In this document: piece by piece, positions 1 through 64,000 of the stretch
Layout: each line of letters starts with the position of its first letter
Position numbering within the stretch: position 1 is the first letter of the stretch
Source of the DNA: Methanopyrus sp. SNP6
GTDB lineage: Archaea > JAADCQ01 > Methanopyri > Methanopyrales > Methanopyraceae
Assembly: GCF_002201895.1 (NCBI RefSeq)
Contig: NZ_CP019436.1
Span: 695,456 to 759,455, forward strand
DNA length: 64,000 nucleotides
Reading direction: 5' to 3'
The notes under the pieces: model-generated
Told to the model about the DNA's origin: nothing
The model's database searches: none
Seen by the model: only the letters and a program-made list of their open reading frames with translations
Position numbers and translations under genes: made by a program

Positions 1-917
1 GAGATCCGAGACCGCAGCACTTCACGCTCTGCCTCCTCCGTAGGTATGCGGTCCACGGCAGATGTCGGACAGGCGTCCGTGCACAAGCCGCATCGCACGC
101 ACAGGTCGGGCATGATCACAGGCATCCGAGTTATTTCCTCGATGCATATAGCGTCCACCGGGCAGATATCGTAGCATATACGACATCCTATGCACATGTC
201 GGGTCGTATGTAAAACACTTCGTCGGTACACTTAGGTCGTGGACGGTGATCAGGTCGTTTCAGTGCTTCCGTAGGACAGTATGCTACACAATTGTAACAT
301 CCTAAGCACCGTTCAGGGTCCGGATCCCCATCTGGAACGTTGTCAGCTGCGCCTGTCGGGCACACCTCGTGACAGCGGTTACACTCAACACACAGCTCCC
401 TATTCAGTCGTGGATTACTTCGACGTTTGAGCTGAGGTACTTCCAACTCTACTGTAACACTACCATAGGGACAAACTTTTACACACTCTAAACATCCACG
501 ACATGCGTCCAAGTCTATTCTATGCTCTTCAATGATCTCACGCATAACTCCAGTGGGGCAAACCTCAATGCAAGGCTTATCTTCACAGCGATCACATGTG
601 CGGAGATCAACACCGATGAACTTCACTTCAATATCCGCTTTAGGAACACGAACAGGTCTGCGTTTCGGCTTTAATTCCGTAAATGATATCTCATAAAACC
701 TGAATACATCACGGGGACACGCCTGTACACAGAAAGAACATGCTACACACCGATCCTCATCGAGCCGTATCTGCTCGTTTATCTCGATCGCTCCGGTAGG
801 GCAGACTTCATCACAGAGGCCGCATCCCGCGCACTCGTCGGGCCGTTCGACTTCCACGATGTTTACGGTCACGTTACGGAGGCGATCCTCAAAGAAGAAG
901 TGAAGATCGGTCACCAC
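1..917 (-). CDS. ehaQ: Eha hydrogenase polyferredoxin EhaQ (partial, C-terminus off the left edge)
   Basis: The visible 305 codons encode a polyferredoxin with eight CxxCxxCxxxCP-type [4Fe-4S] motifs; one has an insertion (CDRCEDKPCIEVCP). The reading frame is open to base 1, so the protein continues beyond the window. The start is one of two consecutive GTG codons (917 or 914), with a GGGGGTGA ribosome site overlapping the end of the upstream ferredoxin gene. In methanogen Eha complexes, polyferredoxins carry electrons between the hydrogenase and low-potential acceptors. Its position directly after ehaP at the end of the operon supports the name. The total cluster number cannot be given because the end is missing. 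Confidence 0.85.
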   Translation of the reverse strand, partial: MVTDLHFFFEDRLRNVTVNIVEVERPDECAGCGLCDEVCPTGAIEINEQIRLDEDRCVACSFCVQACPRDVFRFYEISFTELKPKRRPVRVPKADIEVKFIGVDLRTCDRCEDKPCIEVCPTGVMREIIEEHRIDLDACRGCLECVKVCPYGSVTVELEVPQLKRRSNPRLNRELCVECNRCHEVCPTGAADNVPDGDPDPERCLGCYNCVAYCPTEALKRPDHRPRPKCTDEVFYIRPDMCIGCRICYDICPVDAICIEEITRMPVIMPDLCVRCGLCTDACPTSAVDRIPTEEAEREVLRSRI

Positions 918-920
918 CGG

Positions 921-1499
921 TCACCCCCGAAGCGAAGCTTCGAGGTATTCCTCCCATCGTTTCACTAGTTCGTCGGTGTCCGTAGGAACCAGCTTGATAG
1001 CACCCGCAACTGGGCATACCTCTAGACACACCTCGCATAGTACGCAACGCTCTTCGTCCACCTCGGCAGTCTCTTTCACGGTGATGGCGTCGGACGGACA
1101 GGCGCTCTCACACTTACCACAACCTACGCATAAGTCACTGTCAACGACAATGCGAGCGGGCTTGGGCGGCTGGATTCGTTCCTCGATTTCCTCGTGGAGC
1201 GTACCCATCTCGATAGCTCCTGTTGGGCATACTTCCACGCAGAGACCGCAGCGAATACAACGTTCCCTGTGTAGGATGGGCCCTTCCTCGGACATTTCCA
1301 TCGCAGGCGGGCATCCATTCTGTCCCTCAACTGGACAGGCATCGGCACAGGTTCCGCACAAAACGCACTGATCCAGGTCGATGTCTGGAAAGTCCCGGAA
1401 CCGAGCAGGTCTTCGAGTTATCTCCCGAGGGGTGTGAGCGTCGAACAGACGCTTGAACCCTTCACGGCTGAGTACGTGGTTTAAGAAGTCCTGGAGCAA
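921..1499 (-). CDS. ehaP: Eha hydrogenase ferredoxin subunit EhaP, four [4Fe-4S] motifs
   Basis: This 192-residue soluble protein has four Cys motifs: CVLCGTCADACP, CIRCGLCVEVCP, CVGCGKCESACP and CVLCEVCLEVCP. It lies between the hydrogenase large subunit, with which its start overlaps by 19 bp, and the polyferredoxin. It is the expected electron-transfer subunit linking the hydrogenase module to ferredoxin. The name rests on operon position and cluster content. EhaP in other methanogens can carry more clusters, so the count here may be reduced. Confidence 0.85.
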   Translation of the reverse strand: MLQDFLNHVLSREGFKRLFDAHTPREITRRPARFRDFPDIDLDQCVLCGTCADACPVEGQNGCPPAMEMSEEGPILHRERCIRCGLCVEVCPTGAIEMGTLHEEIEERIQPPKPARIVVDSDLCVGCGKCESACPSDAITVKETAEVDEERCVLCEVCLEVCPVAGAIKLVPTDTDELVKRWEEYLEASLRG

Positions 1500-2719
1500 G
1501 CACGGATCACCTCCCGTGCCTTACCTTCCAGAAGGACCTTACCCTCACGTTCATCTATCACCACGAACCTCTCGTTGCACGCGACGCACGGGTCCAGACT
1601 CGCATATGTGGCCACGGCGTCTGCGATGCTAGGGGACCCAGGCGCTATCGCCTCCAAGACTCGGATATTCGGGACGGAAGGTGTGCGGATCGTAACGCGC
1701 TTCACTACTCCTCCAGATGCTAGTTCCATGTCATACACGAGTTCCCCTCGTGGGGCTTCGACGCGATTATCGACGTGTCCCGCGTCCACCTCAAGCTCCC
1801 GTCGATGCCTTCCTTCGGGTAACTCATCGACGACCCGCTCGATGAGCTCCATGGACTGCAAACACTCGTCATATCTGACCAAGATCCTGGATAGGTTGTC
1901 TCCATTCTTCCTGTAAACGGGCTTGAAGCCCAGTTCCGGATAGACAGGCTCTTGGAGACGCATGTCGGATTCCGGAACTCCAGAAGCCCTAGCCTGAGGT
2001 CCTACGACTCGGTACTTCCTGATATGATCCTTCGTGATCACTCCGACGCCACGCGATCGGAGTTTAATGAAGGGATCGTTACTGGCAATTCGTCGGTACG
2101 TTATCACGTCGTCACGGATTGCGTCTAAGGTTTCGAGAACGTTGTTCAGTTGGTCTTCTGTGACATCCATTCGAACACCACCGACGACGTTCCAGCCTGT
2201 CAGGATCCGGTTACCTGTTATCTCTTCGATGCAGTCCAGGACGCGCTCACGAGTGTTCATATTCCATACGAACATAGTCTCATGCTCTATCGAATAGAAG
2301 TAGGCGGCGTTGGCTATGAGGTGGGATTGAATCCGATCTAGCTCTTGCACAAGGACACGGAGGAACAGCCCACGCGGAGCGGGGTCTCCCTCGGCGAGTT
2401 TCTCAACACCTCCGATGAAGCACATGTTGTGCGCGTGGGAGCAGATTCCGCAGACTCGTTCTGCGAGAAAGGCGGCCTTCTGCCAAGGCATTCCCTCCAT
2501 GATCTTCTCGATACCACGGTGGCAGTATCCCATCTCTACCTTGCAATCCACGACCTCTTCTCCTCGAACTGCCAGCTTAATCCGGAGAGGCTCTTTAAGG
2601 ATCGGATGATTAGGACCTACGGGGATGCGGTGTGATATCGGCTCAATCTCACCCGTCTCGACGTCCACGACTTGAACGTTGGATCGGATCTCACGCCTCC
2701 TGCGCTTCATGGGCTCCAC
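1481..2719 (-). CDS. ehaO: Eha [NiFe] hydrogenase large subunit EhaO
   Basis: This is the catalytic large subunit of a group 4 [NiFe] hydrogenase, 412 residues. Both Ni-binding Cys pairs are present: RVCGICSHAH (C90, C93) near the N-terminus and DPCVAC (C378, C381) near the C-terminus. The protein continues about 30 residues past the second pair, as in energy-converting hydrogenases. The Eha complex is known to use the ion gradient to drive H2-dependent ferredoxin reduction, which replenishes electrons for the first step of CO2 reduction. The gene overlaps ehaN by 29 bp and ehaP by 19 bp, which suggests translational coupling. Confidence 0.95.
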   Translation of the reverse strand: MEPMKRRRREIRSNVQVVDVETGEIEPISHRIPVGPNHPILKEPLRIKLAVRGEEVVDCKVEMGYCHRGIEKIMEGMPWQKAAFLAERVCGICSHAHNMCFIGGVEKLAEGDPAPRGLFLRVLVQELDRIQSHLIANAAYFYSIEHETMFVWNMNTRERVLDCIEEITGNRILTGWNVVGGVRMDVTEDQLNNVLETLDAIRDDVITYRRIASNDPFIKLRSRGVGVITKDHIRKYRVVGPQARASGVPESDMRLQEPVYPELGFKPVYRKNGDNLSRILVRYDECLQSMELIERVVDELPEGRHRRELEVDAGHVDNRVEAPRGELVYDMELASGGVVKRVTIRTPSVPNIRVLEAIAPGSPSIADAVATYASLDPCVACNERFVVIDEREGKVLLEGKAREVIRACSRTS

Positions 2720-3179
2720 CCCTACGGAACTCCCAACTGCGGAACAAAGCAGGAAGCACGTCGACGACAGCGGAGACTATCTCCTCGGGCCGTGGTGGAC
2801 ATCCTGGAACCTCCGCGTCTACGGGGATCACCTCGCGTACCGGCCCACATACGCGACCTCCCCGCTGGTTGAAGATACCACCAGAACACGCGCAGGTGCC
2901 CACAGCGACGACGGCCTTGGGCTCAGGGACCTTATGGTACAGCTTGACTAGCTTATCTCGCCACTGATACGTAACTGGTCCAGTGATTATTAGGACATCA
3001 GATTTCCTCGGATTATTGTGGTAATAGATACCGTACTGTTCTAGATCGTATCGGTAAGTATAACAAGCCAGGATTTCAATATCGCAGCCATTACACCCAC
3101 CGGTGTTCACTACTGTTACGTGAATAGACCTAGATCTCACAAACCCTTTCAATTTTTTGAGCACTGATTTCAGACTCAT
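2691..3179 (-). CDS. ehaN: Eha [NiFe] hydrogenase small subunit EhaN
   Basis: This 162-residue protein has the proximal [4Fe-4S] ligands of hydrogenase small subunits and NuoB: GGCNGCDIE near residue 28, GTCACSGG near residue 95 and PGCPPRP near residue 125. It lacks the Tat signal and the C-terminal cluster domain of periplasmic hydrogenases, as usual for membrane-bound group 4 enzymes. Its ATG overlaps the ehaM stop (ATGA). The C-terminal tail overlaps the start of ehaO. Confidence 0.95.
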   Translation of the reverse strand: MSLKSVLKKLKGFVRSRSIHVTVVNTGGCNGCDIEILACYTYRYDLEQYGIYYHNNPRKSDVLIITGPVTYQWRDKLVKLYHKVPEPKAVVAVGTCACSGGIFNQRGGRVCGPVREVIPVDAEVPGCPPRPEEIVSAVVDVLPALFRSWEFRRGGAHEAQEA

Positions 3180-3625
3180 ATAATCCCCCTCTCGCGGAGA
3201 GAGGTAAAGAACTTTGTTAACACCTTACGGTCTATCGGCACGGACTTTCGTCCTTCAAACATTCGTAGCAGTTCGTTCTCCAAAGCTTCACCGAGTTTTC
3301 CATCGCTAACCACATCCATGAGTACCGCTAGAGCGACCACTTCATCGTCGACGTTGTCCAGCAACCGCTCGACCTGTTCAACTTCCGAGTGTAGCCCATA
3401 GAGTCCGGAACAAGACCGTGCCCTTGACAGTACATCGATCACATGATCCTCGTTAACGTTCAGAAGCTCAGCCAGACGGTGCACGATGTCCCGACGATAT
3501 GCGTGGCTGGTGAGGATCCACTTCTTGACGCGGAGTACCAGATCCGGATCCTCAGCATAACGCTCGTTTAGGTCCTCTTCGGTGATGTTCTTCCGCCTTG
3601 TCAGGAACCGTATCATCGCGGTCAT
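3176..3625 (-). CDS. ehaM: Eha hydrogenase accessory subunit EhaM (soluble)
   Basis: This is a 149-residue, charged, mostly helical protein without membrane segments or cysteine motifs; the few Cys residues are scattered. Its place between the small membrane subunits and the small hydrogenase subunit matches EhaM of the methanogen Eha operon. No biochemical role is known to me. It overlaps both neighbours by 4 bp. Confidence 0.75.
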   Translation of the reverse strand: MTAMIRFLTRRKNITEEDLNERYAEDPDLVLRVKKWILTSHAYRRDIVHRLAELLNVNEDHVIDVLSRARSCSGLYGLHSEVEQVERLLDNVDDEVVALAVLMDVVSDGKLGEALENELLRMFEGRKSVPIDRKVLTKFFTSLRERGII

Positions 3626-3957
3626 AACCCCTCAAGCCAGGTGAGGACGGCGAGAAAAATCGCAATTCCTAACGCGGTTTCAACTCGTCCATACCCCGGT
3701 CGCATGTTCACCACGTACCCGATCAGGAACGCAGCTATCCAGATCCCTACCGGCGCCGATCGCACCCAGGATACTGCCAGGAGTGTCCATCCCAGTATCG
3801 CCAGCAGCAGACCGATCGGATCCACCTTCCGCTCTCGGAAGATCTCGGGGTACATGCGATAGCTGTACTCGAGACCCACCAACGAACCTGCCAGAAACGT
3901 CGCTACAGCGCCCACGATCACTGCTTCGACGAACATCCTGCCCTCGAAGCCGATCAT
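3622..3957 (-). CDS. ehaL: Eha hydrogenase membrane subunit EhaL
   Basis: This is a small membrane protein with about four hydrophobic segments. I start it at the ATG at 3957, which forms an ATGA overlap with the ehaK stop and gives 111 residues beginning MIGFEGRMF. An upstream extension to 4065 is open but has no membrane-protein character and would overlap ehaK deeply. The assignment comes from operon order and length. Confidence 0.75.
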   Translation of the reverse strand: MIGFEGRMFVEAVIVGAVATFLAGSLVGLEYSYRMYPEIFRERKVDPIGLLLAILGWTLLAVSWVRSAPVGIWIAAFLIGYVVNMRPGYGRVETALGIAIFLAVLTWLEGL

Positions 3958-4193
3958 AGGTGACCCGCCCTTAGCGTGTGTATCGAGACACCGAGGATCA
4001 GCAGGATCGCTGCCACCACTGCTAATTGTTCGGTTCTGTGTAATGCACGCTCCAACCTGGCGCAAACGAGAAAGATAACTGACGACGCCAGTAGCAGCAC
4101 TCCTCCGGCTTTAGCGTAGATAGAGTGCTCGAAGAGCAGGATCGCGGCCATCCCGACCAAAGATAACGACAGTACGCAGAGGTGCGATCGCAA
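3954..4193 (-). CDS. ehaK: Eha hydrogenase small membrane subunit EhaK
   Basis: This 79-residue protein has three hydrophobic helices and no catalytic motif. It lies between the NuoH-like subunit and EhaL, as ehaK does in other methanogens. Identification is by position and size only. Confidence 0.7.
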   Translation of the reverse strand: MRSHLCVLSLSLVGMAAILLFEHSIYAKAGGVLLLASSVIFLVCARLERALHRTEQLAVVAAILLILGVSIHTLRAGHL

Positions 4194-4203
4194 CGGGACC
4201 CCC

Positions 4204-5055
4204 CTATCCGAAGATAAGGAAGTCCAGGAACATCATCGAGGCTATTATCACGTGGAACCCGACGGCCTGGTACGGATTCAGTATCGGCGTCAGCGCGCAC
4301 ATCGAGGCCAGGAGTAGCGTGAGAGCCCCCATAGTTAGGAGGTGAGAGACTGGGTCTGATATCCCCAAGAACACTGCCTGGAACACCCAGAGCTCGCAGT
4401 AGTACTTGAGTGCCTCAGCCACATACATCAGCCCACGCAGGAACCCCGGATATTCCGTGAGGTAGCCCTCGACGATGTCATATCCCTTCGAGGGATCCAA
4501 CGGGGAGTAAGGCGAGTCCACCCATAGGAGGGTGAAGAACGCCAAGGCCGAGAACGGGATGTGATCTATCAGTGGGCCGTGGGAGTGTTCCCACGCTAGT
4601 ATACCGGACACGTCCATGTGCCCTGTTATGAAGTACGCCGATATCAGGGAACAGGCCAGCGCCAGCTCGCCGGCGGGCATAATGGCGTGTCGCACACCAC
4701 CGATCTTGGTGTAAGTGGAACCTGAGGACACTCCGGCACCGTGGGAGAGAACCTTGTAGGACGCGTACAGGGCGAAGAACGGGAGCAGGTTGCCACGATA
4801 CACGGCAGAGATGGTGACCGCAGCCGACCAGATTATCACGTTGAAAACCGGCACCATCCAGTACAGGAACTCCGCCGAGGTCAGTGGGGCGTATCCCTCC
4901 TTGATCATGAACTTCAGTGTGTGGAGGAACTCTTGAACTATCGGCGGTCCCGGTCTACGCTGGATGCGCGCCATCACCTTCCGGTGCAGTCCGAGGAACA
5001 CGCTTCCGACCAGGAAGGCTTCGGTGATCCCTACCAGGGTTTCGAGCACGATCAA
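4204..5055 (-). CDS. ehaJ: Eha hydrogenase NuoH-like membrane subunit EhaJ
   Basis: This 283-residue multi-span protein resembles the NuoH/EchB family of complex I and energy-converting hydrogenases. It has the typical early cytoplasmic loop motif (RRPGPPIVQEFLHTLKF) after the first helix. In this family the protein contacts the small hydrogenase subunit and takes part in ion translocation. It is the best-conserved membrane subunit of the operon and the strongest evidence that the complex is membrane-bound. Confidence 0.9.
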   Translation of the reverse strand: MIVLETLVGITEAFLVGSVFLGLHRKVMARIQRRPGPPIVQEFLHTLKFMIKEGYAPLTSAEFLYWMVPVFNVIIWSAAVTISAVYRGNLLPFFALYASYKVLSHGAGVSSGSTYTKIGGVRHAIMPAGELALACSLISAYFITGHMDVSGILAWEHSHGPLIDHIPFSALAFFTLLWVDSPYSPLDPSKGYDIVEGYLTEYPGFLRGLMYVAEALKYYCELWVFQAVFLGISDPVSHLLTMGALTLLLASMCALTPILNPYQAVGFHVIIASMMFLDFLIFG

Positions 5056-5058
5056 CGC

Positions 5059-5262
5059 TCAGTACCCCAGGAAAGGTGTCCTATCCCGGTCACCTCGAGG
5101 CGAGAGCGCCCATCCTAGGACGAAGATCGTGATGGAGATCGCCAAGATCGTTAGAGCGGAGAACAACCCGTGATATCTGTCCACGAGCCACGGTCTGGCA
5201 ACGTCAATCCACACGAGCGTCAGGTCCGCCACCAGTACCGCAACCACCGGCACCCACCGCAC
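5059..5262 (-). CDS. ehaI: Eha hydrogenase small membrane subunit EhaI
   Basis: This 67-residue protein has two hydrophobic segments separated by a short polar loop (DVARPWLVDRYHG) and a charged C-terminus. It lies between ehaH and ehaJ. The assignment is by gene order and length; no functional motif is visible. Confidence 0.7.
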   Translation of the reverse strand: MRWVPVVAVLVADLTLVWIDVARPWLVDRYHGLFSALTILAISITIFVLGWALSPRGDRDRTPFLGY

Positions 5263-5274
5263 GCCACCGTCCCC

Positions 5275-5946
5275 CTAGGGTAAGGCCGCAAGCAACTCCA
5301 GGTAACGGGAGAACGTCAACAGCGTCGTCAGGTGTATCACGAAGGCGTATCGGCCCCAGATCCGACGGAACGAGTCCACCTTAACCGCGTAGAAGGGGCC
5401 GACTCCGGCCTCTCCGATGACTCCAACCGTTAACAGGGTCTTACCGTAAGTTAGCGTCCAACCTCCAGCTCCCTTCGGCATTTTCATCAACTCATGAACG
5501 CTCAGAGTGCCCGTAGAGGCGAGTATGAGTGCCGCACCTCCGAATAGGGGTAAACTAGCTATCAAACACATGAGACCGTAGTTGAAGGCACACTCCAGCG
5601 CGAACTCATCTTCGACGGTGGTGCCTATTAGCCCCATGTTGGAGATTCCGAGCAGCGAAAGGAACAGAGTGAAGTTGAAGACGTCTCCAGTAGTCACGAC
5701 GCCGATAGCCGCGAGAGTTGAGACCAAGGCCAGGGCCGCTTTGATCTTGTCCTCCCGTGGGCTGACGATCTTGGCTTTGATCCGAGGCCTGCGGTGGTCT
5801 ATTTCAACGTACACATCGGTATTGCTGAGGATAGGAAGTGCGAGAACTGCGAGAAGGACTGCCAAAATGATCGTGTTAATCGTGCTTAGGTACGGCACTA
5901 TGTCACCCAGCGGCACTATGAAGAGTACCTTACCGCTCGGGTACAC
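5275..5946 (-). CDS. ehaH: Eha hydrogenase membrane subunit EhaH
   Basis: This 223-residue protein has about six membrane segments. Its central region (FNFTLFLSLLGISN) and a lysine in a hydrophobic context (YGKTLLTVG) recall the core of NuoL/M/N antiporter-like subunits, though it is much shorter than a full NuoM. This suggests a part in ion translocation, which is an inference. The start is GTG and overlaps ehaG by 17 bp. Confidence 0.8.
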   Translation of the reverse strand: MYPSGKVLFIVPLGDIVPYLSTINTIILAVLLAVLALPILSNTDVYVEIDHRRPRIKAKIVSPREDKIKAALALVSTLAAIGVVTTGDVFNFTLFLSLLGISNMGLIGTTVEDEFALECAFNYGLMCLIASLPLFGGAALILASTGTLSVHELMKMPKGAGGWTLTYGKTLLTVGVIGEAGVGPFYAVKVDSFRRIWGRYAFVIHLTTLLTFSRYLELLAALP

Positions 5947-6607
5947 GTCGCTGAGCCCCCGCTCTCACATCGTAACCCATGGCGTAACCCAGCAGCGTGA
6001 GCTTGGGGCCGACCTTAACGAGTATTCCACCGGTGCCCGCCAGGATCAGGGCTAGGAGCCACGCTTCTGGGTGTAGGAAGAACGTGCTGAAACCGGCTAC
6101 CCAGAACGCCCAACCGATCCCTGAGATCGACTCCATCCCTCGCCACTCCTCATAGTGCGGTCGATTCGCCCTGGAGAACAGGTAGAACGCCGCTCCTGAG
6201 CCCGCCACGGCCCCTCCGGTGAAGCCCGTGAGTAAAACCCCGTAGACTACCAGTCCGACCATGATGGCCGTCGGCGCCGTCCGGAGGATCTCCATGTCCA
6301 AGGGTTCGAACTCCGGTAGAGAATCCCCGTCCGTGTATCGGGCGACTAGTACTTCAGCCGTAGCTATCAACTCGGCCAAGCCGACCACCAGTCCGGGTAG
6401 AATCAAACACTCCGCTAGGTCGGTACCGACGGAGGCCAGGAGTGTCAACGCTCCGACTTCCAGTGCGTCGGTCATAGTCAGCCTGTTGAGTGGGTTGCGA
6501 TCCGCCGCGATGTCGACCGCCGCGATCAGACCTACCGATATCCCAGCGGCTACGGCCACATGATACATATTCACGGTAATCTCTGGAACGGCGTGAGGAA
6601 CTATCAT
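5930..6607 (-). CDS. ehaG: Eha hydrogenase membrane subunit EhaG
   Basis: This 225-residue integral membrane protein has about six hydrophobic segments and few charged residues within them. It overlaps ehaF by 4 bp and ehaH by 17 bp. Length and position match EhaG, a methanogen-specific membrane subunit. No separate function can be read from the sequence. Confidence 0.8.
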   Translation of the reverse strand: MIVPHAVPEITVNMYHVAVAAGISVGLIAAVDIAADRNPLNRLTMTDALEVGALTLLASVGTDLAECLILPGLVVGLAELIATAEVLVARYTDGDSLPEFEPLDMEILRTAPTAIMVGLVVYGVLLTGFTGGAVAGSGAAFYLFSRANRPHYEEWRGMESISGIGWAFWVAGFSTFFLHPEAWLLALILAGTGGILVKVGPKLTLLGYAMGYDVRAGAQRRVPER

Positions 6608-7113
6608 TCGCTTCCCTCCCTTTCCATCGCCTCTTCACCGATCGTCTTGGTTCGGACTATCCACGAGAATACCACGAAGGCCACGAACATGATGGACGAT
6701 TCAAGGACCGTGTCCAAGCCTCGCGTGTAGTAGAGGATTTCATCGAGGATGCCGCCAGGATGGGACACGATCGTCGTACCGCAGTGCTTAGAGTTGCGAG
6801 CCAGCCACCTGGTGAACGGTGTCAGGTAGGAGGTAACCCACCCGCGGACGGGTTCGAACTGGGGGTACTGCGATATAGTCACTCCCGGGCTTTCGAGTGG
6901 AATTCCCCCGCGATCGTAGGGGGCGAGTGGGTCCCCGGCCTTCATCTGAACCTGCGGCGCGGGCCGTGGGTAGAGCTGCTCCCGATAGTACGAATATCCA
7001 CAGTGCAAACCTAAGAGTGCTAGTACAGCCAGGAGAAGGCAATACACTGACACCATGCTTTCAGGCCGTCTAATCGCGTTCAGAGCCCTCGAGAGCTTCG
7101 CGGTCACGCTCAC
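6604..7113 (-). CDS. ehaF: Eha hydrogenase membrane subunit EhaF
   Basis: This 169-residue protein has one hydrophobic helix near residues 20-38 and another near 137-155. They are separated by a roughly 95-residue hydrophilic loop rich in Pro and Gly that is probably outside the membrane. The assignment comes from operon order and size. Its start lies 44 bp inside ehaE. Confidence 0.75.
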   Translation of the reverse strand: MSVTAKLSRALNAIRRPESMVSVYCLLLAVLALLGLHCGYSYYREQLYPRPAPQVQMKAGDPLAPYDRGGIPLESPGVTISQYPQFEPVRGWVTSYLTPFTRWLARNSKHCGTTIVSHPGGILDEILYYTRGLDTVLESSIMFVAFVVFSWIVRTKTIGEEAMEREGSE

Positions 7114-7357
7114 TGGCCTCCACCCTCAATATCGCCCTCATCAATATCGGGGTCGCGAAGGCGCCGACCGCGATGAACGTGATTAGGGCTAGTAGGTGAT
7201 TGAACGCTAGGAATACCAGGCACACGCCTACCGTCGCTAGTTCCAGGTTGAGGGATTTTACGACGGGGTCTGAACGAGCAGGCCCTATCGCCGCTCCTAA
7301 CGTGCCGACGACTATCATGAAAGCACCGGTGTACAGTATGACTTCGCACTCATGCAC
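7070..7357 (-). CDS. ehaE: Eha hydrogenase small membrane subunit EhaE
   Basis: This 95-residue protein has three hydrophobic helices followed by a highly charged C-terminal tail of about 20 residues. It lies between ehaD and ehaF with overlaps at both ends. Identified by order and length. Confidence 0.75.
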   Translation of the reverse strand: MHECEVILYTGAFMIVVGTLGAAIGPARSDPVVKSLNLELATVGVCLVFLAFNHLLALITFIAVGAFATPILMRAILRVEASERDREALEGSERD

Positions 7358-7592
7358 TTCGCCTCACCTCCTCAATCCGGATCAGATATACGCAGAACAT
7401 TATCGTCCCTACCACCTCGAGGGCCACGCCGGCGGCAGCGACATCGAGGTACCCCTCCGCAGCTACGGCACAGATCATACCCGATTTAACCAGCGCAATC
7501 GAAGGAAGCTTCTGAAGAGGATCACGGCGTAACACCGTGGCGATCGATCCCAAGATGCAGGCGATGAGCGAGGTGAAGAGGAGCCAGTTCAA
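7350..7592 (-). CDS. ehaD: Eha hydrogenase small membrane subunit EhaD
   Basis: This 80-residue membrane protein has two or three helices and a basic C-terminus. It overlaps ehaC by 4 bp and ehaE by 8 bp. Small three-helix subunits of this kind in energy-converting hydrogenases are related in layout to NuoK/MnhC proteins; here that is only a suggestion. Named by gene order. Confidence 0.75.
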   Translation of the reverse strand: MNWLLFTSLIACILGSIATVLRRDPLQKLPSIALVKSGMICAVAAEGYLDVAAAGVALEVVGTIMFCVYLIRIEEVRRSA

Positions 7593-7852
7593 TCCAACTC
7601 GCCCGCCCTTCTGATCTCCTCGACCTTTCGGATTGTGTAGGAGATAGCGTTAGACTCGAGCGTTGAGAAGATGAACACACATATGGCCGCTATCAGACCC
7701 ATGTCGGTACGCCACATCGTTGCCACGAGACCTGCGAGTCCGAACCCTACCACGTTGAGGTAGAGCATTTGAGCGTAGAGATCACTCGCTACCAGGAGGC
7801 GCAATGACATCAGAATTACGACGGCCGCTATCACCGCTTGTGCGGATATCAC
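7589..7852 (-). CDS. ehaC: Eha hydrogenase small membrane subunit EhaC
   Basis: This 87-residue membrane protein has about three helices and a charged tail ([13 protein letters not shown]). It is flanked by 4-bp overlaps with ehaB and ehaD. Assigned from gene order; no catalytic motif is visible. Confidence 0.75.
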
Positions 7853-8367
7853 TTTTCGACCCCCCTCCCCATCCGGCGGGCGATATCACCGATTAGCCGG
7901 GACGCCCGAGGGTGGTCAACACCGTGGATAGTCATGATCGCTATCACCATTCCAGCGACGAAGTTGGCGGGGTCCATTCCAAGCACTTTATCGTAGAGAG
8001 TCACCAACACGGTGGCCGTAAGCGACCCGATGGTACCGGCGTATCCGGGATCGGCACACAGACGATTACCCAAATACACCGCTAGAGCCGCAACCAACCC
8101 ACCTTCCGGTCCTCCTAGGCAGTAGTACCCAGAAGAAGCCAGTAAGGTACCGGCAGACGCGTCTGGTGAACACACTATATTGCCCATGAAATAGCCGCCG
8201 GCGATGTCACCTCCTCGGCGTTCGACTGAGCGTCCGATGGCTTCTGCGCCTTTAACACCTGGAGCTTCCGGCAATCCCATAAGTATATCTACGATGACGA
8301 AGTTCAGCCACGCGAGGACTGATCCGACGACTATCTGAAGAATCTGGACTTCCTGCAGTCCGATCAC
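7849..8367 (-). CDS. ehaB: Eha hydrogenase membrane subunit EhaB
   Basis: This membrane protein is about 172 residues long. I start it at the GTG at 8367, which overlaps the ehaA stop (GTGA) and is followed by the hydrophobic segment [17 protein letters not shown]. The longer open frame to 8547 is Arg-rich and unlike a membrane protein, so it is rejected. Length and position match EhaB of other methanogens. Several Gly-rich hydrophobic segments follow. Confidence 0.8.
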
Positions 8368-8657
8368 CCCTCCTCGGGTCGGGGGAACACCTTCTCGATG
8401 TACGCGGTGAAGGCCGCCGACAACGCCCCAACGACAGCGCCTACGATCGCGAGCGATATCGGAGAACGGTACTCGATCACCCTGATCACGAGTACTGTCG
8501 CACCGGCGGCTATCACCGGCGTGGGAAACGCGGCCGATACTTTCCATGACTTCCTGCGGGGTTTATCGGGCTGGATCGGTGGTAGGCCCAGCGCTAGTGC
8601 CGTCCCGAACGCAACGGCGGCCGCCACTCCCGCAGCCACTAACTCGGGATCCTTCAT
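8364..8657 (-). CDS. ehaA: Eha hydrogenase membrane subunit EhaA, first gene of the operon
   Basis: This 97-residue protein has three hydrophobic helices separated by a Lys/Arg-rich loop ([11 protein letters not shown]) and starts with ATG. A G-rich ribosome site (GGGGG at 8668-8672 on the complementary strand) precedes it. As the first gene of the 17-gene eha operon it marks the promoter region, which must lie in the short divergent gap or inside the opposite gene. No convincing TATA box was found there. Confidence 0.75.
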
Positions 8658-8710
8658 TTTAAGGTTTCCCCCAACATCTCTTGGGCGGTTCCCGAAGTGG
8701 GGGTTTCATA

Positions 8711-9754
8711 TTGAGTAAGATCATCATGCGACCTCAGGTTACTATCGAAGATGATTGGATAATATTCGAAGGCGAAGAGGGATTCGTAAGGCTTCCGAAG
8801 GACCCATATAAGGTTATCGAAGACTTTGAGGAGTATGGATACTTCTTCGACGAAGAACATCGGCGCGACTTCGCAGCCATGTACATGACGCTGATAGTCG
8901 AACAGACCCCCGTCTTGCTCGTCGGTCCTCCGGGCACGGGTAAGACGAAGCTCGTCCGTCTTATCGGAGAGCTGTACGATGTCCCAGTAGTGGTCATGCG
9001 TGGTCACCAGGAGGCGCGGGAGCAGGAGTTCATAGGAGGTGTCGACGTGGCCGCCCTCCCGGTTGCCGATAAGATCGCCGAGGAGTACACCGAGGTCGGA
9101 AGTATGGAGTACGAGGAGGTCATTGAAGCACTTAAGGAATTCATTTACGTAGGCGGCTACCTCAAGGACGTGGTGAACGACGCTCGACGCCGTGGAGCGT
9201 GTCTGTTCTTCATCGACGAAGTTAACCGGTTCCCAGGTTATATGATACCGACACTCATCCACATCTTCGAGAAAGACACTGAAGTCATCTACATCCCGCA
9301 CTCCCCAATCGATTTCGGGGAAACGGGGGCCATAATGCGAATAGGTGCACTAAACCCAGAAGGCAAAGGTACTACTAACTTCGACGAAGCTCTTCTGAGG
9401 CGTGTTGAACTCGTCCCGTGGGGCGAATACGACGTCGAAATTTACAAACGCATAGCCATCGAGTCGGCCCGACAGATCATCGAGCTGACCAAGATGGCCG
9501 AGGAAGTATTGGAAGATTTAGCGTCTCTGATCAAAGATATGGGTAAAGGTGTGGACGTCGCTAAGGACGTGGCGCAGACGGTCGCTGTAGGCACTAAAAT
9601 GGGATACGACGTGGACACCGTAGCAAGGAATGTGGCTAATAAGATCCTAGGCGATATGTTATTAGACTCTGAAAAGGCCGAGGAGTTCGAGGCCCGAAGG
9701 AACGCCCTAGAACGTAAGATCAAGGAGAAACTCAAACCCGTGTTTAAGTCCTGA
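8711..9754 (+). CDS. MoxR-type AAA+ ATPase
   Basis: This is an AAA+ ATPase of the MoxR/ChlI-like group, about 347 residues. It shows Walker A GPPGTGKT (near residue 72), Walker B FFIDEVNRF, a sensor-1-like ALNPEGKG and a likely arginine finger (EALLRRVE). I prefer the TTG at 8711 because GTGGGGGT lies six bases upstream; ATG 8726 and TTG 8681 are alternatives. MoxR ATPases usually act as chaperones with a VWA-domain partner, and such a protein is encoded 28 bp downstream. The substrate is unknown. Confidence 0.85.
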   Translation: MSKIIMRPQVTIEDDWIIFEGEEGFVRLPKDPYKVIEDFEEYGYFFDEEHRRDFAAMYMTLIVEQTPVLLVGPPGTGKTKLVRLIGELYDVPVVVMRGHQEAREQEFIGGVDVAALPVADKIAEEYTEVGSMEYEEVIEALKEFIYVGGYLKDVVNDARRRGACLFFIDEVNRFPGYMIPTLIHIFEKDTEVIYIPHSPIDFGETGAIMRIGALNPEGKGTTNFDEALLRRVELVPWGEYDVEIYKRIAIESARQIIELTKMAEEVLEDLASLIKDMGKGVDVAKDVAQTVAVGTKMGYDVDTVARNVANKILGDMLLDSEKAEEFEARRNALERKIKEKLKPVFKS

Positions 9755-9782
9755 CTAACCCGAATCGGGTGAAAAGGCAGCC

Positions 9783-12119
9783 TTGACCTTCAAAACCGAA
9801 ATCAGATTGGAAGAGGCCACCGAAGTTGTAGGAGAGCTTATGGAGCGACTAAAGCGTAGAGGTGATGTCCACGCCCCACCAGACCTACCTGAGGGATTTT
9901 TCCGGAAGCTGACCGTGTTAGCGGATGGTGACTCCATAGATCTCCAGACGTTCGTAGACATGGCGATCAGACACTTCGCCCGGCACGGCTACAAGAAGCC
10001 GCTCGATGCGTACGAACGCGTGATGGTGGCACGTGCTATCGTAGCGGAAGAACTTGCCAAGATTCTGTTCAGGGAGGAAGCTGACGAAGAGGCCGTCGAG
10101 TCACTCAGTAAGTTCATCCCACACGCTAGCGAGGAGGTTCGTGAAGAGCTGGAGTCACTGGTCGACGTTGTTGATGAAGGAGATATTCGAGAAGAACCAA
10201 GCCGAGAAGATCTCGAACGTGTTATCGAGACGTTCGGTTCGCAGCTATCCGACGAGGCGATCATGGACCTACTGAAGACAGCCATCTTCGGGCCCGAGAA
10301 GAAGCGCATGCTTGAGAACATTACCGACGAACAGATGGTAGGAAGTCTCCTTCAGCAGCACATCCCACGTCCGGTGATCGAGAAACTAGCTGAGCAGGGC
10401 AGACTAGACGTTCTCAACCGACTAGGGTCGCCTATCGAAAGTAAGGTCGAAGCCATAGCCTCGCCGCACGCTTCAGACTCGTACTCGACGGATCAAGAGG
10501 AACTTGAGAAGGCGTTCTCGGACGAGGCGTTCAACCGGCAGGCACGACAGATGTTTTCGGAGCTCGCCCGACGACTCAACGAACTCGCCGAACAAGTGGG
10601 TATTGAGCAAGCCCTGGAGCGCGCTAAGCGCGTCTCCGAGGCTATCCAAGCCGCTAATGACCGATGGGAGCGAGCCGCTAAGATGTTCGAAAGGGCGATA
10701 GAACGACAACTCACCGAACGAGGGCCGTCGTCCGATCCCGTTGAGGCGTACCGTCGTGGAGCTCCTATGGATCCAAACCACGTCAAGGATGAAGCCGGCC
10801 AAGACCCATCGGATTACACGGCATCACTAGAGCAGGCTCAGTTCGTGGTCGAAGGTATCGAGCGACGTGGTAAGTTCAGGAACCCACTCTTGAGCACAGT
10901 TCAGGCCAACGACATGATAAAATCGATCCCTAACCTCTCCGACGACCAATTCCGTCAGCAGGTGAGGAACCTACTGAGATCCACGATGAGGGAGCTCGAA
11001 GAGTGGGCGAAAGACGTAGGGCGAGATACAGTTCGACGAGTTTTGGAAGAGCTAAAACGAGCCGAGGAACATGGGTATTACGTACCGGAGGAACTTAAGG
11101 AGAAGATAAAGGAGGTCCTTCAAGACCTGCAAGATGAACCGGAGAAAGGGCGAGAAGATGAGAGTGACAGTGGAGGACCTTCAGTCGGCGCCTCTGAGTC
11201 GCCTTCGTTCGTATCCCAGGAAGTATCCGAGGAAGGAGAAGAACCGACCGATGGGGAGAGTGGTCCGATACCGACGGAGAGTGCCTCAGGAGTCGGTAAG
11301 GGCGGAGATCCAGCCTTCGCGATCGACCGATCGTTCCCGGAGCGCAAGAAGTTCCTCAAGATCCTACAGAGCGAATCGCTGAAGATCCTGGATGAAGGTC
11401 ACGAGATATCGCGCGAGTTCGAGGACGTCGAAGAGGGAGAAGCTAAAGCGCACTTCGGGTGGCTGTACGGTTTCGATAGAGCCGATTTCCCGTACGACGT
11501 GGATTTCGAGCGTAGCTTAGAAGAGGGTTGCTTCAAGAACGTCCCACTCACGCTGTACCGCCGCGAGTTCCGCAACAAGGACGAACCTAAGGTAGCCATC
11601 CTGCTCGACTCGAGCGGATCTATGAGCGGGGACAAGATGGAGGTCGCCGCGACGCTAGCGGCAGCCCTGTTCGAGACCGTGGGAGTAGAAAACGTCGGCC
11701 TGTGGGCGTTCAGATCGGAGGTCCATCAACTTAAGGACTTCGAAGAAGTGATCAATCGAAGGAAACTCATCGAGAAGATACTAGGGATACCCGCCGGAGG
11801 TGGTACCGATCCCGTAAAACCGTTGATCAGAGTACTGGACTCACTAGAAAGCGTGGATCACGACAAATGCAAAGTTATCTACATAACGGATGCGATATTC
11901 ATGCATGATGATTTCATTCGGATCAGAAACTTGCTAAGTGATCGCGACGATATTGAACTGTATGCGCTACTGATTAAAGACGAGTTCGAACACACGGGAC
12001 CAACAATTTTCAAACGCATAACAGAAGAATTCGACGGTGGAGTAGTCCAAGTTAATCCAAGGGACCGTGAAGGTGTTCGCGAGAAACTCCGTCAATTCGT
12101 TGACATGATCTCAGACTAA
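9783..12119 (+). CDS. Large VWA-domain protein, partner of the MoxR ATPase
   Basis: This 778-residue soluble protein has a C-terminal von Willebrand factor A domain with an intact metal-ion adhesion site, D609-S-S611-G-S613-M. The long N-terminal part is helical and charged, with a low-complexity Glu/Ser/Gly linker around residues 455-510. It starts with TTG, with GGGTGA 11 bases upstream. MoxR plus VWA pairs mature or remodel protein complexes, and ChlI/ChlD pairs drive metal chelatases. Which applies here is not shown. The stop overlaps the convergent gene by 4 bp. Confidence 0.8.
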   Translation: MTFKTEIRLEEATEVVGELMERLKRRGDVHAPPDLPEGFFRKLTVLADGDSIDLQTFVDMAIRHFARHGYKKPLDAYERVMVARAIVAEELAKILFREEADEEAVESLSKFIPHASEEVREELESLVDVVDEGDIREEPSREDLERVIETFGSQLSDEAIMDLLKTAIFGPEKKRMLENITDEQMVGSLLQQHIPRPVIEKLAEQGRLDVLNRLGSPIESKVEAIASPHASDSYSTDQEELEKAFSDEAFNRQARQMFSELARRLNELAEQVGIEQALERAKRVSEAIQAANDRWERAAKMFERAIERQLTERGPSSDPVEAYRRGAPMDPNHVKDEAGQDPSDYTASLEQAQFVVEGIERRGKFRNPLLSTVQANDMIKSIPNLSDDQFRQQVRNLLRSTMRELEEWAKDVGRDTVRRVLEELKRAEEHGYYVPEELKEKIKEVLQDLQDEPEKGREDESDSGGPSVGASESPSFVSQEVSEEGEEPTDGESGPIPTESASGVGKGGDPAFAIDRSFPERKKFLKILQSESLKILDEGHEISREFEDVEEGEAKAHFGWLYGFDRADFPYDVDFERSLEEGCFKNVPLTLYRREFRNKDEPKVAILLDSSGSMSGDKMEVAATLAAALFETVGVENVGLWAFRSEVHQLKDFEEVINRRKLIEKILGIPAGGGTDPVKPLIRVLDSLESVDHDKCKVIYITDAIFMHDDFIRIRNLLSDRDDIELYALLIKDEFEHTGPTIFKRITEEFDGGVVQVNPRDREGVREKLRQFVDMISD

Positions 12120-13054
12120 CCGACTAACGCCCGCTCCACTGCCTGCATTGTTTCCATGGCATCCTCTCGGATATCCTCGTACCATACCGAGCATTCACGC
12201 CTGCTCGTTTTTACTACCATCCTATCACGGTGCAAGCTCACGTTAATCATACCACGTACGTCCATACTTAAGCTTCTGAGGAAGTTATGAGCTAAAATGA
12301 TGTCGTTAACATAGTCTGGATACAGTTCTCCGAGCGGAGCTCGGTACGAGATACCTTCCTTTTCCCAACTACGACGGAACTTTGTATGGAACTCACGGAA
12401 TAGGTACTTCGAGTAGTTATGTTCAAGCAACACGACCTCAGTCACGCCAGCGTGAATCATCTGTGACGCTGCTTCTACGCTATGCCAATTTTCCAAAATG
12501 GACTCAACACTCTTTGGAAAGAACGCCTCGCAGCCCAATGAATTGACCCAACCTACCGCGCAACTGACTTCGAGTTCTTTCAATTTTTCAATATATTCCT
12601 TGTACGTGTCATAATGGCGGTCATCCACGAAACTTATCACGGCCATTTCGTCGTCCATTTTCCTCGTCATAAACGTCTTATGCGTCACTCGGAACTTTCT
12701 GATCCCAGATCGCATCAGCTGAGCGATAAACTGTGTCGGGATCGCGGTCTCTGCGATCATCTTCACATCGACTGCTCCGGAAGTGCCAACAAATCTAAGG
12801 TCTAAACTGTTGTCGTCTCCTTCAACCACCTCGAACCTTTCGAGGCCGGAGAGTTCATCATCGGCGATTTTAGCCAAGTGGGCTAGTGATTTAAGGAAGG
12901 GTGACATGAAAGGTCTTTTGACGCAAACTTCGATAGTTTCATCGGGCAAGGAGACTCGGATAGTGCTCCGATCTTCAACTACGGGGATCACGTCGAAGTT
13001 GACGTTGAATTCACGTGATAACGCCGAGAGTAGAGGTTCAATGTTCGCGTACAT
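12116..13054 (-). CDS. Unknown soluble protein beside the MoxR/VWA pair
   Basis: This protein of about 312 residues starts at ATG 13054 (MYANIEPLL), with GGGTGGGGAG upstream. I do not recognise a family. It is soluble and of mixed alpha/beta composition, without membrane segments, P-loop or Cys clusters. The N-terminal 80 residues resemble a small globular domain, followed by a basic segment (RVTHKTFMTRKMDDE). It is divergent from the P-loop ATPase gene, and the two ATGs overlap. The locus suggests a role with the MoxR/VWA proteins, which is an inference. Confidence 0.6.
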   Translation of the reverse strand: MYANIEPLLSALSREFNVNFDVIPVVEDRSTIRVSLPDETIEVCVKRPFMSPFLKSLAHLAKIADDELSGLERFEVVEGDDNSLDLRFVGTSGAVDVKMIAETAIPTQFIAQLMRSGIRKFRVTHKTFMTRKMDDEMAVISFVDDRHYDTYKEYIEKLKELEVSCAVGWVNSLGCEAFFPKSVESILENWHSVEAASQMIHAGVTEVVLLEHNYSKYLFREFHTKFRRSWEKEGISYRAPLGELYPDYVNDIILAHNFLRSLSMDVRGMINVSLHRDRMVVKTSRRECSVWYEDIREDAMETMQAVERALVG

Positions 13055-13736
13055 GATGAAGGTACTCCCCACCCTATTGGATGCAGTCGTTGAGGAAGTC
13101 AACGCCGATAAAGATCATTCGGAAACCTTCCGGACGGAGCCGTGGTCCGGGCAGCCGAACGAAGTCGTGGAAACTAGGTATATCCAGCTAGTACGGCGGC
13201 TCGTAAGGGAAGGGCGAAATGTCGTGCTCGTAGGAGAGCCTGGAAGTGGGAAATCCACGACGGCGATGGCGGCCTGCGAGAAGCCAGTCCCGGTGGTGTT
13301 GACTTTCAGTAGAAACCTGCCCGTTTCCATACTTAAAACTTTCGTCAACACTCTACGTGTGGTGGGTCCTAGGAGGCTGATCTCCGCCGATGCCGCAGTA
13401 GTGGGCGACGCGGTGATCGATGGCGAAGTCCGACGACTTCCCCTAATCGATGAATTCGTGGTGTTCTCGGTAACAATGGTTACGTGGTGTCTAACACGGG
13501 CTCTGAAGATTCCGATCATCGCCATGCTGGCCACCGACAAGAAATACTACGCCGAGACCCGGAAAATCTTGGAGCTCGCAGGATTCGAGGTGGTTGAGAT
13601 AAGACCCGACAAGCACACAGTCAAGGAAGTCCTGCGCGCGCATGGACTCCAAGGTTCTCCTAGAACAAACAATCCTCGGGAAGAGCTCAAAAGGTTCTCC
13701 GAGCGATCGTCCAGCCTCTCTCAGTCCGACGAATAA
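13053..13736 (+). CDS. Small P-loop ATPase of unknown function
   Basis: This protein of about 227 residues has Walker A GEPGSGKST (near residue 60) and a possible Walker B LPLIDEF. After the P-loop, beta-strand/helix units follow, and the last 25 residues are polar and probably disordered. The start is uncertain: ATG at 13053, 13056 or 13041. The last of these has AGAGGT upstream but would overlap the divergent gene more. Function is unknown; ATP binding is well supported by the motif. Confidence 0.65.
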   Translation: MMKVLPTLLDAVVEEVNADKDHSETFRTEPWSGQPNEVVETRYIQLVRRLVREGRNVVLVGEPGSGKSTTAMAACEKPVPVVLTFSRNLPVSILKTFVNTLRVVGPRRLISADAAVVGDAVIDGEVRRLPLIDEFVVFSVTMVTWCLTRALKIPIIAMLATDKKYYAETRKILELAGFEVVEIRPDKHTVKEVLRAHGLQGSPRTNNPREELKRFSERSSSLSQSDE

Positions 13737-13751
13737 GTCCCCTGGATTCCA

Positions 13752-13765
13752 TCGACTCGAGTCGA
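13752..13765. repeat. 14-bp perfect palindrome between convergent genes
   Basis: TCGACTCGAGTCGA lies in the 59-bp gap between the ends of the P-loop ATPase gene and the radical SAM gene. It could fold as a hairpin in either transcript, or be chance in GC-rich DNA. No T-rich tract follows it, so I do not call it a terminator. Confidence 0.4.
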
Positions 13766-13795
13766 CGTTTGAGTCTGCTACGAGCGATCCGGAGT

Positions 13796-14947
13796 CTACG
13801 GGCGAGTTCTTCGGTACTCACGGACCCCCCTCTCGTAGAGTTCGTTCATGATCCGCTGCTCCAGCACGCGGCCGGTGAAGGGGCAGCCATCGTACTCCCG
13901 ACATTCTATTCCGAGCATACACACCACTTTGTCCAAGTATTTTCGAATACCATACAGTAATGACCACGTCATTGGGGAGATACAGCAACTCTTCACCAAC
14001 ACGTCTTCAGGAAGTTTCGATCGCACTGTCCTGTATATAAATTCCAACTTATCCGGTGACGAGAGGGGCCCACGGGCCGGATCTTGAGCAGGGTTGAATT
14101 GGACGATCCTCTTTCTAGGGTTAAGGGAGAGAATCGACAGGATTCGTTCCGCGTCGGCTTCAGGAGGGACACCGGGTAGCCCGACAACTCCACCCACGAA
14201 GGTCACCTCGAGCTCGTGTTCGTGACACCATCGCACGACACGCCAAAACTCCTCAAATCCGCGACGACGCCCAGTGATCGCCTCCCACTCCTCCGGTGTG
14301 CGGCCCGAGAAGCTGAGTTTCAGATAGTCCAGACCGGCGCGCTGGAGATCTTCCAATAGATCGAGTGGTATGAGAGGACCCGTTCCGACACCCACGTCGA
14401 CTCCTAGTTCCAGCTTGATGAGCTCCACAGCCTCCACGAGATCCGTACCGAGCGTGTGAGGGGAAGCTCCCTGAATTACTACTTCTCGGTTCCCCGCTTC
14501 AACTCACTTTTCCGCCTCGCGGAGGATCTTTTCGGGTGTCAGCTCGACATGATCCCGCACTAGGTTATAATAGCAGAATTTACATTTCATATCGCATCTA
14601 GTCGTCGCCACTATGCTCCCAGTCCGGGTTTTGGACCGACCCGTGATCACGCGGAGGAACGCCTCGACTTCCGGACCGTCCGTGGACAATCGAACAGGTT
14701 TGTTACTGTACTCGTAGTCGGTGCTCGGTCGTACCAGCTCCAAGAACCCCTCCTCGGTGAGGACAAACCCGCGATGAGTCGGTTCGATAAGCCCCTCGTC
14801 ACGGAGGTCGTTGACTGTCTTGCTGATGAGACCCCGATTACCGCTCACCTCGTCCATGAGTTCACGGCGGGAGAGCGGACCCTTCTCCGTTAGTGTGCGG
14901 AGTACGCGCTTCCGAAGGTCACCACCATGTTTTCGAGAACGCTCCAT
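13796..14947 (-). pseudogene. Radical SAM protein with N-terminal winged helix, interrupted by in-frame TGA
   Basis: The frame starts at ATG 14947 and encodes an N-terminal winged-helix domain (about residues 10-70), a linker, then a radical SAM motif with C118, C122 and C125 (CDMKCKFC). Codon 148 is TGA (14506-14504). The same frame stays open beyond it and continues the radical SAM barrel, with segments such as REVVIQGASPHTLG and FVGGVVGLPGVPPEADAER, to 13796. Together there are 384 codons. The break may be a nonsense mutation, a sequence error or recoding. Selenocysteine is less likely because the position is not one where Cys is expected. The start overlaps lysA by 29 bp. Confidence 0.7.
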
Positions 14948-16172
14948 AGTCCTGAACCCTTCGGACTCCGGTAATTTCACCGTTCCGTACGACAACTGAG
15001 CCCGGGATCGGGTAGCAGTTATAGTTACTGGCCATAGATTCGCAGTAGGCACCGGCGGACAGGAACACCACGAGGTCGCCTTCCGAAATATCGACGGGAA
15101 GCTCCCGGTCTTCGGCTAGCACATCCCCACTCTCGCACAGCGGACCGGCCACGGAGGCATTCTCAGTAGCCGAGTAATCGCAACCGTGAACGACGACTTC
15201 ATGATAAGCATCGTAGAGAGCAGGTCGTATCAGGGCGTTTATACCGGCGTCAACGAAGACCCACTTTCGGCGTCCCCGTTTGACTTGTCTGACGCTTGTG
15301 ACCAGAATCCCAGCTTCCCCCACTATACTCCGACCGGGCTCAAGGTACAGGTTGAACCCCGACGACTCGGAGTGAAGCTCCTTCAGGTCCTTCTTGAGTT
15401 CCTCCGCCAAATCGTGAGGGGACGGTACCTCTTCACCTCGGCGGTACCGAATCCCGAGCCCACCGCCGATGTTTAGGTACGAAATTTCCTCGATCAGTCC
15501 GGTGTTCTCGAGAAACGTTCGGACGGATCTCAACGCCTCTGAAAACGGACCCAAATCGGTGATTTGGGAGCCTATATGGTAGTGAAGCCCAAGGAACTCG
15601 ACCCACTTCGATTCGATCATTCGCCTGCAGACTCGCTCGGCGATTTCCAGCTCGACACCGAACTTCGACCCTTCGACCGCGGTGGCGATGTGAGGGTGAG
15701 TGTCGGGACTCACCTTCGGGTTGACCCTGAGCGCCACTAATGCCTTTTCACCCTCACGCCTCGCGATTTTTTCGATACGTTGGAACTCCTCGAAAGAGTC
15801 GACGTTGATCACCCATGAGCGCTCCACAGCCGCACGGATCTCATCAGAAGACTTCGCGTTGCCGTTGACTACCACCGTCTCTGCTCCCAAATTGACCGCG
15901 ATTTTCATCTCCCACAGTGACACCACGTCTGAAGCTCGAGTCTCGTTTATAATGTGCTCGACGAGATATGGATTGAAGTTCGCTTTCATCGCGTAGCATA
16001 CGTACACGCGATCCGGGAACCAAGAAAACGCCTCCTGGTATTCACGGGCAGCCTCTACAGCAGCATCTGCGTCGTAGACGTACACCGGTGTTCCGGTACC
16101 GGCCTCCTCCAAGATTTCGTCGAGTTCTCGACCACCGACTTTGACCACCGCTACGTGTTCCGTTTCTATCAA
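14919..16172 (-). CDS. lysA: Diaminopimelate decarboxylase
   Basis: This 417-residue PLP enzyme carries out the last step of lysine synthesis, meso-diaminopimelate to L-lysine plus CO2. It has the family landmarks: PLP lysine K63 in YAMKAN, the substrate/PLP motif HYHIGSQ, the glycine-rich phosphate site NIGGGLG, EPGRSIVGEAG, and the GPLCESGD active-site Cys segment. Length is normal for LysA. It is followed by the interrupted radical SAM gene, which begins inside its 3' end. DAP decarboxylase implies the DAP route to lysine. Confidence 0.93.
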   Translation of the reverse strand: MIETEHVAVVKVGGRELDEILEEAGTGTPVYVYDADAAVEAAREYQEAFSWFPDRVYVCYAMKANFNPYLVEHIINETRASDVVSLWEMKIAVNLGAETVVVNGNAKSSDEIRAAVERSWVINVDSFEEFQRIEKIARREGEKALVALRVNPKVSPDTHPHIATAVEGSKFGVELEIAERVCRRMIESKWVEFLGLHYHIGSQITDLGPFSEALRSVRTFLENTGLIEEISYLNIGGGLGIRYRRGEEVPSPHDLAEELKKDLKELHSESSGFNLYLEPGRSIVGEAGILVTSVRQVKRGRRKWVFVDAGINALIRPALYDAYHEVVVHGCDYSATENASVAGPLCESGDVLAEDRELPVDISEGDLVVFLSAGAYCESMASNYNCYPIPGSVVVRNGEITGVRRVQDYGAFSKTWW

Positions 16173-16179
16173 TGCGGGA

Positions 16180-16716
16180 CTACCCCTTCAAGTTGGCGAC
16201 CAGTAGCTCCACCGACTTAGGTCCGATGCCACTCCGGTCCGCCCAGGCGGCTAGGAAGACCACCAAGTCATCCGAGGCTCGGCCGAAGGTGTAGGCGACG
16301 GCACAACCCAGAGCTTCGAGGTCGCGTTTAAGACGTTCGAAGCCCAGCGGATCGAGGAAAATTTCACCCTGAGTGAAGGCGTCGACGGCCTCTAATGGGT
16401 TTTCCACGGGACGCACGGGAACGGGCTCTTCGTCAGCGTATTGGGCCTGAATGCGCTCCGCTACGAACCTCCCCAGTTCTTCTATCAGCTCCTTACCCTT
16501 CGGAGATTCCTGGTCGACCACCTCGACGTCGCATCGCTCAAGGACGCTCTCCAGGTATCCCTGCAAGTCGTCGAGGTCCCAATCCTCACCCCTACTCATA
16601 CCGCGGACTATGAGGACGTCTACGTCATCCAATAGTGGCCGCGAGCCCTCGAAAGCGTCAAGTTCCGTCATGATCCTCTTAGCGAGTCGATGAATGTGGA
16701 TTGGAGTACCGGGCAC
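16180..16716 (-). CDS. Unknown 178-residue protein between mptA and lysA
   Basis: I do not recognise this protein. It is acidic and soluble. The C-terminus (DRSGIGPKSVELLVANL) could form a short helix-turn-helix or helix-hairpin-helix-like end. The spacings (2 bp from mptA, 7 bp from lysA) show it is co-transcribed with both, but the two flanking pathways are unrelated, so context gives no function. Confidence 0.6.
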   Translation of the reverse strand: MPGTPIHIHRLAKRIMTELDAFEGSRPLLDDVDVLIVRGMSRGEDWDLDDLQGYLESVLERCDVEVVDQESPKGKELIEELGRFVAERIQAQYADEEPVPVRPVENPLEAVDAFTQGEIFLDPLGFERLKRDLEALGCAVAYTFGRASDDLVVFLAAWADRSGIGPKSVELLVANLKG

Positions 16717-16718
16717 GA

Positions 16719-17696
16719 TTAACTCCCCAGTTCTTTCCTTAGCTCTCCCATGGTAGTCACACGTTCCGCGAACGCGTCGTGTTTGTGGATGGACTCCTTG
16801 TTTATCTGGCGGACTATAACTACAGCATCGTCGGGAAGGTAGTCGAACCGTTTGACAATTCGCTTAATCATCTCGCGGACGCAATCCTCGACGAATTTCG
16901 GGTTCTCACACGCGGAGCACGTGACCTTAAGCTCGTCGGGCCTTTTCAGTAGCTCGTAAGTCGGAGCGCTCATGGACTCTTCTATTATTTCGATGATATC
17001 GTTGATGCTCACCCTGTGCACGTCAGACACTTCGATGAGTATAGTCCCCACTCCTCGCTGGTTATGGGTCATAGGATGCACGTCCTCATGCACTATCTTC
17101 TTGGCGAGTGCTTCCGCCTCTTCCTTCTCCAAATCGAGTTCTTCCATCAACCTGCGTTTCACGCGTTCTTTACCGTGCTCGCGCATCATTTCGAGGGCAC
17201 ACGGACACGCTGTCAGTCCGATTACCTCGGCTCCGACCATCTTTCTAGTCTTGATGCCGTTATCGGTCCTCTTGGACACCGCACGACCGATGATTTTGTA
17301 AGGTTCTTGAGTCGGGAGTCTCGTTACTGGAGTTCGCCGGGAAAGTATCAGTTCGCCGGTCATATAAACCTCAGATCGCGTCGCGTAATCATGACGTTCC
17401 AGGAGTCTTCGGGATATCCGCGAGCATAGGTCTTCAATGACGACATCACTCTCCTCGATCGACATCTCAAGCTCTTCGAGAACCTCCTGTAGCACTTCGT
17501 GACTGCGTGACATATGTATTCCTTTCTGGTGAGCGGGGAGATCCACGAACAGGTTGAACGTGGACACGAGTACAATGGGACGCTTTCCGCGACGCGGTAC
17601 TTTTACGAGCTTCTTTATCCCGCTGATCCCGACCCGGGTTAGGTGAGCCGGGATCTGAGGGTCGGAACTTTGAACATCGGGAAAGCAAGACCGCAA
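16719..17696 (-). CDS. mptA: GTP cyclohydrolase MptA (methanopterin synthesis)
   Basis: This is an Fe(II)-dependent GTP cyclohydrolase of the MptA/FolE2 family, 325 residues. It makes 7,8-dihydroneopterin 2',3'-cyclic phosphate, the first step to tetrahydromethanopterin. Family features include the N-terminal [31 protein letters not shown], and THNQRGVG with a probable metal-binding His. The TTG start at 17696 has GGGAGGGT upstream. The product pathway feeds the carrier used by Mer, encoded at 60465. Confidence 0.9.
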
Positions 17697-17747
17697 AGGG
17701 TACCCTCCCCCAAGGAGATACGGCGCTCTCTATCCGATAGACGATAG

Positions 17748-17755
17748 TTTATACG
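17748..17755. promoter_or_regulatory. Likely bidirectional TATA box between mptA and cdc48
   Basis: GTTTATAC in the 99-bp divergent gap reads as a TATA-like box on both strands (GTATAAAC on the other). It lies 48-57 bp upstream of the cdc48 start options and about 52 bp upstream of the mptA start. Both are suitable for archaeal promoters, leaving short leaders with ribosome sites. No transcript data support it. Confidence 0.5.
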
Positions 17756-17795
17756 ACGGTTCACTGTTCGAATCGGAGGAACGTATCGTGTTGGG

Positions 17796-20700
17796 GTGTC
17801 GGGGTTGCCGATCAAGCTCCGAGTAGAAAAAGCCTATCCTGAGGACGTGGGTAAGCGCGCGGTACGTATGGACAAAGCCTCTCGGGATCGTGTTGGAGTC
17901 TCAGAAGGAGATCTCGTCAAAATCACCGGGTCGAAGACCACGGTAGCACGCGTCCTGCCGGCTAAGAAGGAAGATGTCGGTAAAGGGATAGTGAGGATGG
18001 ACAAGTATGAGCGGCAGAACGCCGGAGCCTCTGTAGGCGAGCCAGTCGAGGTAGATCGGGCCGAAGAGAGGGTCGCCAAGCGCGTCGAACTGATGCCCAC
18101 GGAACGTGTAGTAGTTCCGGTCCAAGCCGGACTCAAAGAGGAAGTCGAAGAGGAACTGACACGGGAACATGAGCAGGACATTTTGGAGCAGATTAAGCGT
18201 TACTTACGGTCACGTGCTCAGCAGGCGCCGATTCCCGCGACGCACCGGGATGTGATCCCGCTGGAGGTTCAAGGCAAGACAATAGCGGGACACGTGTTGA
18301 TCAAGTTCCCAGACAGCCTGCTCGTCGTCGGGATCGAGCCCGAAGATGCCACCGTGATCGGTCCCGAAACCGAGATCGAGGTCAAACCGTACTCGGAGGA
18401 CCTCGCGAAAGCTGCGGAAATCCCGGACGTGACATATGACGACATCGGAGGACTGGACCGGGAAATCGAGCTCATCAGGGAGTACGTCGAACTCCCACTA
18501 AAGCGACCGGAACTTCTCAAAGAATTGGGGATCAAGCCGCCGAAAGGCGTGCTACTCTACGGCCCGCCCGGTACCGGTAAGACCCTACTCGCCAAGGCCG
18601 TAGCGAACGAATGCGGGGCGAAGTTCTACTCTATCAACGGGCCGGAGATCATGAGCAAATATTACGGCGAGAGTGAAGCGAGAATCCGTGAAGTCTTCGA
18701 GGAAGCCCGTAAGAACGCCCCGGCGATAATCTACATCGACGAGATCGACGCGATCGCCCCCAAGCGTGAGGAGACCGGCGAGGTCGAACGGCGGGTCGTC
18801 GCACAGCTGCTCACCCTCATGGATGGACTGTCCGAAGACGAGCGTGTGGTCGTGCTGGCCTCGACGAACCTCCCGGACGATATCGATCCCGCACTTCGAA
18901 GACCAGGGCGGTTCGACAAAGAAATCGAAATCGGAGTTCCGGATAAGGAAGGCAGGAAGGAGATACTCCAAATTCACACTCGCGACATGCCGCTGGCCGA
19001 CGACGTCGACCTGGACAAGCTGGCAGAACTCGCCCACGGCTTCACAGGTGCGGATCTCGAGGCCCTATGTAAGAGCGCTGGACTGAAGGCTCTGCGCAGG
19101 GCGATTCGGAAGATCGGCGCCAAGCTGGCCGAAGAGGGTGGAAAGGAAGAAAGAGAAGTAGCTATTAGGGTCTCGGAACTGTCGGACGAAGAGCTCATGG
19201 AGGTACTGGAGAAGGGTCTGGATCGCGCGAGGATTCCGGAAGAGAAAAAGCGTGCGCTCCGCCGCGTTCTAAGGGAAGTCGAGGAAGAGGAGGAAAAAGA
19301 CGTCGAGTATACCGACGCGCTAGAAAAGGTGCTAGAAGCCGAGGAGATACCCGAAATCCGAGAGGAGTTAAAGGTCACCATGCGCGACTTCATGGAGGCG
19401 CTGAAGGAAATCGAACCCTCGGCGCTGCGCGAAGTCATCGTCGAGGTGCCGGACGTATCGTGGGACGACATCGGAGGGCTCGAGGACGTCAAGCAGGAGC
19501 TGAAGGAGGCTGTCGAATACCCGCTTAAGTACCCGGAAGTATACGAGAAACTCGGTACGAGGCCTCCTAAGGGTATACTGCTCTACGGCCCGCCCGGTAC
19601 CGGTAAGACCCTACTCGCCAAGGCCGTAGCGAACGAATGCGGGGCGAAGTTCTACTCTATCAACGGGCCGGAGATCATGAGCAAATATTACGGCGAGAGT
19701 GAAGCGAGAATCCGTGAAGTCTTCGAGGAAGCCCGTAAGAACGCCCCGGCGATAATCTACATCGACGAGATCGACGCGATCGCCCCCAAGCGTGAGGAGA
19801 CCGGCGAGGTCGAACGGCGGGTCGTCGCACAGCTGCTCACCCTCATGGATGGACTGTCCGAAGACGAGCGTGTGGTCGTGCTGGCCTCGACGAACCTCCC
19901 GGACGATATCGATCCCGCACTTCGAAGACCAGGGCGGTTCGACAAAGAAATCGAAATCGGAGTTCCGGATAAGGAAGGCAGGAAGGAGATACTCCAAATT
20001 CACACTCGCGACATGCCGCTGGCCGACGACGTCGACCTGGACAAGCTGGCAGAACTCGCCCACGGCTTCACAGGTGCGGATCTCGAGGCCCTATGTAAGA
20101 GCGCTGGACTGAAGGCTCTGCGCAGGGCGATTCGGAAGATCGGCGCCAAGCTGGCCGAAGAGGGTGGAAAGGAAGAAAGAGAAGTAGCTATTAGGGTCTC
20201 GGAACTGTCGGACGAAGAGCTCATGGAGGTACTGGAGAAGGGTCTGGATCGCGCGAGGATTCCGGAAGAGAAAAAGCGTGCGCTCCGCCGCGTTCTAAGG
20301 GAAGTCGAGGAAGAGGAGGAAAAAGACGTCGAGTATACCGACGCGCTAGAAAAGGTGCTAGAAGCCGAGGAGATACCCGAAATCCGAGAGGAGTTAAAGG
20401 TCACCATGCGCGACTTCATGGAGGCGCTGAAGGAAATCGAACCCTCGGCGCTGCGCGAAGTCATCGTCGAGGTGCCGGACGTATCGTGGGACGACATCGG
20501 AGGGCTCGAGGACGTCAAGCAGGAGCTGAAGGAGGCTGTCGAATACCCGCTTAAGTACCCGGAAGTATACGAGAAACTCGGTACGAGGCCTCCTAAGGGT
20601 ATACTGCTTTACGGCCCGCCCGGTACCGGTAAGACCCTACTCGCCAAGGCCGTAGCGAACGAGTCGGACGCCAACTTCATCGCCGTCAGAGGACCTGAAG

Positions 20701-22571
20701 TTCTCAGTAAATGGGTAGGCGAGTCAATCCCGGGCGACGAGGTCGTCTGGGCGAAGGTCGACGGGGAAGCTAGGCTAGTACCCATCGAGGAGCTCTACGA
20801 GCTGTGGAAGGAGAATCGGGACATCGAAGTCGCCGCGCTGGCGGACGATGGTATCGTCTGGTCGAAGGTGGACCGGATCGCCCGGCACTGCCGCCGAACC
20901 GGTCTCGTGAAGATCATCACGCGCACGGGTCGTGAGGTCATCGTCACCGAAGATCACTCCGTCTTCACGGTCCGTGACGGCAAGATCGTGGACGTGCCGA
21001 CCTCGGAACTGTCGGAGGGAGACTGGATCGTCCTGCCAGCGAGGCTTCCAGCCGGCGACTCGGACGAGATTGACGGAGTCAAGATCGACGAGGACTTGGC
21101 ATTCCTGCTAGGCCTGTACGTGGCGGAAGGTAGCCTGACGAACCAAAAGGACGCCGTCAGGATACATAGTGAAGACCCGGAAGTGATCGAGGAGATTGAC
21201 CGGATAGTGCGAGAGAGGGGCTGGGAAGGCCGGTACCACGAGAGTGATTACAGCTATTGGGTTAAGAGTCGGGAGCTTAGGCGACTGTGCGAGAAGCTGG
21301 GTACTAAGGCTCGGGAGAAGCGACTCGGACCACTCCTGTCGCTGAAGCCTGAGCTGCTCGACGCCGTATTACGCGGGTATTACACCGGCAACGGATCGTT
21401 CTCGGTGAAGCAGCACGGTCGGTCTGCAATCATCGAAACGACCGCGGTGAGCAAGCAGCTGGCCGATGAGCTTCTCATCGCGCTGCAGATCCTAGGCATC
21501 GTAGCGCGCAGGTACGAGTGCGACGACGCGAAAGGAAGCACGGAGCACCGCATCATGATCACCAAGTCGGAGCACATCCGCACGTTCGTGGAGAAGGTCG
21601 GGTTCGCGCAGTCCGAAAAGAACGAGCGGATCATGGAGTTCCTAGCGAAGAAGAAGTGGACGAGGGGCCATTCCGACATCCCGACGGAGCTCGTCGGAAG
21701 CCACTACGCTCACGTCGAGGTCGAGTACATTTCGGATCGTGTCGCCACGAACGGTGGTCTCATAAAGGCGGAGCTCGGGCACCTGTACTTCGACAAGATC
21801 AAGGAGATCGTGCCGCTGGACCGTGACGATGAGTACGTGTACGACGTTGTAGAGGTGAAGCTGGGCCACAACTTCGTCGGAGGCCAAGGAGTCCTGCTGC
21901 ACAACTCGGAGAAAAGGATCAGGGAGATTTTCCAGAAAGCCCGACAGACTGCCCCGTGTGTGATATTCTTCGACGAGATCGACGCGATCGCCCCCAAGCG
22001 CGGTATCGAGGCAGGAGGTTCACGCGTCACCGAGCGTATCGTCAACCAGCTGCTGACGGAGATGGACGGTATCGAAGCTACCGAGGACGTCTTCGTGATC
22101 GCGGCGACGAACCGTCCGGACATCATCGACGATGCGCTATTAAGGCCAGGCCGCTTCGACAGGGTAGTATACGTACCACCGCCGGACGAGGAGGCGATGA
22201 AGGAAATCGTGAAGATCCACACCCGAGACATGCCACTGGCGGAAGATCTAACTATCGACGACATCGTCGAGGTACTTCGGAGGAGAGAACGTGAAGAGAA
22301 CGCGAAGTACACCGGCGCCGATATCGAAGCTGTCTGTATGGAGGCGGCGATGTTGGCGCTTCGCGAGGTACTCGATGAGCTGGAGAGGATTGAGAATGAG
22401 TCAGAGACCGAGGAAGAGCTCGAGGCCAGAAAGGAAGCACTACTTGAGGAGCTTCGGGTGGAGCGGAGACATTTCGAGAAAGCCGTTGAGAAAGTACCAC
22501 CTTCCGTCTCCAAGGAGAAGCTGGAGGAGTACGAGAAACTGAAGGAGGAATATCAGCACCTCGCGGGGTGA
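17796..22571 (+). CDS. cdc48: CDC48/VCP-family AAA+ ATPase with three AAA modules and an intein
   Basis: This is a protein unfoldase/segregase of the CDC48 family, 1591 codons against about 740-800 normally. Order: N-domain (1-190); AAA module 1 with Walker A GPPGTGKT at 256-263 and Walker B D315-E316; module 2, an exact copy with Walker A at 598-605; module 3 with Walker A at 940-947 and Walker B D1393-E1394. An intein occupies residues 977-1370. Modules 1 and 2 carry a highly charged insert of about 80 residues in the lid region. The start is GTG 17796 or TTG 17805, the latter with GGGGTG upstream. The extra module arose by a 1026-bp tandem duplication, or could be an assembly fault. Confidence 0.9.
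18555..20608 (+). repeat. 1026-bp direct tandem duplication inside cdc48
   Basis: Bases 18555-19582 and 19581-20608 match at an offset of 1026 bp (342 codons); I found no difference between the copies. Opposite-strand translations of the two copies are also identical over 18585-19492 and 19611-20518. The repeat runs from the Walker A region of one AAA module to the Walker A region of the next, and a third Walker A segment follows with one silent change (CTC to CTT). The lack of synonymous change points to a very recent event or gene conversion. Confidence 0.9.
20724..21905 (+). other. Intein in the third AAA module of CDC48
   Basis: An in-frame protein intron of 394 residues interrupts the conserved extein sequence [14 protein letters not shown]. 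It starts with Ser (SIPGDE) and ends with LLHN, followed by Ser as the +1 residue. Block B is visible as [11 protein letters not shown], with the TxxH motif. Two LAGLIDADG-like motifs are present: LLGLYVAEG and LRGYYTGNG. In the second, the usual acidic residue is Asn. A CDC48 intein is known from Methanopyrus. Splicing would restore the AAA domain between Walker A and Walker B. Confidence 0.9.
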
Positions 22572-22601
22572 CCTCTCCCCTCGCTCCTCCTCACCGATCA
22601 C

Positions 22602-23069
22602 ATGCTTCTACGACTGTGTAGATGGCTGAGACTCTTAGGTTATCCTACGATAGCCGCCCATGAGATAGTCGATCCTACGAAGGTCGAGGACGAAGACGAA
22701 GTGCTGCTAGAATTCTGCCGAGAACACGGGGCCATATTGATCACGAGAGACCGACAGCTAGCCCGAAGGACTCGGGCCGTTCTAATCACCGCCAATAGTG
22801 TACCGGAACAGATAGCCGAGACGTTAGAGTTCTTGGGAGACGAGGCCTTCCTAGACCCGGATGAATCACGATGTCCCGAGTGCAACGTACGGGTGCGACG
22901 GACGGAGGTGGATAATCCAGGACCATTCGAAGTGACGTGGGAATGCCCCAAGTGTCGGCGTAAGTACTGGGTCGGCGGGCATTGGCGAGATATGGAGGAG
23001 ACTATCGATCGAGTCAAGGAAGTACTACGCCGAGTGTCGGATCCTCAAAGGGGGCATCCACGTGGGTGA
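22602..23069 (+). CDS. Mut7-C RNAse-domain protein with zinc ribbon
   Basis: The N-terminal half matches the Mut7-C domain (PIN-like nuclease fold): RLCRWLRLLGY, a central acidic segment, then ILITRDRQLARR. The C-terminal half has a zinc ribbon, CPEC ... CPKC. From ATG 22602 the protein has 155 residues. The family usually begins about six residues earlier with a strand ending in an acidic residue. Here LLTDHM is encoded in frame just before the ATG, but no ATG/GTG/TTG start is available there after the cdc48 stop. Function as an RNase is inferred from the family. Confidence 0.75.
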   Translation: MLLRLCRWLRLLGYPTIAAHEIVDPTKVEDEDEVLLEFCREHGAILITRDRQLARRTRAVLITANSVPEQIAETLEFLGDEAFLDPDESRCPECNVRVRRTEVDNPGPFEVTWECPKCRRKYWVGGHWRDMEETIDRVKEVLRRVSDPQRGHPRG

Positions 23070-23685
23070 AAAATTGACAGTGGAGGAGGGAGAATTCCTT
23101 GTCCGCCTCGCGCGGAAAGCGATCGTCCATTACCTTGAGTCAGGCAAAAAGATCGAGGAAAAGCCTCTAACTCAACGACTCGAGGAAAAGCGTGGAGTCT
23201 TCGTCACACTTAAGAAGTACCCGAGCGACGAGCTGAGAGGCTGTATCGGGTTCCCGGAGCCCATCAAGCCGCTCGTGGAAGCTACCGTAGAAGCCGCGAT
23301 CAGCGCAGCCACTGGGGACCCGAGGTTCCCGCCTATGCGCGACCTTTCGGAGATGGAGAAGATTAAGGTAGAAGTCAGCGTGTTAACACCGCCTAAGAAG
23401 CTTGAGGTTGATAACCCGAAGGAGTACGTCGAGAAGATCGAGATCGGAAGGCACGGCATTATAGTGCGCCGCGGAGCCCGATCGGGGCTCCTGCTGCCGC
23501 AGGTACCCGTAGAAGAAGGTTGGGACGAAATAGAGTTCCTGTCTCATGCCTGTCTCAAGGCGGGCTTACCACCGGACTGGTGGTGTTCTTCGGATTGCGA
23601 AATCTACGTGTTCGAAGCGCAAGTGTTCGAGGAAGAGAAGCCAGAAGGGCCGGTCCGGGAAAGGGACCTAGCCGAGGAGCAGTGA
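23062..23685 (+). CDS. AMMECR1-family protein
   Basis: This 207-residue protein has the AMMECR1 signature LRGCIGF (about residues 53-59) and the ATGDPRFPPM segment. It starts with GTG inside the 3' end of the Mut7-C gene. The family is universal in archaea and its biochemical role is unresolved. Its gene end overlaps the convergent PIG-L gene by 18 bp. Confidence 0.9.
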   Translation: MGEKLTVEEGEFLVRLARKAIVHYLESGKKIEEKPLTQRLEEKRGVFVTLKKYPSDELRGCIGFPEPIKPLVEATVEAAISAATGDPRFPPMRDLSEMEKIKVEVSVLTPPKKLEVDNPKEYVEKIEIGRHGIIVRRGARSGLLLPQVPVEEGWDEIEFLSHACLKAGLPPDWWCSSDCEIYVFEAQVFEEEKPEGPVRERDLAEEQ

Positions 23686-24285
23686 ACCGCTGATCCGGAA
23701 GGCCTCGAAGGCTTCCGCGTATCTAACACCTATCTCCATCCCACGGAACTCCGCCGTCTTCAAAACCATTTCTTCACTGATCGCCCCACGTTCAACCTGA
23801 GAGCGATGCACCCTAACGGCTTCCAGCTTCTTCTCTAGCACGTCGGTGACGTCGACGTAAACTACTGGTTGAAACCCCACCGTGGAAGGTCCTTCTCCCA
23901 TTAGCACGGTCACCTCTGGGAACTTGCTGACGGCAGACGTTACTATTCGGAACGTGCGGCGATGGTCTTGGTGCGTGTCGTTGGGTGAGTGTGTGAATAC
24001 AACGTTCGGCTCGAACTTCGAGATCAGTCCCCGGACGGCATCGATACTCTCGGGATCGACGGAGATCCTACCGTCTTCATGGTTTAGGAATTCGACCCGG
24101 TCGACACCGAGACATCTAGCACCCTCGAGAGCCTCACGCTCCCGGACTTCCTCGTCGCCACCGTTGTTTCCCTTACTCATTATGACTTCAATGACTCTGT
24201 GCCCCGCTGAGGAAAGCTTACGCACAGTTCCGCCACAGTGAACTTCCATGTCGTCTGGATGCGCGAATACCGTCATGACGATCAA
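23668..24285 (-). CDS. PIG-L/LmbE-family deacetylase
   Basis: This 205-residue metal-dependent N-acetylglucosaminyl deacetylase-like protein has the zinc motif AHPDDMEVHCGG near residue 10 and the second motif HSPNDTHQDHRRT near residue 100. Substrates in the family are N-acetylated sugars or sugar conjugates. It overlaps the glycosyltransferase gene by 4 bp, so the pair may act together on a surface or lipid-linked sugar; this is an inference. Confidence 0.85.
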   Translation of the reverse strand: MIVMTVFAHPDDMEVHCGGTVRKLSSAGHRVIEVIMSKGNNGGDEEVREREALEGARCLGVDRVEFLNHEDGRISVDPESIDAVRGLISKFEPNVVFTHSPNDTHQDHRRTFRIVTSAVSKFPEVTVLMGEGPSTVGFQPVVYVDVTDVLEKKLEAVRVHRSQVERGAISEEMVLKTAEFRGMEIGVRYAEAFEAFRISGSLLLG

Positions 24286-25292
24286 TCATGATCGTCCCCC
24301 TCCGAAGCGCGAGTGGGACTGTACCAAACGTTACCACGGATCGCAAGCCAGACTAGGCCGTACACGGCGGCCCATTCGACGAAGAACGTCCACATAAACT
24401 GGCAAGGAATAACGGCGAGAGCCCAGAGTGGTCCCCTACGATCTGAACATTCTAGTGCAGCAAGGACAGAGTAAATCACGCGACCGGTGATGGAAATCAA
24501 TATCGTCCATGGATACATCAGCGGGAGAACATAAGTGGTGAGGAGCGACGCCAAAAACGATCCCAGGACGAAGACTGCGAACCCTATCCCGGGAAGATTC
24601 CGAGATCGGAGTGCCTCTGCGCAAGCTTGGTACATTCCCGCCCACCAACGTGACTGCTGGAAGAAGTTCTCCTTCAGGCCGGCCGGGTCATCCATCCACA
24701 CCTCTAAATCAGCCCGATATACGAACCCGACCTTACGCCAAGTATGGGTCAAACCGAGTGTTACGTCCTCAGCGAGATTTTCGGGGAGCCCTTCTTCGAG
24801 GAGAAACGTCGCCTTGAACAGAGTGCCTGTGGTGAAGACTGGGGCCGACCCGACGACGTTCCCCCAGAACGATATTCCAGAGCTGACGACGTCGAACTGA
24901 AGCCCCACCATCAATCCTGTCAGGTTCCTTCCACGGTATCGGATTCTACCGAAGGCTAGGGTAGCATCCTCCTCGAGCAGCTCACGGATGTAGCGGTCGG
25001 AACTGAGCTCGTCCCCGGCGTCGATGAGGAATACGTAGTCGGCGCGGACGCTCACGCGTTTCAGAGCGTTGTTGACCGTCTCACCCTTGACGTTGCCTCC
25101 CGCCTTCACTACTTCCACGATGTCGTCGTCGGCGAACCGCCGCGAGAACCGTCTGTGATCATCTTCCGTCCCGGCAGCAATTACAATCTTCTCGATTTCG
25201 ACGTCCTTCTGTGATAAGACGGAACGGAGAGGTTTCTCCACGGCTTCCGCTGATTCGTGCTTAGCTGGTATCAGTACGGCGATGCGGTCCAA
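24282..25292 (-). CDS. Membrane family-2 glycosyltransferase
   Basis: This is a processive-type GT2 enzyme. It shows the nucleotide-binding strand IAVLIPAKHES, a DxD-like FLIDAGDE, the acceptor-site AEDVTLG and the QxxRW motif as QQSRWWAG. Three to four membrane segments follow at the C-terminus. I favour the TTG at 25292 with CCGGGGA upstream; GTG 25325 and the more distal 25352 are possible and would overlap carA. The substrate is unknown; it probably makes a cell-envelope polysaccharide or glycolipid with the adjacent deacetylase. Confidence 0.8.
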   Translation of the reverse strand: MDRIAVLIPAKHESAEAVEKPLRSVLSQKDVEIEKIVIAAGTEDDHRRFSRRFADDDIVEVVKAGGNVKGETVNNALKRVSVRADYVFLIDAGDELSSDRYIRELLEEDATLAFGRIRYRGRNLTGLMVGLQFDVVSSGISFWGNVVGSAPVFTTGTLFKATFLLEEGLPENLAEDVTLGLTHTWRKVGFVYRADLEVWMDDPAGLKENFFQQSRWWAGMYQACAEALRSRNLPGIGFAVFVLGSFLASLLTTYVLPLMYPWTILISITGRVIYSVLAALECSDRRGPLWALAVIPCQFMWTFFVEWAAVYGLVWLAIRGNVWYSPTRASEGDDHD

Positions 25293-25309
25293 CTGTGGTT
25301 CCCCGGATG

Positions 25310-26395
25310 TCAGTGTTCTCGACACATGGCTAGGAACTCGTCGAACACCCACTTAGTATCCCAAGGGCCAGGACCTGCCTCTGGATGGAATTGCACGGAA
25401 AACGCCGGAGCGTCCGTATGAACGACGCCTTCGACTGTACCGTCGTTGACGTTAACCCAGCGGATTCTCAGTGGTGTGTCTCTGAGACTGTCCGAATCCA
25501 GTGCGAATCCATGGTTTTGGGAAGTGATGTAAACTCTACCTTTATCGAGATCCTTGACTGGCTGGTTCGCTCCACGGTGCCCGAACTTCAGCTTGAAAGT
25601 GTTGCCCCCCTCTGCGAGTCCGAGGATTTGATTGCCTAAGCATATACCCATCAATGGAACTTGACCTATCAGTTCACGGACGGTTTCCACGGTCTCCCTG
25701 ACGCGTTTGGGGTCACCCGGCCCATTTGATATTACGACACCGTCGGGATCGGCGTTCATTATTTCCTGGGCCTGGGTGTTGTATGGGACTACGGTAACGC
25801 CGGCGCCGCGTTTGGCCAGCTCACGCAATATGCTCCTCTTCACTCCACAATCTATGACCACGATCTCCGGTTTCCCGTCGGAGAACCGGTATTTCTTACG
25901 GGTCGAGACCTGCGGTACCAGGTCCATCTCCGAGATATGGGGGACTTCTCGCACTCGCTCCAGTAGTTCTTCGTCAGAAGGTCGGTCTCCTTGTTCGTAA
26001 GGTACCAGAACCCCTCTCATGGCGCCTTCTGTCCGGATTTTCCTCGTAAGCATCCGCGTGTCGACGCCCGAGATCCCAGGAACGCCGTGGTCCTGGAGGA
26101 ATTCGTCCAATGTGATTTCGGCACGCGGATGGGTAGGACCATCGTGAAGGTATCGCACGACGAAGCCCTCCACTTGCACCCGATCGGACTCGCCGACCTC
26201 CGGTAAGATCCCGTAGTTACCTTGCATCGGGAACGTCATGATCAGGATCTGTCCGCGGTAGGACGGATCTGTTAGAGCTTCCTGGAAGCCGGTGTGAGAA
26301 GTGTTAAACACGACTTCCCCTTCGGCCTCGTGCGGACTCCCGAAAAGTTCGCCATGTACTACCGTCCCATCCTCAAGCGCGAGTGCCGCCCTCAA
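25310..26395 (-). CDS. carA: Carbamoyl-phosphate synthase small (glutaminase) subunit
   Basis: This 361-residue class I amidotransferase supplies ammonia from glutamine for carbamoyl phosphate (arginine and pyrimidine synthesis). The catalytic Cys is in MGICLGNQ, and the His/Glu pair is in VQFHPEAGPGP. The CarA-specific N-terminal domain (FNTSHTGFQEALTDPSY) is present. Length is normal. Start is TTG with GAGGGTTCG upstream. The large subunit gene is not in the window. Confidence 0.95.
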   Translation of the reverse strand: MRAALALEDGTVVHGELFGSPHEAEGEVVFNTSHTGFQEALTDPSYRGQILIMTFPMQGNYGILPEVGESDRVQVEGFVVRYLHDGPTHPRAEITLDEFLQDHGVPGISGVDTRMLTRKIRTEGAMRGVLVPYEQGDRPSDEELLERVREVPHISEMDLVPQVSTRKKYRFSDGKPEIVVIDCGVKRSILRELAKRGAGVTVVPYNTQAQEIMNADPDGVVISNGPGDPKRVRETVETVRELIGQVPLMGICLGNQILGLAEGGNTFKLKFGHRGANQPVKDLDKGRVYITSQNHGFALDSDSLRDTPLRIRWVNVNDGTVEGVVHTDAPAFSVQFHPEAGPGPWDTKWVFDEFLAMCREH

Positions 26396-26457
26396 CCGGA
26401 CGAACCCTCGGAGTTCCCTAAGATCTTAGTGATAAAAGCTACACCGGGGAACCCACG

Positions 26458-27828
26458 TTGATAAGGGAGCTGAGACCGCTGCTGCGACGGGTGTCGGACG
26501 CCAGGATAGCGTCACTCAAGAGGAAATGGGACGAAGCCTCTACTAGCATCTTTGTACGCGGTGCGATCGAAACGCTACGACATGCGCTCAGGAGGACCAC
26601 CGGGATCGATCCCGAAGCATTGGCGGGGGCCGCGACGGCGAGAAGAGGCGACCACGTCGGCCCGCTCCGGAACTTAACTCGGGTGTTGGAGGGTAGGGCC
26701 GAACACCTCGAGGTGAGGGCACTCCAACTGTACAAGGCAGCCGCGTGGGACCTACTAGAAGCCGAGGAGAAGCACTTGGGCCTCGGTGTCGCATTGGACA
26801 TTGAGGGGGGTAAAGTCGTCGTTCGTCGGAGTCCCAACGTCCGGGAGTACATACCGATCTCTCAACGTTACGATCTACCGGACGACCCGCACGAGTTAGC
26901 GACGCTTTTAGTGGAACGTTATGACTTGGACTTCGTCTACGTTGCGGACTTGGACGCCATTTTGCGCGGTAAGCCTGCGGATATCTCGGATGTCCTTGAA
27001 TCGTTAGAGAAGCCTATCTTCGTGGACGTGGGAGCATGTGAACCCGACCTTCCGAGTCACGCCCACAGGGTGATCCCCACGGAATGCTATGATGATAAGA
27101 GCGAGTACATCGAGGATCTAGAGGAAGACGAGAGTGCCGTGGCAGGGCTGGACTTGAACGGCTCTGAGATCCTCGGCAACTGGGACGGCGTGGGCGACTT
27201 CTTGAACGCCGTGGTGGATATAGTGTACAGACGCGATCCGGGCGTGCTCGTGATCGACGTCGGTGCAGTCGGTTCGAAGGAGGGACCGCCGTACGAAGCC
27301 GCGGCGTCCGTCGGGATGTATTCTACGGTCTTGATCGGAGGGGGCGTCGGGCATCCGGAGCACGTGAAGCTGGCTTTGGGTACCCCAGGCGTTTCGGGCG
27401 TTATCCTCGGGACCATACTCTTCGAGGGGGAGGATCCCATGAAGCTGGAACAGGCGCGCCGAGAGGGTAGGCGGCTACGAGTCCACCACATGGGGTTAGA
27501 GGAGGAGTACTTGAACCTCATCAAAGAGGGTAAAAAGACCGTAGAAGGGCGTGTGAAGGACGACAAACGTGCCAGGATAAAGCCCGGAGATAAGATACTC
27601 TTCAACCGCAGGCTTCTCGTAAAGGTGATAGACGTAAGAGAGTACGACTCATTCGAAGAGATGTTGAGGGAAGAGGGGCTCGAAAACGTCCTTCCGAACG
27701 TGGACTCCATCGAGGAAGGTGTAGATATATACCGGCGCTTTTATTCGAGTGGGAAGGAGAAAATGTTCGGAGTGTTGGCGATCGAAATAGAACCGATCAT
27801 GGATCTCTGGGAAGGAATCTGTGACTGA
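26458..27828 (+). CDS. HisA-like TIM-barrel protein fused to an ASCH domain
   Basis: This 456-residue protein has three parts. Residues 1-110 are helical and of unknown family. Residues about 112-335 form a HisA-related barrel, with a strand-1 motif ALDIEGGKVV, VDVGACEPDL, AGLDLNGSEI and the phosphate-site-like LIGGGVGHPEHV. Residues about 345-450 form an ASCH domain (LEEEYLNLIKEGKKTVEGRV, then KPGDKILF). The barrel belongs to the uncharacterised HisA-related group rather than to true HisA. ASCH domains are thought to bind RNA or nucleotides. Start TTG with CCGGGGA upstream. Confidence 0.75.
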   Translation: MIRELRPLLRRVSDARIASLKRKWDEASTSIFVRGAIETLRHALRRTTGIDPEALAGAATARRGDHVGPLRNLTRVLEGRAEHLEVRALQLYKAAAWDLLEAEEKHLGLGVALDIEGGKVVVRRSPNVREYIPISQRYDLPDDPHELATLLVERYDLDFVYVADLDAILRGKPADISDVLESLEKPIFVDVGACEPDLPSHAHRVIPTECYDDKSEYIEDLEEDESAVAGLDLNGSEILGNWDGVGDFLNAVVDIVYRRDPGVLVIDVGAVGSKEGPPYEAAASVGMYSTVLIGGGVGHPEHVKLALGTPGVSGVILGTILFEGEDPMKLEQARREGRRLRVHHMGLEEEYLNLIKEGKKTVEGRVKDDKRARIKPGDKILFNRRLLVKVIDVREYDSFEEMLREEGLENVLPNVDSIEEGVDIYRRFYSSGKEKMFGVLAIEIEPIMDLWEGICD

Positions 27829-27831
27829 ACA

Positions 27832-28632
27832 TCACTCGAGGATCGGACCTTCAGGACTAGGGATGAAACCTATCCGCTCCAAGAACTTGTCATCGTATAT
27901 AAGCTCCACTTCACAGCCTCGCAGGTACGGTCCTACTTTGGCGAGGACGCCGGGAGCGTCGACGCCTTCATCGAACACCACTTCGCTCTCCAGAAGCCCC
28001 CATCTTTCGATCCGGATGACGCGTCGCCCGAAGCCGGCGCGGTTCAATATCCTCTGAAGGCGTTTCCGCGTGACACCGGTTACGATCATTCTATCGTAAT
28101 GATCTGCCGCCATCTCGAGAAGGTATTCAACCTGCTCATCGGTGAGTTTCGCTTCGATCTCACCACGTTCCTCGTTCACCTCGACGATCTCCACCTCTAG
28201 AGGCATATTCTCGACGAAACCGAAACTCCTACCGATGTCACGTATCGACGCCTTCTCACCGTCCAGGAGTTGCTCACGGAGTCTGTAGAGTGGTACTAGC
28301 GCGTCCACGACTTCGGGACCTACTACTCCGATGTCTACGTAGACACCGTAGCCGACGCGATACAAGTCCACGATCCGACCGTAGATGATGTCGCCCGGGG
28401 AAACGTCAAACAACGATCTTACAGTGTCGAACTCTTCCACGATTTCTTCTACAGCTTCTTCCACCTCAGGGCCTCGAATGCGTAGCACTGCCCAAGCCCT
28501 GAAATTTTTCCTGATCTCCTCAAGTTCGGCGTCGAACTCAGATATAACGTTTTGAACCTGGGTACGGAGTGACTCCTCGGCACCGCTGTTCCGGTACAAC
28601 TTTTCCAGTATAGTCACATCCACAACGGACAC
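27832..28632 (-). CDS. Archaeal conserved protein with an S1/OB-like segment (DUF2110-like)
   Basis: This 266-residue soluble protein has a central segment, GDIIYGRIVDLYRVGYGVY then VDIGV, that looks like an S1-type OB fold. A helical region and a C-terminal alpha/beta part (residues 190-260) follow. It resembles the archaeal DUF2110 family, from memory. RNA binding is a reasonable inference from the S1-like strand pattern. It is co-directional with the HD and TFE genes. Confidence 0.6.
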   Translation of the reverse strand: MSVVDVTILEKLYRNSGAEESLRTQVQNVISEFDAELEEIRKNFRAWAVLRIRGPEVEEAVEEIVEEFDTVRSLFDVSPGDIIYGRIVDLYRVGYGVYVDIGVVGPEVVDALVPLYRLREQLLDGEKASIRDIGRSFGFVENMPLEVEIVEVNEERGEIEAKLTDEQVEYLLEMAADHYDRMIVTGVTRKRLQRILNRAGFGRRVIRIERWGLLESEVVFDEGVDAPGVLAKVGPYLRGCEVELIYDDKFLERIGFIPSPEGPILE

Positions 28633-28636
28633 ACGA

Positions 28637-29158
28637 TCACCACCGGGTTAATTCGGGAGGTATAGCGTTCAGATCGACCAACTCGTTATGAAGCTCGATC
28701 AAGCGCTTAACGGCCGGAGAATCTCCTCCTAATCGTTCAGAGAACTTGCGAACGACTACCTTGATCGGAACGTGCTCCGTTCCGAACGTCAAGTTATCGG
28801 CATGCGCCACGATCTTCTCCTCGAGGGTCTCGGGAACGTAATCTTTCGGCGGCAAACCCAGCTTCTTGGCTTCTTCCTTGGGAATACCGGCTCCGATGTG
28901 CCTCTCGACGATCCGGACGACCTCCTTTGGGTAACCGAATTCACTGACTATGTTCGCACCCACGACCGCATGATCTATGTCATGAGTACGGGCTCTGCCG
29001 ATGTCGTGTAATAATGCCCCGGTGCGTACGAGGCTCAGATCTGCGTCCTCTTCGCATCTTTCAGCCATCTCTTCAGCCAAGCGACAGACGGCCTTGCAGT
29101 GCTCGATAACGTGCTTGGGGCAACCTACTCGCTCTAGGTCTCTAATAGGATCCCTCAA
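28637..29158 (-). CDS. HD-domain metal-dependent phosphohydrolase
   Basis: This 173-residue protein has the HD signature: a first His in HVIEHCKAV, the HD pair in GALLHDIGRARTHDIDH, a downstream His in RIVERHIGAG and Asp in HADNLTFG. The substrate is unknown. The HD superfamily includes the methanopterin enzyme MptB, but nothing here singles that out. The start overlaps tfe by 4 bp. Confidence 0.8.
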   Translation of the reverse strand: MRDPIRDLERVGCPKHVIEHCKAVCRLAEEMAERCEEDADLSLVRTGALLHDIGRARTHDIDHAVVGANIVSEFGYPKEVVRIVERHIGAGIPKEEAKKLGLPPKDYVPETLEEKIVAHADNLTFGTEHVPIKVVVRKFSERLGGDSPAVKRLIELHNELVDLNAIPPELTRW

Positions 29159-29736
29159 CCGAGCCGTTCCCTGAGCTCCTCCAGCCTTCGGATCTCTACT
29201 TTTAGTTCCTCCGCTAGCCGTTCCAGCTCGCGCCTCTCCTCGGTGAGATCCACCTCTTCCAGCAATTCACCGCACTTAGGGCATCGGAACTCGTGTTCCA
29301 TAGCCTCCTCGAACGACATTCTAGGGCAATCATCGTTCCCGCAGTGGAATACGGGATGAGACATGTCGTTACTGAGTGCACGCTCAACCTCTTCGAGCTC
29401 CCGTCGACGCTCCTCGAGGCACATCCTGAGGACTTCTCGAAGGTTGAGCCGCCATGAGTAGACGGGGTATCGGTACTCTTCTCGACGCTCCTTTCTGAAC
29501 GTCGCAACGCCGCGTTCATGGAGCTTGTAAAGTACCTTCCGAACTTCTCTCGGGTCAACGCCCAGCTCCTCAGCTATCTCTTCGTCGATGGCCTCACGCT
29601 TGAGTATCACATCCACGGTTCTCTTCGCGACTTCAGGATCCACCCCTTTCTCACTGTCTAGGAGCGATAAAGTTACGTCTCTGAGGACCTCCAGGTCCTC
29701 TTCACCCAGATCGGCATACACGTTTGGACCCCCCAC
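29155..29736 (-). CDS. tfe: Transcription factor E, alpha subunit
   Basis: This 193-residue archaeal homologue of TFIIE-alpha assists TBP/TFB and RNA polymerase in promoter opening. It has a winged helix (residues 10-85, with EEIAEELGVDPREVRKVLY) and a zinc ribbon, CGNDDC ... CPKC, near residues 132-157. A C-terminal coiled coil rich in Glu/Arg/Leu follows. Confidence 0.9.
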   Translation of the reverse strand: MGGPNVYADLGEEDLEVLRDVTLSLLDSEKGVDPEVAKRTVDVILKREAIDEEIAEELGVDPREVRKVLYKLHERGVATFRKERREEYRYPVYSWRLNLREVLRMCLEERRRELEEVERALSNDMSHPVFHCGNDDCPRMSFEEAMEHEFRCPKCGELLEEVDLTEERRELERLAEELKVEIRRLEELRERLG

Positions 29737-29740
29737 CCCC

Positions 29741-30433
29741 TTACTGGATGCGCTTCAAGCACGTAATAAATTTGTGTAATCGACGGAACGTGTCCTTACG
29801 CGGATGGACTATAACTGCTGAACACTCACCTTCAGCAACCATTTTTGCTGCCTCTTCGGGCTTTTCGTCGTCGATCGTGTAATGATCAATCCCGATACCC
29901 TCGATACACCTCACTCCCAACTCGTCGAGGATGCCCTTAATCCACTCCGGGGAACGCACCCCCACGAGCAAGTGCAAATCCGTCTCCGCCGCAGCCTTAC
30001 CGAGACCGTGAACGACCGAGGGATGCAACTCAGGGCCGAGATCTTCCTTCCAGCCCTTCCTAGGCACCTTTCCACGGAAGAGTGCCGTGTGGAGAGGGCC
30101 ACAGGCCGTCAGGTACTTAGCACCGTCGACGATGCGCAACGCGTCGTACACGGCCTCCTTAATCTTGCTCTCCGGAACTCCGGTGGCGAGAGATGTACGG
30201 TGGAGGCCGATGTAACCTGGGCTGAGGTGAAGGGCCAGCTCGTACCCCTCCTTACGTAGACTCTCGACGTATCGCACGTCGGGATGGTACTTCCGTACAC
30301 TTCCAGCGATTGACCAGACGATCTTTCCGCCCAATTGTTCAACGCGCCTTCTCGCCACCTCTACTTCGGAGTTAGGTACCTCCTTCTTGGATGGATGATC
30401 GATGAACACTAGGAACTCCGACAGTCGTAGCAC
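29741..30433 (-). CDS. Unknown protein, possibly with a polysaccharide-deacetylase-like barrel
   Basis: I do not recognise this 230-residue soluble protein firmly. Its pattern (WSIAGSVRKYHPDVRYVESL, then KEGYELALHLSPG and later GIGIDHYTIDD) is reminiscent of NodB-type or other (beta/alpha) barrels, where an early loop and late HP pair bind metal. Catalytic residues cannot be assigned. It lies between purL and tfe with 3-4 bp spacing. Confidence 0.5.
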   Translation of the reverse strand: MLRLSEFLVFIDHPSKKEVPNSEVEVARRRVEQLGGKIVWSIAGSVRKYHPDVRYVESLRKEGYELALHLSPGYIGLHRTSLATGVPESKIKEAVYDALRIVDGAKYLTACGPLHTALFRGKVPRKGWKEDLGPELHPSVVHGLGKAAAETDLHLLVGVRSPEWIKGILDELGVRCIEGIGIDHYTIDDEKPEEAAKMVAEGECSAVIVHPRKDTFRRLHKFITCLKRIQ

Positions 30434-30436
30434 CCC

Positions 30437-32611
30437 CTATTCCAGGTAGTGCAACGGGGCCCTCCACAGCTCTTCCAGCTCCTCTCGATCCAGTGATACG
30501 TCCACGGATCCCACCGAAATCCGCAGGATACCATCTCCAGTGACCTTCCCTACCACTTGAGCCGGTATACCGGCCTCTTCAGCGGCTCCCAACACGTCGT
30601 CGGGTCGGTCCGTAGTCACGATAGCCCGACCGTGACTCTCGGACAACAGTAGGAAATCCCACCGTGACACGGAGTTCGGGACTTCGGATAGGTCCAGGGA
30701 AGCTCCTACGGATCCCAGTAGCTCGGCCACGGCTGCTAGAAGTCCTCCAGTGGACACGTCGGTGACCGAAGAAACCATATTCTGCCTCGCGATGCGGCGG
30801 AGCAGGTCGTGTAGGGCTCGCTCCCCGTCGTATCTCACGCGTGGTACCTTGCCACCCTTGATACCATGGTACTCGATGAGATACAGGGACCCGCCGAGCT
30901 CCTCCCGAGTCTCCCCTAGAACTATCACCGCTTCGCCTTCTTCGGGCTCTCGAGGGAAGTCTTCTAGATGGTCCAATCCCCGGATCACTCCCACGGCGCC
31001 TATCACGGGCGTAGGATTTACCGGGCCGTCGACTTCGTGCTCGTTGTACAGGCTCACGTTTCCTCCGACTACAGGAACCTCGAACTCGCGGGCTGCTTCT
31101 CCGAGTCCTTCGATCGATCGGCGAAGCTGGTAATAGACTCGCGGGTTTTCCGGGCTTCCGAAGTTCAAGCAGTCAACCAGGCAGAGCGGCTCCGCTCCGA
31201 CGGTAGCTAGGTTACGCAACGCTTCGGCGACGCACCCTTCCGTACCTGTTTTCGGATCGATGAGCACGTGCCGTGGATTCGAATCGGTCGTTAGGGCTAA
31301 GGCCACGTCTTCTAGGCCTTCGTGCTGCAGCCACATCACGGCAGCATCGTGACCCGGTTTCACGACGGTACGTCCTTGCACCTCATAGTCATATTGTCGG
31401 TAAACCCACTCACGAAGCGCCGGCGAAACGTTTGGAGAACTCAAGACTGAGCGCACTAGATCTTCGGGGTCCGGTTCCGGCACGTCCACGTTCTCGGGGT
31501 ACGAATAAGGCTTCTCCTCCCACTCGACTTCGGGAGCACCATCGGCCAGAAACTTTGCGGGAACTCGGGCGATGACGTCGTCACCGTCCTTGACCGTAAG
31601 GCAGCCGTCGTCAGTAACCCTGCCGACGACCGACGCCTCGAGACCGTACTTACGGCAGATTTCTATCACCTCGTCCACGTCCTCAGGAGCCACGACGAGC
31701 AGCATTCTCTCCTGGGATTCCGAGAGCATGATCTCCCACGGTTCCATCCCTTCCTCCCGGAGTGGGACCTTGGAGACGTCGATCTCGACGCCGGTCCCTC
31801 CATCGGCGGCCATCTCGGTTGCGGCGCACGTCAGACCGGCGGCACCTAAGTCCTTGCACCCCTTGACCAAACCACGCTCGACGGCCTCCCGGATGGCGAT
31901 GATCAGTTGACGCTCCGTGAACGGGTCGCCGATCTGGACCGCCGGCCTGTCTTCTTCCTCCGATTCCTCGCCCAGCTCCTCAGAAGCGAAGGCCGCACCA
32001 CCGATCCCATCGCGGCCCGTCCGAGCGCCGACTAGTATCAACACGTCTCCGGGGCAGTCTGCACGACCTCGTACGATCTCACTTCTGCGGACTATACCCA
32101 CACACATAACGTTGACGAGGGGATTGCGCTCGTAAGAAGGATCGAACTCCAGCTCTCCACCCACAGTCGGGACTCCGATGCGGTTACCGTAGTCCGAGAT
32201 CCCGCGGACGACACCGTCGACGAGGTAGGGGACGCGTCCCCCGTCCAGCGGGCCGAAGCGAAGCGGGTCTAGGAGAGCTATCGGAAACGCTCCCATCGAC
32301 AGAACATCTCGGACGATCCCGCCGACGCCCGTCGCCGCCCCGTTGTACGGGTCCACGTAGGAGGGGTGGTTGTGACTCTCTATACCGACCACTACGGCCC
32401 ATTCATCGTCGATGGCAACTACGGCGGCGTCATCACCGGGACCCACGATGACATGATCCGCCTCGCTGGGAAGCTGTCGAAGTAAGTGGCGAGTACTACG
32501 GTAGGCACAGTGTTCCGACCACATGTTCTCGAACATGGCTCGCTCCGTGGCGTTTGGGTCCCTGCCCAGTTCCTCCCGGATGAGCTCCAGATCACGTTCG
32601 TCCAACGTCAA
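30437..32611 (-). CDS. purL: Phosphoribosylformylglycinamidine synthase subunit PurL
   Basis: This 724-residue PurL of the small type uses ATP to convert FGAR to FGAM in purine synthesis, with PurQ and PurS encoded elsewhere. Signatures are [12 protein letters not shown] near residue 30, [30 protein letters not shown], a repeat of the fold after residue 400 and [12 protein letters not shown] near the end. Length is normal for archaeal PurL. Confidence 0.95.
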
Positions 32612-32674
32612 GTCGAGACCCCTAAGGGAGTGCGTAACCTCGTCATCCCAAAACGTCGGCAGACAGCGGGTTCC

Positions 32675-33562
32675 TCATCGGGATAAATCGACGACGTGGT
32701 CCCACAGAGGCCTTGCGTCGATAACCTCCTCGAGTGTGCTGACGCACATAGGGCAGGGTGTGAGGATTGGTCTTCCGAGTCGTTCGTACGTCCTCACCGT
32801 GGACTCCGAGGGCTTCTTCACAAGCGCCCCGCCGCCGCAACATCGATACTTACGCGGTGGTAACTCAACGTCGGGAAGGCGCTCTAGGACGTAGTCGTCC
32901 ACTCCATGCCTTACGAGGTGACACGGTGACTTATAAGCGGCACCTTTCGGCACCCCGTCGAATTCCGCTATCTCAGCGTAGTACAGCGGACGCTCTCCTA
33001 CCACTTCCACACAAAAATCGTAACAGCCCGGGCAGAACACAACCACGATGTCGAAATCATCGAACATCGAGCACCACCTCTGCACTATCTCCTCGGGGAC
33101 TTCCTCACCACGCTTCCGAGCGAAGTTCATACAGCAAGGTTCATCCTCGCCTAAAGTCGCCAATCCCGCGCGGCGCACGATTTCGATGACTCGTTGGAGC
33201 CACTCCGGTCGACTTCTGATCGTGCATCCTAAGATCGCCACTCCGTCACCCTGTAGGGGCTCGGATTCGTCCGCGAGCTTTCGTCCGTAGGGGGTACCTA
33301 TCTGCCTGGCCTTTCGCACGGCTTCGGGGGTGGGTTCCTTCTTCCTCAGGTCGGTGATCACCTCGGTGTGGGGAACGTCGTGAGGGCACAGCTGCTCACA
33401 GAGGCCACATACCGTACAATCGGAAGCTACACTCAACGCCTCTTCGAATCGGCCCAAAGCGGCGAGCACGTTGAACGACCTCCTAGGTATATCGTTCGGA
33501 CATCTGGATTCGCAAGCCCCGCAACCGTCACACCGGGCCAACACGCGCTCCCACTCCAACAT
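32675..33562 (-). CDS. HdrD/GlpC-like iron-sulfur oxidoreductase
   Basis: This 295-residue protein has two [4Fe-4S] motifs, CDGCGACESRCP and CTVCGLCEQLCP, followed by two Cys-rich CCG-type domains. The first of these has PCCMNFA and CPGCYDFC; the second has SPCHLVRHG, CCGGGALVKK and TPCPMC. This is the layout of HdrD/HdrBC, GlpC and TfrB-type subunits, which pass electrons to disulfides or quinone-like acceptors. It stands alone between purL and fau-1, so the partner is unknown. Confidence 0.8.
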   Translation of the reverse strand: MLEWERVLARCDGCGACESRCPNDIPRRSFNVLAALGRFEEALSVASDCTVCGLCEQLCPHDVPHTEVITDLRKKEPTPEAVRKARQIGTPYGRKLADESEPLQGDGVAILGCTIRSRPEWLQRVIEIVRRAGLATLGEDEPCCMNFARKRGEEVPEEIVQRWCSMFDDFDIVVVFCPGCYDFCVEVVGERPLYYAEIAEFDGVPKGAAYKSPCHLVRHGVDDYVLERLPDVELPPRKYRCCGGGALVKKPSESTVRTYERLGRPILTPCPMCVSTLEEVIDARPLWDHVVDLSR

Positions 33563-33577
33563 CGTTTCCCCTGAGGT

Positions 33578-35032
<1,455 letters not shown>

Positions 35033-35056
35033 CTAGAGCACCCCCGGGGGAAGCGG

Positions 35057-35359
35057 ATGGGAGACCCAGAGGTTCTCCTCGAGGTCTACGAGGTGATCCG
35101 TAACCGTATCGAGGAGCGTCCGGAGGGATCTTACGTCGCGGATCTCACTGAGGGCGACGATACTAAACCGGCCATCAACAAGATCTGCGAGAAGATCATC
35201 GAGGAGTCAGGAGAGCTCATCCTCGCGGCTAAGGACGGGGACCGAGAAGGCGTAGTTTATGAATCCACCGACCTAATCTTCCACGTGTTGGTCTTACTCG
35301 CGTACCTAGGGATAGAGATAGGGGAAGTGTTCGATGAGTTCGAGCGGAGAAGGAGATGA
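35057..35359 (+). CDS. hisE: Phosphoribosyl-ATP pyrophosphatase
   Basis: This 100-residue all-alpha MazG-like enzyme of histidine synthesis hydrolyses PR-ATP to PR-AMP. The metal-binding pattern is visible as [17 protein letters not shown] and [15 protein letters not shown] use ATG 35057; the frame is open further upstream to 34859, but that part is antisense to fau-1 and lacks homology. It stands apart from other his genes. Confidence 0.9.
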
Positions 35360-35699
35360 GCTGCCAGACCTCCCGGTGCCTGAGGATTGCAAGTACGTCT
35401 ACTACGTGGTCCTGTTTCAGAACCCAGAAGACAAGAACTGGGACCTTTTCGCAGTGATCCGCGGCTATCCGGGTCTTAAGGAGCTGTATGCTATAGCCGT
35501 CCACCTTGCGCGTGTGGTCGAAGACGCACTGAAGGAGGTAGACGAAAAGCTGGATGTGGAGCTCCAAATAATCCCGGTAGGAGGCGAGAAGGGCATCCCG
35601 GAGGAGAAAACCGCGAAACTGTTAGAAGCTGTCGACGGGCTCCTTGAAACAGCAGCCCAGTGTGCCAGAGGGCCCGAACGAGTGGATGACGAATTCTGA
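35334..35699 (+). CDS. Unknown 121-residue protein downstream of hisE
   Basis: This is a small acidic soluble protein with a predicted alpha/beta fold ([20 protein letters not shown], then a long helix). It starts inside the 3' end of hisE, so it is translationally coupled. I do not recognise a family. Its codon use looks like that of real genes. Confidence 0.6.
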
Positions 35700-35717
35700 G
35701 GACGGTGACCGTCTGGG

Positions 35718-37090
35718 ATGATCGGTGCGGGCGAGGCCGACATGGATCGAGTCGTTATCATCGGCGCAGGACCGGCAGGACTCTTCGCGGCCCGAGAAGT
35801 GGCGCTTAGGACCGAGCGAGACGTAGAGGTAGTAGTGTACGAACAAGGACCTAGCCTGGAAGACCGGCTGGAGAGCGGGGAAGTAATGCGCGGCGTGGGT
35901 GGAGCCGGTGGACTTTCAGATGGCGTGCTGAACCTCAGGCCAGACGTCGGGGGCGACTTGATTTCCATCGTAGGGGGACAAGAAGTCAGCGAACAAACTC
36001 GTCGAGTACGTCGACGAAGTCTTCCTGAAGCACGGAGCACCGAAGGAACTCAAGGTACCCGAAGGCCCGAAGGCGGAGGAGATCGCACTCCGTGCAGCGG
36101 CAGCCGATGTCGAGTTCGTCCGGATTCCACAACGTCACATCGGCTCGGACAACTTGCCGAAGGTCGTAGGATCATTGGTCCGTGAACTGGAGGAGTTAGG
36201 GGTAAAAATCGTCCCGGAAACCAGAGTCGAGAGGATCCTGGCCGACGAATGCGTGCGAGGGGTTAAGCTCGAAGACGGACGTGAGGTAGAAGCGGACTAC
36301 GTCATCGCGGCTCCTGGACGTGTCGGAGCCAACTGGATGATGCGTGAGGCGAAGCGGCTGGGGCTGCGGCTAAGATACAATCCCATAGACGTCGGCGTTC
36401 GGGTTGAGATCCCTCGCATAATTTATGGAACCTGTCGTGAAAGTATCGCTCGATCCGAAGTTCCGCACCCGGACCCCAACGTACGATGATCCGGTACGGA
36501 CTTTCTGTGTATGTCACGGCGGGTATGTGGTGAAGGAGAACTACGAGGGATTCGTGGGTGTAAACGGACACTCTTACCGGAGGAAGAAGTCCGAAAACAC
36601 GAACTTCGCGTTCCTCGTCAGTATAGACTTGACTGAACCTGTAGAAAATACCATCGAGTACGGTAGATCGATCGGCCGATTGGCCACTACCATCGGCGGA
36701 AACAGACCGATAATTCAGCGGCTCGGCGACCTCCGCCGCGGAAGGCGGTCGACTTGGGATCGCATCAACAGGTCTCACGTTACACCTACTCTAACGGACG
36801 TCACGCCTGGGGACATCTCGATGGCACTCCCACACCGAGTCACGGTGAACATCATCGAAGGATTAGAACATCTCGACGAGGTGATACCAGGAGTAGCCTC
36901 CGATTCCACACTGCTATACGCACCGGAGATCAAGTTCTACTCGGCTCGAGTAGAAACGAACGAAAACCTGGAGACTAGAGTGGAGAACCTGTTCGTAGCC
37001 GGTGACGGCGCCGGATTATCCCGAGACATCGTGAACGCTGCCGCTACCGGAGTTATCGCCGGGCGTGCAGTCGCCGAGCGTATCGGTTAA
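35718..37090 (+). pseudogene. FAD-dependent dehydrogenase, two frameshifts
   Basis: The gene encodes a large Rossmann-fold flavoprotein with VIIGAGPAGLFAAREVAL at the N-terminus (start ATG 35718 or 35742). The frame is lost at the G5 run 35973-35977 and continues in +1 as KKSANKLVEYVDEVFLKHG. It is lost again at the T3 run 36422-36424 and continues from 36425 as MEPVVKVSLDPKFR to 37090. Removing one G and one T gives a continuous protein of about 457 residues resembling the COG2509 dehydrogenases. The C-terminal FAD-binding NLFVAGDGAG is intact. It may be a decaying gene or carry two homopolymer sequence errors. Confidence 0.75.
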
Positions 37091-37101
37091 GGGGGAAATC
37101 C

Positions 37102-38037
37102 ATGCTATCCCACGCACTACTAGCCCTACTTATAGCCACCCAAACCGATGTTGGACACGACAATGGATGCTGCACAGTACTAGTGCACGTGCATCACGGA
37201 TACGATGTAGTAGCGTACAGGAGAGACGCTAGATACCAAGCTGAAATACTGATCGTGCGCACGAAATGGGCCGGACGGAAGGCGATTAAAGAATACAAAG
37301 TTCAAGGCGGGTACTTTTGCCACACTGTAATCACGGAAGATGGATGGATAGTAACTATAGGAGGACGGGATATTCCTAAAGTGAATAGGGAACTTGAAAA
37401 ACTTGGGGCAGAAATAGTATCCAGAGGCCGAATCAAGAAGGATGAAATCGAAAGAGCTGAAGAACTTCTTAAGGAGGCTAAGTGGGGACACTTCGTCGTA
37501 AAATCCCCGAGCGACGTCGTTGGAGTGGCGTCGTACGACTATAGAATCTCCTCATCGGAGGTCGACGTGTTCAGGATTAAGGACGGTGAGTACGTTAAAG
37601 TGACCAACAATCCGAGGTATTACAATCGGGGGCGATTCGAAGAGTTCGGTAAAAATCCCATCGACGCTGCCGTTAAGATCGCAGGGAAAGACCCGTACGG
37701 ACTCCATCGACGGGATATAATCACGTACAAGTTAACGGTGAACAAAACGTCAAGCAGCGTCAAAGTTTGGGCTTCCTACGATGGCGGAGCGCTACTCGAA
37801 GGGGCTAACGGAGGGCCGGATCCGATCCGATTCATGGGCAAGACGGTAGAAGCCAGCGATATTCCGAGGATTCCCAAGAGGAAACCGCTAGGAGAAGTGA
37901 TATTACGGGTGAGCGGAGGGCACAAGGGCGAGGGAGAGTTGCCCAATCCCGCCGCCGTAGCCGCGGCCTTGATCAGTGGAGCCGTGTTCGTGGCGTTTCT
38001 AGGACAGTTATCGCTCCAGAGGCGAAATCTTTATTAA
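37102..38037 (+). CDS. Exported protein of unknown function with C-terminal membrane anchor
   Basis: This 311-residue protein begins with a short hydrophobic signal-like segment (MLSHALLALLIATQTD). A mostly beta/alpha extracellular domain follows with pairs such as GYFCHTVITEDGWIVTIGG. It ends with a Pro-preceded hydrophobic segment (LPNPAAVAAALISGAVFVAF) and a basic tail. I recognise no family. The tail resembles those of other exported proteins in this window. Confidence 0.6.
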   Translation: MLSHALLALLIATQTDVGHDNGCCTVLVHVHHGYDVVAYRRDARYQAEILIVRTKWAGRKAIKEYKVQGGYFCHTVITEDGWIVTIGGRDIPKVNRELEKLGAEIVSRGRIKKDEIERAEELLKEAKWGHFVVKSPSDVVGVASYDYRISSSEVDVFRIKDGEYVKVTNNPRYYNRGRFEEFGKNPIDAAVKIAGKDPYGLHRRDIITYKLTVNKTSSSVKVWASYDGGALLEGANGGPDPIRFMGKTVEASDIPRIPKRKPLGEVILRVSGGHKGEGELPNPAAVAAALISGAVFVAFLGQLSLQRRNLY

Positions 38038-38040
38038 ATA
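38030..38040 (+). promoter_or_regulatory. TATA box for tRNA-Ala
   Basis: TTTATTAAATA lies 29 bp before the tRNA 5' end, in the stop codon region of the preceding gene, with a purine-rich stretch (GGCGAAA) upstream as a possible BRE. This matches the usual archaeal tRNA promoter layout. Confidence 0.65.
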
Positions 38041-38068
38041 CCTAGAGGCGATGGAGGGCTTGGACCGA

Positions 38069-38145
38069 GGGCCCGCAGCTCAGCCTGGCAGAGCGCGGCC
38101 CTTGCGAGGCCGTGGCCCCGGGTTCAAATCCCGGCGGGTCCACCA
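38069..38145 (+). tRNA. tRNA-Ala (UGC) with genome-encoded CCA and C at position 8
   Basis: All four arms fold. Acceptor GGGCCCG pairs with CGGGTCC and contains the G3-U70 pair that specifies alanine. D-stem GCTC/GAGC; anticodon stem CGGCC/GGCCG with anticodon TGC at 38103-38105; T-stem CCGGG/CCCGG with loop TTCAAAT; discriminator A; then encoded CCA (38143-38145). Position 8 (38076) is C instead of the near-universal U. In Methanopyrus such tRNAs are known to be edited C to U by the deaminase CDAT8. There is no intron. Confidence 0.97.
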
Positions 38146-38213
38146 ACCACGAATCGTTATGTTCCTCAAAACATTTCGGACCCTCGATATCGCACGAACT
38201 AGGGGTGATGACA

Positions 38214-39227
38214 ATGAATGGCAAGATCTTAACGGCTATAGGGGTAGCAGTATGCTTAGCATTAGCTACCGGCGTAGTAGCGTTCAACCCTGTAAGTAAA
38301 GTCAAGGAGTTCGACCCTAAGCATGCTTTAGACTTTGCTAAGAAGGTATGTAATCTAGGACCACGCTATGGAGGCAATGAGGCAGAGCTGAAAGCAGCCA
38401 ACATGATGGTAGCGGAGCTGAGGAAATATGGACTTAACGTACGCAAGGAAAAAGTCGATTTAGGTGGCGGTAAATATACGTACAACGTGATAGGGGAAAT
38501 TAAGGGGACTGATGAACCAAATAAGTATGTGATTGTTGGATCCCACATCGATTCGCCAGGATTCTGTGAAGGTGCTACAGATGATGCGGCAGCAATGGGA
38601 ATTCAAGTCGAAATGGCACGAATACTTGCTAAGAATTTCCGTCCGAAGAAAACTGTATTGATAATTGGATTCGGTGGTGAAGAGCTATGGTTCAAAGGAT
38701 CAGAGGCTTTCGTAAAGAAACACCCAGAGATTGTTAAAAATTGTGAAGCAGTAATCGACCTTAACTGTGTAGGTGCCGGACAGAATGTGTTCCTAACTCG
38801 GAAGAGTGCGAAACCGGAACCGGTAGAGGGGGATCCGAAGCTCATCAAACTTCTGGAAGAGTGTGCGAAAGAACTTGGACACCCGGTCACGGTAGGAGAC
38901 ACGACGTATCCGAGCGACACCTACCCGTTCTATCATAACGGGACCAAACGCGTCCCCGTGTGTCAGGTGATGAGTCAGCCGTTCGAAGTGCCACCGTGGA
39001 GTGAGTCCAACACGGCGGACAAGTTAGACCCGAAGGACATGGAGAAAGTGGGAGAAACCGTCACCCTCGCTGTTGTGAAACTGACGAATGCCGAACCCGC
39101 TTCAAAACCGCTATGGGAAGCGAAGCGCGCCGAGGAGTCCGGCGGTGCAGGTCGGCTTACGCCGGTATGGTGGGTGACCGCGCTTCTTGGAGTTGCAGCC
39201 GCACTGCTCCGGCCTCGGGGGAGATAA
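38214..39227 (+). CDS. Exported M28-family metallopeptidase with C-terminal anchor
   Basis: This 337-residue zinc aminopeptidase-like protein starts at ATG 38214 after GGGGTGATGACA and has the signal peptide KILTAIGVAVCLALATG. M28 ligands can be traced: SHIDSPGFCEGATDDAAA (His and bridging Asp), GGEE (general base and zinc Glu), and IDLNCVG (Asp). The C-terminus has a hydrophobic segment WWVTALLGVAAALL followed by RPRGR after LTP. It probably degrades peptides outside the membrane. Confidence 0.85.
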   Translation: MNGKILTAIGVAVCLALATGVVAFNPVSKVKEFDPKHALDFAKKVCNLGPRYGGNEAELKAANMMVAELRKYGLNVRKEKVDLGGGKYTYNVIGEIKGTDEPNKYVIVGSHIDSPGFCEGATDDAAAMGIQVEMARILAKNFRPKKTVLIIGFGGEELWFKGSEAFVKKHPEIVKNCEAVIDLNCVGAGQNVFLTRKSAKPEPVEGDPKLIKLLEECAKELGHPVTVGDTTYPSDTYPFYHNGTKRVPVCQVMSQPFEVPPWSESNTADKLDPKDMEKVGETVTLAVVKLTNAEPASKPLWEAKRAEESGGAGRLTPVWWVTALLGVAAALLRPRGR

Positions 39228-39229
39228 GA

Positions 39230-39763
39230 TTGTACGCACTACTGATCATAGACATGATCCGCGACTTCGTAGAGGAGGGAGCCCCACTGGAGGTTCCGAA
39301 GGCACGTCAACTCGTACCCCGTATCGCCCGTCTCGCGGATGAGTTCAGAGAGCGAGGTGGTCTGGTCGTCCACGTGTGGGACGAGCACTATCCGGATGAT
39401 CCGGAGTTCAAAGTGTGGGGTGAACACGCCGTTGCGGGAACGGAAGGTGCGGAACCGGTAGAAGAGCTGAAACCGAAGGACGGCGACTTAGTAGTGCGGA
39501 AGCGGAAGTATAGTGGGTTCTACGGCACGTCTTTGGACTACGACCTACGATCCAGGAACGTGAAAGAGATCTACCTCACGGGAGTGTGCACGGATATCTG
39601 CGTACTCTTCACATGCGCGGACGCGCTCATGCGAGGGTATCGAGTGTACGTAGTAAGGGACTGCGTGGCGTCACTTGAGGAGGAATCCCACAGGTTCGCT
39701 TTGAATCACATGGAAAAGCTCGGGGCTGAGGTAATCGATTCGGAGGAGGTGCTGGGGGACTGA
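39230..39763 (+). CDS. Isochorismatase-like cysteine hydrolase
   Basis: This 177-residue protein of the isochorismatase/nicotinamidase superfamily has a likely catalytic triad: Asp in [10 protein letters not shown], Lys in [13 protein letters not shown] and Cys in [12 protein letters not shown] start at 39230 with GGGGGAG upstream begins the protein exactly at the conserved first strand. Substrate is unknown; nicotinamidase is one possibility. Confidence 0.85.
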
Positions 39764-39768
39764 CCGCT

Positions 39769-41130
39769 GTGAAGAAGATACTTGCGTTGGTGGACGGTGA
39801 GCACTACATCCCCGTAACCAGAGAGGCGTTGGAGACCGTAGAGGAATTGGACCTAGGAGAACTCGTAGGTGCCGTGTTCATCGGAGGGACCGAGAAGATC
39901 AGCGAGCCCGAGACCGTCAAACGTGAGCTGGGTGTACGGGTCTGGCTACCGGAATCCGAGGGCGAGATACCGGTAGACTTGATCGTCGAGGTGATCGAGG
40001 AAGAGGACGTAGACGTGGTGCTGGACCTGAGTGACGAGCCCGTGGTCAGTCCCGACGACAGGTTTGAGATAGCCTCAGCGGTACTCTCGGCGGGAGCGGA
40101 GTACTGGTGCCCGGACCTCCGGCTGAAGCCGGTGGAGTTCCACGATGTCCTCGAGAAGCCGTCGCTTCGGATCATAGGAACAGGAAAGAGAGTCGGCAAG
40201 ACCGCCGTCTCCGCCTACACCTGTCGTGTGCTCAATGCACGGGGTTACAACCCGTGCGTAGTGGTAATGGGTCGTGGAGGACCGAGGGAACCCGAAATAG
40301 TGCGTGGGGACGAGATCGAGCTGACCCCAGAGTACCTATTGAAAGAGGCCGAGAAAGGTAAGCACGCGGCGAGCGATCACTGGGAAGACGCGCTCCTCAG
40401 CAGGATTCCGACGGTCGGGTGTCGACGGTGCGCGGGTGGATTGGCGGGACGCACCTTCACCACGAACATCGTGCGCGGTGCCAAGGTAGCTAACGAGTTG
40501 CCGGCCGACTTCATCGTGGTCGAAGGCAGCGGCGCGGCCGTACCGCCGATCAAAACGGACGCGGGTATCGTGATCGTCGGGGCCAACCAGCCACTAGAGC
40601 ACATCGGCGGGTACTTAGGCCCCTACAGGATCCGGATGTGCGATCTGGCTATCATCACGATGTGCGAGGAACCGATGGCGGACGACGCGAAAATCAGGAA
40701 GGTCGAGCGCACCGTCCGGGAAGCCGGAGACGGCATCGAAGTATTACTTTCGGTATTCCGACCTAAACCCACCGAGGACGTGGAGGGTAAGCGTGCGGTA
40801 TTCGTAACGACGGCACCTAATGAGGTCGTCCCGAGACTCGTCGAGCACCTAGAAGAGGAATACGGGTGTGAGATCGTCGGGACGTCGCCGCACCTCAGTA
40901 ACCGTCCGAAGCTCCGCAAAGACCTGAAGAAGTACATCGACGGGGCGGACGTACTGCTCGCGGAGCTGAAGGCAGCCGCCGTCGACGTGGCCACTAGGGA
41001 GGCCCTGAAGGCCGGACTGGACGTGGTGTACGTGGACAACGTCCCTATTGCCGTCGGAGGTGATTACGACCACGTGGGTGACGCCGTGGAGAACGTAGCC
41101 GAGCTGGCGATCGATCGGTTCGAGGGTTAA
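39769..41130 (+). CDS. cpgS: Cyclic 2,3-diphosphoglycerate synthetase
   Basis: This 453-residue enzyme closes 2,3-diphosphoglycerate to the cyclic form with ATP. That solute is accumulated at very high concentration by hyperthermophilic methanogens including Methanopyrus and stabilises proteins. A P-loop-like [19 protein letters not shown] lies near residue 140, with later strands such as [15 protein letters not shown]. Length fits the family. The end overlaps the convergent histone gene by 4 bp. Confidence 0.9.
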
Positions 41131-41360
41131 TCACTGTCGATCCCGAGCACCACCTCAGCGAAGGCGCGCTCAACGTCTGTCCGCTCCACGAACCGGCTTC
41201 CCCGCGACGCCGCGATCTTTCCGGCCCGTTTACCGATTTCCTCCGCCAGCCGTTGGACGTGATCCCTGAGAGTTTCGGAGGCTTTCCGACTTACACGTAC
41301 GTCCCCTCCGGCCGCCCTTAAGGCCCGGTCGAACGGAGCCACCGGCAACTTCTTCCGCAC
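41127..41360 (-). CDS. Archaeal histone, single histone fold
   Basis: This 77-residue protein contains one histone fold: [14 protein letters not shown] (helix 1), the central helix [20 protein letters not shown], and the L2-helix 3 segment [12 protein letters not shown]. Archaeal histones dimerise and wrap DNA. The known Methanopyrus histone HMk is a fused double fold, so this would be a separate single-fold variant. It is rich in Arg and has a short acidic tail. Confidence 0.8.
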
Positions 41361-41422
41361 GCAGCTTCCACCCTACGGCACTAGGTACTCGGGAGCGTAA
41401 TTATAGGTCTCGGGGGTCGGAA

Positions 41423-42205
41423 TTGACGAAGGTACTGGTGGAGCCGGATCCGGAGGAGGTGAAGCAGCTTTCGGAGGCCCTGGGACGACAACCGGTGATA
41501 CTAGCAGGGATATGTGAGGCCGAGTATTGTGGCCGTGCCGAGTCGGTGGCCGGTCCCGCACTTCGAATCGCCATGTGCAAACCGGACGGCACGTTCATCC
41601 TCCACAACGCAATGGAGAAGCGAGAACCGACCAACTGGAACCCCGCACCGTCCAGACAGTCGATCGAAGTCCGAGACGGATGTGTCGTGCTTAGATCTCG
41701 AAGACTGGACGTTCCAGAGGAAGTCGTGGTGTATTTCCACCGGGTGTTCCTAGCCTGCTCGCTGCCGAAGGAAGGGGCTAAGAGTGAGGACTCCGTGTTC
41801 TGCTTATTCAAATCCGAAGAGGACATGAAACGTGTAATCCGAGAGAATCCCAGCGTCATCGAGCCGGGATTTCGCCCCGTGAGTGAGGAAGTGGAGTGCG
41901 AAGCCGGTGTGGCTGACATGGTCGGCTACGACGAGAAAGGTAGGTTCATCGTATTAGAGCTGAAGCGAACCCGAGCTGGTGTGAGTGCGGCATCTCAGCT
42001 GCGCAGATACGTGGAAGCATTTCGAGAAGAACGATGTGAGGAAGTACGCGGAATACTGGTCGCTCCGTCCGTGACCGACAAGTGCCGACGCCTCTTAGAG
42101 AAGTACGGGCTAGAGTGCAAGAAGTTAGAACCCGAACCGCTGAGAGAGGATGGTGGTAAGAAGCAGTGCACTCTCACGGAGTTCTTGGATGGGGAGGGAG
42201 ACTGA
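41423..42205 (+). CDS. nucS: NucS/EndoMS mismatch endonuclease
   Basis: This 260-residue nuclease has a C-terminal RecB-like catalytic region: AGVADMVGYDEKGRFIVLEL, with the Asp and ELK triad, then QLRRYVEAF. The N-terminal half is the DNA-binding and dimer domain. EndoMS cleaves both strands at mismatches and may replace MutS/MutL in archaea that lack them. It starts with TTG. It is followed 2 bp later by trpF. Confidence 0.9.
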   Translation: MTKVLVEPDPEEVKQLSEALGRQPVILAGICEAEYCGRAESVAGPALRIAMCKPDGTFILHNAMEKREPTNWNPAPSRQSIEVRDGCVVLRSRRLDVPEEVVVYFHRVFLACSLPKEGAKSEDSVFCLFKSEEDMKRVIRENPSVIEPGFRPVSEEVECEAGVADMVGYDEKGRFIVLELKRTRAGVSAASQLRRYVEAFREERCEEVRGILVAPSVTDKCRRLLEKYGLECKKLEPEPLREDGGKKQCTLTEFLDGEGD

Positions 42206-42207
42206 TC

Positions 42208-42858
42208 GTGGTTAGGGTGAAGATCTGCGGTGTAACCAGGCCCGAGGATGCAGCGACAGCCGACGAGGCGGGAACCGACGCCGTCGGTTGCGTGGTAGAA
42301 GTTCCCGTTTCCACACCACGAAAAGTGTCCGCGGAGCACGCGAACGAGGTGTTCTCCGTAGTTTCACCGTTCGTGTCGAGGGTCGCAGTGCTGATGGACA
42401 ACCTAGAACCTGTCGACCGGCTGGAAGAAGCCACTGCCGTGCAACTTCATGGAACGGAGGACACGGAAACCTGTGAAAAGCTCAGCGAGCTTGGATTCGA
42501 CGTCATCAAGACGTTCTGGGTGGATCAGCGAGGGTCCGTATGGTTGGGAGAGGAATCGATAAGGGAAGAAGTGCTAGTTGAGTACTGTGAAGTCGTGGAC
42601 GCCGTGCTCTTGGACACCAAATCCGAGGGAGGTGGAGGATCCGGTGAGCGTCACAATTGGAACGTGTCGGCACAATTGGTCAGGCGACTGAGCGTACCAG
42701 TGATCCTTGCTGGTGGTCTGAACCCGGAGAACGTCAGGGAAGCCATCGAGACCGTCAACCCGTACGCCGTCGACACATCTTCAGGGGTGGAAAAAGAGCC
42801 GGGAATCAAGGATCCTGAGGCCATAGAGAAGTTCGTGAGGGTCACCAAGTCGACTTAG
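42208..42858 (+). CDS. trpF: Phosphoribosylanthranilate isomerase
   Basis: This 216-residue TIM-barrel enzyme of tryptophan synthesis starts at GTG 42208 after GGGGAGGGAG. Features include the catalytic Cys in VKICGVTRPEDA, VQLHGTED, LLDTKSEGGGGSG, and the phosphate site ILAGGLNPENV ... AVDTSSGVE. It stands apart from other trp genes. The 3' end overlaps the convergent cobN-like gene by 17 bp. Confidence 0.93.
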   Translation: MVRVKICGVTRPEDAATADEAGTDAVGCVVEVPVSTPRKVSAEHANEVFSVVSPFVSRVAVLMDNLEPVDRLEEATAVQLHGTEDTETCEKLSELGFDVIKTFWVDQRGSVWLGEESIREEVLVEYCEVVDAVLLDTKSEGGGGSGERHNWNVSAQLVRRLSVPVILAGGLNPENVREAIETVNPYAVDTSSGVEKEPGIKDPEAIEKFVRVTKST

Positions 42859-45800
42859 TCGTGACACTGCCATATCTCATCCACACGAACCATAATATCA
42901 GCGTCCCTACTACTGCGGCCATGATGAGGTACCTGAGGATCGGTGACACGGGTGAACCCGAGGAACCACCCTGTCGTTTCAACACCTCAGCCGATGCCGC
43001 GGACCCGGTACCGTAGGTGGACACGCTGCGCGCGGGTGAGCTACCGTTTGGAGATATTCCGGAAGACTTCTGACATTTAGTCGTGATAGCCGCGGTACCC
43101 GTCACTTTCGAAAATATGTGCTCAGACGGAAAACTACGGTCCTTAGTCACGGAAGCTGAAGTAACTCCGGAAGATACGGTCGCGACTGAAGACACTCGTG
43201 TGGTAAGGATGGAGGTCGACCCTGGAGACGCCGACGTCCGCTCGCTTGACATCGTGGAACTCAGCATTGTGCTGAAGCTTGGAACGGTCGTGATTACCGG
43301 AGACACCCCCACAGAGAACGGGTTGGGGATGAGGAGTTCCACAACGGCGGTAAACTCCTCTAAGATCCCACGGAGCGCGGGGTTAAGAGCTACTGCCAAA
43401 CAGCCGCACGGACCGTACTTACTCACCATCCTGGTGAACGTCTCCAACGAGAACCGTCTGGCCGTTTCCCGAAACCTTCGCACCCACTTCTCGGCTTCTT
43501 CGAGCTCTCCGAGCTGGTATAGGACCTGATAGTGGTACGACCACCTCAGCAACTTGAAGCCGAAATCGGAATCCAGAATCACGAACACCCGGCCCACTAT
43601 CGACTCGACCACGTACGGGTTCAGCCTCTCCAAGTGCCGCACGACCTCTTGATCCAGGACGAACCGTTGAACGAGCTCGAAGAATAGCTGTCCCAGTACT
43701 CCGGCGATAGCTTTCTCGGCTACGGTAGTCGGATTCAATATCGTGGGAGCGAACAGTATCATCCACGACATCAACCGTGAAACTCGATCCATTAAGTCGT
43801 TGGCCTCTCCCGCGGTACGGAGCGATAGTAACCAGTCCCTGTCCATCCACAGTGAGTGAAACTCTCGGGAGAGCTCACCGAACAGCTGACGGATACGCAA
43901 CGAAGACACTTCGTCGAGCACCAACGGATCGGGCAGGCCTCTTACCAGTATCGCAACGGCCAGAAGGCCACCGTAGAATTCGATCACGTCTTCCGCTAGA
44001 ACACCCCAGAGCCTATCGGTCACGGGCTTCAGGACGGAATCGACGATGAGGAGGTCTATTCGGAGGAGTCCCGGGGCTGGTTCAGGACCTTCCGGGGTTA
44101 AGACGTTCTCGAGCTTGGACGAGAGGGAGCGAGCTAACGTTTCCCACTCCTCGGGTTTCAAGCGCTCCGTCGCGGCTATGACACCCATCGTGTAGTCAGC
44201 GGGACAGTAGACGCACAATGCGGCCCTGATCGCGGCCTTCTCGATCGGCGTTCCGTTCACCTGGACGTCGTAGAGGAACTTCACCGCCCATGCTGCGTAC
44301 CAGAGGGGACCAGGTCGGAACGTCGGGCGCACGTCGACGTCACCTAGGGAAGCGGAGAACTTCCGGAGCACCTCTATACCTCTATCCAAGAGTTTCGGGT
44401 CCAACCGTATCGATGCCAACGATTTACGGAAGTCCGGATCCTTACACCTGTCAGGGAGGGTCTTCAACAAGTTTGCTACGGCGAAGATGTCCTTCGGGGC
44501 CCTAAGAACGGCTTCGACGTGTGACTTAAGGAGCGCCCGCCCAGCCGGCATTCGGGCGAATATCGCCTCGAGCCCCTGGCATACGAGGACCGGGGAGTAA
44601 ACGGGGGATCCAGATAACACGTAACGCCCTCCCACGCGGTTGACACCGGATGATTTTAGTAGAACCGCGAGAGACAGCCCACGATCGTTGAGAACATCTG
44701 CGGCGGATAGAACGAAGAAAGTGTTCTGCTTAACAGTGACCCACCCGGAAAGCATCCACGCCGTCTCAGACGGTATCAGCTCGGGGTTCAGCAAGCAGAG
44801 CATTCTACCCGTAGGTAGCACGGAGATGTCTACGGTCGGATCACCCGGCGGGCCCATGGGCACCGACTGCCCTTCCAGAACGCGCAGGAGGTTCTCGATT
44901 TCGAGCTTAGCAGAAGTGACGATGAGATCTCTGATACGTTCCATCTCACGGTACAGCTTAGGGTAGCGAAGCCGGAGCTCCGATGGGTTACGAACGAGTG
45001 ACTGCCACTCCTTCCACATGCGATCGAAGAGCTCCAGTGCCCTTTCCCCGTACTTAGCTATGTTCTCCGGTGAGAGCATCGACTCGAGGTCCTCGCCGTA
45101 GGTTTCGGACGCGAGCTTCAGGTACTCACGGAACAGCAGCGCGGAGACGTACTCACGGACCTCTTCCGAGGTCACAAGGCCGTAGACGTGCAGATGACGG
45201 GCCAACTTGACCGGCGTCGGCGATTCACCGTGAGCTTGCATGATATGCAAGTGAGAGTGGAGCTCGGAAACGAGACGGCTAAAGTCCGTCCGGGCCATCC
45301 GTTCCACGTCATTCCAAGTGAGGCCCATCCACTCATAAATCCGGGTGCGCTTGAGGAGTTCCATGATCACGGGCTTCAGCTTCTCCTCCACCTCGGGATT
45401 ACCCTCGAAGACGTGGAAGCACGAGTGCAGCAGCTTTACGAGTGTGTTGAGGTAGAAGTCATAAGCCGTAGAGGGCGCGGGTGGGAGGTAGCTCAGGACC
45501 ACGGCGGACGTCCTCCACTTGACGTTGTAGAGCTCGCCGTTCGTCGGACACCACAGGTACACGTGGGGTACGTCGCCTAGGAGCACGGTCGGGAAGTCGA
45601 TGTGAGACAAGAACGTGCGGCGCAACGGCAGCCACTCCAGCGTACCGTGAGATCCCACGTGTACGACGACGTCCACGTGATGCTTCAGCCAGAGGTAAAC
45701 TGCGAGGTAATAATGCGGCGGAGGTAGGAGCAATGAGTGGTAAGCGGCCATCCCCCAGAGTAGACCGCGTGGAGGTTGAGGTAATAGTATGATGTTTCCG

Positions 45801-46846
45801 AACTTCAGTCCCGGCACGACGAACTCGTCGTTGACCACCATAACATCACCCGGTGGAGGACCCCATCCGAAGATACCGGTATGGTACCGCCGTTCGAACT
45901 CGCGACCCAGATCGACGGCACGTCGGAACGCGCGCTCCAGCTCGTTATGCCCAGACTTTCCGGCGGCGTAACGGAGCAGTGCGTCGACAAGCTCCCGCAG
46001 AGCTTTCAGGACGTCGGTTGTGTCGGGTACCCCGAGGTCGTTCAGGAGAGTCTCAACGTCGCGTAACATGGCGTTCAGGTTGCGGGACAACGTCTCGAGT
46101 GATCTACCTTCCAGGGCTCGGCCTTCCAGGACTCGGTGCAAGAGCTCGGCGTATCCGTACAGGAGACCCGGAATACCGTACTCCACGTAGAGACGAACCG
46201 GCTCGGGGAGCCGATTGTACCACTTCAAGTACTCCGAGACGGGGATGGTCATGAGGTATGCGTGATGGTCGTACATGGCGCGGAGGTAGTCACCGTGCCA
46301 CCAGCCCACGTTCACACCATACTTCTCGATCATCCTAGCTAGCTTTTGGGAGATTTTCTGAACTAGCTCGGCGGCCTCGTCCCAACGCCCTTCCCGCTCG
46401 AGTTGGGCTATCTTCAGGAGTTGATCATCCCAAGGCGTACTCACTCTGTAACCGGCCGCCTTCAGGTTCGCCATGATGTTGACGAGAGACCCGAAGACGT
46501 CCAATCCCGACGCCCGGATCGATTCCCTACCCGGAGGCCAGTCGTAGTACACTAGCGCGATCACCTTCCTATCGTTCGGTTTCTCGGACAGTTCTCTCCA
46601 CCGATCGACTAGCTTCTGCACGATCTCGGCGTTCTGTCGATACAGCTTCCCGCCAAAGTGAGTGGGCGGCGTCACCACCTCGCCGCGGGAGTCAGGCATG
46701 ATCACCTCGCGGAACAGCGCTCCGGTCGGATACCCTAAGAAGTCGGACCAGTAGACGTCAGGCTTGACACCTGCGTCGGGTGTGTGGAACTGAAGCTGCG
46801 ACGATGCCGTTACCGGCATCAAGAGTGGTAGGATTGGGAGCACCAC
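42842..46846 (-). CDS. Exported, membrane-anchored CobN/Mg-chelatase H-like protein
   Basis: This 1334-residue protein belongs to the CobN/BchH superfamily. It has the conserved core GSHGTLEWLP (398-407), preceded by LLPQPPRG and a typical region from about residue 60. Unlike cytosolic CobN, it begins with a hydrophobic signal-like segment (VVLPILPLLMPVTASSQ). It ends with a Ser/Thr-rich stalk (about 1170-1300), then SPVSP and a transmembrane helix near 1305-1325. The motif occurs about 150 residues earlier than I expect for canonical CobN. An extracytoplasmic role in metal or corrinoid/tetrapyrrole handling is an inference. Start is GTG 46846 or 46843. Confidence 0.8.
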   Translation of the reverse strand: MVLPILPLLMPVTASSQLQFHTPDAGVKPDVYWSDFLGYPTGALFREVIMPDSRGEVVTPPTHFGGKLYRQNAEIVQKLVDRWRELSEKPNDRKVIALVYYDWPPGRESIRASGLDVFGSLVNIMANLKAAGYRVSTPWDDQLLKIAQLEREGRWDEAAELVQKISQKLARMIEKYGVNVGWWHGDYLRAMYDHHAYLMTIPVSEYLKWYNRLPEPVRLYVEYGIPGLLYGYAELLHRVLEGRALEGRSLETLSRNLNAMLRDVETLLNDLGVPDTTDVLKALRELVDALLRYAAGKSGHNELERAFRRAVDLGREFERRYHTGIFGWGPPPGDVMVVNDEFVVPGLKFGNIILLPQPPRGLLWGMAAYHSLLLPPPHYYLAVYLWLKHHVDVVVHVGSHGTLEWLPLRRTFLSHIDFPTVLLGDVPHVYLWCPTNGELYNVKWRTSAVVLSYLPPAPSTAYDFYLNTLVKLLHSCFHVFEGNPEVEEKLKPVIMELLKRTRIYEWMGLTWNDVERMARTDFSRLVSELHSHLHIMQAHGESPTPVKLARHLHVYGLVTSEEVREYVSALLFREYLKLASETYGEDLESMLSPENIAKYGERALELFDRMWKEWQSLVRNPSELRLRYPKLYREMERIRDLIVTSAKLEIENLLRVLEGQSVPMGPPGDPTVDISVLPTGRMLCLLNPELIPSETAWMLSGWVTVKQNTFFVLSAADVLNDRGLSLAVLLKSSGVNRVGGRYVLSGSPVYSPVLVCQGLEAIFARMPAGRALLKSHVEAVLRAPKDIFAVANLLKTLPDRCKDPDFRKSLASIRLDPKLLDRGIEVLRKFSASLGDVDVRPTFRPGPLWYAAWAVKFLYDVQVNGTPIEKAAIRAALCVYCPADYTMGVIAATERLKPEEWETLARSLSSKLENVLTPEGPEPAPGLLRIDLLIVDSVLKPVTDRLWGVLAEDVIEFYGGLLAVAILVRGLPDPLVLDEVSSLRIRQLFGELSREFHSLWMDRDWLLSLRTAGEANDLMDRVSRLMSWMILFAPTILNPTTVAEKAIAGVLGQLFFELVQRFVLDQEVVRHLERLNPYVVESIVGRVFVILDSDFGFKLLRWSYHYQVLYQLGELEEAEKWVRRFRETARRFSLETFTRMVSKYGPCGCLAVALNPALRGILEEFTAVVELLIPNPFSVGVSPVITTVPSFSTMLSSTMSSERTSASPGSTSILTTRVSSVATVSSGVTSASVTKDRSFPSEHIFSKVTGTAAITTKCQKSSGISPNGSSPARSVSTYGTGSAASAEVLKRQGGSSGSPVSPILRYLIMAAVVGTLILWFVWMRYGSVTTKSTW
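46107..46136 (-). repeat. 15-bp tandem duplication in the cobN-like gene
   Basis: CCTTCCAGGGCTCGG is followed directly by CCTTCCAGGACTCGG (14 of 15 identical), giving the protein repeat LEGRALEGRSLE near residue 240. It is a small in-frame duplication. Confidence 0.7.
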
Positions 46847-47014
46847 CGCTACCGTGATGCGAGGCGAGGTTCCCGGGCCCCCATTATCGCACTCGCGTTC
46901 CGCGGTTAGGAACCAGACTTTAAGACTCTAGCGTAGTGTGCTCCGCCGTATCTGCCCGCTTAATCGAATTCTGTAAGAGTTTCGGGGACGACTCCTGCGG
47001 TTTTAAGGAGAAAA

Positions 47015-47029
47015 GGTAATAATATTACC
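47015..47029 (+). promoter_or_regulatory. Putative TATA/near-palindrome before a secreted-protein gene
   Basis: GGTAATAATATTACC is a near-perfect palindrome with an AT-rich core, 33-47 bp before the GTG start at 47062. The core could be the TATA box and the symmetry an operator. A strong ribosome site GGGGGGGTGA follows at 47045-47054. The rest of the 215-bp divergent gap (46847-47061) shows nothing else I can identify. Confidence 0.45.
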
Positions 47030-47061
47030 GCCTTAGGTAGCATAGGGGGGGTGACACTGTA

Positions 47062-48372
47062 GTGTCTAAGTTGTACTCCATAGTCGCCGTCGCCGCGATG
47101 GTGTTGCTAACTGGCGCCGCTGCGGACCTTCAGGAGTACAAGGAGGCGTACTCCGCCGCTGCTAAGATAGAGGAGTACGGGGAAGGAGTCAGGGATTCTC
47201 TAAACATCATCGGCGGCTTCCAGCCACCGTGCGGTCTCAAGGTGGTACCCACGGCGTACCCGTACATGGCGTTCAAGGACGATAAGGATGTTATCAGTAA
47301 GGTGTTCCAGGGCACGGACGTAGCCGAATCCGAGTCGTGGACCGAGGTCGGTCCGGGAGACTTCAGGGCGCTGATCTACGGCATTCACGAACTGGGTGAG
47401 AACTGGTTCGAGCGAGTAAAGGTGGTCGCCGATCTGGCGCAGGAGCCGGCTGATTACGCGCTGAAGGTCCACGAGGAGACCCACGCATGGGAGGGAGCAG
47501 TTGAGAAGGTCGGAGAGACCTGGGAAGACTGGGAAGCCCACAAGGGTGACGAGAACCTGAAGACAGCCATCGCGTCGCGTGTGCTGGCGGTTCTAGGACT
47601 GGTCGTGTCCGAGAACTGGCGGGCCGTCTTCAACGAGACGAACAAAGCGGCTCAAATCGCCGAAAACGTGGGTAAGGTGACGATACCGGCGGGCGTCTAC
47701 GGTAACGACGACCCGATCGAGCTGGACTTCAGCAAGTGCGAGAGTCCGGAGGACGTGACTAACGTGATTAAAAACAACCTAATCAAGGTAGTGTTCGGTA
47801 CCGACGATTTGACACCGGATCGCGTGATCGAGCTGATCGACTTAGAGGCCAAGCATTTCGGGCTCGGCGACAACTTCGTGGAGACCTATATGGAGGGTGG
47901 CCAGTACCAGCCGCACGAGGGTGGCTTCACGGTAGAAGATATGAAGAAAGTGATCGAGATGTTCAAGAGCGGTAATGACGTGTACGGACAGAAGCTATCC
48001 GAGGATGCCCTGGCGTTCGCGATCCTGTTTAACATCGAGGACGTTTGGGCTACCTACGAAGAGTACGTGCACCAGTACGGACACTTCTTCCCACCGGCCG
48101 AGAGCGACCTCAAGCTGGCGTGCGACAAGGTCGAGGAGAACGCGAAGACCGTCGAGAACGTGTTGGACAAGCTGAACGCGTGGGCCGATGTGGGGATCAC
48201 TAAGGCTAAGTTCGAGTCGAACCCACTGGAGTGCGCACCGGCGGTCAAGGACTGGGCCGTGGGCGAGCTGTTCAACGTCGTGGAGAAACTTGAAAGGAAG
48301 AAAGTCCCGGTGAACCCAGTAGCGGTACTGGTCGGACTGCTGGCGGCGCTGGCAGTCCTCCGGCGCCGCTAG
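47062..48372 (+). CDS. Secreted protein of unknown function with PVNP C-terminal anchor
   Basis: This 436-residue protein has a clear signal peptide (LYSIVAVAAMVLLTGAAA), an acidic helical extracellular domain and a tail VPVNPVAVLVGLLAALAVL followed by RRR. Residues 137-141 read HEETH, the HExxH pattern of zinc metallopeptidases, but no third ligand or family is recognised. Three Cys lie in the mature protein. The start is GTG with an excellent ribosome site. Confidence 0.65.
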   Translation: MSKLYSIVAVAAMVLLTGAAADLQEYKEAYSAAAKIEEYGEGVRDSLNIIGGFQPPCGLKVVPTAYPYMAFKDDKDVISKVFQGTDVAESESWTEVGPGDFRALIYGIHELGENWFERVKVVADLAQEPADYALKVHEETHAWEGAVEKVGETWEDWEAHKGDENLKTAIASRVLAVLGLVVSENWRAVFNETNKAAQIAENVGKVTIPAGVYGNDDPIELDFSKCESPEDVTNVIKNNLIKVVFGTDDLTPDRVIELIDLEAKHFGLGDNFVETYMEGGQYQPHEGGFTVEDMKKVIEMFKSGNDVYGQKLSEDALAFAILFNIEDVWATYEEYVHQYGHFFPPAESDLKLACDKVEENAKTVENVLDKLNAWADVGITKAKFESNPLECAPAVKDWAVGELFNVVEKLERKKVPVNPVAVLVGLLAALAVLRRR

Positions 48373-48383
48373 CCCAAAGTCCT

Positions 48384-48388
48384 TCTTT
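48384..48388 (+). terminator. Possible T-rich archaeal terminator
   Basis: TTTTT 12 bases after the stop at 48372 (CTTCTTTTTGTGTTTC), before the next gene's ribosome site. Oligo-T tracts terminate archaeal RNA polymerase. It is weak in length. Confidence 0.3.
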
Positions 48389-48432
48389 TTGTGTTTCTTC
48401 ATCACTTACGATCCCGAACGGGGGTGCATGGT

Positions 48433-49617
48433 GTGAGGTTAGTTCATGGTGGGATACTATCTCTCGTCGCTGCCCTCTGCTTGTTGGGCGCGGTCGAGGC
48501 GGACCTCGTGAGTGATGTCCAACAGCGCTGCGAGCAGGCAGTGGATTGGCTCCTTAAGAACCAGCAACCGGACGGCGGTTGGTTGTACGAGGGGACCCAG
48601 AAATCCTCCGCAATGGACACCGGGGTGGTCCTACTGGGATTGTGCGAAGTATATGATAAGCTCCCTAAGGGTCAACAAAGTAAAGTACGAGAGGCCGTGG
48701 ACCACGGCGTCGAGTTCCTGAAGAAGTGTTGGGACGACAACAGAAAGATGTTCTGGGATTACCCTAACAGAGGAGGAAGGGAAGAGTACATGCCGATGTA
48801 CACCGTTCACGCGCTGATGGGTCTCATCGCTGTCGAGAAGAAGTTCCCGGATATCGCTGAAAAATACGGTGTGAGTAAATTCATCGATGAAGCCCTAAGA
48901 AAGCTGCTGAGTATGCAAAACGACGACGGATCATGGAGCAACTTCGGCCCGGGTTCGTGGCAGAACCCGGGGCGGTGTACAGGACTCGTCGTATGGTTGG
49001 CGGAGTGGTCCGGGAGGTACGGACCCAGTGACAAGCGCATCGAAAGTGGCCTTAAGTACATCGAAAGTCATCTAGGGAAGTCGCCTTTAGGTGGGATGAT
49101 CTCCAGCAACGGGCCGAAGATCGACTTCACGGCTTGGGACATGCTGGCGTTCTACTTCTCGGGTAACAAGTATTACCGTGGTTTCGTGCCGAAGCTGCAG
49201 GAGGGAGTGCTAGGGTTCCAGCGTAAGGATGGTGCGTTCGCTGCTCACACGTCGGTGTACGACAGTGAGTACGGTCCGGAAGGAACCGCAGCTCCGTGTC
49301 CACACAAGACGGCGCGAGTGTTGTTCGCGTTGATGCTGACGGGAGCCGACCCGAACGACGACCGAGTGAAAAAAGCCGTGGAGTTCCTACTGAACACGAG
49401 GAGCCAATCAGAGGGAGCGTGGTTCTGGCCTACGATGAACGACCCATCGAAGCCGCAGGAAAACCCGATGAGGGCGTACTGTACGGGTTGGTGTCTAGCC
49501 GCACTGGGTGCGTGGCTGCAGAAGGCCAAGAGAGGCGGAGTACCGGTATCACCGTTGGCAGTGCTGGCGCTGGCGTTCATTCCAGCTCGTCGAGCTTGGC
49601 GGGCAGGTATTCCTTGA
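48433..49617 (+). CDS. Secreted alpha/alpha-toroid protein (prenyltransferase/squalene-cyclase-like repeats)
   Basis: This protein of about 394 residues begins with GTG 48433 after GGGGGTGCATG and has the signal peptide LVHGGILSLVAALCLLGAVEA. The repeats AVDWLLKNQQPDGGW, KLLSMQNDDGSW and VLGFQRKDGAF are the helix-turn units of the toroid fold. Catalytic DxDD or zinc sites cannot be assigned. The C-terminus VPVSPLAVLALAFI then RR matches the tail of the preceding gene. The gene overlaps the convergent top6A by 41 bp. Confidence 0.7.
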   Translation: MRLVHGGILSLVAALCLLGAVEADLVSDVQQRCEQAVDWLLKNQQPDGGWLYEGTQKSSAMDTGVVLLGLCEVYDKLPKGQQSKVREAVDHGVEFLKKCWDDNRKMFWDYPNRGGREEYMPMYTVHALMGLIAVEKKFPDIAEKYGVSKFIDEALRKLLSMQNDDGSWSNFGPGSWQNPGRCTGLVVWLAEWSGRYGPSDKRIESGLKYIESHLGKSPLGGMISSNGPKIDFTAWDMLAFYFSGNKYYRGFVPKLQEGVLGFQRKDGAFAAHTSVYDSEYGPEGTAAPCPHKTARVLFALMLTGADPNDDRVKKAVEFLLNTRSQSEGAWFWPTMNDPSKPQENPMRAYCTGWCLAALGAWLQKAKRGGVPVSPLAVLALAFIPARRAWRAGIP

Positions 49618-50617
49618 CGACGTAGTCCAAGGAATACTTCGCGAACGCCTGCTGCTCGGCCTTCTTTCCGAGTTTTTCCAACAAATCAAGTTCTTTCTTC
49701 CAGAACGGGTCGTCGTACCGCGGATCTCGTCGTAACTCCTCTATCCTCTTGTAATCGGTCTTTTTCAGGGGTTCCGTGGGGAGGTTGTACTCGACGATGT
49801 CAGTGGCTGTGACGCCGATGAATTTAGCGTCGGGGCACGCGAGCTCCTCGTTGAGGTGAGCTGCCTTGGCGCTCCCACTCCTTATTACCATGTAAATGTG
49901 CCAGCCGTAGGGATCCCCGTCCGTGAACACGTACACTGGTAATCCCAATTCCTCGTTCAGACGTCGGAGCAATCGTCTGGTCGCCCGGGCGGCTTGACCT
50001 TTCAGCCCCACGATCAGCGCGTCCAGCTTCTCGTGAGCGCGCTCCTGGACGAGCCTACGGTACATACCCATGGTCTCGACGGCGATCACGCGTTCGGCGC
50101 CACAATCCAGTATCTCGACGTCGTCGACGTTAGGCGGAATGTTATAGCCGCTGATCCCGGCTCGCTCGGCGTGAATTTCGACACGGTTCTCCCGAACTAG
50201 TAAGTCACCGTATACGGCAGCACCGTCCTCCTCGGGCCATACACCAAACTCTTCACGCTTGAGGCCTAGCGTTGCCTCTAAGTCCTCCACGATCGCATCG
50301 CTTTCGCGCTGATCCTTGAAGTCGACTTCCCATCCTTCACTAGTGTAGTAGATTTCCCTGAGAGTAGCGGAGCGTCCCTTCTCCACGAGTTCCTTGGCGA
50401 AAGCGGCGACGCTCAGCATCTGGGCTAACTTCTTGGAGCCTTTCAGGGTGCGTGGACGGCGCTCGAGCTTATCAGGACCGAGTGTGAAGATTCCACGCTT
50501 GGGATCGTAACGGATGTTGGAAGTTGTACGCTTCGGTATTCGAACTGGTTCGTCCTTCTCCACGCACTTCATGACTTGCTTCGCGAACTCGCGGAGGCGT
50601 TGTAGCGCTTCGGACAT
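49577..50617 (-). CDS. top6A: DNA topoisomerase VI subunit A
   Basis: This 346-residue Spo11-like subunit cleaves both DNA strands with a tyrosyl link. The active-site region is LREIYYTSEGW, and the toprim motif is VYVFTDGDPYGWHIY. It needs subunit B for ATP-driven strand passage; top6B, often adjacent in other archaea, is not in this window. Confidence 0.95.
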   Translation of the reverse strand: MSEALQRLREFAKQVMKCVEKDEPVRIPKRTTSNIRYDPKRGIFTLGPDKLERRPRTLKGSKKLAQMLSVAAFAKELVEKGRSATLREIYYTSEGWEVDFKDQRESDAIVEDLEATLGLKREEFGVWPEEDGAAVYGDLLVRENRVEIHAERAGISGYNIPPNVDDVEILDCGAERVIAVETMGMYRRLVQERAHEKLDALIVGLKGQAARATRRLLRRLNEELGLPVYVFTDGDPYGWHIYMVIRSGSAKAAHLNEELACPDAKFIGVTATDIVEYNLPTEPLKKTDYKRIEELRRDPRYDDPFWKKELDLLEKLGKKAEQQAFAKYSLDYVVKEYLPAKLDELE

Positions 50618-50653
50618 CCTGAGGTTCCCTAGGGTGCCGTGAGGGGCGAGATG

Positions 50654-51262
50654 TTAGAGGATGTCGGGGGGCTCCGAGTCTTTCCATAGGCGCAGCTTCT
50701 CGCGCTTCATCTTGCGACGCTGGTCCTCGAGGAACCGGTACACGCGCCCGTGCGGAGCACCCGAGGCGAGCATTTCGATCGCCTTCCTCGCGATCTGAAG
50801 TTGTCTGGGTGTTCCGATAAGGGCCACCGTCTTGCCGCGGATGGACACGTCGGCACCGCTGAGCTCCTCGATAAGTTGTCGAGTGCGCCCCTCTCGACCT
50901 ATGATCCTAGCCCTCTGCCGCTCCAACGCTTTCGGGTTGCGGCCGACAAGCTCGTACAGATCGATTACTTCGAGACTTGCGTCCTCCTCCCTCAGGAGTC
51001 GGAACGCACGCTCAGGGGAGAACCCCCGACCTATGGCCAACACACATTCTTTGGCTTTGATGAGATCGAGCGGATCCTTAACACGCTCGGTGGGACGGAT
51101 CTCGACATCGCCCGTCTTGCTGTCTATGCGCAGTTCAACTCCCGTCTTTTCTTCGATGTAGCGCTTGGTCTCGCCGTCCTTACCTATCAGCACTCCGACG
51201 CGATCTTTAGGGATCTTCACGCGCTCGGCGCTTTCGTAGAACTCGTCGGCCAGCTCCGCCAA
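50654..51262 (-). CDS. KH-domain protein (Krr1/Dim2-like)
   Basis: This 202-residue protein has two KH modules: VKIPKDRVGVLIGKDGETKR (first GxxG loop GKDG) and ARIIGREGRTRQLIEELSGA. Archaeal Dim2/Pno1 relatives bind the 3' end of 16S rRNA and work with Rio1, encoded 4 bp upstream in the operon. That pairing supports a role in small-subunit maturation. Confidence 0.9.
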   Translation of the reverse strand: MAELADEFYESAERVKIPKDRVGVLIGKDGETKRYIEEKTGVELRIDSKTGDVEIRPTERVKDPLDLIKAKECVLAIGRGFSPERAFRLLREEDASLEVIDLYELVGRNPKALERQRARIIGREGRTRQLIEELSGADVSIRGKTVALIGTPRQLQIARKAIEMLASGAPHGRVYRFLEDQRRKMKREKLRLWKDSEPPDIL

Positions 51263-51266
51263 GTTC

Positions 51267-52052
51267 TCACCCCCGGACGTACTCGAGGACCTCTTCTAAC
51301 GTGGGAGTGTCAACTCTCAGGCGCTCGAAGAACCGAATGAGGTTCCGCAAATCACGTATCAACAGCTCTTCGGCGATAGGATGATCCAGCACGACCCCTT
51401 GGGAGAAATCTATGATCACGTAGTCGCCCTCGCCCCGGTAGAGGACGTTGTACTCGCTGAGGTCGCCGTGGACTATCTCGGCTTTACGATACATCCTGCG
51501 GTAGTCATCGAGGATATTCGAGAAAACGTCTTCCGCGTATTCTTCCTCCGGAGGATTGTCCTTCATCAACGGGTACGGGTTCCCTTCGTCATCTCCTATG
51601 AACTCCATAATCAGTACATTGTTCAAGTGAGCGATCGGCTCAGGACACCTTACACCGGCCCCGTAAGCTCGGGTTAAGTTCTTGAATTCCTTCTCGGCCC
51701 AGGCATAGACGATACGGTGTCGTTTTCGCCCGATGTTCTCGAATCTGGGATCGCCCCGGATATACCTCCACATCCGGCGGAAGTCGCTGGTAGCGACGCG
51801 GTAAATCTTGACGGCGACTAGCTCGTCGCCACGGACTCCCCTGGCGACGTTGGCTTCCTTCCCAGTCTTCACGAACCCCATGAGCCCGTCGATATACCCA
51901 CGCCTGGACAGCTCGTACAGGGTCATTAGGGTGTACTGGTCGAAGACTTCCTCTTCTACCTTCAGGTCTTCCAGGGTTTTCTCCAGTCTTTTGACCTTTC
52001 CTGGTTTCGGCTCCAGTTCCTCGATCGCGGAGAAATACTTATCCTCGGTCAA
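51267..52052 (-). CDS. rio1: Rio1-family serine/threonine kinase
   Basis: This 261-residue atypical kinase has a flexible-loop ATP site (GFVKTGKEANVARG), catalytic loop EIVHGDLSEYNVLY and metal-binding VIIDFSQGV. In archaea and eukaryotes Rio1 acts in late 40S/30S maturation. It lies between aIF1A and the KH protein. Confidence 0.93.
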   Translation of the reverse strand: MTEDKYFSAIEELEPKPGKVKRLEKTLEDLKVEEEVFDQYTLMTLYELSRRGYIDGLMGFVKTGKEANVARGVRGDELVAVKIYRVATSDFRRMWRYIRGDPRFENIGRKRHRIVYAWAEKEFKNLTRAYGAGVRCPEPIAHLNNVLIMEFIGDDEGNPYPLMKDNPPEEEYAEDVFSNILDDYRRMYRKAEIVHGDLSEYNVLYRGEGDYVIIDFSQGVVLDHPIAEELLIRDLRNLIRFFERLRVDTPTLEEVLEYVRG

Positions 52053-52054
52053 AG

Positions 52055-52399
52055 TCAGGCGCCCGGTATAATCTCCTCGAGGAGCTCGGTCACTCGTTCG
52101 TCCAATTTACCCTTGCGCTTCAGCCAGTCGACCTGTACCCTAGTATACCTCCACGTAACGTCGGCGCGTTCAGGTTGGAATTCCCATGGTTTCACAAGAA
52201 CAACGTCTCCCTCCCTGATCCAGACACGCTTCCGCATCTTTCCGGGTATCCTCGCCACTCTAGTCTTTCCGTCGACACACCTCACCTGCACTCGGTCGTT
52301 ACCCAACATTTTCTCCACGACTCCAAATATTTCACCTTCCTTTGGGAGTCTGATCTTCTTCAGAGTCTCGTCGTCGATACGCTTACCCATCTGCGTCAC
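52055..52399 (-). CDS. Translation initiation factor aIF-1A
   Basis: This 114-residue OB-fold protein shows [20 protein letters not shown] and [19 protein letters not shown], typical of aIF-1A/eIF1A. It binds the A site of the small subunit. It overlaps the Pcc1-like gene by 17 bp. Confidence 0.93.
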
Positions 52400-52664
52400 C
52401 CCCGTCTTTAGCCGGTCTCACGAGCTTAAGTACTTCCTCGGAAACTCGGACGCACGCCAGTAGCGCGTCGATACCGGACAGCACCTTCACAGGGCTCCGA
52501 GCCTCGAACGTCACTCTGACGCGATTCCCTCGCATACCGATCTCGTGGTGGAAACCTTTGGGTCCACCCTCCCACAGAACGCCGGAAGCTACTTCGGCGG
52601 GCAGTTCGAGGACGAGCTCTCCTTCGAGTCGCGAGTCGCCATCAACCCCTTTATGATGGTGCAC
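52383..52664 (-). CDS. Pcc1-like small protein (possible KEOPS subunit)
   Basis: This 93-residue protein has the pattern of Pcc1: a beta strand ([19 protein letters not shown]) followed by a long helix [17 protein letters not shown]. Pcc1 is the dimerising subunit of KEOPS, which makes t6A on tRNA. It starts with GTG and overlaps the end of tyrS by 14 bp. The call is by pattern, without a search. Confidence 0.6.
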
Positions 52665-53625
52665 TCATAGCTTTCCTTACTGGTCTCAGGATCTCAGAGA
52701 GGTACCTCGCGGCGTTTTCCTTCAAGTCGAGCGGGTGGAGCTCACCGTCGATGAAGTCCCGCTCCAGCTCTTCGTAGCTGGTGTAAGTGACGTCTCCACC
52801 GTATTTCTTCGGACGTTCGATCGTAACCTCATCGTACTCCCGGAATATGAAGTACCGGTAGATCTCGAGAACAGGGTTGCCTTCGGCTTCACGGGCCGGA
52901 CAATACGCCTTACGAAGCTTCTCTCGGATGACCTCCGGCTCGTCATCGACGGCGATGAAATTGTTCCTGCTTGAGGACATCTTTTCGTCTCCGTCGAGCC
53001 CGTGGATGATCGGGGTGTGTAAGCACGTCGGCGAGTCGTAACCTATCTTGGGAAGCACGTCCCGGGCTAACATGTGGATTTTGCGCTGTTCGAGCCCACC
53101 GATAGCCAGATCGACGTTCAGGTGCACGATATCCAGTGCCTGCATAAGGGGGTAAACGACCTGGGATACCGGAGGATTTTCCTCACTCCTGGCGATCATA
53201 TCCATGCTGCGTCGGGCTCGGCGCATGGTAGTATGGCGAGCCATCCGGTACACGTCCAGCGCGTAGTCTTCGTCCAGCTGAAACTCCGACCCGAGGACGA
53301 ACTCGGTCTTGTTCGGGTCCAAACCCATCGCCAGGAAGCATCGGCGGTTGTAATCCGCCAGTTCACGCACCTCCTCTAACGTGCCTTTCTCGTTGAGATA
53401 TGCGTGGAGATCTGCTAGGAGTATGATCACATGGAAACCGGCCTCTTGGAGATCGATCATCTTGTCGATGACTAGCTTGTGGCCGAGGTGAACTTTACCC
53501 GAGGGCTCGAACCCGACGTACGCTACGGGTTCTTCTTTTTCCTCTAGAAGTTGTCGAAGCTCCTCTTCAGTTACGACCTCGACGGCGTTTCGGGTTACGA
53601 GTTTCAACCTCTCCTCGACGTCCAC
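52651..53625 (-). CDS. tyrS: Tyrosyl-tRNA synthetase
   Basis: This 324-residue class Ic synthetase of the archaeal/eukaryotic type has the HIGH-like motif PSGKVHLGHK and the KMSKS motif DEKMSSSRN. No C-terminal S4 domain is present, as usual in archaea. Length is normal. Confidence 0.95.
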   Translation of the reverse strand: MDVEERLKLVTRNAVEVVTEEELRQLLEEKEEPVAYVGFEPSGKVHLGHKLVIDKMIDLQEAGFHVIILLADLHAYLNEKGTLEEVRELADYNRRCFLAMGLDPNKTEFVLGSEFQLDEDYALDVYRMARHTTMRRARRSMDMIARSEENPPVSQVVYPLMQALDIVHLNVDLAIGGLEQRKIHMLARDVLPKIGYDSPTCLHTPIIHGLDGDEKMSSSRNNFIAVDDEPEVIREKLRKAYCPAREAEGNPVLEIYRYFIFREYDEVTIERPKKYGGDVTYTSYEELERDFIDGELHPLDLKENAARYLSEILRPVRKAMSAPS

Positions 53626-53657
53626 GGACGAGACCCCCTGGCGGCGTCCCGCGTCCG

Positions 53658-54722
53658 TTAAAGGTATTCTTCAGGAACTATCACGGCGACGCCTCTCAGC
53701 AGAATCACGTATACGCGCTGTCCGACGTGAAGGTCGATATCACTTTCATAACACTCGACCGTTTCACCCGTACGCTCTAACACGACACGGGGCGGGGTGT
53801 CTTCGATCACCACGGCGGGTTCGGGCTTCAGAACTTCGACGCCCTTCATCTCCTCCCACTCACGTTTGACCACCTCCCCGTTGATGAGATGACGAAGGGA
53901 ACACCTCTCACCCAGGCCTGTGACTAGGTAAGGCTGGCCATCCACCAGTAGGATATCTCCTTTCCGGAAATGAGGTATCCTCACGGAGATGGTGGCTTTG
54001 TACTTGCTCTTACCGCGCTCGCGGTCGAACCCGACGAGCTTGTGCGACTCCCTTACGATCCCGCCGTACGCATCGACGAGGCGGCGGGCGAGCTTGCGTG
54101 CGGCATTAAGCGAACCGATGTAGAAGTCGATACCCTCATCCGGATACTCCACATCAGAGATGTAGGCCATAGGATCACGCTCGAGCAGTGAGGCGGCCAC
54201 TTCCGTCACGAAGTTTTCGACTTCCTCCCGCTCACGCTCGGTCAGCTTACCTCGAAGCGACCGCACTTGGAGTATGGCCTCGTAGTATCCAGACCGGAAT
54301 TTCATGCACCGATCACACAGCGCGAAGACTACCGGGACCCTGAGGTGGTACTTCCGGGTGAAGACTTCCTCTCCTACCTCCCATTCACTATCGGCGAGTA
54401 ACTCGACAAGGACGCGGGTTCCGGGACCACCAGGTTCACCCTTAACCTCTAGAGGTTCTATCCGGACGTCCACATCGGGGAGCGTTCGGAGGTTTTCTTC
54501 TAACTCCCTAAGCACGTACTCCACGAGCAGCTCTTCGGTACTCCCGACACTTTCAGGAGGGTCTTCCCAGCGCAGCCCGGTGTAACGTGCTAAACACTGC
54601 GCACAGACTCGGACCTCCAGTCCCTCGGGTACTTCGATAATCGGGTGTTCTTCCAGGTAACATTCAGGGCACAGGCCGTCTATTGTCGTATCGACCTCAC
54701 GTCCGCACCGATGACATATCAG
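53658..54722 (-). CDS. NMD3-family ribosome protein with unusual CTG start
   Basis: The archaeal NMD3 homologue has three zinc-knuckle pairs at the N-terminus (CHRC, CPEC, CAQC), another Cys pair (CDRC) and a C-terminal eIF5A/OB-like region. The Cys-containing first 65 residues are open in frame only back to a TAG. The first codons after it are CTG (54722) and ATA, with GGGGGTGA ideally spaced before the CTG. The next standard start is GTG 54524, which would lose all but one Cys pair. I therefore place the start at CTG. Confidence 0.8.
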   Translation of the reverse strand: MICHRCGREVDTTIDGLCPECYLEEHPIIEVPEGLEVRVCAQCLARYTGLRWEDPPESVGSTEELLVEYVLRELEENLRTLPDVDVRIEPLEVKGEPGGPGTRVLVELLADSEWEVGEEVFTRKYHLRVPVVFALCDRCMKFRSGYYEAILQVRSLRGKLTEREREEVENFVTEVAASLLERDPMAYISDVEYPDEGIDFYIGSLNAARKLARRLVDAYGGIVRESHKLVGFDRERGKSKYKATISVRIPHFRKGDILLVDGQPYLVTGLGERCSLRHLINGEVVKREWEEMKGVEVLKPEPAVVIEDTPPRVVLERTGETVECYESDIDLHVGQRVYVILLRGVAVIVPEEYL

Positions 54723-54729
54723 CTACCCT

Positions 54730-55842
54730 TCACCCCCGTTCTGGGACGTATAGACGGTTGTCGGGAATGCCCACGGTGTTGCCGACTCCTACGATGATCA
54801 CGGTGCTGTCCTCAGGGGCCTCTTTGGCAAGTTCGAGAGCACGTTCGGCGGCTTCTTCCACGGCGTCGACGACGGGCTTAGGCATGGGCATGACAGCTTC
54901 CGTCGCACTCATCTTGATAGCCACCGCATCAAGATCGATGCCTTCCTCGGCCGCGATCTGCTCGATTTTGTAGCTCTCATGGCCGGGATCACCCATGGCT
55001 ACTCCCACGCCCTCGCTGACTTTGCCTGTTTTCTCTCCTTCGAGTTTGAGTGCGGCGTCGATAGTTATAATCTTAGAAACATCACCGTATTCTCTTACGA
55101 GTTTCTTTACGGCACGTCCAAGTTTGCCTAAGTTACCACCGGGCCCATGCGCCTTGACTATCACCAATCTGCGTCCCTCTAGCTCCTTCTCGGCGGCCAC
55201 AGTACCTTTCTCCACCTCTCGAACTGGTGAGTCTCCGATGAGCCTAGCCGCGACCATGGGGCCGACGCTGTCGCCGATAGGCACACACTTGAGGAATGCT
55301 TTCGCACCCTCGTAGTTACTCTTCACGAACTGTTTAAATGTCGGCAATAGCATGGTTATTAGAAGTAAGAGCTGTATGTTGTTGGTTTTCTTGGCTGACA
55401 ACAGCAGGTGTCGGAGATATTGAGCGATAACATGGATGGAGAATACGCACGTAAGTGCCATACTCATGTTATCTACTTCGACACCATCGCGTTTTCCTGT
55501 GAGTACTCTTGCGTACGAGCGGAACTTATCTTCACTCCGCTCGATCAAGTTTTCAAGGCGTTCAATAATACCGTGAGGATCCAATTGCACAGGCTGAACC
55601 ACGAATAGGTTTGCAGCCCGTTGTACGAGTGTTTCAGCCTCTTCCCTATCGCATCTGGCCTGCCTCACTACCATCTGCTGGACTTTCTCGTCTATTTTCC
55701 GTATACGTTCTACTTCTCCCTCTATCCTCCTGAAGAGCACCACCTGATAGTAGACCCGAATGAAGAGCCAAAAGAGGACGATGGAGACAATAAAATACAC
55801 CAGGTTCTCGACTAATGACGTGTCCACGTTCAACGCCAGCAC
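54730..55842 (-). CDS. Conserved archaeal membrane protein (DUF1512-like)
   Basis: This 370-residue protein has an N-terminal helix pair (LVYFIVSIVLFWLFI), a second hydrophobic region near residues 155-170 and a soluble C-terminal domain. That domain has GPGGNLGKLGRAVKKL and a glycine-rich end, VIIVGVGNTVGIPDN. It matches my memory of DUF1512 proteins, of unknown function. Start GTG. Confidence 0.65.
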   Translation of the reverse strand: MLALNVDTSLVENLVYFIVSIVLFWLFIRVYYQVVLFRRIEGEVERIRKIDEKVQQMVVRQARCDREEAETLVQRAANLFVVQPVQLDPHGIIERLENLIERSEDKFRSYARVLTGKRDGVEVDNMSMALTCVFSIHVIAQYLRHLLLSAKKTNNIQLLLLITMLLPTFKQFVKSNYEGAKAFLKCVPIGDSVGPMVAARLIGDSPVREVEKGTVAAEKELEGRRLVIVKAHGPGGNLGKLGRAVKKLVREYGDVSKIITIDAALKLEGEKTGKVSEGVGVAMGDPGHESYKIEQIAAEEGIDLDAVAIKMSATEAVMPMPKPVVDAVEEAAERALELAKEAPEDSTVIIVGVGNTVGIPDNRLYVPERG

Positions 55843-55918
55843 CCCATGGAAGGTCGCTGGACTCCGTCACCCTTATACGTGATGGAATCTGTGTTGCCGG
55901 TTGGCGGGGGGACCCGAG

Positions 55919-56356
55919 TTGGCGCTAAAGAACCCGGCGGTTCACTTACTCTCGGCGTTGTCCCTATGGGGGGTCGCCGGGCTCATACTCGCTGGTGCGC
56001 AGTCAGGACTAATCTCGTTCGCCTCCGTACTGTCCTCCGATCCCGGTATGGTTTTAAACGCTTTCGTCCTCTTCCTAGCGCTCGTTAGCGCAAACTCTCC
56101 CGCAACTTTCGCAGAGGTCTACATGGGAGAACCTCAACCGTATGCGATAGCATCGATACTGTTCGGATTCACTCCTATAATACCATATCTAATGATTTCA
56201 CCCTTTCGATGTAATGTGCTTGTGTTAACGGCGTGGTGGAAGCCCATAATCATAGCCTTACTAGCGATATGGTGTATAGAGTTTGTAATATATTATCGCA
56301 AGGTGAAAGTCTTCGGGTACAGATACGTGAACGTTCACAGATTCGTATTCCGCTAG
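55919..56356 (+). CDS. Small membrane protein of unknown function
   Basis: This 145-residue protein has four hydrophobic segments and a basic cytoplasmic tail. Start TTG 55919 follows GGGGGGACC; a TTG at 55901 is possible. A TATA-like TTATACG lies at 55872-55878. No family is recognised. It overlaps the convergent methyltransferase gene by 4 bp. Confidence 0.6.
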   Translation: MALKNPAVHLLSALSLWGVAGLILAGAQSGLISFASVLSSDPGMVLNAFVLFLALVSANSPATFAEVYMGEPQPYAIASILFGFTPIIPYLMISPFRCNVLVLTAWWKPIIIALLAIWCIEFVIYYRKVKVFGYRYVNVHRFVFR

Positions 56357-57057
56357 TCCTGTCTCTTGACTCCTAGAATACGCCGTTTAGCTTTCTCGAA
56401 TATCCACAGTAGTGCCTTGATTTCTTTATCTGTACATCTTGCTCTGGCGAGAAACCTCCGGAAAGTCGTGCATACGTTCTCGCGACGGGTGCTGTCGAAG
56501 TTCAAAGTCTTCATGAGGTCGTCCAAGGACTTCACTAGCACCTCCTTCTCTCGCTTGGTGGCAGTACGGCCGTACCGTTCAGGCACATACTCTACCTTCT
56601 TAAGCTCATAAAGTACTACGGCCACGGAATGCGAGAGGTTCATGGAACGGTACTCCTCGCTTGTCGGGATATGAAGGGTGGCGTCGCAAATCTCGACCTC
56701 CCAAGTCCTCAGACCTCTGTCTTCGGGCCCGAATACCACGGCGATCTTCTCGTAGTCAGAAAACGTCTCTCTAACCTCCCAAGGCATCATTGGATTCCTA
56801 GCGGGTGTTGAGGCGAGGACAGCGGTCGTCGCTATGGCCGCCTCCACGTCCTCGATAGCCTCCTCCAACGTGTCCACTATCACCGCGTTCTCCAACAGGT
56901 CGAGCGCGTGCATCGCCCGAGCTATCGCCACTTCGCCGAGCTCTGACCTAGGCCTTACTAAAAAGAGCTCCTTTACCCCGAAGTTTTTCATGACACGGGC
57001 TACGTGACCGACGTTCCCGTCGTACTTCGGCTCTACCAGTACCACCCGCACGTCCAA
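56353..57057 (-). CDS. TrmJ-like SPOUT RNA 2'-O-methyltransferase
   Basis: This 234-residue SPOUT-class enzyme has motif 1 VEPKYDGNVGHVARVMKNFG, motif 2 KIAVVFGPEDRGL and motif 3 IPTSEEYRSMNLSHSVAVVLY, forming the trefoil-knot SAM site. The family methylates the ribose at position 32 of tRNA. Start TTG 57057 has GGAGGA seven bases upstream; an upstream frame to 57129 lacks homology and overlaps the divergent gene. Confidence 0.85.
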   Translation of the reverse strand: MDVRVVLVEPKYDGNVGHVARVMKNFGVKELFLVRPRSELGEVAIARAMHALDLLENAVIVDTLEEAIEDVEAAIATTAVLASTPARNPMMPWEVRETFSDYEKIAVVFGPEDRGLRTWEVEICDATLHIPTSEEYRSMNLSHSVAVVLYELKKVEYVPERYGRTATKREKEVLVKSLDDLMKTLNFDSTRRENVCTTFRRFLARARCTDKEIKALLWIFEKAKRRILGVKRQD

Positions 57058-57073
57058 GCTTGATTCCTCCGGG

Positions 57074-59005
57074 GTGCAGTCTTTGCTCGAAGGTGTGGTC
57101 GTGAACAAGTTTCGGGAGCGAAGGACCAACTACTGGGACGGGGAAGTCGAGATCGAAACGGAGGACGGGAAACTCAAGCTCCGGATGCCCGGAACTATCG
57201 CAGGTTGGCTCACGAAGGGCACCAGGGTCAGGGTGCACGGCGTCGACCGTGTACGGTCCGTCGACGTATTTAAAGATGATGTGGAGGTGGAGCGGAAGTA
57301 CGATGACGAGTGGGTGCCGGTGTGGCCACCGTTCGAGATGGAGACCAAAGTAGAGAAGCGGGATACACTCGGTCGTGGTGTCTACGAGTATAGATTGCGG
57401 GCCAGGGAGGCCATCTATCGTGAAGACTTCGAAGCCATTGTGAGCCTCGAACAGTACCATTACGCCTCCGATAAAGACGTGGTGGCAGTGTGGAAATGTA
57501 AGGAGTGTGGACGTTTAATAAGGGCCAACCTCAAGCCGGAAGAGTGCCCTGGGTGTGGCTCGTCGCGGATCGAACTTAGAACGATCAGAGGCTCGTTACC
57601 CGCTTCCAGGTTCATGGTAGTGGAGTTAATGAACGGCGAGGAGTACGAGCCTGATATCTTGGCATACGTCCGCGTGGATCCTCCTATCCCCAAACTCAAC
57701 CGACGTCTCGACGGTAAAGTGGAGCGAAACATCAGGGAAAAAGTCTTCAGCAAGAACTGGTTCCACCCCACCTTCGAGCCTAAGCGAGGTAAGACCATCG
57801 AGGATATCCTACGTGCCTGCGACACCAAGGCGGCTCGCATAGCACGGGTCGTGGTTCATCCGGAGTACCGAGCCGACGGTATTGGGAGAACCTCGGTGCA
57901 AGCCGCTGTAAGATGGGTGAAAGAGCGTCGAATCCCGGAAATGAAGTCGGAAAAACACTTGATCGAAGTTATCGCCCAAATGGCCAGATACCATCCGGTC
58001 TTCGAGAGCGTCGGATTCGTATACTTGTGGGATACCGGCTCAGGCCGACCTTACCTCGTGCGTCCGTTGTCGGAAAATGCCAAGCGGAAGGTTTCGAGGT
58101 TCATCAAAACTGACAAAATAGCGAGACAGCACGGCGGCCGACTATACAAATCCAGGTTGCGAAAACTCGAGGTAGACCCCTTAGACGGACCGATCGAAGT
58201 GAAGCGACTCCATAAGATGTTCTCCACGGAGCTCGACGTGAAAGGGTTGCCCAAGGACGTCGTTAAGCTCCTCGAGGCGTTCGGGGTTCTTCATCGGAGG
58301 ATCCAACAATACGCGCTTCAGGACGTGAATCTACGGATCGAGCCCGGCGAACTGGTCGTAGTGGTAGGCCCTAGCGGAGCAGGAAAGACGACATTAGTCC
58401 GTATGATCATGGGAGCACATGAAGAGTTCATCGAGAACGTCCGTCAGCGCATTATCCGCGAGCTTTCGACGCCGGTAGTGTCCCGAGCACTATATTCCAT
58501 GGGTACTAACCCTAGAGAGGTAGCGGATAAGTTGGTCAAGGAGATGTACCAACCCGACAAGGGAGAGGTTTCCCTACCTGAAAACACCGAACTGTCCGCG
58601 ATGATCCCGGGGGAAGTGGAACCCGAGATCGACCCAGGTGTGACCATCATCGAAGACCTGTGGTCGGTGACCGGGGACGTGAACGTCGCTGTGGAGATAC
58701 TTAACCGGTCCGGTATCTCAGACGCCGTGCTGTACCGAAGCCCGTACGAGCGGTTGTCTCCGGGTCAGAAGGAGCGGGTTCGTCTGGCCAGGATGATAGC
58801 GGAGGGGGCTAATCTGATAGTAGTCGACGAGTTTTGCTCGCACCTTGATCCGAAGACCGCCATGCGCGTAGCACGGAGCTTCTCGGAAATGTGCAGGGAG
58901 TTAGAGATTACCGCACTAATTATCACTCACAGGTCCGAGGTCATCGATGCGCTAGCGCCGGATAAACTTGTGTACGTCGGGTATGGGTTGGTTGGGGTGG
59001 AGTAG
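57074..59005 (+). CDS. ABC-type ATPase fused to acetyltransferase-like and zinc-knuckle domains
   Basis: This 643-residue fusion has a beta-rich N-terminal part, a zinc knuckle CKEC ... CPGC (142-161) and a GNAT-like segment RVVVHPEYRADGIGRTSV (about 258-275). An ABC ATPase follows with Walker A GPSGAGKTT (432-440), signature LSPGQKERVRLARM and Walker B LIVVDEFCSHLDP. It matches the archaeal group of ABC ATPases fused to predicted acetyltransferases. It is not a transporter: there are no membrane segments. Start GTG. Confidence 0.85.
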   Translation: MQSLLEGVVVNKFRERRTNYWDGEVEIETEDGKLKLRMPGTIAGWLTKGTRVRVHGVDRVRSVDVFKDDVEVERKYDDEWVPVWPPFEMETKVEKRDTLGRGVYEYRLRAREAIYREDFEAIVSLEQYHYASDKDVVAVWKCKECGRLIRANLKPEECPGCGSSRIELRTIRGSLPASRFMVVELMNGEEYEPDILAYVRVDPPIPKLNRRLDGKVERNIREKVFSKNWFHPTFEPKRGKTIEDILRACDTKAARIARVVVHPEYRADGIGRTSVQAAVRWVKERRIPEMKSEKHLIEVIAQMARYHPVFESVGFVYLWDTGSGRPYLVRPLSENAKRKVSRFIKTDKIARQHGGRLYKSRLRKLEVDPLDGPIEVKRLHKMFSTELDVKGLPKDVVKLLEAFGVLHRRIQQYALQDVNLRIEPGELVVVVGPSGAGKTTLVRMIMGAHEEFIENVRQRIIRELSTPVVSRALYSMGTNPREVADKLVKEMYQPDKGEVSLPENTELSAMIPGEVEPEIDPGVTIIEDLWSVTGDVNVAVEILNRSGISDAVLYRSPYERLSPGQKERVRLARMIAEGANLIVVDEFCSHLDPKTAMRVARSFSEMCRELEITALIITHRSEVIDALAPDKLVYVGYGLVGVE

Positions 59006-59010
59006 AAGAG

Positions 59011-59463
59011 TTAGCCTTCTTCATGCTCCCCCTCACCTTCGAGCGGTATCGCCAGTACCGGGCAGGGTGACCTTGATAATACACCCTTAGTCGTACTGCC
59101 CAAGATGAGACCCTTAACTCCGGAGAGGCCTCGTGTACCCATCACGATCAGGTCGACGTCCCTCTCCTTAGCCTCCTCAACGATCCCTTGAACCACAGAA
59201 GGTGACTCCACTACGAGGGTTTCGACATTATCAATGCCTTCCTCCTTAGCCATCTCGGCGATCTCGTTGACGATCTTCTCGGCTTCTTTCACGATCTCCT
59301 CGGGCAGCGTAAACGATGGTTTCGTACCCAATGGACTCCATAGCGGAATCACGTGAATCACAATCAGTGTCGCATCTTCTTTCTTGGCGATTTCGATGGC
59401 CACTTTGGCGGCCTGCTTAGCGTTTTCCGACCCGTCGGTCGGTACCATAATCCTATCAAACAC
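59011..59463 (-). CDS. Universal stress protein (UspA family)
   Basis: This 150-residue UspA-fold protein has the ATP-binding motif GTRGLSGVKGLILGST (G2xG9xGS/T). The N-terminal MFDRIMVPTDGSENAKQA is typical. It probably binds ATP; its role is not known. Confidence 0.92.
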   Translation of the reverse strand: MFDRIMVPTDGSENAKQAAKVAIEIAKKEDATLIVIHVIPLWSPLGTKPSFTLPEEIVKEAEKIVNEIAEMAKEEGIDNVETLVVESPSVVQGIVEEAKERDVDLIVMGTRGLSGVKGLILGSTTKGVLSRSPCPVLAIPLEGEGEHEEG

Positions 59464-59533
59464 TGGAGGACACCCCCATTACCGTAGCTTCACCGCGTAT
59501 AATACCGTAACGCTTCATCTCGGGGGGTAAACC

Positions 59534-59929
59534 TTGCACCCCATGGCCCGTAAGCACTTTGAGAAACTGGACGAGAGGAACGTACGTGAGCCCGTCGGTC
59601 CCAATAAGGAATGTGAGTACTACCCGTGCCACTTTGATAGTCAAGACTGTACATGGTGTTTTTGCCCTTTATACCCGTGTCTAGACGAAGAGCTTGGGGG
59701 ATGGATTAAGACCAGGAACGGCTCAGAAGTTTGGAGCTGTAAGGACTGTCATCTCATCCACAGACCGGAACCCTCTAAGGTGCTACTTCGAGAACTGTTA
59801 AGTGTGGGAAACGGGAGCATATTACGGGGTGCAGAACAACTAGAAGAAAATCCAGAACTCAAGGAGAAAGTGCTTGAAAGTATCAAAGAGGCCTATCGGA
59901 AACACCGACAGCACTCCTCACGACGTTGA
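59534..59929 (+). CDS. Cysteine-rich small-domain protein
   Basis: This 131-residue protein has a Cys/His-rich N-terminal module, with Cys in NKECEYYPCHF, DCTWCFCPLYPC and CKDCHLIH, matching the Cysteine-rich small domain family. A helical tail follows. Start TTG 59534 after GGGGGG, or ATG 59543. The domain is sometimes found with cobalamin-related proteins, but its function is unknown. The 3' end overlaps the convergent gene by 47 bp. Confidence 0.75.
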   Translation: MHPMARKHFEKLDERNVREPVGPNKECEYYPCHFDSQDCTWCFCPLYPCLDEELGGWIKTRNGSEVWSCKDCHLIHRPEPSKVLLRELLSVGNGSILRGAEQLEENPELKEKVLESIKEAYRKHRQHSSRR

Positions 59930-60341
59930 GGACTTCCTGGTCAATTCGGAACAGCGGGTTAGGATGGAAATCCATGTTCAAGCGCTCCTTGATGAGATGC
60001 CTCAAGTCCTCCAGGTGAAGAGGGTTAGGATACCTAACGGGACCGTCCAGTGCAATCAGGTACGCGTGATCACAGCCCTCAAGGTACCTCATCAGCTCGT
60101 CCTCGGACGCTTTGGCTAACTCCGCGATCTCAGCGAGATCTTCCTCGGACTGTATCGCCACCTTCTTGATTTCCTCTATGGTAACCTCGCCGAGCACGGT
60201 GCACAGTGGACTCGACGCGTACACGATGCAGGTACGTTCTCGGAGGATCGTTCCCGGTAGCCACTTTCTAACTTCGACGTTCTTGACTCCGTCTAGGATC
60301 ATATCCGCGAATTTCGGCTTTACCGACATCCACACGGGCAA
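59883..60341 (-). CDS. ASCH-domain protein
   Basis: This 152-residue protein starts with the ASCH pattern MSVKPKFADMILDGVKNVEV then RKWLPG. It has conserved strands and a GEV segment near residue 50. ASCH domains are related to PUA and may bind RNA or modified nucleotides. Function is inferred only. Confidence 0.75.
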   Translation of the reverse strand: MPVWMSVKPKFADMILDGVKNVEVRKWLPGTILRERTCIVYASSPLCTVLGEVTIEEIKKVAIQSEEDLAEIAELAKASEDELMRYLEGCDHAYLIALDGPVRYPNPLHLEDLRHLIKERLNMDFHPNPLFRIDQEVLNVVRSAVGVSDRPL

Positions 60342-60464
60342 ACCGAGAACCCGTAGTGGTGGAGTGCGTTCCTGGTTTTTGTAATCTTTGAGAAGAGCTA
60401 TTGTAGGGCAAGAAATGGTATGAGGGCGATCGGGATAGTGAGGGTAGTGGGATGCAGAAGGAGG

Positions 60465-61514
60465 TTACTCCTTGAAGTGCGGAATGACTTCCTGTCCTAC
60501 GAGCTCGATTGCCTTCTCCTTGTCCGGACCGATCGGTGAACCAACGACGACCTGGGTGACACCTGACTTCAGTAGTTCTTCGACCTTGTCGACTACGGTG
60601 TCCGGGTCTCCGGCGATAGAGAAGGCTTCGATCATGTCCTCGTCTACGAGCCCGATCGCGGTGCCGAAGTCTCCCTTACCGATCGCCTCGGCGATCTGCT
60701 CGGCCTTCTCCGTGTCGATACCATGACGCTCAAGCACCACGTCCGGAGAACCCATCACGATGAACGCGACCACGATCTTCGTAGCCTCGATGGCCTTATC
60801 CTCGTCCTTGTCGATTGAGAAGCACGTGTACGCCGCGACATCAATCTCGTCGAGGCTTCGGCCGGCCTCCTTCGCTCCTTCCTCGATTTTCGGCACGGCC
60901 TCTTCGAAGTCCTTCGGGTGCGAAGCGTTGACGAGGACTCCGTCCGCAATCTCACCGGCCGTCTTCAACATGATCGGGCCCTGAGCTCCCATGTAGAACG
61001 GAATTTCTGAACCCTGGATCGAGCGCGCGTTCACGTCGGCTGTTCCCGTCTTGACGTACTTGCCCTCATACTCCACCGGTCCGCCTTCCAAGTACTGATA
61101 GATCACCTCCTTGACCTCACGGATAGCGGTCGCGGGACCGACCTCATCCTCGGCTTCGGGGTTCCAGATCGGGATCTTACACGGGAACGGTAGTCCCATC
61201 TTGTCGAACGTGGCTTTGTCTCCGGGACCAATTCCGATAACCGCACGACCGCCGGAGATCCAGTCCAGCGTGGCGATATTACTCGCAGTGACCAAGGGAT
61301 GCCGGGTGTACGGGTTGGTGATACCCGGGCCGAGCTTGATCTTGCTAGTGATCACTGCGGCTAGGGTTAAGACTCCCATGTAGGAGTAGTTATTGTAGTG
61401 ATCACAGATCCATGCGTACTCGAACCCGTTGTCTTCGGCGACCTTGATCAGGTGGGCGATCTTCGTGGGCTTGTCGTCCGGTAGTAACTCGATTCCGAAC
61501 GATACCTCTGTCAT
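60465..61514 (-). CDS. mer: F420-dependent methylene-tetrahydromethanopterin reductase
   Basis: Mer (349 residues) reduces methylene-H4MPT to methyl-H4MPT with F420H2, the fifth step of methanogenesis. It is a bacterial-luciferase-type TIM barrel with the family segments WICDHYNNYSYMG, GPGITNPYTRHPL, GRAVIGIGPGD and PFYMGAQGP. Acidic composition is typical of this salt-adapted organism. It is monocistronic, with its own promoter. Confidence 0.97.
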   Translation of the reverse strand: MTEVSFGIELLPDDKPTKIAHLIKVAEDNGFEYAWICDHYNNYSYMGVLTLAAVITSKIKLGPGITNPYTRHPLVTASNIATLDWISGGRAVIGIGPGDKATFDKMGLPFPCKIPIWNPEAEDEVGPATAIREVKEVIYQYLEGGPVEYEGKYVKTGTADVNARSIQGSEIPFYMGAQGPIMLKTAGEIADGVLVNASHPKDFEEAVPKIEEGAKEAGRSLDEIDVAAYTCFSIDKDEDKAIEATKIVVAFIVMGSPDVVLERHGIDTEKAEQIAEAIGKGDFGTAIGLVDEDMIEAFSIAGDPDTVVDKVEELLKSGVTQVVVGSPIGPDKEKAIELVGQEVIPHFKE

Positions 61515-61546
61515 TATCTAAACCCCTACCGAGCATTTGATCTCAC

Positions 61547-61555
61547 TTTTAAATA
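61547..61555 (-). promoter_or_regulatory. TATA box of mer
   Basis: TATTTAAAA on the minus strand lies 33-41 bp upstream of the mer ATG. A ribosome site AGGGGT sits eight bases before the ATG. This fits an archaeal promoter with a very short leader. Confidence 0.6.
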
Positions 61556-61576
61556 CTGAAGGTCTCGGTGCGGGGC

Positions 61577-61600
61577 GAACTGAAGTTAGTAACTTCGTTC
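61577..61600. promoter_or_regulatory. Operator-like inverted repeat upstream of mer
   Basis: GAAGTTAGTAACTTC (61582-61596) is a perfect 7-bp inverted repeat with a one-base centre, extended by GAAC (61577-61580) and GTTC (61597-61600). It lies about 22 bp upstream of the mer TATA box, toward the divergent CBS gene. A second, weaker inverted repeat AGAGTT/AACTCT follows at 61608-61625. Confidence 0.5.
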
Positions 61601-61700
61601 ACCGGCGAGAGTTGAGGTAAACTCTACAGTGGTCGCAAGCGTAACCGGTGGAGTTATTACAACGGCAGAAGACGCGCGTCCTCCGCGGGGGTGTCACTCA

Positions 61701-62294
61701 TTGGTGCGCAGCGTGTCGGTAGGCGAGGTAGCCAGACGTGACGTGATCACGGGTAGTCCCACGGAAACCGCAGTAGAGATCGCCTACAAGATGCGGGAAC
61801 ATGGCATCGGCAGCGTGGTCATAGTGAACGAGAAAGACGAGCCTATCGGTATCGTCACAGAGCGCGATCTCGTGATAAAGGTGGTATCACAGGGTAAGAA
61901 TCCCGACGAGGTGATAGCCAGGGATATCATGTCTCAACCGGTGATTACCGTCGAGGAGGACATGGAAGTCAACGAAGCCGTGAAACTGATGGTGGACAAG
62001 GGGATTCGAAGGCTTCCGATCGTAGATGATGATGGTAAACTGATAGGTATCGTAACGATGCAGGATATCCTTCAGGTCGAGCCCTACTTGGTGGCGACCA
62101 TAGAGGAGGAAATGAAGAAGTTCCAGAAAGAGCTAGAGGAACTAGAGGAGGTGTCAGAGATTATTGAAGGAGTCTGCGATCTCTGTGAAACTTACTCGGA
62201 AGAGCTCCGATTCGTCGACGGAGTGTGGGTTTGTCCCGAGTGTTATGAGGACGTCTTAGGCAGGGAAATCGAAGACAGGGAACTCGAGGAGTGA
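61701..62294 (+). CDS. CBS-pair protein with C-terminal zinc knuckle
   Basis: This 197-residue protein has two CBS motifs (residues 5-65 with GIGSVVIVNEKDEPIGIVTE, and 75-125 with GIRRLPIVDDDGKLIGIVT). An acidic helix and CDLC ... CPEC follow at the end. The TTG at 61701 follows GGGGGTGTCA; the frame to 61629 is not convincing. CBS pairs bind adenosyl ligands. It is followed by a second CBS protein. Confidence 0.85.
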   Translation: MVRSVSVGEVARRDVITGSPTETAVEIAYKMREHGIGSVVIVNEKDEPIGIVTERDLVIKVVSQGKNPDEVIARDIMSQPVITVEEDMEVNEAVKLMVDKGIRRLPIVDDDGKLIGIVTMQDILQVEPYLVATIEEEMKKFQKELEELEEVSEIIEGVCDLCETYSEELRFVDGVWVCPECYEDVLGREIEDRELEE

Positions 62295-62300
62295 TCACCC

Positions 62301-63158
62301 GTGCTGACGCGTCGTTCCGGTTTACCAGACACCTCCGTCATGAGGTTAGCCACCACGAACGTCGTATCGATGCCGCCTACCGCCACAGTGAAAAGCGCTG
62401 TCGACACGATGATACGGTACGGGTTCCGCCGGATTCCAGTGACGGAACCGGGCGATCTGGAACTGGTAGGCATTCTGACGGGTAAGGATGTGCTAGACTA
62501 CTTGGTCGGAGAACGTCGGAAGATAATAGAGCGCCGATATGAGGGCACGCTTCTTCCGGCACTCCACGAGCCTGTGAGATCACTAATGAGAACTGAAGTT
62601 TACGTCATCACCCCATACGATACCGTCCGTAAGGCCGTTCGAACGATGTTTGAGTTCGAAGTTGGGGCTTTACCTGTAGTGAAAGACAAGAAGCTCGTAG
62701 GCATAATCACTGAACGTGACGTTATGGCCGATCTTTACGATGTGCTGGAGGACACGAAAGTTGAAGAGATAATGACCGAAGACCCCGAAACAGTCCCATC
62801 GGACATTACGATACTCGAAGCCGCGGAGATAATGGTTGACAGAGAGTTTCGGAGGCTCCCAGTAGTTGAAAACGGGAGGTTATGCGGCCTCGTGACCGCT
62901 ACTGATGTGCTCCATCACGTCTCCAGCATAGCTACCGAAACATCACCTGATGCGTCCGTTGAAGAAGTTATGGATGTACCGGTAGAAGAAACCATGACGG
63001 AAGATGTCATCACAATCGAGCCCGACGTTAATATCGAAGAAGCAGCATTAACGATGAAGGGGGCTAACGTCGGAAGTTTAGTGGTGACGGATGGTGACGA
63101 TGTAATAGGGGTCATAACCGAACGAGATATTATGTACGCCATCGCCGAGAGAATGTGA
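62301..63158 (+). CDS. Four-CBS-domain protein
   Basis: This 285-residue protein has four CBS units: DTMIRYGFRRIPVTE, RTMFEFEVGALPVVKDKKLVG, EIMVDREFRRLPVVENGRL, and LTMKGANVGSLVVTDGDD. It begins with GTG 62301. It probably forms a sensor of adenine nucleotides for an unknown partner. The 3' end overlaps the convergent gene by 29 bp. Confidence 0.85.
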   Translation: MLTRRSGLPDTSVMRLATTNVVSMPPTATVKSAVDTMIRYGFRRIPVTEPGDLELVGILTGKDVLDYLVGERRKIIERRYEGTLLPALHEPVRSLMRTEVYVITPYDTVRKAVRTMFEFEVGALPVVKDKKLVGIITERDVMADLYDVLEDTKVEEIMTEDPETVPSDITILEAAEIMVDREFRRLPVVENGRLCGLVTATDVLHHVSSIATETSPDASVEEVMDVPVEETMTEDVITIEPDVNIEEAALTMKGANVGSLVVTDGDDVIGVITERDIMYAIAERM

Positions 63159-64000
63159 GGTACAATGAAACACAGAGGCTGAAAGCCGAAAGAGCAATCC
63201 AAAGTGGGTGAGTGTTCCAAACGAATTTGACGGTGGTGGGACTCGGAACGCGAAGCAAGATCATATTGTCAATGCCACCCAACCTCACGCCTCGATCCGG
63301 GATCCAGCAGGGGAAGTAAGGTACCTTCACCCATACCCACCCACGCCCATAGACTTTGAACCAAGCGTGTCCCAAGTCCACACGTATCGGTTTTAGGTTC
63401 CTCTTAGGTAGCATCTTCGCAATATGAAGCGGTCTGTCATGAACTATATTGATCCCGAACATCTTAGTTTTGGACTTACGATATCTATCCAGCACTAGGA
63501 TTTCCTTAACTCCAAATTCCTTAAGTGCCCTTACTTCTTCAGGTGATGGGTGTTTATCCATCACCACAACTTGTGGATGAGCATAACGTACCAAGTCACA
63601 ATTAGGAATTCGTGTGAAGGCGTACGCTGGTGCGTATTTAGGATCATATCGCAACAGTTTACAAAGTCTCATATACCTGTATTTATTACCTAAAAATACC
63701 GATTTAACACCATCCATCTCGTACCCTATTATCGGATTAAACTCGTAAACTCTTACCCATCGATAATCACGAATAGGTCGCACACCGACGCGTTCCAGTT
63801 CCTTGATCATACGCTTAGCATATGGTTTTCGTGAACTTAATATCAAGAACCGAACTCCTAATACATCCCCTATTTTCAACGCTTTATTGGGCTCTATACG
63901 CTTGAATGAACGCTGGTACTGTACGACAATGTCCCGAATTGGAGTACCTTCACGATACCATCCGAAAACTGATGGAGCACCAGTAATGTAAGGCTCCATC
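63130..64000 (-). CDS. C-terminal part of a probable membrane protein (incomplete at right edge)
   Basis: The visible 290 residues are mostly a soluble alpha/beta domain of basic character, followed by one hydrophobic helix (WIALSAFSLCVSLYLTF) and a basic tail. The beginning (TGAPSVFGWYREGTPIRDI) resembles the extracellular domain that follows membrane helices in large archaeal membrane glycosyltransferase-like proteins. The frame begins with ATG 63999 but is open beyond, so the gene probably extends out of the window. It is AT-richer than its neighbours. Confidence 0.6.
   Translation of the reverse strand, partial: MEPYITGAPSVFGWYREGTPIRDIVVQYQRSFKRIEPNKALKIGDVLGVRFLILSSRKPYAKRMIKELERVGVRPIRDYRWVRVYEFNPIIGYEMDGVKSVFLGNKYRYMRLCKLLRYDPKYAPAYAFTRIPNCDLVRYAHPQVVVMDKHPSPEEVRALKEFGVKEILVLDRYRKSKTKMFGINIVHDRPLHIAKMLPKRNLKPIRVDLGHAWFKVYGRGWVWVKVPYFPCWIPDRGVRLGGIDNMILLRVPSPTTVKFVWNTHPLWIALSAFSLCVSLYLTFSRRWRT

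Follow-up and report, generated by a model that had tools for sequence, protein, structure and literature searches.

Exported, stalked CobN-fold proteins of Methanopyrus and a possible association of their family with a MotA/ExbB-DUF2149 motor

The window, a stretch of 64,000 nucleotides from the 1.42 Mb, single-contig genome of a Methanopyrus, encodes on its reverse strand (positions 42842 to 46846, GTG start) a protein of 1334 amino acids. An earlier note on this DNA took the protein to be a CobN homolog, and the match to Pfam model PF02514 (CobN-Mg_chel) confirms this with an E-value of 2.6e-92. The reading frame shares 17 nucleotides at its 3' end with a trpF-like frame on the opposite strand. 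It is a real gene rather than a chance one, and belongs to a family of five exported proteins in this genome. Its orthologs from three further Methanopyrus genomes align with it at 83, 54, and 58% identity (G001, that is AV19, then G002 and G003, respectively).

Residues 1-16 (46799 to 46846, reverse strand) form a signal-like hydrophobic segment, MVLPILPLLMPVTASS, which is short, and the n-region as called contains no basic residue, so the signal is weak taken alone. The AV19 ortholog has a hydrophobic segment at the equivalent position, and the G002 ortholog begins with a clear, textbook signal peptide (GGRWRLLIALLLALQPAAADA). Because residues 18-60 are conserved at the protein level across four species, down to 54% identity, translation should start upstream of residue 18; a true start farther downstream, which would remove the signal segment, is thereby disfavored.

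At the other end of the protein lies a Ser/Thr-rich stalk of approximately 130 residues (residues 1171-1300; 42947 to 43336, reverse strand), in which Ser and Thr make up 38% of residues, compared to 9.5% in the body. In windows of 100 residues their content peaks at 45% in the stalk, while no window that begins within about the first 1070 residues exceeds 16%. A hydrophobic helix, at about residues 1303-1322, and a short tail ending in Trp complete the sequence (residues 1303-1334; 42845 to 42940, reverse strand). The signal-like N-terminus, the stalk of more than 100 residues, and the C-terminal helix described earlier are therefore all borne out, and this architecture supports a protein that is exported, held on a stalk, and anchored in the membrane, with its tetrapyrrole cavity, as had been proposed for the chelatase-like domain, outside the cell. 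Such a predicted location is at odds with the cytosolic location of CobN, and the N-terminal segment and C-terminal helix together would give the protein the export and terminal membrane anchor characteristic of HmuS.

That the protein is instead a conventional CobN cobaltochelatase of the cytosol, its N-terminus having been called wrongly, is suggested by the CobN family name and by the shortness of the called signal and its lack of basic residues, but we reject this reading as highly improbable. The N-terminal region is conserved and accompanied by a stalk and a C-terminal membrane helix, the genome encodes a separate cytosolic CobN of about 1200 residues, and the protein falls far below the cutoffs of the NCBIfam CobN equivalog models (166.8 of 822 bits for TIGR02257, 186.9 of 1248 for NF004644). 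In most exported CobN proteins of Methanopyrus, the last residue, beyond the membrane helix, is Trp (in the endings KSTW, RGW, WNW, ARW, and GKW); in the window this end lies at 42845.

The chelatase body (residues 17-1185; 43292 to 46798, reverse strand) was modeled by AlphaFold from an alignment of 42 sequences, with pLDDT 85.8 and pTM 0.88. Foldseek searches with this model returned HmuS (PDB 9d26, E-value 6.5e-32) as the top hit, followed by CobN (7c6o) and ChlH, all with E-values of 1e-23 or better, and HmuS was also the top match by phmmer against PDB sequences. The PF02514 match and the fold of the body place the protein in the CobN/ChlH/HmuS superfamily of class I chelatase large subunits. 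Its body fold is shared with the magnesium chelatase subunit ChlH/BchH (4zhj), which differs in being cytosolic and driven by ATP through ChlI/ChlD, and the score against the BchH equivalog model TIGR02025 is far too low, 161.5 of 829 bits. With CobN it shares the fold, the HxGxHG motif, and an Asp-type second motif; CobN, however, is a cytosolic enzyme that works with the AAA+ subunits CobS/CobT.

For HmuS, the active site is indicated to comprise His-538, His-1209, and Glu-1212 (PMC12583661). The domain III motif VHVGSHGTLEW (residues 395-405; 45632 to 45664, reverse strand) contains the HxGxHG motif as HVGSHG, in which His400 corresponds to His-538. Domain V of the protein is a poor match, and in place of the HmuS motif LSLDHxxEFMGG its motif reads AEDVIEFYGG (residues 951-960; 43967 to 43996, reverse strand), where Glu956 corresponds to Glu-1212 and Asp953 occupies the place of His-1209. 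All of His396, His400, Asp953, and Glu956 are invariant in the four orthologs. The alignment to HmuS starts at HmuS residue 340, and no counterpart to the preceding sequence, which includes haem site 1 of the head/neck region (Met-79 and His-254), was found by sequence alignment. The candidate active-site residues His400, Asp953, and Glu956 are thus kept, with Asp in place of His-1209, while the region of haem site 1 is absent.

The protein and HmuS (9d26, 9p4s) have in common the CobN fold, a predicted extracytoplasmic location, a C-terminal membrane helix, the HxGxHG motif, and an association with MotA/ExbB and DUF2149 genes. Apart from the sequence differences above, the Methanopyrus protein is archaeal, bears a long Ser/Thr stalk, and is not set in an hmuYRSTUV operon: no HmuY or TonB receptor is encoded beside it, and MotA/ExbB, DUF2149, and DUF2162 genes occur elsewhere in the genome, unlinked. 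Because it lacks two sequence features that define HmuS and also fails the CobN and BchH cutoffs, we regard it as a variant that is neither HmuS nor CobN. In a tree of 40 sequences, built by a quick method and containing long branches, a single branch with SH-aLRT support of 99 separates exported from cytosolic CobN proteins, and the protein itself is divergent, with a branch of length 1.9. It had no match in viral contigs.

Genome searches, on which the paralog counts for Methanopyrus rest, identified five exported, stalked CobN proteins in this genome, with lengths of 1334, 1736, 1775, 1944, and 2112 residues, and orthologs of the exported CobN proteins are present in other Methanopyrus genomes. 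In addition to the cytosolic CobN of about 1200 residues, a second one is split into two divergent genes (L020:7140-10477, equivalent to G000:C1:885139-888203), with the N-terminal half on the forward strand and the C-terminal half on the reverse strand. This arrangement recurs in G001, G002, and G003, and the N-terminal half is found in G004 as well; in G000 the C-terminal half is broken in two and contains in-frame stops. The paralog of 1944 residues has lost the catalytic His (RIGSRG in place of HxGxHG), a loss seen both in this species and in AV19 (L017:3770-9604 and L053:4357-10185), and is likely a pseudo-chelatase head. At least one head is therefore no usual chelatase. The G002 ortholog of this paralog (L057:5108-11189) is split into two overlapping reading frames, reflecting a frameshift, decay, or a sequencing error.

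Each of the five exported CobN genes adjoins a gene for an exported alpha/alpha-toroid protein, all five toroids being of a single family, and the pairing is kept in orthologs. The same arrangement occurs at the named Methanopyri locus L075, and a search of the whole genome with the Pfam family of the toroid matched four of the five loci and nothing else. In the window, the toroid T1 (48391 to 49617, forward strand; 408 residues) was modeled by AlphaFold with pLDDT 76.5, and its squalene-hopene-cyclase-like fold matches squalene-hopene cyclases and other (alpha/alpha)6 barrels in Foldseek searches. An active squalene-hopene cyclase was nevertheless rejected, since only the fold matches and the catalytic DxDD is missing from all five toroids. 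A corrinoid binder of the transcobalamin type was rejected also: the top 50 Foldseek hits are squalene-hopene cyclases, glycoside hydrolases, and alpha2-macroglobulin, with no transcobalamin among them, so the assignment goes no further than a generic alpha/alpha toroid. The AV19 toroid T5 (L055:10031-11385) is split into two overlapping reading frames, again by a frameshift, decay, or a sequencing error.

Between the CobN and toroid genes is a divergently oriented gene for an exported protein, U1 (47062 to 48372, forward strand; 436 residues), with a hydrophobic helix at each end and the same position in three other species. U1 has no Pfam match and no relative among solved structures. Its motif HEETH, of the zincin-like HExxH form, is invariant in four species, and its conservation of 70-90% is above that of the neighboring CobN. 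At the locus of the 1736-residue paralog, the gene after the toroid encodes an exported CbiX/CfbA-like protein, U2 (L021:13985-15511, forward strand), with orthologs in G001, G002, and G003 and with the motifs HGS and PAFxxxGGxH...IPE. The best member of its family matches Pfam CbiX with an E-value of 8e-6; an hhalign comparison to the Methanopyrus CbiX is colinear over HGS and PxFxxxGxH...IP, with an E-value of 0.002 and a probability of only 14%; and a search of the PDB gave no match. U2 may be described as a secreted, class II chelatase-like protein encoded next to an exported class I paralog.

Several of these exported proteins share a C-terminal pattern, consisting of a short PVxP-like motif, a hydrophobic stretch, and basic residues (often RRR). 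Carriers are the proteins encoded at 47062-48372 and 48391-49617 in the window and those at L017:9619-11016, L019:12456-14204, and L021:13985-15511. The pattern resembles a sorting signal, which an archaeosortase might recognize. Elsewhere in the window, at 38069-39227, a tRNA-Ala gene overlaps the called start of a reading frame for an exported M28 peptidase, whose true start is probably further downstream.

Exported CobN-like proteins are already known as BtuS and HmuS (PMC6460266, PMC12583661, PMC13227078). HmuS is a membrane-anchored haem dechelatase of gut bacteria, and archaeal homologs exist whose function is called unclear in the EMBO J paper on its structure (PMC12583661). BtuS1/2 of B. 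fragilis are likewise exported, CobN-like, and untied to B12 synthesis, and metalloporphyrin salvage was proposed for them (Rodionov 2003, as cited in PMC6460266); the Methanopyrus proteins differ in being archaeal, stalked, paired with toroids, and present as several paralogs per genome. The earlier presentation of an extracytoplasmic CobN-fold protein as a departure from a cytosolic rule accordingly does not hold, as HmuS and BtuS are precedents (PMC12583661, PMC6460266), and with HmuS such an enzyme that has no AAA+ partner is already on record.

What is new is the gene neighborhood. Related exported CobN proteins proved to be widespread among methanogens, and in archaea, as well as in bacteria that lack an outer membrane, their genes recurrently adjoin genes for a MotA/TolQ/ExbB-type channel and DUF2149, usually with DUF2162, a predicted transporter. 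The open-access literature searched contained no report of this archaeal motor link, of a single motor with five heads, of the toroid pairing, or of the exported CbiX-like protein, and DUF2162 was named in none of its papers. DUF2149 has a single membrane helix with an Asp, as do ExbD, TolR, and MotB. The resemblance to the ExbB-ExbD, TolQ-TolR, and MotA-MotB motors thus comprises this helix and the MotA/ExbB match in Pfam; DUF2149, however, is a Pfam family of its own, and the partner proposed here is a chelatase-fold protein rather than TonB, Pal, or a flagellum.

In a set of 61 archaeal genomes, the nine that encode DUF2149 are precisely the nine that encode an exported CobN, although these are not independent, as five are Methanopyrus and two come from one genus. 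The other CobN-bearing genomes of the 61 (G011, G025, and G046) have only forms of about 1200 residues, no C-terminal helix, and no DUF2149. In loci fetched from outside Methanopyrus, 7 of 13 C-anchored CobN genes have genes of the DUF2162-MotA/ExbB-DUF2149 trio within 6 kb, but only 2 of 73 others do (Fisher p about 1e-5). Both exceptions stem from one Cupriavidus locus, which encodes an exported-looking CobN with a borderline C-terminal helix (the first of the two) and a cytosolic CobN. For the methanogen phylum of G048, 24 of 50 sampled genomes have DUF2149 and a CobN no more than 6 kb apart, against roughly 1-6% expected by chance. That phylum also has exceptions of both kinds: in three genomes DUF2149 is present but there is no CobN match, and in one CobN is present but DUF2149 is not, so the motor may also serve other partners.

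In the hmu operon of Bacteroidota, the channel and DUF2149 go by the names HmuU and HmuV (PMC10434189), and the pair is seen as such in the Prevotella hmu locus. The Prevotella HmuT is not supported by Pfam as a member of DUF2162, so the transporter slot varies. HmuU and HmuV have been assigned to powering the outer-membrane receptor HmuR (EMBO J paper, PMC12583661) and otherwise to energization of TonB receptors or inner-membrane haem transport. The pair is present, however, in archaea and in Carboxydocella, a bacterium of a monoderm lineage, and in Trichlorobacter it shares one gene run with a separate and complete TonB/ExbB/ExbD set. In cells that lack an outer membrane, no TonB receptor in need of power would be expected. 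These occurrences favor a role of the pair for the exported CobN itself, and, provided that the motor link is real, they suggest that the chelatase, not an outer-membrane receptor, may be what HmuU/HmuV drive.

The lack of an ATP-driven partner outside the membrane, asserted previously, would not mean the lack of any drive, since motor genes recurrently adjoin exported CobN genes and Methanopyrus encodes one such set. We tentatively propose, as a possibility well short of even, that in archaea and monoderm bacteria the exported CobN-fold chelatases draw their power from a membrane ion gradient by way of a MotA/ExbB-DUF2149 motor dedicated to them. Such a motor would be the equivalent, without ATP, of the AAA+ pairs ChlI/D and CobS/T, and in Methanopyrus one motor would serve five interchangeable stalked heads, each with its own toroid. 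Each of five Methanopyrus genomes has exactly one trio, located away from the CobN genes. This lack of linkage, together with the three genomes that have DUF2149 but no CobN, would fit a motor unrelated to the exported CobN proteins, which powers some other envelope process while the exported proteins need no energy; given the exact co-occurrence in 61 archaeal genomes and the repeated close linkage elsewhere, also in organisms without an outer membrane, we consider that reading rather unlikely. Weighing against our proposal, the B. thetaiotaomicron HmuS is able to dechelate in vitro when given NADH, no motor being present (PMC12583661). A true link to the motor would show how the metal of a tetrapyrrole could be removed outside the cell, where ATP is not available.

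Our preferred explanation, in which our confidence is about evenly divided, is a surface system resembling HmuS and BtuS that binds and probably demetallates tetrapyrroles and is run by the ion gradient via MotA/ExbB and DUF2149. The export architecture, fold, retained active-site residues, toroid pairing, and motor co-occurrence are supported by homology, motifs, and conserved gene neighbors; the substrate, the direction of metal transfer, motor coupling, and the role of the toroid we infer. A metallo-tetrapyrrole (corrinoid, F430-like, or haem-like) would be captured outside the membrane, and its metal probably removed between His400 and Asp953/Glu956 in the CobN cavity. Metal or ring might then be taken in by a membrane transporter, for instance DUF2162. 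The motor would supply the conformational work done by AAA+ subunits for cytosolic CobN and ChlH, and one motor set would serve all five heads of Methanopyrus. The surface role tied to tetrapyrroles or metals suggested in the earlier note is thus retained as the best reading. Against the explanation stand the Asp rather than His at the second axial position, the missing counterpart of haem site 1, the unlinked trio in Methanopyrus, and the lost His of the 1944-residue paralog, such that not all heads can be catalytic.

With the head and haem-site region of HmuS missing, the protein may only bind. The body would then be a surface scavenger or chaperone for tetrapyrroles or metal, devoid of chelatase activity, that passes its ligand to a permease, a reading to which the poor domain V match and the paralog without catalytic His also lend support. 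Moreover, BtuS mutants of B. fragilis retain haem dechelation (PMC6460266), and a haem chaperone role has been proposed for P. gingivalis HmuS (PMC13227078). The invariance of His400, Asp953, and Glu956 in four orthologs and the confidently predicted body fold speak against it, and we view it as possible but the less probable course. The preferred surface system would offer a concrete, testable role for the many methanogen proteins that carry the annotation cobaltochelatase CobN, and bears on how methanogens, with their very high needs for nickel and cobalt, might recycle F430 and corrinoids of dead cells.

A substrate-specific version that overlaps the preferred explanation has the protein stripping or gathering nickel or cobalt from F430 or corrinoids when these metals are scarce. 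We entertain it with reserve, as a minority prospect. A methanogen protein annotated CobN1, with no paralog specified, reached a high level only under nickel limitation (PMC12350162), and a Trichlorobacter exported CobN is encoded inside a corrinoid cluster, but no such metal genes occur beside the Methanopyrus gene, and the hydrogenase and corrinoid contexts come from distant bacteria. Across contexts there are hints of several metals: haem iron in Bacteroidota (PMC12583661), corrinoid in Trichlorobacter, and nickel in Runella and for CobN1. On the Runella plasmid (L161:3887-9600), an exported CobN with MotA/ExbB and DUF2149 is encoded beside a NicO-like transporter and hypCDE/hypF, genes of NiFe-hydrogenase maturation, which suggests a nickel context for that locus.
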